From Sanghuangporus weigelae (taxonomy: Eukaryota; Basidiomycota; Agaricomycetes; Hymenochaetales; Hymenochaetaceae), in assembly GCA_033182465.1 (NCBI GenBank), contig CP137321.1, positions 2,170,001 through 2,234,000 on the forward strand: a DNA stretch of 64,000 bases. Direction: 5' to 3'. Below are positions 1-64,000 of the stretch, in pieces. The notes below the pieces were generated by a model. The model was not told the origin of the DNA, searched no databases, and saw nothing but the letters and a program-made list of their open reading frames with translations. How positions within the stretch are numbered: position 1 is the stretch's first letter; every line of letters starts with the position of its first letter. A program made the translations under genes and the position numbers.

Positions 1-1
1 T

Positions 2-1104
2 TCTGCTTCTTTTAACACTCAGGCGTTTTCGACGCTCGAATCTCGATCTACGAACGATTCCTCGAGTGCTCCTGCGCAAGTGCGCCGACAAACTCAGTCC
101 AGGTCAACTTCGACATCCATTGCGTCGGAACAGAAACAAGAAGTTGCATCCACAAGTGTTGCTACATCTGAAGACAGTACGCCTCATGCAACTACAGAGG
201 AAGAGATCTTCCCGCATTCCGCTCCTCTTGTTCCGCTAAACTCGCAACAAGCGCCAGCACGGCCTACGGCCCACATCGACGTGAGTCAGGAGTGTGCCGC
301 CCTTTCTAGCGAAGGAAGACCTCAACTGCATGTTCAGACGTCATTTGAACGTCCTACACGCCACTTGACACCGACACCTCTGAGCACGATAGCTACACGA
401 AGCGACAATGATAGTGGATCGGCGCACATAAGCTCGCGGCATGCTTCTCTCGCCCCATCCAACCCAGTATCTGCAAATAAGGCGAGGGCTTCTCAGGTGC
501 CAGAGGCCCAATCACATTTGTCGCCTACAAAATCAGCAACGCCCTCATCGCCTGTTATTTTGACGCCCAAAGACTCACATTTAATGGACGTTGACGACGA
601 CGGACAGATACGGGAAATGATGGTCAACAATAAGGATGCCGAAGTCATAATGTCTGAGAACGATGCTGCCGGTGCTAAAGAAGCTCCTGCAGCAGCTGAT
701 CCATCCGGTGATAATTTAGCGCCTGCTCAGCCGATTAACAACATCGCGGAAGAAGAGGAAGTGACAGAAGAAGATGAAATGGACTGGGGAGACCTTACGG
801 ACGTTGACGACAACGAGAAGCAGCCGGTCTTTGACTGCATTTGTCATATTTTCGACGATGATGATAACGACGAACGTATATGTACGTTATGCAAGTGAGT
901 GGTTCTGTGTCTTTGTGTGGAATTTCAGCAGGATAAAGAGTTGACATTTTTCGCTTCTTGCGCCTTTCTAGCCTGCGACTGGAGCGCGAGAATCATCCTG
1001 GGCCGCGTCCCACTTTCACTGATTGTTCTGTGCGTGATCTTGTTTTGCATGCAAAGAGTGAGCACGAGGTAGTATGGGGAAAATTGAGACGATTTGAGGC
1101 ATAG
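2..1104 (+). CDS. 3' part of an acidic, Ser/Thr-rich protein with a Cys/His C-terminal motif (partial)
   Basis: The frame is open from the first bases of the window, so the 5' end is missing. Exons are about 2-894 and 972-1104, joined across a GTGAGT...TTCTAG intron. Most of the visible protein is low-complexity (Ser/Thr/Pro/Ala), then becomes acidic (EEEEVTEEDEMDWGDL and DDDD runs). The last ~65 residues are different: a Cys-x-Cys and a Cys-x2-Cys precede a conserved-looking tail, FTDCSVRDLVLHAKSEH, ending in a His-x4-His pair. This is suggestive of a small zinc-binding fold, with the second half supplied by exon 2. I do not recognise the family. The acidic low-complexity body suggests a nuclear protein, but that is inference. 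Splicing at 894/972 is well supported because the unspliced frame stops at once. Confidence 0.6.
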
Positions 1105-1331
1105 GTTGATGATATGTCGATGACATCCTTTCTCTATAATATATGAATGTATTATGTCGAAACAATTCACCGTCCATGCGATATACCTGATATGTATGTA
1201 CAGCGAAGAGAAAATGCCAACGGTTGGGATAGGTGACACGGATATCATCCACGAGATGAGAATAAACAACGAAAATCACAAAGAAAGGAACAACACAAGT
1301 ACTACTTTCATTGAAGTGAAGCCTTTAAGCT

Positions 1332-3629
1332 CTATAAAAAGTTAGCCAGCTTGTTGGCAGCTTCGCGGGCATCGAGCCTTCGCTGGGGCCGAGCGGGAAG
1401 GTGCATGGACTGCGACATGTACTTCGGCTTTCCTAAGCCAAGGGGATCGACTTCCTCACGTTGAGTATGAGACTGGGCCGAGCCATTAACACTCGGCACA
1501 GCACTGAGCGGGGAAGCGAAGGAACTGGAGGTCAACGTGCGACGGACAGCCGCAGTCGGGCTGAGAGGCCCGAGAGGATCTATTTCGCGATAGACTTCTG
1601 GCGCTTTAGCCTGTGGTGGAACTGCTGATGGTGCTACGAACGATTTTGGCGTCGGTGGCGCGGGGGAGTGCGAAACGGTGGGTGGCACGCTAGAGATCGT
1701 ACCCAACGGATCCGGTGCAGCTTTAGGGGCAAATGATGCCACCGATGCACCTGATGAAGATGGTGCGATGAACATCGACCTTGTGCCATCTACTAAACGC
1801 CCGCCCAAGGGTGGAACTGCTGCAGAGCTTGGCGCATGAGGCGCAGTCGCCGAAGATGGGGTCGAAGGCCCCGCGCCAGGAGATTGCGGAGGCAAAGTCG
1901 ACGAGCCTATCGTCTTGCTAGGAGGCACAGGTCCCATATTTGGAGGACGGAAAGAGGCTGCAGATCCAGGTGGAGGACGCTGGGCCGCTGTTGGCACTGG
2001 TCGCACAGGAGGCGGAGCAGGTTTGACGTCTTCCTCGAGTTTAGGAACAAATACAGGCCGGGAGGGAGCTGGAGCCGGTGGAATGTATTTGCTGTCAGCT
2101 GCTTTGAAGTCAGGGCGCAGAGCTTCGAGTTCGCGTAACCTTTGGCGCTCGTACGAAATCATGGATCGGGCATGTTCAATAAGTGCTGTCGTGACGTCCT
2201 CGTCGACGAGTTTCTTGTGTCTGTCAAGTGCTAGATGGAGATTGTGTGAGATACCGTCAACCCGCTGGGCAAGTATGGTCTCGTATTTGTTCGCCTGCGT
2301 TGCCAGATTCAGTATACTGGTATCCATAAAGAAAACTTGAGAATTCTGACCTCCTCCAGATCCTCAAGAGCTTCGTCAACTCTTGCCGGGTTGATGCTGG
2401 AGCTGGCCTTCAATCTTTCAATATTCCGACGCTTCGAAATACTGGTTTTGACAGCAGTCTGATATTCTTCAAGAACAGCTGTGCGTTGCTGAAGTGTTTC
2501 TCTTGCAGATTTCGCATTTAAACCTTGATATCCCAACGAATCGCCGATGATCACACATTCACTTATGGCCGCCGCTTGGTCCAAATCAGACACGCTGTGC
2601 CATGTGCGTCCGAGCTTCCTTAGCGCATTGGCTAGTGGCGGGTGAGCCTCAGCTGAAGCAACACTGATAAGTTTGTTGCCCATTTCGGCTTGGGCGACGG
2701 ATAACGCTGGATAAACACAAATGCGTAATAAGCGCCCGTAGCACGATATACAAGGGAGTAGGCTTACTTTTACGTGCACGCGCGAGTTTATCAATAGCCT
2801 TGGCTGAATCGAAGAATTGGCCCTCTAGTTTTGTCAATTCAAACCGTGCACGTTGTAACGTCTCGTCTTCGTCAGGAACTCCGCGCTTGAGCAAGCTAAA
2901 GCCGGAGCCAGCTTTCTTCCGGGGATGTCGAGGCATTGGTTGGTATCCAAAATCGCTTTCAACGAAGGACCGAATTTCCTCGTCACGCATGAGGAAAGCA
3001 TCTTCACAAACGCGGGTCAACCAACGCTGAAGCATAATTCGCACGAGACGGTCATCTTCTTCATCCGTAGGTGCTGAGGTCTGGGCTAATGGGAGCGCCG
3101 ACACGATCGTTTGCGGATTATTGTGCACGATAGCTTCATACAGCTGCTGAAATTCTGCGTATGACCGCGAGACATTACGATACGTAGATCCTGTGAAATT
3201 TGGCAAATTCGTCTGCGATGAAAATTGTCAGAGGGAACACATCGAGTTAACGTAAAGATTGAGTACCTGGGCATCGAATCTGACAAGGATGTCCCTTCTG
3301 TTCCTATCGAGCATGGTGATTCTTGTCCGAAGATACGGTTCTGCTTTCTCGTACTTCTTTCCATTGATGCCTATGTTCAAGGTAGGAGAAATGAGTCCTG
3401 CTTCTGGTTGGCCATAAATTTGAGGTTCCCTGCCAAACGGACTTGATAAACTAGTGGGCGAAGATGGTGCTTGGTCTGTTCTGTCCGGCTTGTCGGGCGT
3501 CTGAGGTTGAGAATGTGGAGCACGTTTGAGGTTCGGAATCGGAGAATTTGGATGCGGCGACGATGGCCACGGAGGCGCAATCACTGTATTGTCGTCTGCA
3601 AATGGAGAGCTAGCAAGAGGATCGAACAT
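1332..3629 (-). CDS. VPS17: Retromer sorting nexin Vps17 (PX-BAR)
   Basis: SNX-BAR subunit that pairs with Vps5 in retromer, tubulating endosomes for endosome-to-Golgi recycling. Four exons (3629-3267, 3212-2768, 2706-2351, 2294-1332) join in frame to 708 residues. The PX domain (~98-190) has the Vps17-typical stretches TNLPNFTGSTYRNVSRSY and QTSAPTDEEDDRLVR, followed by the RSFVESDFGYQP segment. The helical BAR region runs to about residue 450 (ANKYETILAQRVDGI in the last helix). A ~250-residue Pro/Ser-rich tail follows, with three DPLG repeats and a final REAANKLANFL motif. The last intron uses GTCAGA and an ACGCAG acceptor; other choices break the frame or drop BAR residues. The start at 3629 is the first ATG before the disordered N-terminus. 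Family assignment is secure. Confidence 0.93.
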
Positions 3630-4868
3630 TGTGGCTAGAAAACGCTGAAGATGAGTGACCAGTCCAGTCCAAGTGTCGACACAGAGCACAGCGCCGTTAC
3701 GTCGATCATCCGCGAATGGAAATCATCGTGGTGATTTTTGATTAGCGCCGATTTCAATCTTTTCTTCATGGAAAACACCACAGTTTGAACCATCACCGTT
3801 CTCGCTACTCCTTTTTTTCGGTTCGTGAATTCTGAACACACTCGTCTGTTTGAAATGTGAAATGTTCTTTTTTTGCCCTTCAAATAAGTCCCTTGTGCCA
3901 TCAATCTTTGCCCTGGTTCTTTTGAGTAAGGAGATCATTTGACGACTGCATTGCGATGATACGAACGACGAAAAGAATGCAGCTTTCACCTTGTTTGCAA
4001 CCTTCAGTTTGTACAGGAGCGGCATTTCTCCTGTATTCATTGTATTGTGATCCATAAGTAGTATCAAATTGTTTTAGCAGTGCGAGATGGTATTACTTAT
4101 CGTCATGGTGTGCGATCATCAGCTTGGGGACTATGCAACAATGTTACCCGGCATTCTCTAAACGTATTCTTGTATTTGTCTAGTTTGGATACTGGATCGG
4201 TGAAGGGACATTTCGATTCGAGCTATGTCATTCATCGCCTCTCCTCTCACACCAGCAGCGATGCCACAGGAGCTGATGATAACTACTATGCCGTCACCAC
4301 CCACGGCGAGAACAAGAAACATAGAGTGAAGTCCCGATCATCCTGCAGGTTTTATGTTTGCCACTTCTTTGTATTTGCATTTCCGAAGTTGAGAATACGC
4401 GACATCCACGTGACAGATGAAACGGCTTCCGCCAGCACAATTCCTTCCCCACAAATCAATCGCTCATAGGCTGAGACCTGCTGGGGCTCAAGGCGATGAT
4501 TCTGAGTATCAATTATTGTTCCCAACCGGACCTTGTAATTCTCAAGATTCTCCGGGAATAACATTTATCAACATTCCATACTTACTTATCTCTAGACAGT
4601 CACGGTTCCTTTGACCTTAGACCCTACCGCATGAACGGCGGTGTGCCCTCGGCCGACGACCGTTGCTTCCGTGCATGCTCCCATCGATGATCGTCTCTCG
4701 GGACCCTACTTTTCTTTTGAATATGATCCTTACATTCGGCCCCAACGGTGTTCCCGTGCCTGCGGTGCGATCAATCGTATTCCAGTCGTCTCAAGCGCAC
4801 ATGCGCTGACTCATGTATAACCTTCCTTACAGCCGAGCCCATCTGCGGTATTACCCTCGAAGCAATAG
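3630..4868. other. Intergenic region, no supported gene
   Basis: Between VPS17 (-) and the first CCCH paralogue (+), both strands carry only short open frames with no recognisable motif or consistent splice structure. A stretch around 4620-4830 can be read as an open segment (with FSFEYDPYIRPQR) but has no start in frame and no family I know. It may be 5' untranslated or promoter sequence of the downstream gene, or a decayed coding fragment. Confidence 0.5.
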
Positions 4869-4983
4869 ATGGTAATTTCGTTTCTGGCACCCTTTATAAT
4901 CCCTTACTTCTCCATCTGTCCGGTTCCCTCTCACCCACCTATCTCTCCCTTCACATCCCGTACCACCTTGCACTTTCAAGATT

Positions 4984-7092
4984 ATGTTGGAGCAGCCGGA
5001 AAGCCCATCCGTAAGCCAGACAAAGCAGCAAGTCTTGTACGTTCGGCTGTCATGCCACTCTACATCATGCCTCTGCCGAAGGTCGCTTCGCTAACGCAGC
5101 GCCTTTCAGCGATCATTATCTTTACCGCTTGCAGAGTGAGACGGATTGCCTCGCGGAAGCTGGCGTTCGCTGATCGTTGGTTTATCCATCTGCAGGCGAG
5201 ATCCACACTATATTGTCGGCAGAATCGGGCCACGAAGGGCGCATCCAAAATCGTGAGTACTTAGAGTACCGTGTTCGCATGGTATATTATCTTGACCAGC
5301 ATTTCACATTAAAGTTGAGAGCGAACTAGACGTCTTCAAGCGTGCTTGCTTCACCGCGGAGAACGAGAAGCGAGTGTTCAGTGATGAAGTCGCGCTCCTG
5401 AAACAAAAGCTTGAAGCCTTAGAATCGCACAGATCCGTGGGTCGTCATGGAATTCTCTCGGTTATTCCACCTCCTGACAGCACGGATTGTAGTTATCGGA
5501 AAGGCGGATCGTTTGTCTATTGGACGGAAACGGCACCATATTCTCCGTCGACCTCTTGTCTGAAGGTCATGAAGGCGGCCGTCTTGCAGCGAAGCTTCTT
5601 AGTGAATCCATTCACTACCATTTGTCTTCCGACCAACCTTGTCATATCTGGACGTATGTCTTCTTCAATAGGAGACGTGTGTATGACACGCTTGGGAAAG
5701 TGGGAGGGCCGAATAGAGAGGCCCGGGACAGGTTTGATGAGTTCTTGTCGGGATTCAATCAGTCAAGTGAGAAGTTTGTTATGACTGATGTAGGGAACGA
5801 TGATGAGGCCGTGGTTGCAAAAGTGAAAGGTGTGTCGGGATGCTTCGAATAATTATGACTCTAGCTGATGACTTGTGCTCTTGATAAAGCACATCTTGAA
5901 TTACATACCAGGTCTGAAGAAACGCACAGGGTCGTTTTTGGAGGCGAGTACATTCAAGAATCGTTGTGGAAGTAAAGGCTCACGGAAATTCCACTAATTA
6001 GCATGCCACAACAATGCCTATTTGTCTCAGTTGCACGCACTCCAGCTTACTTCGATTTACCGGGAAAAGCTCGTACTCCTCCCGGGATGCACAGAGGTTG
6101 TTTCGGAATTCAGCACTCTGCAATTTCCCAGTCTGGTCATTCCCAATCTGTTTATTCCCAACAAAATTGACCTGGCTGCCGCTACGTGTGCCAGTTCAGG
6201 TGGTGGAAACACGGGGAGATATGATGCTCCTCCTGGATTACCTTCGCCATCAAGCACAGAGCATGATTTGCAACTACACTCTGGAAGTTTAACTCCACCT
6301 CCCCCTCCTCCGTATCTGGACCAGGCCGAGTCTAAAATTGCATCCACCGACGTCATCGAGGCGAAGGTGGAGGACCCTATTGAAAGCTTCGCGCCTCCTT
6401 CACATTCATCGAACCCGGACCGTCGCCAACGTGTGATATTAGGCCGAGTCGCCGGTCCCGTGAGCTTTCGTCCATTGGCGCAACGATGGACACAAGACCA
6501 CCTGCGGTCCCAAGGGGATCTCAACTCCGAAGATACCGAAGGCACCAGGAGTGGTGCCAATTCCGTCAAAACCTTCGGGAAGCAGAGGAAGATCAATCGT
6601 GAGATAGTGAGTGCTCTTCGTCTCATATGCTTACGGCAAAGAAGAGGACGGCTTATCGCACAACGAATTCTAGCCTCTCAGTCAGCACAACCCTCCGCCC
6701 TGCACGTTATTCTATCTTGCTGCGAATGGGTGCAAGCACGGTCCAGACTGCAGATTTGGTCACGATTATATACTCGATGATGATGATTTTGAGGCCTTAA
6801 GACTAAATGCGAAGAAAGTCCCGTGTCCAGCAGTCAACAGGGGTTCGTTCTTGATTTTTGCCGCCGTTTGAAACCTTGTCTCTGAACTGCGTCATACAGG
6901 GGAATCCTGTGTCTTTGGCACGAGCTGTTGTTATGGCCATACTTGTCCCTTCTTGACCCGTTGTCACTACTTCAAGCAAGGGAAATGCAAGTTCCAAGGA
7001 GGTGTGTTTGATCGATTCTGATTCCACTACCACGCTTCTAATCTTTTCTTGTGCGATCAGCGAACATGCATCGCGAGGAAGAAGAGGCTTAG
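4984..7092 (+). CDS. CCCH zinc-finger protein with DUF7923-like domain, tandem copy A
   Basis: Ten exons (4984-5036, 5110-5135, 5196-5252, 5315-5436, 5493-5829, 5890-5943, 6002-6606, 6674-6842, 6900-7001, 7061-7092) keep phase and give 518 residues. Order: coiled coil (to ~86), a DUF7923-like globular domain starting CLLDGNGTIFSVDLL (~90-280), a Pro/Ser-rich linker, then CCCH fingers. Finger 1 is C-x9-C-x5-C-x3-H (NPPPCTLFYLAANGCKHG..), finger 2 is C-x8-C-x5-C-x3-H (CVFGTSCCYGH). A third Cys/His cluster (CHYFKQGKCKF) follows and the protein ends HREEEEA. CCCH fingers usually bind RNA; the role is unknown. The intron after 5943 appears to use a GC donor, because the paralogue next door has GT at the same place and phase. 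An alternative start at 4869 would add an ATG-only exon. Confidence 0.82.
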
Positions 7093-7822
7093 ATCTACCC
7101 GTCTCTTCGCAAAACATCACCGACCTGGTCGAGATAACTAGGCGCCCGTGAATTATGGTAGTTCTGACAGCTCACCTTAAAGTTATTGAGGATATTCGAT
7201 TGTTGGATTACTGTGATATTTGCTATCGATATCGCCCATGTTAGGACATTTTTCCTGTATCGTGTACGGTTAGATGTATCATTTGTATTATTTTTTCACA
7301 TGTTGCTTTCTGTTCCCTATGTACCAATAGTATCTTATTTTTCTGAGAGGCTTTATAAATGATTACATAACGAAACGCGGATCCTGGCACGCGTCTACCA
7401 CGTTCCTCGACTCATTACATTTACACCATGTTTCAGCACCAGCATGTACCCGCTTTAGCATCCATTATCCATTGACCTCGTGCAATGGAAGGAGTTGTAG
7501 AGTTAAGGGAAAGTCTTCGAATAAATAAGGTATGTGAATAGTGTGTAATTACTTCTGTTCATATTATGTGGGTGGAGCACCGGTACCAGCGTCTATCAAC
7601 ACTGGCTCAGAGGCTCTGCAGTACTTCTCGAAACTAGTACTCGTCTTCGTCTGTTAGACCCCTCATCTGGAAATGCTGTGAAGCTCCGTTCTAGCATGTT
7701 CCTCGTTCAATTCTTATTATAAGCAGTTTACGAGGATTGGACACTCACTGCTCTTTCTCCCCCCACCTCTCTCAGAAACCTCGAATGACAACCCTTAATG
7801 ACCACGCTCCGCTTATTCAACA
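7093..7822. other. Intergenic spacer between the tandem CCCH paralogues
   Basis: No convincing open frame on either strand. The stretch is moderately AT-rich after 7200 and becomes CT-rich (7750-7775, a run of pyrimidines) shortly before the start of copy B, as is common upstream of basidiomycete start codons. I see no transposon ends or RNA gene. Confidence 0.5.
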
Positions 7823-9784
7823 ATGGTGAGTATTGTGTCTTTGGTGTAATTACTCTGGGATTGAGCATTTGTACAAACAGGGATGGTGTGTTTAACAATC
7901 TAAAAGGTGACAGCCACTCCGCTACTAGTCAACGGGATTGTGAATAGTGGCATAGAATTGGCGTCAACTACCGTCAAGTCGAATATAGAGCTTTCCCAGC
8001 GAGTGAGTGACTTGGAGAATGATCTTCAGGTATGGAAGCTCGCGCGCACGAATGCTATCGATGTACAACAACGAGAGAAGATCCAGTACGAAGAAGAGAT
8101 CAAGAAATTACAAAAGCGCATTAGCGTTCTCGAGTCAATGCAGGTGAGTAATTGGACGTATCATGGCTCAGCGATGTGACTCGCTGATGATCGCTATTGC
8201 ACAGGAATCCATGGTTCTCTGTATACTAGACGGGGATGGGAACATCTTCGCAGACCATTACCTCAAGGCCGGACTCGAAGGAGGTCGGGAGGCAGCTAGA
8301 AGACTCACACACGGAATTTACAGCTATCTGGAGGAAAACGGATACAGCGGACAATCTTCCCGTTTCACTTTTTGGTTATCCATATATTTCAATAGGAAAG
8401 GACTTCAGGAAACACTGGTTAGGAGCGGTGTCTGTAGAGCCGACCAGTTTGAGGCATTCGTGGTCGGCATTAGCCAGGCATCGCCACGATTTTTGCTCGT
8501 TGATGTTGGCTATGGGAAGGAAGCCGCTGACTCGAAGATTAAAGGTTAAATGCTTTATTATTCTGGTTTTCGGGGTATGAATTATTGAATGGTTATTTTT
8601 AGAATATTTGCAGACGTACACGCGGTTTCCGCAGACTTTAAAAGTGTTCTTTGGAGGTGCGTTCAATGCTTATGACGTATTTGTAAGCGCTCGTCTGAGA
8701 CTGTACTAGGCGGGCATGATAATGGTTATCTGCCAACGCTTGCAGCTCTAGAAAATGAGCGTCTCTTGCAGAGAATAGTTCTGTTACAAGGATATCATGA
8801 CACAGCGACAGAACTGAAGGCCCTTAATCTCCCGACATTAAACCTCGATAACCTCTTCCGTACGGTGAAGCTTTCTGGCTCATTGCCGACTTCGCAGCTT
8901 CCTACATCACCGTCAACTTCCGTTTCCGATATTTCTGTTTTTCCACCCGACTTAAAGCCGTATACCCAGCCTTCATATGGAAGCACACTACACTCGAACA
9001 GCATAGTGCAAACTGTCAAGAAAACGATTGATCCGAAACTCGTACGTTCTTTTTCTTCGATTCTCACCCAAAGCTGATTTCTTTTCCTGCCATCAGCCTT
9101 TGTCAAAACGTACGCCGATCATTCCATTCCGTTGAGTATCTTATCAACGTTCATACAGAAGACCCTCCCCCTTGTAATGAACATTACCTCCTAAAGAGAT
9201 GCCCGAGAAAAGTAAGCCCGGTCTTTTTCCTTGCCGCCTTCACTCACAAAACATCGGTCATAGGAGAATTGCAAATATGGACACGACTATGATCTTTCTC
9301 CAGAACATATCACCGAGCTGGCAAAGTATGCTAAGAATACGCCGTGTCATGCGACTAAGAACGGTATGCAAAGCTTCAGACTAGATACGCGTTTCCTTGG
9401 AGGCTGACCGTCGCCTAGGATTCAAATGCACGTTTGGTGTCACCTGTATCTGGGGACATACTTGCCCTAGAGGGACGAAATGCTATTATTATAAGCAAGG
9501 AAAGTGTCGATTCAAGACTGGTGAGTGCTCGCGTTATTACCATTGTTTACCTCTCGACTCAATCGTATTGCTCAGCCGAAGCTCATCTTGAGGATGCCAA
9601 TGGCATATCCGCTCATTCACCGAGCGTCTCAGTTCATTCGCTTAGAAGCTCTATCCGGCCCCCGGACGAGTCTGCTCAAACTTCTGGCTCTCGCACTGAC
9701 GTTCCTGATCGCTTTGGTCCACCACCAGGACTGTCGAAATTGGACTCACTTTTCGGAGATGCGTTGAATCTTTCGCTCAACTGA
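7823..9784 (+). CDS. CCCH zinc-finger protein with DUF7923-like domain, tandem copy B
   Basis: Paralogue of the gene immediately upstream. Exons 7823-7825, 7907-8143, 8205-8544, 8603-8656, 8710-9041, 9097-9109, 9159-9211, 9264-9363, 9419-9520 and 9576-9784 sum to 480 codons plus stop. The coiled coil (LSQRVSDLENDLQVW) is followed by the DUF7923-like domain (CILDGDGNIFADHYL). Finger 1 is C-x8-C-x5-C-x3-H (CNEHYLLKRCPRKENCKYGH), finger 2 is CTFGVTCIWGH after CHATKN, and a third cluster is CYYYKQGKCRF. The protein ends in a tail containing RFGPPPGLSKLD. The only in-frame ATG ahead of the coiled coil is 7823-7825, directly followed by a GTGAGT donor, so the first exon would be just the start codon; this is the least certain part. 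Finger 1 is divided by two introns absent from copy A. Confidence 0.8.
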
Positions 9785-10048
9785 TTATACGCGATACGAA
9801 GACATCGATATATGGTATCTGGCTTGGTTAGGTTTGTAAGGAATGTTATAGTCAATATCAGTGTTTTCTATTGTTGCCAGAAATTGAAAAAATGCATCCG
9901 TGAGATTACATAAGATCGATAGATGATAGATCGACGCGATTCGCAGACCTGGACTTCCGGCTAGCTTGAAGTCACTTCAACCCTTCCACCATCATTCGAG
10001 TACCCTTTGACTGAGTCTCAAGCTTTCAATCGTTCAGACTAGCCTACA

Positions 10049-11208
10049 ATGTCTTCTGTGAGACACATATTGACCCTCAGTCACCTGCGATAGCTTACCA
10101 TCAAGCTTTCAGCATGACGATGATGAGCTTAACGCGTCGGAGACACCAGGTTGGTTAGCTATCTTGCATGGTAACGAGAGTTGATTGAATGATGCATGGA
10201 ATTGCAGGATACAAGGTGACTGCTCCAGCGAAGGTATCCTCACTCTTCATGAAATTTGAAGATAGTGAGCTGATCGGAAGCGCAGAGTCCCGAGGAATAT
10301 GCAAAGATGGACGAGGAGGATGAAAGCTTGGCAAGATGGAAGGCCAGCTTGGGCATCGCCCCCGGAGCTGCTATCGGTCCAGCAGAGGGTCCAAAGGTTC
10401 TCGATTCTGTATTTTGTGCACAAGCAACAACGCAAACTTTCAATGCCCTGTTTGTATGCAGGTCACCGTGCTCGGTCTGGAGCTTGTGTCGCCGACGCTT
10501 CCGGCTGGGAAATCACTAGTGCTTGATCTGTCGGATCCCCAGGCATTAGCAGAAGTGAAAAAACATCCGTTCACTATCAAGGAGGGTATAGAGTACAAGT
10601 AAGCCATAACTCACAGATAATCTTGACTCGGTGATTTAACTGCTTAAAACAGTGTGCGGATTAGATTTAAGGTTAACCATTCCATTATTTCGTGAGTTAT
10701 TTCTATTGAGCGTGTAATCATCTGAGGTATTCTTACTCCATCCCAGGGTATGTTTCTCGTGCCAGCCTCGACATGTATAGGTTCTGAATGCTTGGGTTAG
10801 GGAGTGAAATACCTTCAGGTCGTGAAACGTTCGGGGATTAAAGGTTAGTATCTAACAGGTATTGTGTTTAGGTCTAAAAGGCTTTACTGACGCAAACTAT
10901 AGTCGACAAAATGGAGCAGATGCTCGGTTCTTACGGTCCATCGCCGTATGTGTGATGCTTTGTCCCATAAACCCATTGTTCAAATTTGTTCGAAATAGCG
11001 AGCCCTACACGAAGAACTTCCCGACTGAGGAATCTCCATCCGGTATGGTTGCTCGTTCGGGTACTTATAACGTTAGAAGCCGTGTTATCGATGATGACAA
11101 GGAAGTATATGCTGGTAAGTCGCCTCCCTTTGGATTGGTTGCACATGAATTCTCAGACTTGTCATTCTAGACTTCGATTGGTCATTCAAGCTTGCGAAGG
11201 ACTGGTGA
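10049..11208 (+). CDS. RDI1: Rho GDP-dissociation inhibitor
   Basis: Cytosolic chaperone that extracts prenylated Rho/Cdc42 GTPases from membranes and holds them in the GDP form. Eleven exons (10049-10057, 10113-10149, 10208-10233, 10286-10396, 10462-10598, 10653-10691, 10747, 10801-10843, 10903-10945, 10999-11114, 11171-11208) total 600 nt, 199 residues, the usual family length. The N-terminal helical arm (EDESLARWKASLG) precedes the immunoglobulin-like domain: LELVSPTLPAGKSLVLDL, FTIKEGIEY, a SGVKYLQ strand, VDKMEQMLGSYGPSPEPY and the closing DFDWSFKLAKDW. The seventh exon is a single G at 10747. Without it the frame breaks inside the conserved SGVKY strand, while both flanking introns (55 and 53 nt) have normal GT and AG ends. 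Family call is secure; the one-base exon rests on frame and conservation. Confidence 0.93.
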
Positions 11209-11377
11209 TAGATAAATACCAGCATCATTTCATTGACTGGTTCGGACTATTCTGACGTTTTCTTTACATTGACTTCAAATGCCTTGTGGTGTGGATGAAG
11301 GGATATCAAAGTTGTATTCGATAAAATAAACAAATATTTCTTTTTGAGGGTTTTGCGTACCCGTCGATCCTTTTGGC

Positions 11378-12815
<1,438 letters not shown>

Positions 12816-13354
12816 TTTACGGCATTACATTTACATATTTCAGTGAGGTGGTTTTGCGCCGAGCCATACTCGCCACGACGGCGTAATCGCAAACTGTCAT
12901 GGAGACTGACTATTTTTTCAATTATTACTCTGAAAAATCTTTCAAATTCAAGTATTTCCTCAGGATCTAGATAGACACGCCGAATATGCCAAGGATTTTC
13001 ATCCCGGATAACGATTCATTCGTCACCGGGCAAATCATTGGTAAATCATAGGAACCAGCCACTATGTTCCACTTATGTTTTCCGCGTCTATTATATTTGC
13101 TATCTCGTTTGCTTGGCACTAGATTCCGTCCTGATAGGTTCTCATCTTCTTCTCTTCTTTCGGGTGATTTCTGTCGGCCCGCGGGTGGACCTGAGCACAC
13201 TTGGGTATACCTATCACTTGGGAAAGCAATTCTTCTTATCTATATCTTACGCATGACGGGCGACCGCACCTCTGCCGAAGTCAATGAGGTTTCGTTTAAA
13301 AGATGGCTCTCGATATCTGTGGACCTGGTGACGCTCAGTCCCTTTCATTCGGTT
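12816..13354. other. Intergenic region between COQ2 and the amidase gene
   Basis: Open frames here are short and unsupported. One frame continues upstream from the amidase start (an in-frame ATG at 13253), but the residues preceding [12 protein letters not shown] have no signal-peptide or family character, so I treat them as 5' untranslated sequence. Confidence 0.5.
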
Positions 13355-15745
<2,391 letters not shown>

Positions 15746-16212
15746 GTCAGTTGAAGTCGACCAGCCAGGAGAGACGTTTGTATTTGTGGTCGCGAACTTC
15801 AAATTCTCCCTCCTTTCCCTTTTCGTTACTCCGCCTTGTCTTTATTTGGGTTTGGGACTATTTTTTGAGCTTTTTAAGGTATGTAATGAATTACGTCTTT
15901 TTCGGCCATACCTTACACTAGTACTCCTTAAAACTCTCTCTACTCAACTAGTTTAGATCATTTCTCCTTTCAAGAAATATTAGATTATACATTTCAGACT
16001 TGAACGTACTTACAAAAGCACGAGACGAAATAGAAACTTTATAATATTTGGCTTCCATGTTTGACCTCAAAGCGATCGGATCCGTCGAATACAAGATTTC
16101 AACCAAACGATAACAACACAATTTGTTGACTTCTGTCTAATTATTTTGTCATACTACAAGTACAGAGCTGCTTTGACTTTTGCATAAATGGTGGGAGAAA
16201 CAAGCAAGAGCT
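15746..16212. other. Convergent 3' intergenic region
   Basis: Lies between the ends of the amidase gene (+) and the CsbD-like gene (-). It is T-rich then AT-rich with no open frame of note, consistent with two overlapping or adjoining 3' untranslated regions. Confidence 0.5.
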
Positions 16213-17002
16213 TTAAAATTCGCCTGTCTTGCGCTCCTGGCCACGCTCTTTAAGATCATTACGACCAGTCACAGAACCTGCAAGTTTTTCAACGTTGCCT
16301 GTATCGAGCAAAAGTGAGTTAAGCTCTTTCAACGGAAGAAAAATGCAGAAAGCCTACCGCGCATCTTGTCTCCGAAACTAGGCTTGCCACCTTGGCGGTC
16401 GCGCTCAGAATCGCCGCCGTACTGGTCCTTGGTATCACTAGTCTGAGATTGGCTTCCAAATTGATCACGGTTACGAACGTCGTCCGTGGTATTTCCGTAG
16501 CCTTCGCCTGAAGCTGCTCCAGATGTACGAGTTCCAGAGGTTTTGGTTGAATCATTGTTGAAGTCGTCGCTCTGACCGAATGCGCCGCCCGTCGTCGTAT
16601 TGTTGTACGACGAGTCGGATCCGCTGAATCCAGGCTTTTCCGCGCCGCGGTCGCCGCCAAATGCACGGCGGTCTGAACCCTGCGTCTGAGATTGACCTGA
16701 CTCGCCATACTGAGGCGATTCATTAAAGTTGTCAGAAGTGCGCGAAGTCTGGTCGCCAGAACCGCGCTGCTGATTCTGCCCGCCGTAACCACTTTGACCG
16801 GTGTTGGAACTGTCAATAGCACCGGAGCCTGTATCTTGGCCGTACGATTCTACACCGCCACGCGAGTCGCTGAATCCATCGTTGCCGCCGGTGGTCGAAC
16901 TCTGGTTGTAGCCAGTGGTCGAGCTCTGATTGTGACCGTCGTCTACGCAAACAATTAGAAGCTTCGCAAGCAAGTCAAAGCAAACGCACTGATGGAAGAC
17001 AT
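16213..17002 (-). CDS. Gly/Ser/Gln-rich hydrophilic protein with CsbD-like C-terminus
   Basis: Three exons (17002-16990, 16942-16358, 16298-16213) give 227 residues starting MSSIND. Nearly the whole protein is very hydrophilic and repetitive: a tandem NQSSTTG repeat near the start, then a Gly/Ser/Gln/Asn/Asp-rich body with recurrent FGxSxD and TSGT-like units. It has almost no hydrophobic residues, as in stress-protective disordered proteins. The last exon completes KMRGNVEKLAGSVTGRNDLK and ends ERGQERKTGEF, resembling CsbD-like fungal stress proteins. A TATA box lies about 90 bp upstream of the start, fitting an inducible gene. Function as a stress or desiccation protectant is inference from composition. 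Confidence 0.72.
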
Positions 17003-17091
17003 GTTGAAATTTGATAAAAGTGTGGATTGATTGCTGCGATGTAAGATGTTTGGAGTTGTCGTCTACTCTGCTGACGCTGACGGTTGAATCC

Positions 17092-17099
17092 ATTTTATA
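17092..17099 (-). promoter_or_regulatory. TATA box of the CsbD-like gene
   Basis: TATAAAAT on the minus strand, about 90 bp upstream of the start codon at 17002. Position and sequence fit a TATA element of a strongly regulated gene; no experiment-like evidence is available from sequence. Confidence 0.5.
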
Positions 17100-17418
17100 A
17101 GTACTGAGACATAGAGCCAAGGAACTACGCAACCGATGATGTCAGGAGCGTCACAGGAGATTGAGTCGGAGCGGCAGTTCCTTGTATGGTGGTAAACGGA
17201 GTGGAGTAAACCGTCTAGGCCACACCACATGCAATATAACGGGGGCCGTCTCCATCAATATTCCGATTCCGAGCTTCAGAAAAGGTCGCGAGACGTGAAG
17301 TATGCATTATTTAGATAGTTATATTTTTGAGATTACGTCGCATTAATTGATGTAGAATTCGTTGAAAACTCGTCCAAGCTTGAAGAATGAAGGTAAACCA
17401 AACCGTGACTTGAAGAAT

Positions 17419-18092
17419 TACAGTCATTAACCGGTCCTTTAAACAGTACCATTCCTTTAAACACCTTACGTTTTCTCACTCAATTCTTCATCCCTCACCA
17501 CAAGAAAAATGTTGCAGATGCAAAGTGTATATCTGAATTGATATCCAAATTTTTAAGTAAATCGGGCAAGTTGTTGGGTCAGGAAAAATTAGACACTGGT
17601 CAAATTTATGTGAAACCAGTAAACCTCACTCTGATCAAATTGGTCCTGTGCATTTTTCTGTCAACCAATGTGGATTCTGAGTTTATTAGCTAATATCACT
17701 CTATTATAAGTGTCTTATCTTATATTTTCATGGAGGAATATGCTTTCAGTAAATTAATGCAAGCTAAACAAGCAAAAAATGTGACAGATACACAAGCTGT
17801 TTATTTTACATAATGTGATCGACGTTGTTATGCCAAGTCGGCAAATTAGTCGATATTAGGCGTTTTGTAATGTCACACAGTGTTCAAAGGAGCCGTATTA
17901 TGTGACAATCACCTATAATTTTCTATTGGCCATATTAATTTTTCCTGTCTATGTTATGACTGGGGAAAAAATTAGCAGGTGTATCTCATGGTAGACAATT
18001 GGAGTATGCACTCAGTTTTGAGAAAATTGCTACGTGGTGAGCTACAAAAGTGGATCTGTAATAGGTGTTCAAAGGACCGGTTAATGACTGTA
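17419..18092 (+). mobile_element. Non-autonomous DNA transposon (MITE-like), copy 1
   Basis: About 674 bp bounded by inverted repeats. The left end has TACAGTCATTAACCGGTCC then TTTAAACA; the right end carries the reverse complement with TTTGAACACC. The outer bases (GAAG..AT) are also nearly symmetrical, so the exact boundary and target duplication are unclear. Just inside the left end a second TTCCTTTAAACACC box lies at about 17451-17465. An internal inverted copy sits near 17880 beside TGTGACAT. No open frame of transposase size occurs; the interior is AT-rich. A second copy with the same end asymmetry, in opposite orientation, lies at 47020-47665. The element occupies the divergent spacer between the CsbD-like gene and the RBR ligase, ending ~117 bp before the latter's start. 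Confidence 0.75.
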
Positions 18093-18208
18093 ATCTTCGC
18101 ATGACGAGGCTCACGTGATCTGGCTGTGTCTGTGACTTGACTTATGACTATGGTCAAGTTAAGTTGACTGCACGTACTGTCTTGGCGCAATTGTGGTCTC
18201 AACACTCT

Positions 18209-21006
18209 ATGCAAATTTTGGAGAAACGCGTGAAGGGATACTGTTGGAAATGGCAGCAAGGAAAATGCACGCAAGGCGATAAGTGCAAATTCAGGCATGC
18301 ACACCCACCGACTAGGCGTGAGAGCCGACACGATTGTGTATGCATTTCGATTTTGAGCATTTACCGTTGCACGTTATTCATTCTAGTGGTTTGGTTTGTT
18401 TCCAGACGAGTTCCACCGTTTCTTCCAATCCATGCGATACTAGAGCTCCAGTCGAACCGACTGCTAAACAACATCCGGAGCAGAACGTCCGGACTGACAA
18501 CGCCATCAAGCCTCCTTTCAAGAATGATTGCCTCTTTTGTAATCTTGGATTATGCAACAACACCCATCGTAAAGCCGCGTCATTTCTCCTCTCTGATACT
18601 AACGTACGTCATACCAAATATTGTTCTTCATCAAAATATAATATCTTCGCTTCCAATAGCCAAAAGAGCCTAAAAAGGCAGATAGTGATAATGCCTCTAC
18701 ACCTAACGCTGTGGAAGTATCAAACTTAGTGAACGTGAGTAATGGCCAGATGCCATCTTTCTATTTCGTATCAAGGGCTGGAATTCGATTTGAAAGGAAG
18801 AGTTTTGACATTGCCTTAGGATCCTGCCGGATTCTGCCCAAGTCGCACACCATCGTTTACGAGAACAAAACCACTACCAAGCAAACTATCTTCAGGACCT
18901 GACCAGCTAACTTTAACATTGCTAAAATCAACACGCGTAACGTTCGGCAAAGGACTACAGGTCCTTAACGTTTCCACTGCTTTTGAACCTAATATCGTCA
19001 CCTTAGGCGACCTGCCCGAAGGCATATCAGAATCTGCTGTGCGAAACATTGGCGAACCCTTTGGCGAGCTGTTATCTGTAGAATGTAAGCAAGGACGTTC
19101 AAAGGGTTCAGCAAAATTGGAATACACAGAACATGCTCAAGCAGCGTCAGCTGTTGCATCACTCAACGGTGCCGAGCTATTCTCTACGAAGATATCAGCG
19201 CGGTTATACTATCCATATCAGGATCGAGACGACGGAACGCTCGTCGCATGTAGAGTCCGCGTCGATATTCCAGCTTCTGGAATCGTAGCGTACGCTGGAT
19301 ACGAGTCTCTCGAGCACGCCGAAAAGATCGTGAAAACTATGCATGGCTCAACGTATAAGAACCACATCGTTACGGTGCAGATGCATAATGGGATCCCTAG
19401 AATAGGCACGTTCACGGTCAAGTTTGAGGGCCTTCCCTTCCAGACGACAGAGAAGAACATACGTGGTTTTGGCGGGCAAGGGAAAGGTAAACCCGTTGCG
19501 GGTGACGTGTTGCTCCAGAAATGCCTGTACAGATCTCTGGCAGACGCGACGAACGTATTGCAGAGGATTTTCGAAGAGTACGGTCAGCTTATCAGCTTAG
19601 ATTTTTCTCGCTCTTTGCCGATGAATGGGCGGATGCGTGGTTTCGCGCGATTCTCGCATCCTGAGGGTGCTGCAGCAGCTTGTAGAGCTTTGGACGGACG
19701 GCAATTCGCTTTTCTGGGACGTGAAAGAATCTACTTGCAGCATCTGCACAAAATGGTTTATAAAATCCCTCGTCGTATATACGATGCCTTGAGCGCTGAG
19801 CTCACTCGGCTTTCGAGCTTTGCCAGAGGACAACCTGGTGTCCAGCTGAGCATCGGCCAGACTACTCCTATCGAGATAGAAATCAACGCATCCCATCTGG
19901 ACAGCTTAAAACGAGTGAAGGCGCCGCTTGAACGTCTCATTGGCGGTGAGACCTTGGCGGAACAGGGAAAGCCCATATGGGACCACTTCTTTTCTACCTT
20001 CCAGGGAAACGCATTTGCAGACTCCGTTGCGAAGCAGACGCGTACGCATATTCGTCCTCTTGGAATGCGGTGTATAGTTAGGATATGGGGCAGTGACAAT
20101 GGTAGAGCTGAGGCGAAACAGTTACTTCTTGACGAGCTTAGACGTCGACGTACCGCGCGACGCTTTGCACTACCGTTGTCAGGGAAAGTGTTAATGAAGC
20201 TACTTTTCAACAGCCTAGACGATATTCGCCAGAGAGTCGGAGAGGACAATGCCTCAGTGGACTTCGAGACTCGGCAACTCATCATCCGTGGTACTGAGGA
20301 GCAGTTCCGCTGGGTCGTTCGATATATAAGCAGTCAATCAGGCTCCGTATCGGTTAAGAGATACTGGGATCGCAGGCCGAAAGCCGGAAGATGTCCAGTT
20401 TGTTTGGACAGCTTAACCAATGCCATATCCTTGGACTGTGGACACGGAGTCTGCAAGGAGTGTCTTGTTCGATATATGCTTTCCGCTAACAACAGCAAAT
20501 CCTTCCCTCTGAAATGCCTCGGCGACGACAATCGCTGTGCGGAGCTGCTTCCCCTCTCCATCTGCCAACGCTTCCTTCAGAAGGAGCAGTTCGTCAGACT
20601 CGCCGAAGCGAGCTTCTTCGCCTACATCCAGATGCGGCCGCAGGAGTTTCACTACTGCCCGACGCCCGACTGTCCGCAAATTTATCGCGGCGCACCGGGG
20701 ACGATCCGCCAATGCCCGAGCTGCCTCGTATCCATCTGTCCGTCTTGTCACAAAGTGCAGCACGACGGCGTGGAATGTGCAGTTACTAACGAGCTCGGCG
20801 AGCGGTTGTTTAATGAGTGGCGCGAGCAGCACAATGTGAAGAGATGTCCGAGTTGTTCGGCGAACATCGAGAAGGTCGCGGGGTGCAACCATCTGACGTG
20901 TGCGAGTTGCAGTGCGCATATTTGTTGGGAGTGCTTGGAGACGTTCAGGCTGTCAGGGGATGTGTATGATCATATGGTAAGGGCCCACGGGGGTATTGGA
21001 CTGTAG
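18209..21006 (+). CDS. CCCH-RRM-RRM-RBR (RING-between-RING) E3 ubiquitin ligase
   Basis: Four exons (18209-18337, 18406-18603, 18660-18734, 18820-21006) give 862 residues. Near the N-terminus is a CCCH finger, C-x8-C-x5-C-x3-H (CWKWQQGKCTQGDKCKFRH, ~13-31). A second, short Cys/His cluster follows (CLFCNLGLCNNTH). Two RRM-like folds come next (starting IVTLGDLPEG ~193, and FTVKFEGLPF ~325), then an uncharacterised linker. The C-terminal RBR module has RING1 (CPVCLDSL..CGHGVCKECL, from ~659), an IBR (YCPTPDCPQIY..CPSCLVSICPSC) and RING2 (CPSCSANIEKVAGCNHLTC, CWECL). Cys in GCNHLTC is the expected ubiquitin-thioester residue. Predicted role: ubiquitination coupled to RNA binding; targets unknown. 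A 5' element copy lies immediately upstream. The start at 18209 could be moved to an in-frame upstream codon. Confidence 0.88.
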
Positions 21007-21452
21007 GCATCAAATTTTCCGGCTTGTCCATATTTCTTTTTTCTCCTTGCTTTTCTTGCTTGGTTAGCCGTGTTATCTATGCGTGCTGTGTAAAATGCTT
21101 GTCTTGTATATTATTCGCTAGTGCTTGTGAGATTTGTATTTTTGTAGTTCTCATTGTTGATCGAGTCATCATTGTTCGTCGGACAAGAGAAACGATGTAT
21201 GTGATTAGCGAAATGCGTTGGGGGCTCTGGAGCATCGCAGAGCCGCCTTGAACAATTCCAAACGTGCAAACGAAAGGAGCTGAGATGAATCATTTTCATT
21301 TTTATGATTTCTTTTGAGCAATTCTAGTCATTCTTAAGCCACGTGCGGATTCGGTACTGCTCTGTTCTGTTCTTTATACCGTAACCGTCGAACAAACGCG
21401 CTCTTTCTCCTTCTCCCATTCCCTTTTCCTTCCATTCTCCGCCCTTTCTCCT

Positions 21453-21460
21453 TATAAAAG
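21453..21460 (+). promoter_or_regulatory. TATA box of BCY1
   Basis: TATAAAAG in a pyrimidine-rich promoter, about 90 bp before the BCY1 start codon. The CT-rich tract at 21400-21450 upstream is typical of fungal core promoters. Confidence 0.5.
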
Positions 21461-21545
21461 GCGCTTCTTGTTTCCTTTCAAGCATTGTCCTGCTTGGGTT
21501 CAGCCTCAATCAAGGCGGACAGCTTGAGTTGTCAAGTCAAGAATC

Positions 21546-23093
21546 ATGACCATGTCGACATTCGACTCGCTCGTCGCGGATCTCACACGCGATGCAAATC
21601 GCGTACTACCAAAGGACGCTTTACAGTTCTGTGCGAATTGGTTCCAGACGAGGCTCGAAGAGCAGCGTGCACGGATGAGGGATGTGCTTTCTCGACGAAC
21701 GTCGGCGGCGGCGCGCGATCTGCCAGCAGAGATGTTCGTTGATGCACCGCTTGGCGTGGACACGGGCGTCTCGCCTTTCTCCCCCGCGCACCGGCATTCC
21801 TTCCCTACGCACCGGCCGTCTATACCTGCGACGAACAGCCCGTTTGGGATGCTGAACGTACCTGGGAACGCGTTGTTGTCTAATTCACATCATCATGCCG
21901 CTCCGCCCCCGCCGACCTTGCAGATTGATCCTGTGTCACCTGTGTCTGGATTTTCGCCCACGTCGTACGACTACCATGCGCCCACCCCGCACCCGGGCGA
22001 CTTCTTGCAGCCGTCTGCGACTATCCTTGCGCGCCGCACGTCTGTAAGCGCCGAGTCGATCATGGTGGATAGTGATACAAACGAGCCCACACCGGTCTTC
22101 TCGAAGGCGCCTGAGCAACTTGCTCGGATTAAGCAGTCTATTGCGAAGAACTTCATTTTTCGTGACCTTGATGAGGAACAGGAGACGGGCGTGTTGAATG
22201 CGATGCAGGAAATCAAGGTCCCTGCGCAAGAAGTCGTCATTCGCCAAGGTGACGAGGGAGAGTACTTCTACGTCGTCGAGAGCGGGCTGCTGTATTGCTA
22301 TATCCGACAGGATGCACCTCCGCCGCCTGCAGTCACCGCGCACGACGCTTCTGACAAGTCGGGCGGAAATGGTGCCGCTGACAAGTTTGTGGCTCCGGGA
22401 TACCATCCAGAATTCGGACGCAAAGTCGCTGAATGTCCTCCTGGCACGTCGTTCGGCGAGCTCGCTCTGATGTACGGTCATCCGCGTGCGGCGACTGTGA
22501 TGTCTATCGAGCCTTCCACACTATGGCGCGTTGACCGCATCACGTTCCGTACGATCATCCTCAAGGCGGCACACAGACGACGTACGATGTACGAACACTT
22601 CTTATCAACTGTGCCGTTACTTTCTTCGCTCTCTGCTGAAGAGAGGAGCAAGATTGCGGACGCTTTGACGTCGAAAGTGTACCTTGATGGTGACAAGGTG
22701 GTGAAGCAGGGCGACATTGGAGATTCGTTCTTTCTTGTCGAGGAGGGTGAAGCTGTTGTTACAAAGAAGATCCCTGGGGAAGAGGGAGAACGAGAAGTTG
22801 GGCACCTCAGGAAGGGTGAATATTTTGGAGGTATGCATTCGCTGCTTTATTCTCTAGTTTGATCCTAATTCGTTTGATTCTCAGAATTGGCTCTCCTCCG
22901 TCGCGCGCCTCGTGCAGCGACCGTCAGCGCAGTGCATCGTAGAGATCCATCCGCACCAAAACTCAAGGTTGCTGCACTTGATGCAGCTGCATTCACGCGT
23001 CTTCTTGGCCCTCTACGCGAGATCATGGAACGTAAGGCCGGCGAAAGCTACGGACCAAACTACGGACCGCTGCACAGTCGGCTGTCGCGCTGA
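21546..23093 (+). CDS. BCY1: cAMP-dependent protein kinase regulatory subunit
   Basis: Cytosolic inhibitor of PKA, released by cAMP. Two exons (21546-22830, 22885-23093) give 497 residues. An N-terminal dimerisation/docking-like segment (FDSLVADLTRDANRVLPKDALQFC) leads to a Pro/His-rich linker. The pseudo-substrate is ARRTSVSAES, with Ser at the phospho-acceptor position, so it is a type II, autophosphorylated regulatory subunit. Cyclic-nucleotide domain A carries the phosphate-binding cassette GTSFGELALMYGHPRAATV; domain B carries GEYFGELALLRRAPRAATV. Both keep the Glu and Arg that bind cAMP. Domain A has a ~35-residue insertion (Gly/Ala/Asp-rich) between its strands. A second ATG two codons downstream could be the real start. 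Confidence 0.95.
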
Positions 23094-23598
23094 TTGGCTC
23101 AGCAGCTCTGGTAAATTGCACAGCATAGTAAGCCTTGATGTTGGGGATTGGTTTTTGGTCTGAGTAATGTCGATGCTGTACTGTATCTGTAGTCTTGTTT
23201 TGTAGTGTTTTTGGTCATTATGTTTTGGCTCTTCCTCAAATTTTATTATTTTATGCTGATGTTCTTGATACACTTGCTGTGTGGAATATATAGATCAATT
23301 ATGTCTTTTGCAGTTCATATCTTATTTTACTTTGAATTCATTTTGCAAGATTTGATGCCGGCGCGGGAACAGGTCTCAGCCGGAGTGACGCAGACGACCG
23401 GCAACAAGACTGATCACTCACTCGTTCGTAAGCACTAGTACTGCCATGGCAAATATCTTTATTTATTTCATCTCTTTCGCACTCACCACAACCATCTCAT
23501 CCTCTTTGCTTTCTCTCGAACAATAACAATAAGTAGCTACAGTGCGGTGGACGTTCAGGCGTATCCGTGTCGACCTACCCTCGTTTCTCAGGAGGCTC
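23094..23598. other. Intergenic region between BCY1 and the lipase gene
   Basis: AT-rich and T-rich sequence (3' untranslated region of BCY1) grading into a CT-rich stretch just before the next gene. No supported coding region. Confidence 0.5.
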
Positions 23599-25437
23599 AT
23601 GGAAGCTGAGTCCATTCGTTTGCACACCGGTGCTGGGACGGTCGTCGATGCTACGACGACTCTGGAGGGGGCCAAGGTGAAACACCTCCCGCCTGCCAGG
23701 GAGATTCCGTCGACCTTCTTGTCGAGCGTAAAGAGCTGGTGGGCGGTGGGGGATAAGGAGAGCGCGGCGAGTGAGGAGAGGTTATTGAGGTTCGTGGATA
23801 TCTAGAAGTCTATTCGCACGTATACGCTATCATATTCTAATGAAACCTGCTCTCTTGCTAGGATGCTGCCATTCTTCCAGTCCTCGTCTTGGCCTCGACA
23901 GAATACAGACCTGCCCGTGGTCGGCACGTCTTCGCGTGTAACGCTCTCCTCGCCCAAACGATTCCTCAACGTGTTCTCTATTAAGCACACGTCGCCTTCA
24001 TCTTCGCCTAAAGCACCTCCCGCGGTCTTCCTTCACGGGTTCGGGGCAGGTTTGTCGCATTCCCCTCTATTATCACATTACATGAACTTGATCCTGATGT
24101 GCATGATTTTACCCTTTCTGTGAAGGACATGGTTTCTACTTCCGTAACTACCCCGCGCTCGCCACCTGGGTCGCACGCACCAGCTCACCAGTCTACTCAC
24201 ACGACTGGCTAGGCATGGGGCGATCGGCTCGTGTTCCTTTCGTCGTACACGCAAAGCGCACAGACGTCTCCTCGCGCGTCAAGCAAGCAGAGGACTTCTT
24301 CCTCGACGCTCTGGAGGAATGGCGTGCCAAGGAAGGGCTGGAGCGCATGACGCTCGTGGGGCACTCCCTCGGTGGGTATCTCGCAACAGCGTATGCAGAG
24401 AGACACCCAGAGCGCGTTGCGAAACTTATACTGCTGAGCCCCGCTGGTGTACTTGGAGATCGTGAAGCTGCCCAGCCTAGTCGGGAGCTCAGTGATGATC
24501 AGTCTAGCGTTATGACTGCGTCTGTGAACGCGGATGCTGATAGTGGAGAAACGGGCAGGAATACGAGGAGACGTTTCTCCAGGTGGAGACGTTCTCAACC
24601 ACTTGAACCCGCCTCCGATGAACAAGTAAAAGCGGCGCATGATGAGCAACGGCGGAAAAAGCAGAATGAATCTCTGACTAGGCGATTCTTCACATACCTC
24701 TGGGAGGACGGTTGGAGTCCGTTCCAGATTCTCAGGAGTCTGACTGTCTTTGGACCTATGCTGGTCGGCAAGGTTAGTATCGTCTCCTGGTTTCCCCAGA
24801 CAAATTTGATTGTTCCTGACCGATTCGCTTGGATTCATGGTTTGGCAGTATTCTTCACGTCGCTTCTCAGGCCTGACAGAAGAAGAGACGCGTAACCTAC
24901 ATGACTACATTCTGAACATCACTCTCGCCAAGGGTTCCGGGGAATACTGCATCTGTGCGTTTTCTTCCTTCTTTCTATTTCACCGTCTCCCTTTACTTTA
25001 TTTACCTAACTCATTTACCTTAGCACATATCCTTGCGCCATTCGCTATGGCGCGCAAGCCGCTCGTCGATCGCGTACACGCGCTCAAGATGCCTGTTCGA
25101 TTCGTCTGTACGTATGCATACATACATATTTCACCCTTCAAACGGACTCTGAAATGCATATTTTTTAACAGACGGTGAGCACGACTGGATGGACCCGCTT
25201 GGCGGCTTGCAGTCTATAGAACGTCTGCAAACCGCAGGTAACTATGACGCCAAGATGTACGTCGCCGAGAGGGCCGGGCATCACGGTCAGTAGTAATCCT
25301 TTCTTTTTTTATTGTTTCCTGGTGTCTGTTTCTAAGTTCTTATTGTACTGACATGTCATTCATGCATGCACACAGTATACCTGGACAACCCGGACTACGT
25401 CAACGAGCTGCTCCTTAAGGAACTTTCGTTCGAGTGA
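23599..25437 (+). CDS. Alpha/beta hydrolase of the CLD1/ABHD4-5 family (probable mitochondrial phospholipase)
   Basis: Family members deacylate cardiolipin or N-acyl phospholipids. The start MEAESIRLHTGAG is the first ATG in frame. Exons are joined by six or so short introns (for example after 23791, 24050, 24772, 24954, 25107, 25287). Motifs in order: oxyanion HGFGAGHGFYFRN, YSHDWLGMGRS, nucleophile elbow GHSLGGY, acid in GEHDWMDPLGG, and GHHVYLDNPDY, which holds the catalytic His inside the H-x4-D signature of ABHD4/5-type enzymes. A ~70-residue charged, disordered insert (RRRFSRWRRSQ) sits between the core and the lid helix FFTYLWEDGWSPFQILR. It ends LLKELSFE. CLD1-like activity on cardiolipin is the most likely role but substrate is inferred from family only. 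Confidence 0.88.
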
Positions 25438-26750
25438 ACAGGAGTTTTGTCGGTGCTCTCCGAATTACTTAAATGTATGGTTATGGTTATGACTCGGACT
25501 TCGTCATGTTTATTCATTGCATACGTTGGATATTTGATATTTTATGACGGAATTCTTTGGGATGGTATGCACATGGCCTGTCTTTGTTCTATTTCTATTC
25601 TACCCTACCCTTTACTTTTTTTAATAGCATTCTCGTTATTCGTACCATAGACATAGACGTCGGCTATTGTAATCTCTTTTCACTCTTATACCTACCTGTT
25701 TCATAGACACTACTCCCGAGTTGAAATCTTCAACTGTAGGGCACTCAGCGCAGTTGTCCTCGATCACTCGTATACCGCTTACCTCTCAGCACGATCCATA
25801 CCTAAGTGAATGACAGGAATTTGTCGAAGACGGTACTTCTCCCTCTTGTTCGGTCAGACACAATGCACACTACACCAAGAGCAAGTCAATAATCTAAAAT
25901 TATCTGTTTTATACAAGACTTTACTTTGCTCTTTCGACTAACGCTAGCGCTATGACTGGTCAATTCGGCGCTACTGGGACGTATGTAAATATGTATATAG
26001 TCCATACGGGCGGCGGTATAATTAGAAAAATGAAAAAACTGAAAGTTTGGAAGGAGGAAAAAGTAAGTGGAAGCTAAGGGGTAAGAAGAGAAAGTGGGTG
26101 AGGGCTAAAAGGGAAGAAAGGGCTATACGTATACAGTCCGAACGGATAGAAAGGGGTTGGTTGTGTGACTTCGATGCACAGTGAAGAGAAAAAATGCGGA
26201 TTGTTAGGAGAAACGTAAGGACGTAAAGTGGGTAAAAAGAAAAAACTGAAAGAAAGGAAGAACGGAAGCAAGCAAGTGGCAGAGCAAGTTGGTTGGAAAT
26301 GGTTAGGATAAACGAGAGTCAAGAAGGTAAGGAATATATACCCAATGCACCAGGAATCGGGTTATTCACGAAAGAGAAGAGAGAAAAGAGTAGCTAGTCA
26401 GTACGGGAGCAAGCACCGGGAGGGGACGAGCAACAAGTTGAAAGAGAAAGCACGAAGCAGAGGGAAGGGAAGATGAAGAACGAAGGGAAAGGAGACCGGG
26501 CACGCGCGAATTAAACTGATCTGAACCGGAGGGGAGAGGTCGGTTGGGTAAATATAGCACAGATGAAAGAAAAAATTGTATGGTTGAAGGTGCTTGGTGT
26601 ATATCGTACAGGGTATCCTTTCACGCGATTTATCTTGCTTTGTTTCTTTGTTTCGTTCTATGTGGTCTTCCGAGCGTTTCTTCAATCACCTCCCCTTGTC
26701 CTTGTTGTTCATCCTGTTTCGCCCCCACTTTCACTTACGCGCGCATACAG
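25438..26750. other. Convergent intergenic region with strong purine/pyrimidine skew
   Basis: Lies between two 3' ends. From about 26020 to 26545 the plus strand is overwhelmingly purine (AAAGG, GAAAGA units), so the minus-strand transcript here would be pyrimidine-rich; this is probably the long 3' untranslated region of the membrane-protein gene at 26751. No supported coding sequence, RNA gene or transposon end was seen. Confidence 0.45.
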
Positions 26751-27237
26751 CTAAGCATTCGCGATGGTCAGATTACGCGGTTGAGAGCCGTTCTGTCCGG
26801 GTCCTGTCGCGAACGCGTAATCCGCATAGGCATCGCTACTCGCCGACGCGCGCACGTCGTTCCGCTGATGCTCTCCGCTTCCCGTCCCTCTTGCCGTTCC
26901 CGAGCCGGAACCAGAATTGGAAGACTTGTGCCCGAATACAGACGGTGGTCCTCGATTCATCGGCGAAGAAGACGAGCCAACTGATCCGTCGGAGCTATGT
27001 CCTACATACCCTTGGGCTTGCTCTTGCGGGATAGGAGGTCTGATGTTCGGCCGTGTCATCCCATCCGGGTGGTACTGTTGATTCCCGCCGAACGTCGTAC
27101 TGCCACTCCACGCACTTCCGTTCGTCGGTGCGCGCTGTACATTCGCCTGTTGTTGTTGAGCCTGGACCTGGGACGGAGGCATATACGCCGGTTGTTGATA
27201 CGCGGCGTATGGGCTCTCGTACGCAGTATATCCCTGC

Positions 27238-27298
<61 letters not shown>

Positions 27299-28454
27299 TT
27301 TGCGGAGCTGCGCGGGCACCAGTCAAACCAGGCGGAGCAGGCAGCGGGTTGAACGTGTTCATACCCATGCCCATAGCCGAGCCTCCTTGTTGCGTCTGCA
27401 TCTGCGGAAGTGGCGGAGGAGACGGCAGACCCTGATTCATCGTCCCATCGCTCAACTGTTGCCGATGCCCGTATCCGCCGCCGCCGCCACCGCCAATAAG
27501 CGACTGATCGCTACCCGTATTCGAGCGCGCCGTGCGATCCGAGGATATGCGCGCCAGATCCCTCTTCTCATTCGCACCTGCGCCAGCACCAGGCCAGACA
27601 TCATAGAACGTCTCCGCCTCACGCTCGAGACGGTTCCTGCGCTTGCGGCGGAGGAACCACGTAGAGATGAGGATGAGAATGACGAGCCCGACGAGCCCTG
27701 CAAGCGCGAAGACCGTACCCGAAAGTGGTTTATTCTGCAGGAACGACTTCTGCGAGCCCGCAGCTGTGGCCGACTCCGACTCAGCAGACGAGGTAACGAT
27801 AGCGGACGCCTGGCGCGTCGCAGTGATCGTGACGACCTGATTGTCGGATGTAGAAAGGTATGTCGTCGTCGTCTCGCTCTGCGAGACAGCCTGGGGTGTC
27901 GATTCGGGTGGAGGGGTAGTAGAGGCAGCAGAGGTGCTTGCAGATGAGGAGGAAGAGGTAGTAGAAGACGAAGTGTCGGAGGATGAGGAAGTGGTGGTCG
28001 AGGCGGAGGCGGTGCTTGAAGATGAAGAAGTGGATGAGACAGTGCTGCGAGTGGAAGACGATGAAGAAGAAGAGGTGCTATATGAACAGTCGGCATGGCC
28101 GCAGAAGTATGCTCAAGGTGTACTTACCTCGAGGTTGTCCCACCACCAATACCTCCCAACGCGCTCGTCACACCTCCAACCACGCTTGTCAACCCGCCTA
28201 GGAGTCCACCGCCTCCAGTAGTTGTAGCCGTAGCTGTATCTGTTGTGGACGAAGTCGCGTCGTCGCTAAATAATCCCATAAGAACAAGTCTTTAAGAGCC
28301 ACATGTTTTGCATCAGACTCACCCGTCGGGAAGCACTTCAAGTACAGCAAAAAAGCAAGTCAGAAAGGATTAGTACAGCGAATGAGGAAGACATACAGCC
28401 GAAGAGAGCCCGTCTCTGCAAGGCAGCTTCACCGAATCTATAGCCAGGAGCCAT
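26751..28454 (-). CDS. Single-pass membrane protein with Ser/Thr-rich ectodomain and poly-Gln cytosolic tail
   Basis: Exons 28454-28397, 28335-28323, 28265-28128 and 28077-26751 sum to 511 residues with consistent phase. A short N-terminus leads to a Gly-rich helix-like stretch (GGLLGGLTSVVGGVTSALGG), then ~80 residues almost entirely Ser/Thr, suited to O-mannosylation. One transmembrane helix follows (SGTVFALAGLVGLVILILI) with a stop-transfer FLRRKRRNRLERE. The cytosolic tail is Gly/Pro/Gln-rich with about 25 consecutive Gln. This layout matches fungal cell-wall sensor or SKG6/mid2-like membrane proteins, but no specific orthologue can be named. The two 5' exons are inferred from splice signals (including TACTAAT branch site) and phase; a more distal start is possible since no classic signal peptide is seen. 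Confidence 0.65.
27234..27297 (-). repeat. CAG/CAA repeat encoding poly-glutamine
   Basis: On the coding (minus) strand, mostly alternating CAA-CAG hexanucleotide units encode the poly-Gln tract of the membrane protein. Alternation of the two codons makes the DNA repeat less prone to slippage than a pure CAG run. Confidence 0.9.
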
Positions 28455-29035
28455 CACCAGAATGTTATGAACCGGAAAGGAGTGTCGGTAGTGCGAAGCG
28501 CGTCCAGTCGAGTGGACGCCTTGCACACGAGTTTGAGGTTGGATGCGCGTCGATGGCGGACGGAGCTCTCGCTCTGTGCTAATGATGAGGTTGATGAGGG
28601 AGGAGTGAGAGGAAAGAAAGGACACGGGGAAATGACAGAAAAAGAAAAAGAAAGAAGTTGGCGACGCTGACGGGGCAACGCAAAAAGCGTTAGCGACCCG
28701 AACATGTTTGCCGGCAGCTCCACAAAATCAATATTAATATTCAAAGATATCAAAGTCGTTAACCCGGTTCTGTATAATATTCAGTAGTTTCCATGAATAT
28801 TAATGGTTTATTTATCCGGGATTCTCAACGATTATCGTCTGTAAGTGGCCATCGTATGCGTGGCTGAGCCATATTATATCGTAGGTGTTCATGTGGAAAG
28901 CATGCGCGCTTAGGCCCGTCGCCAGTAAATATCATTGGATCATAATTACACATCTACTTTCTCCGTAGCAAAAACTGCGCAGCAAGAAGCGTGCATAGCG
29001 ATAATACAGCAATGCACAATGCGATCTAAGGATTT
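28455..29035. other. Intergenic region, promoter of the Ser/Thr-rich membrane protein
   Basis: Short unsupported frames only. The part nearest 28454 is CT-rich on the minus strand, as expected of a promoter or 5' untranslated region; the part after 28700 is AT-rich and probably contains the 3' untranslated region of the transporter gene. Confidence 0.45.
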
Positions 29036-31613
29036 TCAAAACTCCTCCGATTTCTCTTTGTGTTGAGCCCCAACCTCAGACTCGTTACTTTCTCTCATGC
29101 CCATGCCAGAGCCACCTGAGTAACGCGAGAGACGCGACTCATCCTGCTTCTCGCCGCCCTCGCCGTCCGCGTTCGCATCCACATCTTCTTTATCATATTC
29201 ATCCTGCGCACGTCTCCCGTTAGTACCCCAATCCCGCCGACTTCGCCGGCCGTGACGTTCTAGGCCACCTTTCATCCGCCACTCCCTTCGCTCGAGGTAC
29301 CACACCAACGCCGTCACGCCCAGCGTCGCAACGCACGTACACAGCATCGCGATCATCCCCTTGCGAAAACGCGGCGCATCCGTCGCAGCATAGAAGAGCA
29401 GCGGCCACCAGGCGTTTATCACGTTGTTCCACATGCTATGCACATGAATGAAATATTCAAGTCATTGATGATTGATATGCAATGCATAGATTACAGCGAG
29501 TAATGAGTTTTTGATATTGAAAGAAGCTAAAGGCGGAAAGAAAACGCACTTCATGGACGCCAAGACGACCGCGCGTTCTTGGTGATCGTCCGCGCAAATC
29601 TGGTTCGCCCATCTGAATACGACAATAAGAATGAAATTCAGTTCCGATTCATGAGATCAATACTGAAAGGCCCGTAGATCGCACTCACGCAAAGGTCGTG
29701 GCCTGCCCCGCATACGACGCTCCCGACAGATCTGCATCACACGTAGTACGAAAACAATCAGTCCATTATTCCATATCAGGGAAGCACCGAAGCAGGAGAC
29801 GAACAATACGCAAAGAACTTCACCGCGATGGGCGTGCTCCATATTAAAATCAATATACTCGAGATAATACACGCAATAGACATATAGACCAGCACGGGCC
29901 ACCTCGCGCGCGTGTAATCCGTCCATGTCGCACATACGAGAGTCGATGCGATCGCAAAGGCCGTTTGACCCGAGGGATAATAATCTACAACGTACTATAG
30001 CATCAGGAAGCTGGGTGAATCAAAATAGTTCGGATGAACGATGCTCACCGACTTGCTCGACGCTGAATCCGCCGATGGCCTTCAGCCATTGTCCCATAAG
30101 GTTATTGGACCCAAAGCTTTCCGTCTCGCCTGAGATCGCGAATAACAAGCTACATCCGTACCAGCGCCAGCGACCCAGCACGCGCCGAGCAAGGTTCCAC
30201 GACAGCTTGCCTTTAGAGGTATCAATCTCTACGCCGGAGGCCTCCTCGAGCCGGGTGGATGCTAAGAGACGTTCCTGATGTTCATAAAATAATCAGTACC
30301 AAGTAGATATATGTTCCATAGAAGAGAACTTACGCGTTCAGAGATGTAGAAGACATTTGCCGTGGCTGGGACGTTTGGAAAAATGAGGAAGCCGTAGAAG
30401 GCGATAGGGAGCGTTATAATGCCGTCAATAATAAACCTGCAAAAACTCTCCGTTCAATTCTTGTGAGCCATAGGCACTTGCGGACTTACAGCCATCGCCA
30501 TCCGCTTCTTCCAGCGTGTCCATTGAGATTTCTTCACACACGAAAGTAAACTTCAATTCAAAAAGCCCGCTCAGATGCGATTCACTGACCTATAAACAGC
30601 ACCCTGGAGCACTCCGGAAAATCTAAACAAAATGAATTCAACTTTATGCAAGATGGATGAAGGAGACTTGTACGAACAATGTCCCGATCAGACCTGAACT
30701 CGTGAATATTCCAGAGCGCTTGCCTAGCTCCGCAGGCTTATACCAGCTAGCGAAGATTGTACGAATTAGAGTCAAACGCATATTAGTGTTGTAGCAAGGC
30801 GAACGAACGAGCCAAGGACGTAGTGCGTCCCCACAAATGTCGATGACTCTGCTATCCCTTGCAGGAACCTGATGGCCCATATCTAAACAGATGCATAAGT
30901 AGCTAACACTCACTTACACATCGTGAAAACTAGTTATTACCTGTTGAACAGTCGTCGCCGCGCTCGTGCTGCCAAGAAAACGCGTCAAGAACGAACGCTT
31001 GGCTGCGATATGTCATTGTTAAAGAGGAAGGTAACCCACCAAAACGTAAAGACTCCCCAGATGATCTGCATTAGAGGGAACCATATGCGCGGAGGTACGA
31101 TTTGGATCATGAGATTATCTGGGTTCACGTATCAAAATTCAGTCTAATTGGTTTGATCCAGTTTTTCTGGTGAACGCACTTGGAATCATTCCAATGATAT
31201 AACCACACGTGAAGAACGTGTTTATTTTCTTGACGAGAGAAGATAGGCTTCAGAAGATATGGATGAAGCGGATGAGTAAACATACATTATAATCCGTTCC
31301 CTGCATGTTAAGCTCCTCTTTCATTCCGGATACATAAGCGTTCGCTACATTTGATCTATCGAGGTCTTCACAATACTCCAGCATCAGCGCTCTTTCAGTA
31401 TCGGTGCATGTTTCAGCTCTTTACTCACAATTCGTGAAGTACTGAGAACCATTAGAGCATGATTAGGAACAGGATGCGATCAAGTGGGCTTACCATTAGA
31501 CAGCAATACGACAAAATGAACCAATCTATCTTCAGCAACAAATTCCTTTCCTCCTTCGATGCGGGCACCTCTCCCCACACGAAATGCCGCACTCTCCGGA
31601 GCACGTCCGTCAT
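29036..31613 (-). CDS. MFS transporter, pantothenate/allantoate permease family (Liz1/Fen2-like)
   Basis: Proton-coupled plasma-membrane uptake of pantothenate or a related acid. The start is MTDVLRRVRHFVWGEVPASK at 31613, followed by the family motif LLLKIDWFILSYCCLM. Two short introns then give YFTNY and CEDLDRSNVANAYVSGMKEE, the first loop. Further motifs: IIGMIPSNLMIQ, FLQGIAESSTFVGTHYVLGSWYK with PAELGKRSGIF, WRWLFIIDGIITLPIAFYGF, and near the end MWNNVINAWWPLLFYAATDA, a hallmark of Liz1-type carriers. More than ten short introns interrupt it. The C-terminal ~90 residues are charged, cytosolic and end HKEKSEEF. It shares a 329 bp divergent promoter with PEX14. Substrate is inferred from family resemblance. 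Confidence 0.85.
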
Positions 31614-31942
31614 CCGAGCAACAATTAAATAAGCACCTCTTCAGATGCTTTCTCTGTTGCTGTTGAGATGTAGCACGGCGATGGGGTCGTTTGAGATAAG
31701 GAAGCTGGGGAGCAATAGACATGATATGATCCATGTGGACGAGCGGGGCCACTGAAAAGCCGTCGGAGGTGATTTGATCAGCGAGTGGGATTGGTGAGCA
31801 CATTGCCGGGGCGGAAGGAACTTTTTTTGATCGTATTTCCCAATGGGTTGATCGGCGTCATTTTCCCAGTAACTACCAACAACTTTATGATCGGCGTTTG
31901 TTGGACTGACAATCACGTGTTTCGCATTTACCTTTGTCCACC
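31614..31942. promoter_or_regulatory. Divergent promoter region, MFS transporter / PEX14
   Basis: A 329 bp spacer separates two start codons that face away from each other. I see no clear TATA box. An open frame on the minus strand continues upstream of the transporter start but lies out of frame with the conserved transporter sequence, so it is not part of it. Confidence 0.45.
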
Positions 31943-33376
31943 ATGGCCGACAACAACAGGGAGGGCGATAACAATTCGACGGCGACAGAACAGGTCAGCG
32001 CTCAGGCAGATGCAAGGACAGAAGGAGAAGAGTCATCACCATCCTCTTTGCCCCAGACGGAAGACCGAAATGCTCTTCTAAACCGTGCACGAACCTTCCT
32101 CAGGTCTCCCGATGTCATTCACGAAGACCCTACTACCAAACGGCGATTCCTTACTGATAAAGGACTGAAAGAAGACGAAATCGATGGCCTTATGCGTGAA
32201 CTTGTAAGTCATCATTCTGCGTTGTGTCATTAGCTTTGTGTTCATTAATGGTTTATTCAAAGCCTCTTCAACCTCCGCCTGTACCTCCGCGAGTTTATCC
32301 TCAGCCTCCTCCTTCAAATTTACCACGGCTCCTACTTGGATTGACAAAGATACTCTCATGGCTAACCGGAGGTTCCGCCGTCCTCATTTTCATCTACTAC
32401 GTAAGTCAATGAGTTCAACTCAGGATATATTTAATATTGAGTATCTATAATCAAGCGATTCCTCCTTCCCCGAATTACGCACTCTGCTCTAGCGCGTCGT
32501 TCTCTCAAACAACATCAAGTCTCTCTCCTCAAGCGCTTAAACACATCTCTAGCAGAATTGAAAGCCTCACAAGCAGAGACGCATGCAGTCCTCCCAAATC
32601 CCTCGGTTTCTTATGAACCAAAAGAGTTCGCTGAGTTACATGATCTTGAGAAACTTGGAATTGAAAAGGACGCCCCCGTCGAGGTTCCGGAGTTTACATT
32701 GTTGAGATGTACCATTTCAGGGCTTTTGGCGGAAGGGAAGAAAGCAACGAAGGATGAGCTATTTGCTTTACTGGAAGGACGATTTACCTGGTTGAAGACA
32801 GATGAAGGCTTTGCATATCAGGTCAGGATTGGCTACCCTCTACCACTATCCTATCGAACTAACACCGCCTATATCTATAGAACTCACTATGGGAAACACT
32901 AACAACCAATCCCTGTTTCTCCGAATCAGACGAAAAGAATCGTCTTGTCTGGACATACACAGCACTCAAAGCACCGGACCCGACTCCCCTCCTAACCTCT
33001 CTCACATCCCTCAAATCCTCCTTCCCACCCGCACGAACAGAAACCAGCGCGATCCAACGCACACTCGACACACTCGCAGACTTCACAGGCTACATCACAA
33101 CACAGACATACCAGCTCGCCGCGGGTAGCATGCGTCTTCACGCGGGTCACGGATACTCGACTTTCGGCGCACCTTCTCAGCTTACTCCGCAGCAGGAGGA
33201 AGTGAAGAAGGAAATCAGAGCTTTGAAGGGATTGGTTCTGAATCGGTACGCTATCTTGGCTTTTTCTATCGTCTCGTTTTCCGCGGACTGTTACTGATTC
33301 AATGTTGCGCAGTCGAACATTTGCGCCGACAGCCGTGAGACCTACTTCTTATACGCCTGCATCTCCGGCACCTTGA
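31943..33376 (+). CDS. PEX14: Peroxisomal membrane protein Pex14
   Basis: Docking component of the peroxisomal import machinery that binds Pex5. Exons 31943-32203, 32263-32400, 32456-32821, then from 32880 to 33246 and 33314 to 33376. After an acidic disordered start, the Pex14 N-terminal domain appears: RNALLNRARTFLRSPDVIHE, FLTDKGLKEDEIDGLMREL. A Pro-rich link (PPVPPRVYPQPPP) and a hydrophobic helix (LSWLTGGSAVLIFIYYRFLL) follow, then a coiled-coil region (LLKRLNTSLAELKASQAE). A C-terminal segment (GYITTQTYQLAAG, EEVKKEIRALKGLVLNRR) ends in a Thr/Pro-rich tail, SPAP. The exon at 32880 is read in the frame giving NSLWETLTTNPCF, which preserves phase. Assignment is strong. Confidence 0.9.
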
Positions 33377-33868
33377 CGAGTCCAAATTATCCTCTTTCAC
33401 TGAACGAAAAGGTGAAACAGATGTCATTCTGATACGGTAACACGGTATTGCTATATATCAAATCGCACCGCGAAGGCGTGATAGAAAATGCGAATGAAAA
33501 AGGACATATGCGTGTATTTGAAAATATGAAAATAAAATTGCAATGGGCGAAAGAAGAAAACATCTAGAAATAAACGTGTATACACATAAAGTACTACTAA
33601 TGCAAAAGGAATGGCACGATACTCGCCAGGAGCATCATTTCTCATGATGACGTGTATTAAGCAAATGCGGATAGTGATACAATATTTCTTGAGTCTCGGA
33701 AGGCAAAAGTCCATCGGGGCTGTCCGCAAAACAACAGGACGCAGTTTGTTCGCATGCAAAAGAAGGGCGGGAAGGGGTACAGTACAGGTCCTCATGTGAG
33801 ATGAATGCGGAGTTAAGGAATTCAGGATATAAGTACGAAAGCGGAAGAAGCGTGGCACACACGCCAGC
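33377..33868. other. Convergent 3' intergenic region (PEX14 / KRE6-like)
   Basis: AT-rich spacer between two gene ends; only short frames with no recognisable content. Taken as the two 3' untranslated regions. Confidence 0.5.
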
Positions 33869-36544
33869 CTAATCGCATCCATCAATGAGACTGTTCTTCG
33901 GGACGGGTTGTCCAAAGTCGTCCTTCCATGTCGTCAAATTCGGGTTCGTGTAGGCTTCGATATATCTAAGGCAGAGAAATCAAATCAGTATCCTGAAACA
34001 AACATGATATGAGAAATGCAAGCGCACGTATTGATATAGGAAGCAGTGGGGAAGTCCTCCGGATCGCACCCGATGTTCTTCTGACCCTTCTTTTGGTAAA
34101 CGCGAACGTAGTCGACAAGCATCGTCGAGGGGAACGGAAGGTTTTCCAAGTCAACTTGGGCGAAGTTGAACGACATACCAAATTGCATTATGATATACTG
34201 GACGCGGAAGCTAGTCAGCAAGTTGCGTAGGAACTGACGTGTCGTCTGACATACCATGGGCTCCTGAGATACGGGCCGAGCGCTAATATTCACACGATCG
34301 TCCGCTGCGAAACCGGCGGCCATGGCAGTCCACGCTACTTTGTTGTCTGAAATCCAAGTGATGTACGCATCGTCGAAGCCGGGCTGGTACTCAAAGCCAT
34401 ATATCGAGAAACAACCGCCTCCTCCGGAGTAGCACTTCTGATCTGTGTTTGTCACTACAGACGAAGCTTGTTCTGAAAATCATCAGGCATGAACCGCTGA
34501 ATCCACTGTCTTTTAGAGTGTGAGCTTACGGAAAACACCACCCGTATATGAATTGAGCTCCGAAATGCTCGTATCCGCGATGATCATATTACTAGAAGTA
34601 TTGAACCACTCATACCTGAAAAGCAGGATAATTAGATGTCTTCAATCTTCGCAGAATACGATAGTCTCGACCACTAACGCATAGTTAAACGGTGCCCATT
34701 GCGCACTCTGACTGACCTGCCCTATTCCATCGGTAATTTGTGCCTCGAAGATATCGATTTCAGGAGCAGATCGGCCCACATAAGTTCCGTCAGAGTGTAT
34801 GGGACCGGGATGACTTTCGCCAGGACAGGTACACCGCGAAAGTCTCTGGCCCGGCAAAAAGGAGAGCACTCCATTATTTGCCTTGTCTCCATCCACTGTT
34901 GCAAGATGCGGTTCACCGTTGATCGTCTGATTCGGTGCGGTGCCGACGTCACAGGCATCATATGAATACGGCCACATGCCTTCAAGGGATGCACCATAGC
35001 CCGCTCGACCTAGATTACCCATGGTCCAACTGCAATAATATAAGCATAGCAATCTCAACCATCAGGCCTGGCAACTTACACGGAAGGCCAGAAACCGCTA
35101 TCAAAACAAATTAAGCACTAAATCAAGCATATACTGTATACTTTGGGAAAACCTACATAACATCCGTAACGCCAGGTAAGGACACATTCACTTCAATGTA
35201 CCCTCCCGTAAAACAGAATTTATTCCATGTCGTCATATGGCCACTTTGAAACTGGAGGTCATGTGTCTCCTTCCTGGACATAGTAATTTGAAGGGCCTCC
35301 CAAATTCCTTCCAGGTTAGCTCGGAGCCTTTCCATTATATCGAATAATTTTACTCACCCCGTTTGCAGTTGTGATAGCCTGCGGATCGAACCTGCCAGGG
35401 AACAAAGTTAACGAAAAATTCGTGAAGTACACAAACTGTAAAATACTAACCATTCCAAATCATTCGTCGACCAATAGTGCATATCCGCCGCCTCCCAGTA
35501 TGGATCGTCGCCAGGATAGAAGGAGCGACCCTCGGCATTGAACTCGTCCGAAAAAACCAGTTCCATTTCGGTGCCATCATACCCACTTGTCTGTAATATC
35601 AGACAAAATATTAGCCCCTTGGTCGCGTTGAAGAAGAGGGGCAATGGAAAATTCCGACCTTTGTATACGCTTCTTTCGGGGTGTCGTTATCAATGAGTCC
35701 GAAGTTGCCAATGGAAGCGATCTAATGCACCGTAGATCATGAGAACTGCCCTTTCTGCTTGTCTTCGCCGGAATGAACACACCTGGCCGGAAGCATTTAT
35801 ACCGCCAATATTGAAACCACCGAGCGTTGACAGAGGATCGCTAGTGAAATGCGACACTATAGGGTATCCAGCACTAGGAAAATACCTTAAGCGGGAGGAA
35901 CATAGGTATCTTGGATTACGTCCTTACAAAAGGCCGATCAGTCCTGCCACCAGAATAAAGAGGCAGCCGACGTTCTCAAGCCCACGTCTGGTGAAGGCGA
36001 ATGAATCGCCCTTCTGTTTCGTGCGTGAATCAGGATTATGAAGGTAGTCATCGTCTTCAACAAGATCCGGGGAAAGATTTGCACCCCATTGAGTCGGATC
36101 GGCAGAGAACGAGTACTGTATGGTGGCCATGGGTGGCACAGGCGCCCCAAAGACGCGCTGTTAGTAAACCGACAGTGAAAGTAAAAGGCAAGATGCTCTT
36201 ACCTTGTCAGAAACATGGGACATCGAGCCCAAGCGCTTCCGATCTCCATAGGGAGTGTCACTCTGTCCAGGATGCAGATGGTTTAGGGGCACCGAACAAC
36301 AGCCGGAAGTAGATCAACATACATAATACTGACTGTCGAGAAGACTCTTGTCACTGCCTGCTGAGCGTCTATCTGCCCTTGAGGCTGCATCCATATAAAC
36401 TGGAGCAGGGCCATGGCCATTGTTCCGTGGCAGAAGACTAGCGGACGAGCCGATCGACGGCGTGAAACGAGAAGGAGTGGAAGTGCCGCTGGTTGCCCGA
36501 CTGCCCAGGGACGCGTCTGAGGAGAATCTATGAGACTGGGACAT
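33869..36544 (-). CDS. Beta-1,6-glucan synthesis protein, KRE6/SKN1 family (GH16)
   Basis: Type II membrane glycoside-hydrolase-16-like protein of the Golgi/plasma membrane, needed for cell-wall beta-1,6-glucan. The start [16 protein letters not shown] (36544) begins a long Ser-rich cytosolic part. After several short exons comes [21 protein letters not shown], the single membrane anchor. The lumenal domain has the SKN1 signature [20 protein letters not shown], followed by [27 protein letters not shown] and [19 protein letters not shown]. The catalytic-type GH16 motif is [10 protein letters not shown], with both Glu and the Asp present. The C-terminal part includes [22 protein letters not shown] and [17 protein letters not shown]. 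About ten introns of ~50 bp are needed. It is divergent from the CK1 gene with a 481 bp spacer. Confidence 0.92.
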
Positions 36545-37025
36545 TGGCGGAGGCTTGGATTGAAAGTGGGGGGAAAGGAGGGGAGGAGAGTGAGCTGGCT
36601 GCTCTGCGAAATAAAGAGGAAGTGATGGGAATAAATTGAAGTGGAAAATGAGAGAAACGAAACCGCAGCAACGCCGTTGTCGCCGGCTTCCCGGACGAGG
36701 AGCGGCTATGCAGTCATATATATAGGTAAGTAGGAAAATCATTCATTCTAATCTTAGAACTTCTGTTTCTGTCATTTGTTATGTAATATCATGTCGATCC
36801 TCTTTAGTCACGTGCAATAGACCATCCATCTTAACTTTGCACTCGTCCTCAGCGCTGTGGCGAATTCTCCTTATACTCTAGCCTCTCGCCACACTTACAT
36901 TAGGATACATAAGTATCACACATTATGCATCAAGTCGGAAGACTGCGTCTGCTTCCAAATCATCTGTTCTCTCTAGGCCCTCACCTCCATCATAGCGGCC
37001 ATACCTCTCTTAATCTTTATCAGCC
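36545..37025. promoter_or_regulatory. Divergent promoter region, KRE6-like / CK1-like kinase
   Basis: A 481 bp spacer between two start codons facing away from each other. No clear TATA element; a CT-rich stretch lies just before the kinase start (36960-37015). Open frames here are short and without motifs. Confidence 0.45.
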
Positions 37026-39791
37026 ATGAATGGCAGATCTCACGCTTTGGGCGACTTCAGAGCCGGTAAGATGATTGCAAGTGGCGGCTTTGGATCCGTA
37101 TTCACTGGCAAAGCTCCCGATGGCAAACGAGTCGCGATCAAGTATGAGCGCACCTACAGTAGGATAATCCGTCCCTATTTGCGACACGAAGCAGACGTTT
37201 ATCGCCTTCTGGAGGGCCATCCTTGCGTACCAAAGGTGCATGCTTACGGGCGCGAAGAGCGCTTTAATATCATGGTCTTCGACTATCTGGGCACTAGTCT
37301 CGAGACACTATTTGAAAAGTGTGGCGGAAAATTCTCGCCGAAGACTATGCTAATGCTCGCTCCTCAGATCATCGAGGCTGTTGAATACTGTCATAGCAAA
37401 GGCATTATCCACAGAGACATGAAGCCCGACAATCTTCTTATGGGAATCGGTGATCGTGCTAACTTCGTGCATATAATCGATTTTGGCTTGGCTCGACGAT
37501 ATAGGCACCCGAGAACGCTCGAGCATTTCCCGTATTTCGAAGGCCATAGTTTCTTCGGTACTACACGATTCGCTAGCTTAAAGGCTCTGGAAGGCTGTTC
37601 TCAATCGCGAAGAGATGATCTAGAATCTGTCGCTTATTCGCTGGTTTACTTCGTGCGAGGACGGCTCCCTTGGCAGGGTCTTCGAGGTGGTACTGAAAAA
37701 CATCGGGATCAACGTGTCAGGGAGAAGAAGAGAACATGGACTCCAGAACGGCTCTGCGAAGGTCTCCCAGGAGCGGAAGAGCTGATAAAAATGCTGCACC
37801 ATGTCAAGAGCCTTGATTATACTGACGAGCCCGATTATGCTTATCTAAAAGGTCTGTTCAAAGATCGCTTTGAGAAAGAAGGGTTTGAGCTCGATTACGA
37901 TTACGATTGGCTTCATATCGTCGAGAAAGAGCGCGATATTGGAGATGGCCTGTCATCATATGCTGCCAGTTCCATTATCTCAGCTGGCTCTAGGAATGCG
38001 GACGACGAAGCTGAGAGACCATCCCGCAAAGTATCAGGTCATTTGACAAGTAAACCCACATCTGGCCCAGCGTCTGGCCCAGTTCCAGGCAAGCTCGACG
38101 CCATCAAAACGGATAGCGAGATCTCTCCTATTTCTGCGGCCAATCTTCCATCGAAACACGATGTCTCCCAGAACCGTCGATCCGGATCACAATCGAACGG
38201 ATCTGGTGTCAAGAAATCGGGTGAACACGGTTCCGATGGATCTAGGAAGTCATCTCATAGCTCCAAGCATAGCTGCTCCCGTCACTCAAAGTCCATAGGC
38301 TCTCGATGGTCCTCTAGCGCTTCAACGGCTACCGAAGTGCCAATCAAGAAAGGTGACTTTGTATTGATCAAATTCTTGGCACGATCGACATTGGAGCTAT
38401 GTGGCCTGAGATCGGACTCTAACGTACCGATTGACGACAGCTATTGGCACAATCCTTCGCTCTCCGAAGACCAATGGCATTTCCCTTATCGCATGGCGCT
38501 AGTGACTAGAGTGGACTTTCAGCCTACGCACTCGCAGCTTACTATACTTCCGATCATGCAACGTGATGACGGTCTTGAGAAGATTTCTCCTGCGCGTCGA
38601 GCAGCCTTTTTCAAGATTTCTTCCGCCTCTGGCAAGGTGGAAGATGATCGTTTGGAGCTTCAGCCAACTCCAGCGTGGCCTCTGGATGGCACTTACGTTC
38701 ACCATCAATATGACCTCTTCCGTGTGCGTATCGAAACGGAAGCTATGAACGATATCAAGGTGATCTGGCGTCTTGACAAAGAGCAGTTGAAAGCCCTCCT
38801 CCGAGCACGAGAAGAAGCAACTGGCGCTTTCGACGATGGCTATCTCTCCGATGCAGGCTCTGAGACGAACGAGGTCAGAGGACGACAGAGGATCAGACGA
38901 GTGATAGCTCATTATCCGCTCTACGGCGAAATTTCATCTTTGACCGAGGATGCACTGAAACGGAAGGACGTCGATCTGCACGGGTCGAATGGCTGGTTGC
39001 CCGAGTTCTACAAAACCGACAGACGTCGCAACCACGAGAACGGGTACTACACCGGTGATAGCGAAGGCACTGACGAGAATATATCGTGCTACACCGGTCC
39101 GGCACCGGGTAATCGCAGGCTGTCATGCACGCTTGCAATTGACGGAGACGTGATTCTCGAGGCAGCGTCCGAACGCGGTTCGGTGGGAAGTCAGAGATAT
39201 CACTCCCCTCGACACTCCAAGGTCGGAAGTAATAGTTCGAGGGAAAGCTCTCGTAAACGTCGATCGAGCTCTGCAGCCGGCTCTGCCGTACCTTCCGCCC
39301 GTTCTTTGAGGCATGCCGTGTTGGACACTATAGCTCGCTCCGGATGGTATTCTCCGACGTCGTCTGTCGGTGGCGCATCCGATGAGGAATCTTCTCCTAT
39401 GTCGTCAAATGCCAGCCCAGAACTAGGCTCGTCTCCGGACCTGTCCTCTCATGTCAGCGCCCAAGCAGGATCCTCAGACTCCTCATCAGGTAGCTCCAAT
39501 GCAGCCTTCGTTCCATATTCGGACAGCAATGAGTCCGAGGCTGGATCTCCTCCCGACGCCCGCGCTTTGGCCGATTCCTCCGTTAGTCGGTTTTCCAGTT
39601 CAGATATGCGATCTTTGGCGGCTTCCTCGATGGACTCAATTGACGGAGATGCGAACGTGAACAACGAGGCATCTGCCTTTCAAGGGAAAATCATGATTGA
39701 TAAAGCTGTTCAGACGGATCCTTTCACCCAGGAGGCATCTGTTCCGACGGAAAAGGTCATGCTCGACAAAGCTATCCAAACTCAGGCGTAG
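37026..39791 (+). CDS. Casein kinase 1-like Ser/Thr protein kinase with long C-terminal region
   Basis: An intronless 921-residue gene, unlike most neighbours. Kinase domain (~9-290): glycine loop IASGGFGSVFTG, VAIKYE Lys, catalytic IIHRDMKPDNLLMG, IDFGLARRY, and GTTRFASLKALEG in place of the CK1-typical GTARYAS.N. The substrate-recognition part SRRDDLESVAYSLVYFVRGRLPWQG is clearly CK1. All catalytic residues are present. Ser/Lys-rich linker (~330-435) precedes a second globular-looking region (~440-600; KKGDFVLIKFLARSTLEL, FPYRMALVTRVDFQ) of unknown function. A long Ser-rich tail ends with two similar units, IDKAVQTD and LDKAIQTQ. It is not the canonical Hrr25 or Yck membrane kinase: there is no C-terminal Cys-Cys. 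Role unknown. Confidence 0.9.
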   Translation: MNGRSHALGDFRAGKMIASGGFGSVFTGKAPDGKRVAIKYERTYSRIIRPYLRHEADVYRLLEGHPCVPKVHAYGREERFNIMVFDYLGTSLETLFEKCGGKFSPKTMLMLAPQIIEAVEYCHSKGIIHRDMKPDNLLMGIGDRANFVHIIDFGLARRYRHPRTLEHFPYFEGHSFFGTTRFASLKALEGCSQSRRDDLESVAYSLVYFVRGRLPWQGLRGGTEKHRDQRVREKKRTWTPERLCEGLPGAEELIKMLHHVKSLDYTDEPDYAYLKGLFKDRFEKEGFELDYDYDWLHIVEKERDIGDGLSSYAASSIISAGSRNADDEAERPSRKVSGHLTSKPTSGPASGPVPGKLDAIKTDSEISPISAANLPSKHDVSQNRRSGSQSNGSGVKKSGEHGSDGSRKSSHSSKHSCSRHSKSIGSRWSSSASTATEVPIKKGDFVLIKFLARSTLELCGLRSDSNVPIDDSYWHNPSLSEDQWHFPYRMALVTRVDFQPTHSQLTILPIMQRDDGLEKISPARRAAFFKISSASGKVEDDRLELQPTPAWPLDGTYVHHQYDLFRVRIETEAMNDIKVIWRLDKEQLKALLRAREEATGAFDDGYLSDAGSETNEVRGRQRIRRVIAHYPLYGEISSLTEDALKRKDVDLHGSNGWLPEFYKTDRRRNHENGYYTGDSEGTDENISCYTGPAPGNRRLSCTLAIDGDVILEAASERGSVGSQRYHSPRHSKVGSNSSRESSRKRRSSSAAGSAVPSARSLRHAVLDTIARSGWYSPTSSVGGASDEESSPMSSNASPELGSSPDLSSHVSAQAGSSDSSSGSSNAAFVPYSDSNESEAGSPPDARALADSSVSRFSSSDMRSLAASSMDSIDGDANVNNEASAFQGKIMIDKAVQTDPFTQEASVPTEKVMLDKAIQTQA

Positions 39792-40086
39792 TGCCTTATG
39801 CTGTCGGCGCAAAATATAGAGAGGAGAAATTTATAGATCTTTCATCCATTATTCAAGTCGGTTCCTCTACTAATGAGTCTTTGCAATTTCTGTACACGTA
39901 GGCAATTTGTAGCTAGATGTCCACTCCCTTCCAATAGTGGAGATATTTATTTACGTGCACATGCCTTCTGCGGAATTCGACGAAGCTCGCGTAGAGTTGA
40001 AGTTTGGTCTGTATCATATCCATACTCGCAAAGTACTCTGGTTACATAAGACTAAAATACAAATCATCCAATCTTTTCGAGGAAAC

Positions 40087-43000
40087 TCAGACCTTCAGCT
40101 CTTTTGCCAGGGCGTCGACAAGAGCCTGCAATCTCTTCGCTTCCTCCTGGGCGAGCGTCGTGTTCTTGTCATATACCAATGCTTCCGTCAGACCAGGGAA
40201 TGTAGTTGCTCCATAGCCTAATGAGAACGTCACCAAATAAATAATACACTCGTCAATTAATGGACGACGACGTACCGAGCCACTTCCCAGGAGCAACTCC
40301 AAGATGTTTGAACCATTCCCGATCTTTGATTCCATCCTCACTGATGAAGCCCCTTTCAAAAGCCACCAGTTTCTTATTCGCGGCTTGCACTCGTTTGGCT
40401 GCAGCCTGGATCTTCTTAAGAAGCTTCGCGTTCTTGTGCCCGAAGTGGCCGTGATACTTATGGCCCCAGGTAGAGTCGTGGTTTTTCTCCTTCTGCTCCT
40501 TCACCCATTCAGGGAACCGACCGATGCGTGGCTTAAGTCTGTGACTGGCTCCGAGGTTCTCTGGATGACCAAGCTTAAATGCGCCCCTTTCGCACGAGCT
40601 ACTACATAGACCGAGCTTGGAGCAGATCTTCTTCAGTGCCCTGTGGGCCTTACGAACCCATCCTTTTCCGTGTCCATATCTACCATGCAACCACTTGCGC
40701 AATAGTTTCTTCAGGTGCTTCTCAGCTGAAGCCTTCTCCTCGTCCAAAGTTGTACTTGACTTTTGAAGCTTAGCGATACTAGAGCGCAGGGATGAGAAGT
40801 CAGTGGATAAACCGGATTGGTTCGCAAGTCCCTCGACTCTGCAGACATAGAGGCATAAATTACAGAACCACAAAACATATCAAGACACTCACTTGTCAAG
40901 GTAGAGATCAAGCTCATAGGTATAATGAGTGGTGTTAATAGGCAGTACAATAGCATCCGCAGTTCGCAGAAGTATGAGTCCTAGGTGCTTCGCAACAGCA
41001 ACCTGTGATAAGAAATGTGAGCTGAAGCAATAAACGAGAAAAGAAAAATACGAACATGGCGATAGAAGCCAGGATCACCATATCGCTCTTGCCAGGTCTG
41101 AGAATCGAACACCGAATGATAGTGATAGACAGGATCCGACAACGTTGATCCAAATCCACCATTGGAGCTGGCTACGCCAATCCGTTGCAAGAAGACAGTG
41201 TAATCACTGCCAGAACCAAGCGCACTCACGCCTGACGATGCGCTGTTGGCTACGACACCATGTCTGTTCACCTTCGACCCGCCCTTGATGGCGATTCTCA
41301 GAGAGTCGGAAGCATCGAGATCTTCAGATTCAACAAACGGTTCACCCCACTGCTCTTCCCATACGCGCATCGCTTCTTCATCAACTAAGCCGTGAAGAGG
41401 ACCCGAGTCGAACCGAGCTTGCCAGAGTGTCTTTCCAGGCTCTGTCGGATGAGGAATGTCTCGTGCTGCATCACTCACGAGATGTGCAAGTGACGGCGAA
41501 GCTGACAAACTGAAGCGAGAACCGCTCACAGAAGAATCTAGAAGTTATCCAGCGGTTAGAAAAAGTTATGAGAAGGTAAAAATACGCACCGAGATTGAAA
41601 TACGCAACAACATTTTCATCGATCCAGTCTGCGAAATCTTCTCCCCATTCCGTGCTTCCAATCAGACCATACTATAGGTGAGAATAAGTTTCACAATAGC
41701 GCTTTATCGCTGAGATCTTTACCTCTTCAGCGTCCCAACTTGCAATGACAATAGTCCTGAGCGGCCTCCATCCCTTCTTGAGAAGTACGCCAAGGCCACG
41801 AATCAGTTCATAAGTGGAGACAGTGCCCGATGTAGGATCTGTCGCACCCAGGACCCAGGCTATGGAAATGAATGTTTAGCAAATGTCTCCCCAATCATTG
41901 CGAGCTCCTTACCATCCCGATGATTTCCTACAACGATTACTTCGTTCTTAATGTGTCCCGGTATGACAGCCATGGTATTCCAGATCGGGGTAACCTTGTC
42001 GTCAACTATTAAGGAAAGAATGATTGACGCTAACCCTCAGAATACGTATACTAAACCTCGCTTACCATTGTTAACAAGGTTGATAGTCCTATTCTGATCT
42101 CCCGTTTCTATTTCTTGGAGAAGTCTGGATGCAGTATTCCATGATATTGGAAGACTAGGGATTTTAGGAATATTTTCCCCATCGGTCCGAGTGCTGTTCT
42201 CGTATGAAGGATAACCAGGAGTCTACGAGATTACACAAATGAGAATGGTTCAAATCAATCTCTTCAAAGGAGAAACGGACAGTTGGATCGCCAGGGTACA
42301 GCGAGATGAATTGGACTGATCCCCGTTGCACAGATGTTGGGTTTCTCGCTGGCCCGTAAGGATATCTTTGTACATGTCAGCAATAAACCTAAGCAAGATC
42401 TCGCGAGACACTTACGCAGCATATCCGTTCTGATATCGGACGCTTCCGTCGTCTCGTGGATCAGAGTATATAAGACAACCGACTGCTCCTCGTTCTTGGG
42501 CGCCTTTCACCTGATAGGTGGAGAACAATCACAAATTGGCACCTAATAGGCGATAGATCGCAAGACAAACCTTGAGGCCTCGGAAAATTCCTCCATAGCG
42601 AGCAATGACGATAGTGCCGTTAAAGTCGACACCTTATAAAGACAGTTGACACTGATTTGCAATGACCACACGAAAACTCCGTACCTGCTGCCTCCAGCTC
42701 ATCATAATCTTCCTTTCTCCCATAGTTGACAAAAACAAGTTTTCCCTGCACTTCGCCTCCCCGGCTGAGACCATGGAACGCCGGAACCGCTTCCGCATAC
42801 TTCCCCGCGTCAGGATCGAGTTCATTCTCCGCTTCTTCTTCCAAATGAGCTGTCCAAATAACATCACCATTATTGCCTAGTATCTCCAGGCTATGATTCA
42901 CAGGAGAGTTGAGAACAGGATAGTATATGTCCACCCATGCCGTCGGGAAACCTCGTTCCGTGATACCCAGCGTTGCCTTCCGAGATTCAGGTGAGCCCGC

Positions 43001-43576
43001 ACCGAACACGGGGTCCTTCAGCGGACTCGCAATACCCAGCTCCTTTTGCACAAGATGCAGGAAGTCGATCGCGGTGTCATAGTCGCCCTCGGTACCTGCC
43101 ATATGCGGCTTCGCGGTGAAATGGCGAGATGTTGTGATGGCACTCTCATTATTCGGAACATCACTGTATCGAAGAACCGTTTGTCATCTTATTATCGTGA
43201 TTCAAAACGAGTGAACCCACAGGAAGATGTTCTCTGCGATCTTTCCGTTAAGAAATATGGGACGTTTGTGCTGGTGTGGAAAATGATGCGGCTTCTCTTC
43301 CAACTCTTCCTCAAAAACCTTGCCTGATTCAACGACGGAAAGTGGCCAAGAAATGTACGAGTCATCCTGAGGAAGTCGAGTGGGCACTACATCCAGTCGC
43401 CGCCTATGCAGCACCCAAATCCAGAGGCAGAATGCGGTCGTAATGAAGACGATCAACCTGACCCTCAATCGCGAACGACGCAGCGAAGGCGCGCGAGAAG
43501 CAAGACCATCCGAAGTCTTACTGTCCACTGTCAGTGTCTTCTCTAGTTCGTTCAGCTTTTCGCCCGGTGGGCTCAT
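40087..43576 (-). CDS. Glutamate carboxypeptidase II / Vps70-like M28 metallopeptidase
   Basis: Type II membrane protein of the transferrin-receptor/GCPII family; yeast Vps70 and Tre1 are relatives involved in vacuolar sorting. The start is MSPPGEKLNELEK; the single membrane helix is RLIVFITTAFCLWIWVLH (~40-57). The protease-associated domain includes GKLVFVNYGRKEDYDEL and GAVGCLIYSDPRDDG. Zinc and catalytic residues appear intact: His in VGNHRDG, Asp in GATDPTSG, Glu-Glu in SWDAEEYGLIGSTEW, Asp in NLDSSVSG, His in YHYHSVFDS. This suggests an active peptidase, unlike the transferrin receptor. The C-terminal dimerisation domain holds a ~100-residue Lys/His/Gly-rich insertion before AFERGFI and FPGLTEALVYD. 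It ends AKELKV. About ten short introns. Substrate unknown. Confidence 0.9.
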
Positions 43577-43820
43577 GATGGAGGTTGAGCAAGATACGCG
43601 ACGCGCGTGGGAGCTAGACAGCTTTAGTAGAGTACTGAGTGCATTGTATAATGTAATGTAATGTTCACGCCGAATAGTCGCTATGACCACATGGTTTCCT
43701 TTTCCGGAAAGTCTATTAAATCCGCAGTGCTAACACATGTACATTGAACCGAAAGTCGAAAGCAATAGTAAGTAAATAGAGTCAAAAAAATATGCTAGTG
43801 ATAGTAGAAATGGAGGAATC

Positions 43821-46655
43821 TCATCGCGAGGTCGGCTGTCTGACATCTTCGTGTGAGTCGGCATCGCTGTATCGTCTAGATCGAGCTGATTCTGGTGCCT
43901 CGTCGTCCAAGAATCCGGAGTGGAACCCGACATGGCTTGATCCTATAGGCTCCAAGTTCCTCCTCTCATCCATTGCTACGGACGCCTGTGCTTCATTATC
44001 CAGTAAACGCATATGCACTTCTTCGCCATCACCTTCACCCTCTTCACGGCGTCTCTCCGACTCCAAGCGGTTCTTTCGAACTTGGCGAATAATTATGAAT
44101 GCTGCGCCGCATATTAACACCGCACCGCTTATGAGACCGGCAATAGCAAGATTACGTCGTGTCTCGTCCGACATGCTACTGCCATTTGAGACTGGAGTTG
44201 AACTGGGGGTCGGACTTGCACTTGCTTCCACCACGGAAGTTTCAGCAGCATTTTCCGGAGATGATAACGAACTGAACAAAGTTGGTTTCGGAATAAATTT
44301 TGTTGTAGAGGGTTCTGCCGTCGTGTGAGGTGCGTCGGGAATAGACTCCTCGTCGTCTTCTGGCAGGGGAAAAGGAATAGGTAGCTCCTCATACGATTTC
44401 AATGCGTATGGAACCGCACGACTGTTGTCCTTCGCAGATCCCCAAAACTGCAGCTTCCAGCCGATGAGGGCGCCGTGCTCATCGTCATTGTTTTGGTCAG
44501 AAACATCCAGAGTCCAAGTCCCGACCGGATTTTCACCCCTGCAATACAGGATTTAGAACATGCTGGACATGATTTCTGTTCTGAAAACCCACCAGTGCTT
44601 TACGGACATGAACCGCCAACCAGGGAATCCATCCTTATCTCCGTCACGGGTCCTCTTTTCCGCCAGCATACTCCGAATTCCGTTCGGACTCAAAAGCGAA
44701 ATCTCCACGTCACCCCTCTTGGTATGATCAATCCATACGCGAACAGTTACGTGCTCAAGAGCATCGAAGTTACTTTCTGCTAGCATGTCCTGCGTGACCT
44801 CTATCGTGCTCTGTAAACCGCCTTCCTTTATCGCCATGCCACCTGAAAATATGCCGTTTGCATCCGCCGTTCCGTTCGCAAGCTGCACAGCAGGTGGTTC
44901 GACCCACGCTTGCGGGTTCACAGACGTCCATTGCTCTGCAGCGGTAACGAAGTCATAGGCATCAAGCTTTCCAAAACCAAATTTATAGCTGTATGGTCTT
45001 CCGGTTGCGGTGAGCTCCCAGCTTGAATCACCAGGATTGACAATCTGAGCGGTTTGAACACATAGATGCTGGATGTCACCTTAAAAGAAACCTAGTCAGC
45101 TTTTTGTATTGACTACAAGATGATCAGATCATAATCACGCCATGTAAGGTCAGGCCTGCCAGCTGGTGTCAGTCAATAAATGTAAAGTAGATATCAGTAT
45201 CTCCCACCTAACCGAGAGCGCAAGTGCGAAAACGCCGACAGCATTAGGAGCAGCGGCAGAAGTGCCCCCATGATTCTTGGTACACTTATTCTTACCAACG
45301 TCCGTAGTGACCTGAAGGAACGATTAGCAACGCATGCCAACATAAGAAATGTATTATACCTAATTATACTTACAATATGTCTATTCCTGTCGCTTCCAGA
45401 GCTGTAAGTCGTAACCATATTTGCCGCGCAGGACTCCGAATAGTATGGATGCTGGCCCTTATAGTCAATCGAGGCAACTGTAACTGAGTAAATAGAGTTC
45501 GTGTATCCGTCAAAATTACATTGATCGCCCGAGTGAGCACCGTTTCCGCTTGCAAATACGTAGACGGCGCCCTTGCCACCGCGACCATTTTGCACTCCGT
45601 TGAGCATTGCTTTCTGAACTAAAAGGCTTGGAGCCTCCATTGACTTTCCATCGTCTGGTGGTCCCCAGGAGCAACTGTATATCGACGTACTTTGGTAACC
45701 ATAGTTAAGCGCTGAAGCTTCATCGACGTCCGAAATTGGACCAGACCTTCGTGAAATGTCAGGCAAGCCATTGCAGCCAGATTAAACGCAGAAACAGTAC
45801 TCACAATATTCGGACGCCTGCTACTTTTGAGTCGTATGCGATGCCGACCCCACAAACTCCGTTCTTGACAGCAGCAATCTGGCCGGCGCAGCGCGTTCCA
45901 TGAGTATCATCATGTAGTATAGGCTTCGGGAGGTCTACATGATCATTGAAATCATGCGAGCCCTCAACATCCTAAAGCAACTAAACCGTAAGAATAACAG
46001 GACGAGAAATTAGGCTACTTCTGAAATCACTAACAAAGTTGTCGGCGAGGTCATCACTCTCGAAGTCCAGACCATCATCTACCATGCACGATATAACGCC
46101 TTTGCCAGTAATTCCCATTTCCCAAACGGGAGTTGCATTCATCATGTGTTGAGGGAAATCTTCGTTGACAAGATGCCATTGATCCTTGAATAACGGGTCT
46201 TCGATGCCAAGACGTTGTGCAATATTCCTTGCCAGTGACTTCTCATCGGATTCCTTCGATGATGTGGGCGGAGGAGCGGGAATAGCTGAACGCTTGACTC
46301 GCTGTCTCGGTACTTGTCGCGTGAGACTACGGACAGATTTGGACAATATGCTCCGCTTGCTGATGGCCAGCTCATTCTCCAGTATCCCTTGAGGATCGAG
46401 AGTACGCTCCTTCTGTACGCGGAGCAGCCAATGATCTCGCAATTCTCCTGCTGGTTCGATGAAATCTGCGCCTAATGCATCTGCACATTCCTCGATTGAA
46501 ACACCAAGTCTAGGGTCATGCTCAAGTACATAATAGTTGTGTGTCGAGTATGAGCGCTTTGCTGGACGTCGCGAGACTTCTCGAGAAGCGAATGTCGGTG
46601 AAACGATAAACGAAAGACAGAAAACGAGAAATTGCAACAACAGAGAGGAATGCAT
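43821..46655 (-). CDS. KEX2: Kexin, Golgi proprotein convertase
   Basis: Calcium-dependent subtilisin-like protease of the late Golgi that cuts after Lys-Arg or Arg-Arg in secreted precursors. The signal peptide is MHSSLLLQFLVFCLSFIVSP. The pro-region ends at RQRVKR, an autoprocessing site near residue 122. The catalytic triad is intact: Asp in CMVDDGLDFE (~193), His in DTHGTRCAGQIA, Ser in HGGTSAAAPNAVG; the oxyanion Asn is in FASGNGAHSG. Substrate-pocket segments SCSWGPPDDGK are typical. The P domain (TVRVWIDHTKRGDVEISL, GTWTLDVSDQ) is followed by a Ser/Thr-rich stalk and a membrane helix (LAIAGLISGAVLICGAAFII). The acidic cytosolic tail ends DVRQPTSR. About nine short introns. It is divergent from the glucosidase II beta gene across a transposon copy. 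Confidence 0.95.
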
Positions 46656-47019
46656 TTTATCAGAACCATTCAGCAACGATTCGAACGAGGTCGGAGATCA
46701 TGAAAGCATGGGAAAGAGATGCAGACCGAGCTGCACTGCGGATTGGAACTTGACTGAGCTACGCACGGCTGCCGTTCTCAGGCTTCGGCACTCACGAATT
46801 TGATGTCAGAAATTTCACCCCGTTCTGGCCGGGAGGCTGGTACTGAATAGCTCGCTGAGGCAAATATAGAATCGAAAGCCAAGAATATTGAACTGGCGAA
46901 GCAACAAAAAGAGGAAGTGGTGATTCGACTGGACAACCCGTGTCTTCTGCACCGTAACTTAACTTCCGGCCGGTCGGTGCGCGGAATACCTACTTTATTT
47001 GCGACTCGAGCACGTGAGA

Positions 47020-47665
47020 TACAGGCATTTACTGGTCCTTTGAACACCCAATACAGATCCACTCGTACACAACACCACAAGCATTTAAAAAAAATCTAAT
47101 TACATATCTGAGTAGTCTGCTATGGAGGCTATATGCTGAAATTTTTTTGAGCTGTAAAATGTGCAGGAAAAATCAAATTGTGCGTGTGAAAAAAGTAGGG
47201 TAAATGTCACGAAATTAACTCCTTTGAACACCTTGTGACATAACTGTCACGCTAGTGCATGCGAGATGAGATCCGCCCGATTACATAATAATGTTGATAA
47301 TGCCTGTCACGCTTTTCAAGTCACCTTTATTGTATGCCTTATATTAATTCATTGGATAGCTCTTTCGCCACAAAAACTAGGCTGCATGTACTTACAGTAG
47401 TTGAGTACTAATTATTTGCTTTTGAGCCATGGTCAAAGCATAAATGAATAGCAAAATGCATCTGATTCATTGTTTCTCATTGAGTTTCACTGAAATTCAG
47501 CAGTAAATAATTTCTCTGTATTTAACGGGTCATAGTAAATTGCTGAAATTTCGCAGCATGACTCATGTGTATTCTGTCCACCTATGATAAAAATTTCAAG
47601 TTGCAAATTGGAGGTAAATGTAGGGTGTTCAAAGGAAGGGTACTGTTTAAAGGACCAGTGTTGTA
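47020..47665 (-). mobile_element. Non-autonomous DNA transposon (MITE-like), copy 2
   Basis: About 646 bp with the same ends as copy 1, in opposite orientation. Left end: TACAGGCATTTACTGGTCC followed by TTTGAACACC; right end, read on the minus strand: ACTGGTCCTTTAAACAGTAC, then a second box CTTCCTTTGAACACCC. The doubled end is on the right here and on the left in copy 1. An internal TCCTTTGAACACCTTGTGACAT at 47220-47241 matches the internal box of copy 1. The outermost ~10 bp have diverged between the two ends, and no target duplication is obvious. The interior is AT-rich without a transposase-sized frame. It fills the divergent spacer between KEX2 and the glucosidase II beta gene, ending about 80 bp before the latter's start. 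Confidence 0.73.
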
Positions 47666-47745
47666 CTTGCTGACGTGTCCGCGTCGATCATCGCGTATGG
47701 ATCTTGCGCGTCGAATTCTAAACAAAGTTGCCAGCGACATCCTCC

Positions 47746-49811
47746 ATGCTACCCTGGCTTCTCGTAGCCGTCATCGCAAGTCCCTTGAGCACTGTGTACG
47801 CTCTTGGCAAAACTCATGGTGTCCGGCCTGCTCTCCTCGAAAAGTATACTCCACTTAGCAACGACAAATCAAAATGGAGATGCCTTGACGGATCCAAGCT
47901 AATTCCCTGGGATGCTGTGAATGACGATTATTGCGACTGTCGAGACGGCAGTGACGAACCCGGTACGTGTCAATGAGGCTTAAGGTATCGCTCCTATTCT
48001 TACATTACCCAGGAACAAGCGCTTGCCCAAATTCGACGTTCTACTGCAAAAATGAAGGACACATTGGTGCTGTTATTAGGAGCTCTAGGGTGAATGATGG
48101 GCTTTGCGGTTGGTTAAACGCGTCCGTTTCTCGAAGGGTCACTTTCTCACATACTCTTCTTATGTAGAAACGGAATGCTGTGATGGATCTGACGAGCCAG
48201 TGGGTCTTTGTCCGAACATTTGCGAGAAAGTCGGCAAAGAACATCGCGTCAGAGTGGAAGCAGAGAACAAGATGCGCAAGAAGGGCTCAAAAATCCGGTC
48301 GTCGTATATCGCGTTTGCGAAAAAGGAAAAGAAACGACTTGAAGACCAAGTAGCTGCCACTTCACGAGACGTTGCGGCTCAGGAAATTGAAGTTGCTCGG
48401 CTAAAAGGTATCAAGACAGGTTCCAACATAGGTTACGCGGGTCTGACATTTCTTTTTTTCTCAGCATTAATGGATAGGTCAGAAGCTATGTCAGCTGTGG
48501 AACTTGAGAAAAAGAAACAATCTCGTATGTCGTTGTTTATTTATTTTTTCGATGAAGCCTAGCTTACGCTGCGTTAGCTCTATATCAATCTCTTGTCGAG
48601 CATGCCGCTGCTCTGAGGGCTCTTAAACGAGAATACAATGATCTCAAAGACAAGGAGCAAACACTGTCAGACATACTTTCATCCCTTCGTGCAGGATACA
48701 ATCCGAACTATCAGGACATGGCTGTTCTTGAGGCAGTCCGTGGATACGAATTCTACGCTGGCCTTCCTGCGAGCAACGATCGTGACCGAGCTAAAGAGGA
48801 AGAGGATGAAAAAGCTGAGAGTGAAGACGCGAAGGTCGAGGAAGAGGGACCTGAAGCCGAATGGCTCGACGAAGGCGAATGGAGCAGAGACAAACTTGAA
48901 AGGGACTTAAATGACCTCCTTGCCACAGATCTCGATTCAATCCTGCTTGAACATGATCAGCATACTGATTCTGAAGAGTCAGATTCACTTCGTAAGTTTC
49001 TGCTTTCTGATAAATAACTTCGAATTGATAACCCAGGACAGTATTTGACCTTGAATCGTACATCCCGGATTCTTTGGTACCACAATACGAGCTTCTTAGA
49101 GACTCCTTTGTTTCGCTACTGGAGACTGTTGGAATCATCCGAGGAACGGAATCATCCTCCACAGGTAAGCACCTGCTTCCATGCTTTGAGTAACGCCAAA
49201 CCTGTTTTCTCCTTCAGTAGAATCCTCCGGGACGTCCAAAGCACGAACTGCGTTTCACGATGCTGAGCGCGAGCTCAACAAGGTTCGGAAAGAAAAGGAG
49301 AACGCTCAGCGCGAGCTCGCACGATTGTTCGATCCGGAATGGTTCGGTGCAGAAGGAGAATGGAAGAAGCTTGATGGACAGTGCTTGAGCAAGGACACCG
49401 GCGAGTACACCTATGAAGTCTGCCTTTTCGGCGAGGCGCGCCAGAAACCCAACAAGGGCGGATCCAACTTCAGTCTTGGGTACGCATAAAATCATAAATC
49501 CCTCTGTTCCTTCCGCTTGCTTAACGACCATTTATCCCAGCAAATTCTCTCACTGGAATAACGCGGAAGGCGTCGAGCCCGGTTCACCCGAGTATTACTC
49601 GAAGATGTACTACCAAAAGGGCGCGCGTTGCTGGAATGGTCCTGAGCGCAGTGTAACGCTTTTTCTTACTTGCGGGACGGAGAATGCGATCCTCTCCGTT
49701 TCAGAACCGGAGAAGTGCGAGTATCATTTGACAGGCACGAGTCCTGCTATCTGTCGGCCTCTGGAGGCGGATGCTGGTGCAGAGGCGAAGAACCTGAAGG
49801 AAGAGCTGTAG
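47746..49811 (+). CDS. GTB1: Glucosidase II beta subunit (PRKCSH-like)
   Basis: Non-catalytic ER-lumen subunit that positions glucosidase II on N-glycans during quality control. The start MLPWLLVAVIASPLSTVYA is a signal peptide. Two LDL-receptor-A-like, calcium-binding motifs follow: DYCDCRDGSDEPG and ECCDGSDEPVGLC. A long coiled-coil/acidic middle (EKKRLEDQVAATSRDV, EEEDEKAESEDAKVEEEGP) leads to the C-terminal mannose-6-phosphate-receptor-homology domain: GQCLSKDTGEYTYEVCLFG, KFSHWNN, GARCWNGPERSVTLFLTCG, and CEYHLTGTSPAIC. The protein ends KEEL, a recognised variant of the HDEL/KDEL retrieval signal. About seven short introns; the first two are phase-checked. The transposon copy directly upstream occupies most of its promoter space. 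Confidence 0.94.
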
Positions 49812-50613
49812 TTGCTATCGATGTTAAATTATGACTTAAAGGCTCAGAATATACCTTCCTTTTTCTGTATACTTATTTACGATCGTGTCATACAAATGTG
49901 TTTAAAATAAGAGATGAGGCTGGCCGGCATCTTTGCTAGGTTCGGCCTACAACTGTCAGTGGAACTGGCTTGCAACCCTACTCGACCAAATACCGGGCTC
50001 GAACTCCTCCACTCCAACAGGTTATGAGCCTTGCACTAACCATTCAGCTCATTCAGCTAAGACAGCCATACCAAAATGTGAGGCATCGATGTTTCAAAAA
50101 TCACTTGTTCAGTTTACAGCCATGCATCATATCCGGCTTTCCAGTTATTATCATTGACTCATGCTGATGCAATGAATATCATCTCATGTTACTTGCTACA
50201 ATGCTGAACAGAAGTCCTCGACTGTATCTATTTTTAAATGTGCAAAGATATATCAGTAGTATACACAGACAACAACACATATCAGGTAAAAGGTGTTTTT
50301 TTCGCACCAGCAGAGCAGATAGAAAAGATGTTTATAATGCTCAGTAGAATGTGATGCACAGAGCAGCAGGTAGGATGAAGAGACAGGGAAAAAAATCAAA
50401 AGAGGATTGGAAGGGTTAGCTGAGAAGATCAGATCAGAACACGAGATAGAAGTAAATTGAAAACAAGATGTCAAATCGATAGGAGATAGGCAAAAAGGAG
50501 ATTATAAACAAGACACAGGCACGGGAAATTATTATGATTACATAGAGAGTGCGCACGATAAAGAGGATGTCGTCAGAATGCCAGCATGAAGGAAACTCGT
50601 GGGAAAGCGAGGG
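49812..50613. other. Convergent 3' intergenic region (GTB1 / Gln-rich gene)
   Basis: No coding frame or RNA gene supported. From about 50280 to 50520 the plus strand is purine-rich, as also seen downstream of the Gln-rich membrane protein at 26.0-26.5 kb; it is probably the 3' untranslated region of the minus-strand gene. Confidence 0.45.
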
Positions 50614-53600
50614 CTACCAGTTCATCATGTCACCGAAGTCATTAGGAGGTGCTGTCGGACTTTGATGCCCCATGGGCGCTGGAGTTGCGCTCGTGTGACG
50701 AGACGGAGTCATGAAATCGACAGCAGGCATCCCACTCGTTGGCGTTGAACTGCCCATACCGAAGCCCTGCTGATTCTGCTGAGGCCAAGCGCCTGCAGAC
50801 AGTGGCAATTGCTGCGGTTGTTGACCTGGCCATGTACTTTGACCCTGACCTTGCATGAAGCCCTGTTGTTGTTGATGCTGCTGCTGCTGCATTTGAGCGC
50901 TTCGTTGCGCCTGCTGCAGTAAGACTTGGCGCTGATAATCTTCGCTGCCAGGAAGCATGCGTCCTCCTATTCGTGGTGTCGCAGCGCCGGCCATGTCGCC
51001 GACACCGCTTACAGAGGGCGAACGACTGGCCCGAGCGATGCCAATGGTCGGCGTAGGATTGGAGCGCAGTCCTGGTGGGAAATGATCTCGCCCACTATTT
51101 GCAGCCGGATTTAAAGGCGATCCGTGGCGCTGCGCAAGCGCGATACGTTGCTGTTGCTCAAGACGTTGACGTTCCTGCAGTAGTTGCGGATTCATCATCG
51201 CAGGATTCATACCGGTACCAACGCCACCACTACCACTCAGATTACTATTCGCGACACCAGCGTTGCGCATTTGCATCTGCATTAGGTACAGCTGCCGTTG
51301 TTGCGGGTTCATATTCGCCATATTTGGGACATTTGGCATCCCAGGCATGCCACCAATCTGTTGCTGCATACTGGCGCCCGACACACCAGTTATACCCATA
51401 TTTGCCGGTGTTGGGGTTCCGGGGAAATGCATACTACCTTCCGAAGTAGATGGCTGTAATTGGGGTGCTGTACCAATCTGCCCGCCTTGGCTCAGTATCT
51501 GTTGATTTCCCGACCCAGATGCATTCATGTTTGGTGGTCGCATCTGTCCGCCCATCATTTGGTTCGCCATCATTTGGTTTCTACTCAGTTGACGTTGCTG
51601 CAGCAGACAAGGCAACACGTAAATCAGCATCGCGAAGTAGGTATAGGAAATTTTTTTTACGAACGAACCTGAATTATCTGGAAACGTCGCATCTGCTCCA
51701 TCATTGATAGCTGCGAGAAACCAGGCATCTGCTGATTCAGATATTGTGTGATGGGATGCTGAGCATTTTGCAGCGCCTGGTACGTAGCCATCGCTGCTGG
51801 GCCCATGTTTGCTAATATCTGGGGATTGAGCGTCATGTTAGCGCTCGCACTCGTGCCTACGCCATTTACGTTCGCATTCATGTTCGCGTGCGGCGCGTTG
51901 CTGCTCATGCCACTCTGTTGACTCGAGCCTGCCCCATCTGTCCCGTTCATACCCATGCCCATTCCTGTTCCTAACCCAGCCGCGGTCCCAGGCGGAGACA
52001 TCTGCCGAGCACCTGTCAAATGCGCCTGCATCATTTGCTGCTGGCGCGTCGGCGACGGCGTTGCTTGAGTTCGGCGCTGCGGCGAGCCCATCGTCATGTT
52101 CACACCCTGAGCCCCAGGCTGTTGTTGGAGAACTTGTTGCTGGCCCATTTGCTGATGCTGTTGCCCTTGTTGTTGCTGGAACTGCTGCTGTTGTTGAAGC
52201 ATCATAGCCTGAGCTTGCTGGATCTGCATTTGTCTTACGCGAGCTTGTGCCTCGGGACTTAGCCCACCAATATTCCCTAAGCCTTGGAAGTTGCCACTCA
52301 TGTTCATCGAATTTGAACTCGGTGAAAACACTCCATCGGATCGGCCAGGAACATGTATTCCACTGCTCATCGGACCGATTCCGCCCATACTTGAACCAGG
52401 ACGGGCCATTTGAGACTGCGACGGCGGTGAGAATCCAGGGGTTGCTGGAGGAGGCATGTCTACCGAGCCTCCAGAGACAGAATGCGTTGGTGTATTTGGT
52501 CCAGTCAACACTTTGCCTTCGCCGGTATCACGTCGTTTTGGAGCAGTTGGGCTCTCCATACGAGAAAATCCAGCACTATCAGGTCGCTCACGCTTCACAC
52601 CTACGCTACTTGGTGGAAAAATACCCGGTGTCGCTGAATTCCCTCGAATAGGGGTCGCTATCCCAGTCCCAGATAAAGCAAACAGTTGATTTCTTCGCAT
52701 AAGGTCCTTCGCGAAGGCAGCAGACAGCTGTTCATATAGACCTCTTATTCGGTCAAAAATACCATCCGGAAAGGCTATATGCGCCGCAGATGGTGCCAGA
52801 AGCGGAGGTTCAGTATCTGGTATACCCTGGAGTACAAAAACTGTTAGTGCCTGCTAATTGTTGGATGATCAATCCGACTAACAGTATCCGTTTTTACTCC
52901 GTCTACACGGGAAGACATCCACGTCAAGTTACTCTCGAACTTTTTGAGGAACCTATTATCATAATGTTATGATCACCACGCGATTGCAACACCTGGTGCC
53001 ACGTACGGTTGAGCTTCTGGAGTCTCCTTAGGACGATACCCAGATCCTACGAATGCTTGGCATACTCTAAGAGTGTTTGATTAGTACCCGCCAATAGGAT
53101 AAGGAAAACAATCGAATAGGGTGCAGAAAAAATGCAATTGTAACGGGACATAAATATCGATTTAAAAGGCGTTACGATAAAAGAATGTAAAGCAGGGAAT
53201 CCTATCGTACCTGGATAGCTCGGCATTCAACTCAAGGAGAATAGAAAACTTTCGCGTCGCCTCGGTCTTCGTTGGAGTCGATGGTACAAAGCCGGACGGG
53301 CCAAAATGCGGAATTTCGATCGCCGCTTTAGCAGGAGATGAAGTAGGCGGTGTCGAAATTGCATATGGAGGTTGTGACGAGGGACCGGATGCTGAAGAAG
53401 ACGGGAGACCATCAATGGAGGTCAAGTCAGAACCGAAGGGATGCACGGGTGCTGTCTGATGAGTCGAGGTTCCCGTGTGGCCTGCATAGGTATTACTTTG
53501 TCTTGCACCAGTTGTGGCGTGCGTGCCGGAGGACAAAGGGACGGAATTTGCGGAGTCAGGTAATCCATCCGTAGGTGGCTGTCCCTCGATATTATATCCA

Positions 53601-54145
53601 CTTGCAGCGTTGTCATCACTTTCATTTTCACCTCCACCTCCACCTTGGTTTGGATTGTCATCTTCGTCCGGAGCAGGGCTCAGTTCGCTGAGAGGCGAAC
53701 TTGGATGCCGCGTATAATCATTCACACCGTCCGTTTTGCTGTCCTCTCCCTGTCCGTTTTCGTCTCTTCTCTCCTGCTCTGCTCGCTCGTCCCCGTCTTG
53801 CTGTGGATTCTCGTTGGTAACTTCCGCTCCATTCTGCTCTTCAACTGTTTCGATAGTCTCATCGCCGCCATCCCTCTGTTCAGCCTGTGCCTGCTCGTCA
53901 CGCGAAGGCGCGGGCCAGGCCGAGCTGTCCTCGGTGGCGGGGCCGGCTGCCTCCGCGTGTGCCTCCGGGTTGTCCTGCGTGGCTGACACGGTGTCCAAAA
54001 ACTGTTGCTTTTGCAAGCCGCTCGGGCGTCTTTTAGAAATTGGAGTCGATCTGAGTTGGCCGGTTACGGCTGCGGCGGCTGTTGCGACTGAGCGGGTCGT
54101 CGGATGATGTGGTGCAGCAGGATGAGTCTGCTGTATGCCGAGCAT
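50614..54145 (-). CDS. Large Gln/Met/Asn/Gly-rich protein, probable transcription co-regulator
   Basis: First exon (from 54145, MLGIQQTHPAAPHHP) is acidic and Pro/Ser-rich with STPISKRRPSGLQKQQ as a possible nuclear signal. Short middle exons code for a more structured part: ELNAELSRVCQAFVGSGYRP, FESNLTWMSSRVDGVKTD, then IAFPDGIFDRIRGLYEQLSA. The rest, ~650 residues, is low complexity with Gln, Met, Asn, Pro and Gly (QQAQAMMLQQQQQF; MMANQMMGGQMRPPN), ending FGDMMNW. One further intron lies near 51600-51670. Composition is like fungal Mediator, SAGA or SWI/SNF accessory subunits, but I recognise no diagnostic domain. The conserved piece around SNLTWMSSRVDG is the best handle for a search. Exact joins in 52700-53070 are tentative. 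Confidence 0.65.
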
Positions 54146-56051
54146 GCCTTCTTGGCGTTGCTCGTGAAAAGCTTCCAGCTGAGAAACGACCTACTTACGA
54201 ATCGGCTTCCGATTGTCCGGATGCGGTCCTTGGTCCGTGTGTAACTAAATATCAATGATTATGTATGTGTGGGCGTATGTATGTACGTGTCTCTGGTGAT
54301 GCTTGCACCGATAGGATGGCAGAAGCGGTCACCACCCTCTGCCGATCGCAGTCGTCTTTTCGGTGTTTCGGATACAAGAAGCGATTGAGACGACGCTTTT
54401 AGGAACCCCTGACGAGAAAGCCGTAACACAATGACAGTCAGGTAAGAAGAAGCTATGCTCTCTCCGGGCGCGGCACGATAATTCCAATCAGCTTAATCTC
54501 CTGCAAAATGACGGGATGAAGGGCGTCGTTGCGATGCACCGTGTTGTTGCCAGTCAGTATGTCGCGCTAAACAGGAGCTGTCCGGTAGTCACAGAGCTGA
54601 AAAAGAACGTGAAAGACGGAAGATGAGCGGGTTGCGTATAGCTGTGGGTTCGGCAGCGTCCTGCTCGCCGTCGGTGTCGAGTTCGCAGGCGTTGATGGGA
54701 TGCCAACTCGAGCTCTGAGCGGAGGAGGGTATGTCACGCCTCGCTAAGTGACCTGTGCAAGCGCATTAGGAAGGAGGCTGTCACTGTCACACTGCGTCGC
54801 GTCGGGACCTGGCGCATCTTTTCGACTCGAAGAGGAACGCGGACGTTGAAATACGAATGGCGGGAGGAGAGAGGATGAGAGGCGCGACAGATGCGAGATA
54901 CTGGACAGCGGAAGCAACTGAGATCGTAGGCAAATGGAGCTCGCAAGCCACGCCAGGCCCGTATCATCGGCACCTGTCTTATAACTTACCCAGCCCATGA
55001 TGATCCATCTCATCCTCGCTAATGAGCCATCTACCCCGGGACGTACGGCAAATCTGACCCCATCGCCATCTCATCTCCGTTCTTATTTATTCTGATCGCT
55101 CCGTCTTCGCGTCATCATCATACATCTACGGCTAATTTCATTCTCCTGAGAGGGTTTCGAAGTTCTTCTCGTCTCTAATCGCCACACAGGTAATTTACAT
55201 TACTTGGTACTTCTGAAACCCAATTTCAATGCATTCGAGGAGCTACCTGCTCTTGTCCTCGGCAGCTGGCTACCCAGTTTAAGATTCCAGTATGATATGC
55301 GCAGTAATGCGCCCAGTTCCACTCTTTCAGGAACGCAAGCCAGCTGACCCTGTAGGTGTATTGTATTGCTAACACAATGCATGCTATCATGGCACTCGGA
55401 GCCGCCAAGACGATGGAATGATTAGCATTGGTCGTGCCTGTCATCCAGATTCTGTCATGTACTGAAGGAGAAAGGAGAAATTGAGCGAGATGCTCTGCCA
55501 TATAATTTGAAAATCCCAGAATGCTGAGTCAATTGACGTCTAAGCGGGCTTGAAACACAGACCTCTCCGGTGGATGAAAATCCTCGGGTCGGGGTTCCCA
55601 ACAAAACTGAAAACCAAGTTCTTTCGAAAGGAGCTAACCGATTTCCCGACGCTAGTTGATAAGGAATTTGTGCTAGATCGAAAATTAGCTTTCCTCGTTC
55701 AAAATAAGTTCAAGCTGCTCAGGGAACCTTACAGAAGTGCATCATCGATGTGAACGTTTTGGGGAAACGAGTCATGAGATCTCGAGACAACCCGAAAGGA
55801 AGCCCTACATAACCGCGCGAAAGACAGATCCCGAGTCAGTTTGTAAGGAAAAGAATGCCGGTTTCGATGTCATCGATCTGCAGACAAGGGTGCCAGGTGA
55901 ATGAAGAAGCCAACGAAAGCGAAGTGTAATTAGAAAATTCGAGATGTCATGATTGAATGATAGAAGCTCGTGTCGGAGAACTGAGTGGGAGTAAATGCTT
56001 TTCTGCGGAACTTGTCGAAAACTTCCCGACTCGACTCAAGAAAGGATCGAA
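54146..56051. other. Long intergenic region, mostly without support for genes
   Basis: About 1.9 kb between the start of the Gln-rich gene and the end of TAD2, both on the minus strand. It should hold the promoter of the former and the 3' untranslated region of the latter. Several frames of 60-90 codons occur on both strands, but none has a family motif or splice pattern. A CT-rich stretch near 55080-55190 could be a promoter of an unrecognised small gene. Confidence 0.45.
55226..55501 (-). CDS. Possible small hypothetical protein, 91 residues
   Basis: An uninterrupted frame beginning MAEHLAQFLLSPSVHDRIW and containing one hydrophobic stretch (HSIVLAAPSAMIACIVLAI) that could span a membrane. 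It ends shortly after an aromatic-rich segment (KEWNWAHYCAYH). There is no recognisable family, no nearby partner and no independent evidence of expression. It could equally be a chance open frame. Confidence 0.2.
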   Translation of the reverse strand: MAEHLAQFLLSPSVHDRIWMTGTTNANHSIVLAAPSAMIACIVLAIQYTYRVSWLAFLKEWNWAHYCAYHTGILNWVASCRGQEQVAPRMH

Positions 56052-56903
<852 letters not shown>

Positions 56904-57180
56904 TTTGGACAGCGCATGCGTCCACCTGACGAGATCAGACCTAGCGACTCAAGTAAGGTCCAGTATGGAACATTTGACAAAGAACCTCGGGGAGCTCATC
57001 AGAGTTAGTGCTAAATAAATTTAGTAACTCACACGACCGTTATTGGAATTACGTAACAGCTCAGCAACGACAGACAGTAAGTAAGAATTAGTCTTATAAT
57101 ATTGAAATGTACATGGCATGGGTTATTATTATTTTACAACATGTGAGACTAGAAGTACAATTCCTCTTGCTCAGAATATT

Positions 57181-58494
57181 TCAAGAATTATGTTTTGGCT
57201 TGAAAGTTGTCACTCGTCCAAACAGGTCACTGGTTCCCCAGATGCCTTTACGCAAGCACGCAAGTTGCGCGATCTGCGAATGGTCGACGAAGACATTCAC
57301 ATCCGCTCCAAGTGTTTGGATGTAGTATCTGATCAGAACGGGTCAGCTCATCCCTCATAAATCAGCTTAGATACACACGCGAAAACTGCAGGTTCAGCTG
57401 CTTCAAACATGAGCTTGTCCACAGGTAGAGCAGACGTAAGGGAAGAAACGACGTCCGTGCGCCATTCCTTGACATTCTCTGTTATACCTTCCGACTCAAT
57501 CTATTTGTACGAAATTTGGTCAATAAAAACACAAGAGAATAATAAAGGCGCCGACCATGATTCTATCGGCTCCCGCGGCCAAGAATTTCTCCGCTCTCTG
57601 TAAAGACGTATTAAATTCAAGTGCATATATACTGCTGCGAGTGCAATTACCTCGATAACCCAGCGCGGATCACGGGTGCCTTTACTCTCGAGGCCTTCGG
57701 TGTCTCCACCAGCTCCGAAAAGAATTCCAATCTCGGGCTTCGGCTTGAGACCAATCGACTTCGTGAGCTTCACCAAAGCAGTCCAGTCATCGGTCGGCAG
57801 GGACAGGAAGCCGCAGGATAGTTCAAGGACGTCAAAACTACGTACATGATAAAAAGTGAGTTCACGGCCCGATATAAGCGAGCAAAATCGTACCCCATTT
57901 CTTTACACTTTTCAAGGTATTTTCCAACCACTTTTGTGTCGCCACCAGACGAAGCTAGGACACGCTCGATGTATCCACCAGTAGAAACATATGTATCATG
58001 GGAATGTATCATGTCAATAAGGCGCTTCAATCGGGTGGGTGGCATCAGAGTGAATGAGCCACCAGCGAACTATGCGCCGCTGAGTGATATTTCCAACATG
58101 AAAAAAAAAAAAAATCATCAAACCTTTACACCATCCACAAATTCTACCAGACTATGTCAGCCCTCAAACTGGCACCAGAATAGGATTGCATACCTCCCCA
58201 GTCACTGAGAAGTTCATCGAGGTAGGTGTATGTGACTGGATTATAATACGATCCACGAATTTCAGTCAGGCCCTTGCTGCGCTCGCCTCGGCCGCTCTTT
58301 GGGACAAGCGCATTCGTTGGCAAGAAGGCAAACTGAGAGTCTGCTGACGTTTCTCGTGCCTTCGATCCGACAGGAGCAGAATAACTGAACAGCCTCGCGT
58401 GTTGAGCATAGGCGCCGGTTCTCCTCGTGAAAGCAGAACGATTCAAACAGCCAGTAAGGCCTCTAAGGTAGCGCAGTGTGCAGCTGTTGGCCAT
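57181..58494 (-). CDS. Phosphosulfolactate synthase-like (ComA/HSA32 family) protein, probably mitochondrial
   Basis: Family of TIM-barrel proteins: archaeal ComA joins sulfite to phosphoenolpyruvate for coenzyme M; plant HSA32 supports heat memory. The first ~40 residues (MANSCTLRYLRGLTGCLNRS, many Arg, no acids) look like a mitochondrial presequence. Family segments: YTYLDELLSDWGEFVDGVK, FAGGSFTLMPP, TYVSTGGYIERVLA, the barrel strand near FDVLELSCGFLSLP, KPEIGILFGAGGD, and GADRIMVESEGITE. The C-terminal part has YYIQTLGADVNVFVDHSQ, CLRKGIWGTSDLFGRV and ends FKPKHNS. Five or so short introns include a 20-nt exon (AATTTGTGG.., near 58115-58135). Fungi do not make coenzyme M, so the reaction is unknown. 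Confidence 0.85.
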
Positions 58495-59516
58495 TGCGAA
58501 CTGGGATAATGATGCAAACTTTGTGGGCTTTTAAGTGCATAGCAGTTGTACATATACCACGGGCACCTATCGGATTGGAGATTTTGACGTCACATAGACA
58601 TCAGACCATGTCCGGTGGTCATAGCATAGGTATCTTTTTTTAGTATTCTACGCTCACCAAGTAACTAATAGCCTGGAGATAGTTACCCCAGATAACCGGA
58701 CCATGGACATCACAAACGATGGAAGGGCGGAAGTGGGCCTGGTATATTATATTTGCATTGTATACAAGCTGCACGATAGTAGATGACATGATACACTTTA
58801 GATAGGTGCTTAAATATCATCTACTTCGTTTTCCCTAAAAGGCATTGAGTGAGAATCGATTCAAATTTGTCAGTACCAGCAGGCCAATTTACTGTCTCCT
58901 CAGATCCAGGTGAAAATAAGTTGTAAAATGACAGAACGCTGCCAGTACTATTCTCGTACATCGTGTTTAATGGCAGAAAGACTATTACAGTAACCGAAAA
59001 TACATACTCTGCTAGAAACCCCGCCAAAACAAAGAACCAAAGACCCCAAAATGGTGAAGAAAAAAATTATGTCATGAAACTTCGTGTACTATGTGTGAGC
59101 AAATTTCTGCGAACGGCTGGCATGCAGGGTATAGCGTGAATGGCAAGCAGGGAGAAAATTATTTAAACAAGCGAAAAATCGGCAGAGCACTGTAGGTGAA
59201 CAGAAGGAGACGATTGCACGTAGAATACAGGTTGTACTCGTAACGAAAGCGAGTGAGAACCAGTCCGATATGAGTGTCGTAGTGGAATAGCCAGACCAAA
59301 CGTAAAATGAGTGGATGTTGCCGAAGTGGGTCGGATGCTTTCCATAGATGTATAGGCATCAAATTGTAGTCGTGGTAGATCATCACCCGAGCCTGGTAGC
59401 AAAGCCTGCAGCATTCAACGTAACATATTATGTATTTTCCCGGCGACCTTCAGGTATAGCGTCTGGATCATGTGAATGAACGCCCATTGAACAGCTCCTA
59501 GGGTCGCCCAAAACCA
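58495..59516. other. Intergenic region, no supported gene
   Basis: About 1 kb between the start of the HSA32-like gene and the end of SSK1. Frames are short and without motifs on both strands. The left part should contain the promoter of the HSA32-like gene and the right part the 3' untranslated region of SSK1. Confidence 0.5.
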
Positions 59517-62500
59517 TCACGACTCACTGATCCCTTGATCGGAATGCGGCGGATTCCCTTTGCCTTCGTTATCTGCGAGGCCTGAAGTCCCAGAAGCTTG
59601 TTCTTCAAGAATGTCGTTTTCAGCCTCAACCTCCGAAGAACCCGCGTTCGTTTCTCTTGGATCGGCGGACGTCGTATCCGGTTCAGCATGGTCATGCATC
59701 AGCTCCGCGATGGAGGCTGGAGTACCGCTAATAGTCCTTTCACCCAGGATCACGGGTCGACCAGATACCGCCCGTTTGGCGATGGAATAAACGGAATCTA
59801 TGGAATCTTTGATATGAGCTCGTAAAGCTTCATCCCCGCTCACTTCCTTAGGTCCCTCGCAAGGTGAAATGCCTATTTTATCTTTCTCTTCTGGTGGCGT
59901 ATCTGCAGGAACTATCGGACTTTGTAAGCGTTCTGAATTCGTTGATATAAGGACGGTTGCGAACCTGAGGAAGAGCCTGAAGAGCCTGCATCCGTACCGA
60001 CTACAGGCGTATTGGGAATTCTCGTATCGGCAGAGCTAAGAGCCGCTGTCCGGCTTTCAAGATCAGAGTGGTCAGCTACCAAAATTTCAGCGAAAGTTAT
60101 CATAAAAAGAAGGAAGAACTATATACACTCGACAGCGTCCAACCCGCGAGACAGAGGTATCCTCGTTGCCGAGCTCAGCTTCCTCATAGCCTCTATCTGA
60201 GCTGGCGTTGCTCCGGAAGAGGCTTGCGGATTGGTTGGAGGCGAACGGTTTCTGCGACTCTCCGGGACATGTAGCCTATTAGCTATCGTCTTTGCTTGGT
60301 TGGCTTGCCCCGAAGCAAGATTCCTTACGACTTCAGGTCTCAGGTCTGCCCACATCTGCAGAGCTTTTATAGAGCCCCATTCTATGATCTTGTTGTTTAG
60401 CCAAAGCAGAGACACGGGCTTCGTAAGGAAATCGTTACATCCTGCCGCCAGAGCGGCGACACGGTCCGTTTGCAATGAGGATGCTGTAAGGGCCACAATA
60501 ATAACTGATGATCTAAAGGGTGTCTGTGTGCTTGTTGACGACTTTGACTCTGAAGAAGGCGCGTCCGAAGGCGTCTGCTCGCCATCCAGAGGCGGTGTAG
60601 AAGCAAAAGGACCTCCTGAAGCCTGCTGTTCTAATTTGCGAATTTCTTTAGTAGCCTCGATGCCGTCCATGACTGGCATTTGAATGTCCATCTGATTATA
60701 AGAGGAAAATAAACACAAATAAAACGTATTCGTAAAAAAGGACAATCATACCAAAATCAGGTGAAAGCCACCGGTCTTCCATTTCGTGACAGCCTCGGCA
60801 CCATTTTTCGCGACGTCGTATTTAATTTTCTTTTTTCTCATGAAAGTCGACAGAATGGTCTGATTGATTGGATTATCTGGAAGACAGCACAGGTCAATAT
60901 ATGAACCGCGATTGGAAAACGTTATAGATACCTTCGACAATGAGGACACTTATAGGAGGCACGATGTTTCCATCTACACTTAGTTTTCCTCTTCGAGATG
61001 CCGAAGCGCCTGGAGACTGCACCGTAGTCTCAGCCGTTCCTCTTCGGCTGAAACCACGCTTCCCTGTGCCACCTCGACCCGGGGCAGGAGAAGTAGGAGG
61101 ACTCATTGACTTTCTGTCAGTATGCGTACCGGGACTTAGTTGAGGTGGAAGGACCTCATTGACCGGAGCAACCGGTACAGGGGTTGCTGGTGCAAAGCTC
61201 GCCGTTTGCGGCGGAGTGTAGAGTTCTCCACGGGGAGAATCAGCCTTCTTACGTCGCTGTCCTGGCGATGGAACTGCTAAGGTTGCATCACCGAAGTATG
61301 TGAGACCGCTAAAATTGCGAGATAGTCCTTTAGGCCTACTGATAGGTTTCGGCCTTTCACCTGGAGACATATCGTCCTCGAGTAACTGCGCGGTGCCGCG
61401 GCGATGCAAACTCGATCTTCGTTCTCCAGGTGGCCTCAAATTTCCCGCGTCTCGGACAAGAGTTGGAGGGCTGACAACCGATCCGCCGAGATCGTGCTCT
61501 GTACGATATCGTGGACCGGCCCCGCGCGGGTGGAAAAAGATGCCTGCAGGCTGCCCGTCAGGACTTTGAATCACAAGGCCCGAACTTGGAGACGTGCCAA
61601 GTCTTTCAGCGGCCTCAGCGAAGTACTCCAGGCTATCAGATTCACGAAGAGGCGAGGGAGGGAGACGCTGTACGATTTCAACACCATCTTTCGAAGAGCG
61701 CAGAGACCGATCCGATGTCGTCCTTGGACTGGTTGTGGGTCGACCAGACTTCCGTGAAGCAAGACTACCAGCCGCAAACGGAGAAAATGGATTGACGCCT
61801 TGACCATTCGGGCTCATTGGTGACGTCGCGATAGGAGAAAAGAAGGGATCGACGATCGGTTTGACCACAGCAGTACGGAGGGCGGTGAGAACTCTGCGAG
61901 GACCCGCAGGTTTGGGAAGTACGATGATCTCCGGAATAAGACCAGATGAACTGGGACTTGAAAGGATGGTATGTATCAGATCTTTTACAAGTCGGTAGTT
62001 CTGCAGACTCGTAAAATGAATGGTTACGGGATGAGAGACATTTCGATGAGTCATCGACAATTGCTTCAGGCCCTTGGCTCTAACAATCTGTGGCGAAGAC
62101 TTCGGTCTGTGATACGCAGCGAGGTTCGGACGCTTGAGATTGAAGACTGGCTCCGAACGTAACTGCAAAAGACGATCACGAAGAGCATCTACATCATCGT
62201 CAATAATAACAAAACTCGCGCTACTTCTTTCGGACGTTTGGCGTAGCTGTTCCTCGATGGGATTGACCTCGATAGGAGCCGGTGAATCCGTCATGATGAC
62301 TGAAGATGATGTCCGGCGTGAGATATCATCCATATTACCGGCCGTTCCCGCAGACGCTGCATCGGACGTATCCTCTTCGGAGGCAGCCATTGTCATGTGG
62401 CTTACGTCGAGACCCCAAGTGGTCAAGTAACTCGTCAAATGGTGCGCAAAAGAGCCCCTTGCACTTGCATGTAGTACCACCTTCTTCCCCTTCAGAGTTT

Positions 62501-63999
62501 CTGCAAATTGAAGAAGCTCTTCCAAACTTGGTTCTGAAGCAAGCTCAATATTTATGTTTGAGTACGGCTGACGCAAAGCTTGTTCCTCTGGAGACAATTT
62601 CGGGGGTTGCGAAAGGATTTCAGCCGAGCCTGGTTCGAGTAGGACAGAAAGTTCACATGAACGTCCCGGCGCAAACATTCGTGGCTCTAAATCCTCTTTG
62701 ACTGTTCCTCCGATCCGTTGAATTAATCGGCGGAACAGAACCGTATCAAGACGCGGCTTTGCCCGGAACAACGAAGACCCTGCAGTAATACGCGGATTGT
62801 TCTCCATAGTGTATGCAGCATCTGTTGAAGCGAACTTATGACCCACGTCAAAAGTACAACGCAGAGGACCATCGTCATCTCGCCCTGAAGATGCTCGCGA
62901 CAAAGAGCGACTTTCGCCGTTCGAGGAATGGATCCTTGAAACCGATTCTCTTGCTTCTATTGAAATGGCTAGACCAACTTCCAGCGTATCCCCGAATTGA
63001 GCTGTATTCAGGAATTGCTTGATGATCTAGGAGAAAATTCAATTTCACTGCGGAGGATCGATGTTTGATACTTACATGAGATAATGCATACGAAATGCCA
63101 CACTCATCACCTCGAATACTGACATGCTTCATACCCACATCTGCGTGATAAAGAACAAGTTCCACGCCAGCCTGTGCCGCGGTACCGCTGAGGGAATCTC
63201 CAACACTCTGCAACAATTCACCTATATCAAAATCATTTTGCACAGAAGAGCTCGCTGAAGACGTTTCTTGTTCTGTCGAGAGACTTGGTAGAGTCCTGAG
63301 GTCATCTGCAAGCGTTGCCATATTGGCAGACATGTAATTGAGATTCTTCATGGCCGTTAGCATTGCAGAGATAGATGGACTTGGGACAGAAAGCGAGCAG
63401 GCAGAGAATTGTTCCTTTGCAGGATCAAGGAGGTGAGGAGGTGATACCTGCAGCAGGGTCTGGATGACCATTTCCACTGAATCAGCAAGCTCGACGGAAA
63501 GCTCCTGCAATCTGGCATTCGGCGAATCTGCCAGAGCGAGGGGCGATGGTGGCACGAAATATGCATACCGCACGGGATTTACTAAGGGAGTGCGATGCGG
63601 ATTTCTCAGATGCCCAAGCTGTGAAGGGAGAGGCATCGAGAAAGCACGCGAAAGTCGCGGAGGGGAGGGAGACGGCACCGACGTCGGGTTTGAGTTTGGC
63701 GTCTCGTTTGTTGGCGTGTGGTCGGCAGAATCCTTCCCTTCAGTCATAGGAGGTGAATTGTGTGACTCCTGAGACTCGACTTCAGACATCTCGGGTTCTG
63801 ACGCCTCCATTTCAGCGGGCGGGGTATAAACATTCCCGGGCAAGACAGGCGTGATTATTGGACTGTCAGGAAACGCGAATCCAAACTTTTCGGATGGTGG
63901 TAAATCGACGATAGGCGTCTCCAAGCCTTCATCTCCATCTTCCCCTTCTGCGGCTGAAACTGTTGGAACACGAACAGCGGGCAGGATATTGTTCTCCAT
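59517..63999 (-). CDS. SSK1: Response regulator SSK1 of the HOG stress pathway, with degenerate histidine-kinase remnants
   Basis: Acts below the Ypd1 phosphotransfer protein; the unphosphorylated form activates the Ssk2-Pbs2-Hog1 cascade. Exon 1 (63999-63076) starts MENNILPAVRVP; an earlier start beyond the window is possible. Exon 2 is 63026-60932, exon 3 starts at 60876. The receiver begins near residue 1000: SVLIVEDNPINQTILSTFMR, then YDVAKNGAEAVTKW, phospho-acceptor Asp in LMDIQMPVMDGIEATKEIR, IIVALTASS and FLTKPVSLLWLNNKII; the acidic pair, Asp, Thr and Lys are all present. A ~40-residue Ser/Pro-rich loop separates the Asp and Thr halves, as is usual in fungal SSK1. WGSIKALQMWADLRPEVVRN follows. 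Upstream, parts resemble degenerate histidine-kinase and receiver domains. The tail is disordered, ending SDQGISES. Confidence 0.92.
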
Positions 64000-64000
64000 G

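Follow-up and report, generated by a model that had tools for sequence, protein, structure and literature searches.

Analysis of a 64,000-nucleotide stretch of Sanghuangporus weigelae DNA (the window) indicated that a single G at position 10747 is very probably a constitutive one-nucleotide exon of RDI1, a Rho GDP-dissociation inhibitor gene, and that the intervals on either side of it (introns a and b) are two ordinary introns that would be removed successively. The direct evidence for this exon lay in the splice signals, the reading frame, the homology of the product and the rarity of such a split by chance.

Rho-GDI is a regulator of small GTPases. The RDI1 model, in which exon borders were anchored by eye, runs from ATG to stop in 11 exons (Table 1), with a CDS of 600 nt including the stop, a product of 199 aa and ten introns of 52–65 nt, all GT-AG. 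In agreement with the earlier note, which had identified the gene as Rho-GDI, the product matched Pfam Rho_GDI (PF02115) at 198 bits (E 1.6e-58, cut-off 26.5) over almost the full length of the family (profile positions 7–193 of 193), and human RhoGDI1 was its best solved relative (phmmer E 1.2e-39), with 44% identity to the human stretch. The product had no match in NCBIfam, a library built for prokaryotes, and no relatives (0) in viral and genome contig collections, which are not meant for eukaryotes, searched with the protein alone and with a two-sequence alignment.

Table 1. Coordinates of RDI1 and of the features around its one-nucleotide exon (positions within the window; percentiles are relative to 142 reference introns)
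Feature	Position	Strand	Description or evidence
RDI1 gene	10049–11208	+	600-nt CDS; PF02115; human RhoGDI1 by phmmer; ab initio model identical
RDI1 exons 1–5	10049–10057, 10113–10149, 10208–10233, 10286–10396, 10462–10598	+	
RDI1 exons 6–11	10653–10691, 10747, 10801–10843, 10903–10945, 10999–11114, 11171–11208	+	
Exon upstream of the one-nucleotide exon	10653–10691	+	39 nt; 3' end TTATTTC; gives TC of Ser-120 codon
Intron a	10692–10746	+	55 nt, GTGAGT...CCCAG; donor 53rd, acceptor 34th, branch 44th percentile
Branch-like site, intron a	10732–10736	+	CTTAC; A at 10735, 12 nt 5' of exon base; branch consensus learned from window
Putative one-nucleotide exon	10747	+	G; third base of Ser-120 codon (TC then G)
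Intron b	10748–10800	+	53 nt, GTATGT...GTTAG; donor 65th, acceptor 9th, branch 57th percentile
Branch-like site, intron b	10784–10788	+	CTGAA; A at 10787, 14 nt 5' of next exon
Exon downstream of the one-nucleotide exon	10801–10843	+	43 nt; starts GGAGTGAAATAC (Gly-121)

The alignment of the RDI1 product with human RhoGDI1 was gapless across the junction of the exons at 10653–10691 and 10801–10843, with S120 and G121 identical in both proteins, which indicates that exactly one base is missing between the two exons. The upstream exon ends in ...ATT ATT TC and the downstream exon starts with GGA GTG AAA TAC. As claimed in the earlier note, removal of the whole 109 nt (10692–10800) as a plain GT-AG intron shifted the frame, giving ...SIISE* with a stop at codon 122, and a lone G was indeed found between an AG and a GTATGT in the middle of this interval (core CAG-G-GTATGT, 10744–10753), dividing it into introns of 55 and 53 nt at the coordinates proposed. 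Translation confirmed that the 600-nt CDS and the sequence SIISGVKYLQ are restored when this G is kept. Retention of intron a produced a stop at codon 121, retention of intron b a stop at codon 131 and retention of both a stop at codon 121. Tests of frame, homology and Pfam score all indicated that G10747 was required for the frame and the conserved protein. The fragment spanning the junction scored 131.8 bits against Pfam with the one-nucleotide exon as opposed to 128.5, 112.2, 106.7, 106.2 and 105.4 bits for five alternative junction proteins, which were rejected. The Ser-120 codon is of the form TCN and specifies Ser with any base, so the protein demands a base at this position and not specifically a G. 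G was the commonest base 5' of donors in the window, and in silico replacement of G10747 reduced the gene-finder score from 32.9 to between 31.2 and 31.7.

The window is intron-rich, with 144 introns in 20 predicted genes, and introns a and b resembled the remainder in both size and signals. Thus, 119 of 142 reference introns were 49–70 nt in length, and the donor, branch-like and acceptor scores of introns a and b all fell within the range of the reference set, the weakest signal at the locus being the acceptor of intron b. Introns of at least 109 nt accounted for 7 of the 142, some of which appear, by eye, to be gene-finder joins of fused neighbouring genes, and a single 109-nt intron at the RDI1 locus would be out of the ordinary for this window. 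RNA folding at the locus revealed nothing notable (z -1.5, +0.9 and -1.4); intron a was predicted to fold with its GUGAG donor paired to the branch-like CUUAC, which was not significant when compared with shuffles (z -1.5).

The earlier note had named transcripts that use another frame-keeping splice pair, without the single G, as a result that would count against the exon. Splice paths between 10653 and 10843 were enumerated with one or two introns of 40–160 nt, GT or GC donors and AG acceptors, and 47 of 323 were in frame and free of stops. The path with the one-nucleotide exon ranked first among these 47 both in splice score (+3.3, runner-up -0.9) and in similarity to human RhoGDI1 (360, runner-up 352), and the other single- and two-intron paths, being lower on both counts, were rejected. 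The proposal of a one-nucleotide exon is thus supported at the level of DNA, its twin-intron variant aside.

The same exon was called by a purpose-written gene finder, which combined codon usage with donor, acceptor, branch and length models, allowed exons from 1 nt and made no use of homology. This program was trained on the window with introns a and b excluded from splice training, although the CDS of RDI1 itself was included in the codon table, and it returned the exact 11-exon model with a margin of only 3.1 nats over the best path that lacked G10747. The latter path contained another one-nucleotide exon (10653) and deleted VRIRFKVNHSIIS, which is partly identical in human RhoGDI1. An initial run, for which the site models were set by hand, also called the one-nucleotide exon but departed from the 11-exon model in exon 4 and at the 3' end. 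Across the 23 predicted genes, with 173 exons in total, G10747 was the sole one-nucleotide exon, and local re-runs gave one such exon in 169. The gene finder can nevertheless invent one-nucleotide exons. When single bases were deleted at either exon edge of the 142 introns, 4 of the 284 deletions led to the call of a one-nucleotide exon no more than 150 nt away; three of these were in RDI1 and still used G10747 (one with the addition of a second at 10653) and the fourth was in another gene. This control is a poor measure of chance since most introns in the window are too short to split, and shuffles measure it better. The program also appeared to fuse some neighbouring genes, inflating the list of long introns.

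Other features were noted among the predicted genes of the window. Upstream of RDI1 on the + strand are two neighbouring genes of similar make-up (4675–7092 and 7785–9784), which are probably tandem duplicates; by Pfam, the latter encodes DUF7923 and tandem CCCH zinc fingers, and similar stretches were seen by eye in the former. The gene finder also predicted a putative 5-nt exon (7881–7885, + strand) in the initial part of the DUF7923/CCCH gene. A further gene of this fungal genome, at 57181–58494 on the - strand, belongs to the ComA (phosphosulfolactate synthase) family (232 bits).

The likelihood that such a split arose by chance was estimated from 20,000 dinucleotide shuffles of the interior of the 109-nt interval, with the donor and the 3' end held fixed. 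Of these shuffles, 2,574 contained an AG-N-GT split that left no less than 40 nt on each side, but only 3 contained one with a score as good as that of the real split. On both strands of the window, an equally good split was noted in 1 of 470 GT..AG stretches of 109 nt (a count in which the RDI1 locus must itself qualify) and in 2 of 13,746 stretches of 95–124 nt. Similarly, the summed site score of the RDI1 site was reached by 2 of 370 AG-N-GT sites on both strands, the RDI1 site included. The other site (48568, - strand, CAG-C-GTAAGC) is antisense inside a predicted gene of the + strand and is probably due to chance.

The strongest rival to a one-nucleotide exon is a base missing from the assembly. 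By this account, an exon base at the junction of a single intron of approximately 109 nt is absent, either through an error of assembly or sequencing or through a genuine recent frameshift. The loss of one base at either exon edge would look identical to what is seen, and introns of this length do occur (7/142), but a split as good as the real one must then have been present by coincidence, as in just 3 of the 20,000 shuffles. Moreover, the remainder of RDI1 is intact, and the predicted CDS, which totals 40,461 nt across the window, includes single exons of 1.2–2.8 kb that read through, from which indel errors look rare, although the gene finder could splice around errors and these long open exons are to that extent only suggestive. 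Considered together, these results make a missing base quite improbable.

A single 108-nt intron with non-canonical borders, either GT-TA (10692–10799) or TG-AG (10693–10800), appears very unlikely. When starts from 10686 to 10700 and ends from 10790 to 10811 were scanned, these were the only single-intron borders that gave the same in-frame mRNA as the one-nucleotide exon, so that RNA reads alone, as suggested in the earlier note, would not establish 10747 as the source of the base. Such an intron would, however, have to use non-canonical termini although a canonical AG is one base away and would leave the strong internal CAG-G-GTATGT unexplained. Equally hard to accept is a five-nucleotide exon, GGTAT (10747–10751), between introns 10692–10746 and 10752–10804, with the product SIISVLKYLQ. 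This path is in frame and was second in homology (352 versus 360; 128.5 versus 131.8 bits), but its splice score was 8.5 nats worse (-5.15 versus +3.33), its donor (GTTTCT) is poor, its acceptor (GGGAG) lies just downstream of a better TAG, and it loses Gly-121, which is common to human RhoGDI1.

A nested twin intron (stwintron), formed when an internal intron splits a splice element of the external intron around it, is scarcely credible at this locus. Two adjoining introns of ordinary size in a fungus do recall stwintrons, which are well described in fungi, but no exon base is left behind by a stwintron, and 10692–10800 taken as a single intron is out of frame. The best homology among the 108 of 434 nested combinations that were in frame was 322 versus 360, with loss of part of the conserved strand, and strict donor-split forms reached at most 301. 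Nested enumeration thus did not place RDI1 among stwintrons. Of the stepwise route suggested in the earlier note, by re-splicing or a twin intron, the nested form gave way on this count while successive removal of two introns fits the locus, with a donor, a branch-like site and an acceptor in each half.

For the one-nucleotide exon, we propose that the 109-nt interval is handled by the spliceosome as a pair of ordinary short fungal introns, both complete with donor, branch site and acceptor. Fungal introns of such size are considered to be recognised by intron definition. The acceptor of intron a and the donor of intron b are one base apart, so that spliceosomes could not occupy both introns simultaneously and the introns would be removed one by one. 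The order of removal would be free, with the sites kept intact in both orders. Thus, if intron a were removed first, the donor of intron b would read TCG and then GTATGT, and if intron b were removed first, the acceptor of intron a would still read CCCAG and then G. Donor b scored 5.24 with intron a in place and 5.49 once intron a was gone, and a G follows acceptor a in both orders. The mRNA would contain TTTC-G-GGAGTG, in which the single G fills the codon for Ser in the conserved Ser-Gly pair of SIISGVKYLQ, with a predicted junction of TTATTTCGGGAGTGAAA as opposed to TTATTTCGGAGTGAAA if the exon were skipped. All four mis-spliced products tested (exon skipped, intron a retained, intron b retained, both retained) stop at codons 121–131 and may be subject to decay. 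That the exon serves on this account as a dosage switch, in which the efficiency of capture of the single base sets the level of Rho-GDI and hence Rho/Cdc42 activity, in an arrangement conserved in the clade, is an unlikely extension of the model.

With regard to origin, introns a and b were no more alike than shuffles of them (839 of 1000 scored as high), and tandem duplication of one intron was not supported. In comparisons with the other predicted introns, the best match of each was within reach of 60 shuffled versions. Loss of an exon base with subsequent rescue, or two separate intron gains, may instead account for the arrangement.

If the exon is confirmed, RDI1 would add a nuclear protein-coding gene to a very short list and, as far as a search of open-licence PMC literature shows, would be the first basidiomycete example; among the matches listed in that search, no one-nucleotide exon was found reported in a basidiomycete, although P450 genes of Phanerochaete, a basidiomycete, are reported to have exons as short as 6 bp. 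With two ordinary introns one base apart, the locus would offer a compact system in which to study the order of two splicing reactions that are unable to assemble together. It also carries a warning for annotation: a model of RDI1 that ignores the exon would be truncated or short of part of the conserved strand.

One-nucleotide exons are a known but very small class, to which RDI1 would add. Organellar examples include placozoan cox1 and Ophiostoma mitochondrial rnl, the latter between two group II introns and not spliceosomal. Stwintrons of ascomycetes (PMC9024468, PMC12403724) resemble the RDI1 model in the presence of two adjacent spliceosomal introns and consecutive reactions and differ in that one of the introns lies within a splice element of the other and no exon base separates them. 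Among plants, the one-nucleotide exon of VPS55 (PMC8831610) is, like that of RDI1, needed for full-length protein and was absent from annotations; unlike the latter, it was confirmed by RNA-seq and RT-PCR and is conserved in diverse land plants, although it is lacking in one gene copy or some isoforms. Aligners were reported to miss such exons in plants (PMC8831610). Arabidopsis APC11 (Guo and Liu 2015, PMC4674806) likewise has a constitutive one-nucleotide exon needed for the frame, and its authors favour intron definition and successive removal, as proposed here for RDI1. In that case the base is A, the interval is 422 nt and the exon was demonstrated by cDNA and substitution in protoplasts. 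A potato 9-nt exon for which the downstream intron is removed first is cited in the same paper (PMC4674806).

An earlier nuclear fungal precedent is provided by single-base exons in snoRNA hosts of the Candida parapsilosis group (PMC5033589), in which nuclear spliceosomal introns are one base apart, the base in snR57-55-61 being a G as in RDI1, and more than one splicing order has been described. These are snoRNA host transcripts whereas RDI1 encodes a conserved protein, and some splice sites of the snR57-55-61 transcript are, unlike those of RDI1, regenerated by nested or recursive splicing (PMC5033589). Fusarium CYP621A (Nelson and Syed 2026, PMC12940212) is, like RDI1, a nuclear protein-coding fungal gene with an AG-G-GT core. 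In both genes the exon is inside a conserved motif, its omission breaks the frame, and the combined interval is approximately twice the usual intron, being 139 nt for CYP621A against a median of 56 in F. graminearum. CYP621A is an ascomycete P450 whose exon is reported in 20 Fusarium orthologues and is backed by RNA reads for two species and by comparison with an intronless relative, while RDI1 is known from one sequence. The authors of that study proposed that a cryptic AGGGT compensated for the loss of an exon base (PMC12940212). The single base occupies the second position of a Gly codon in CYP621A as opposed to the third position of a Ser codon in RDI1.
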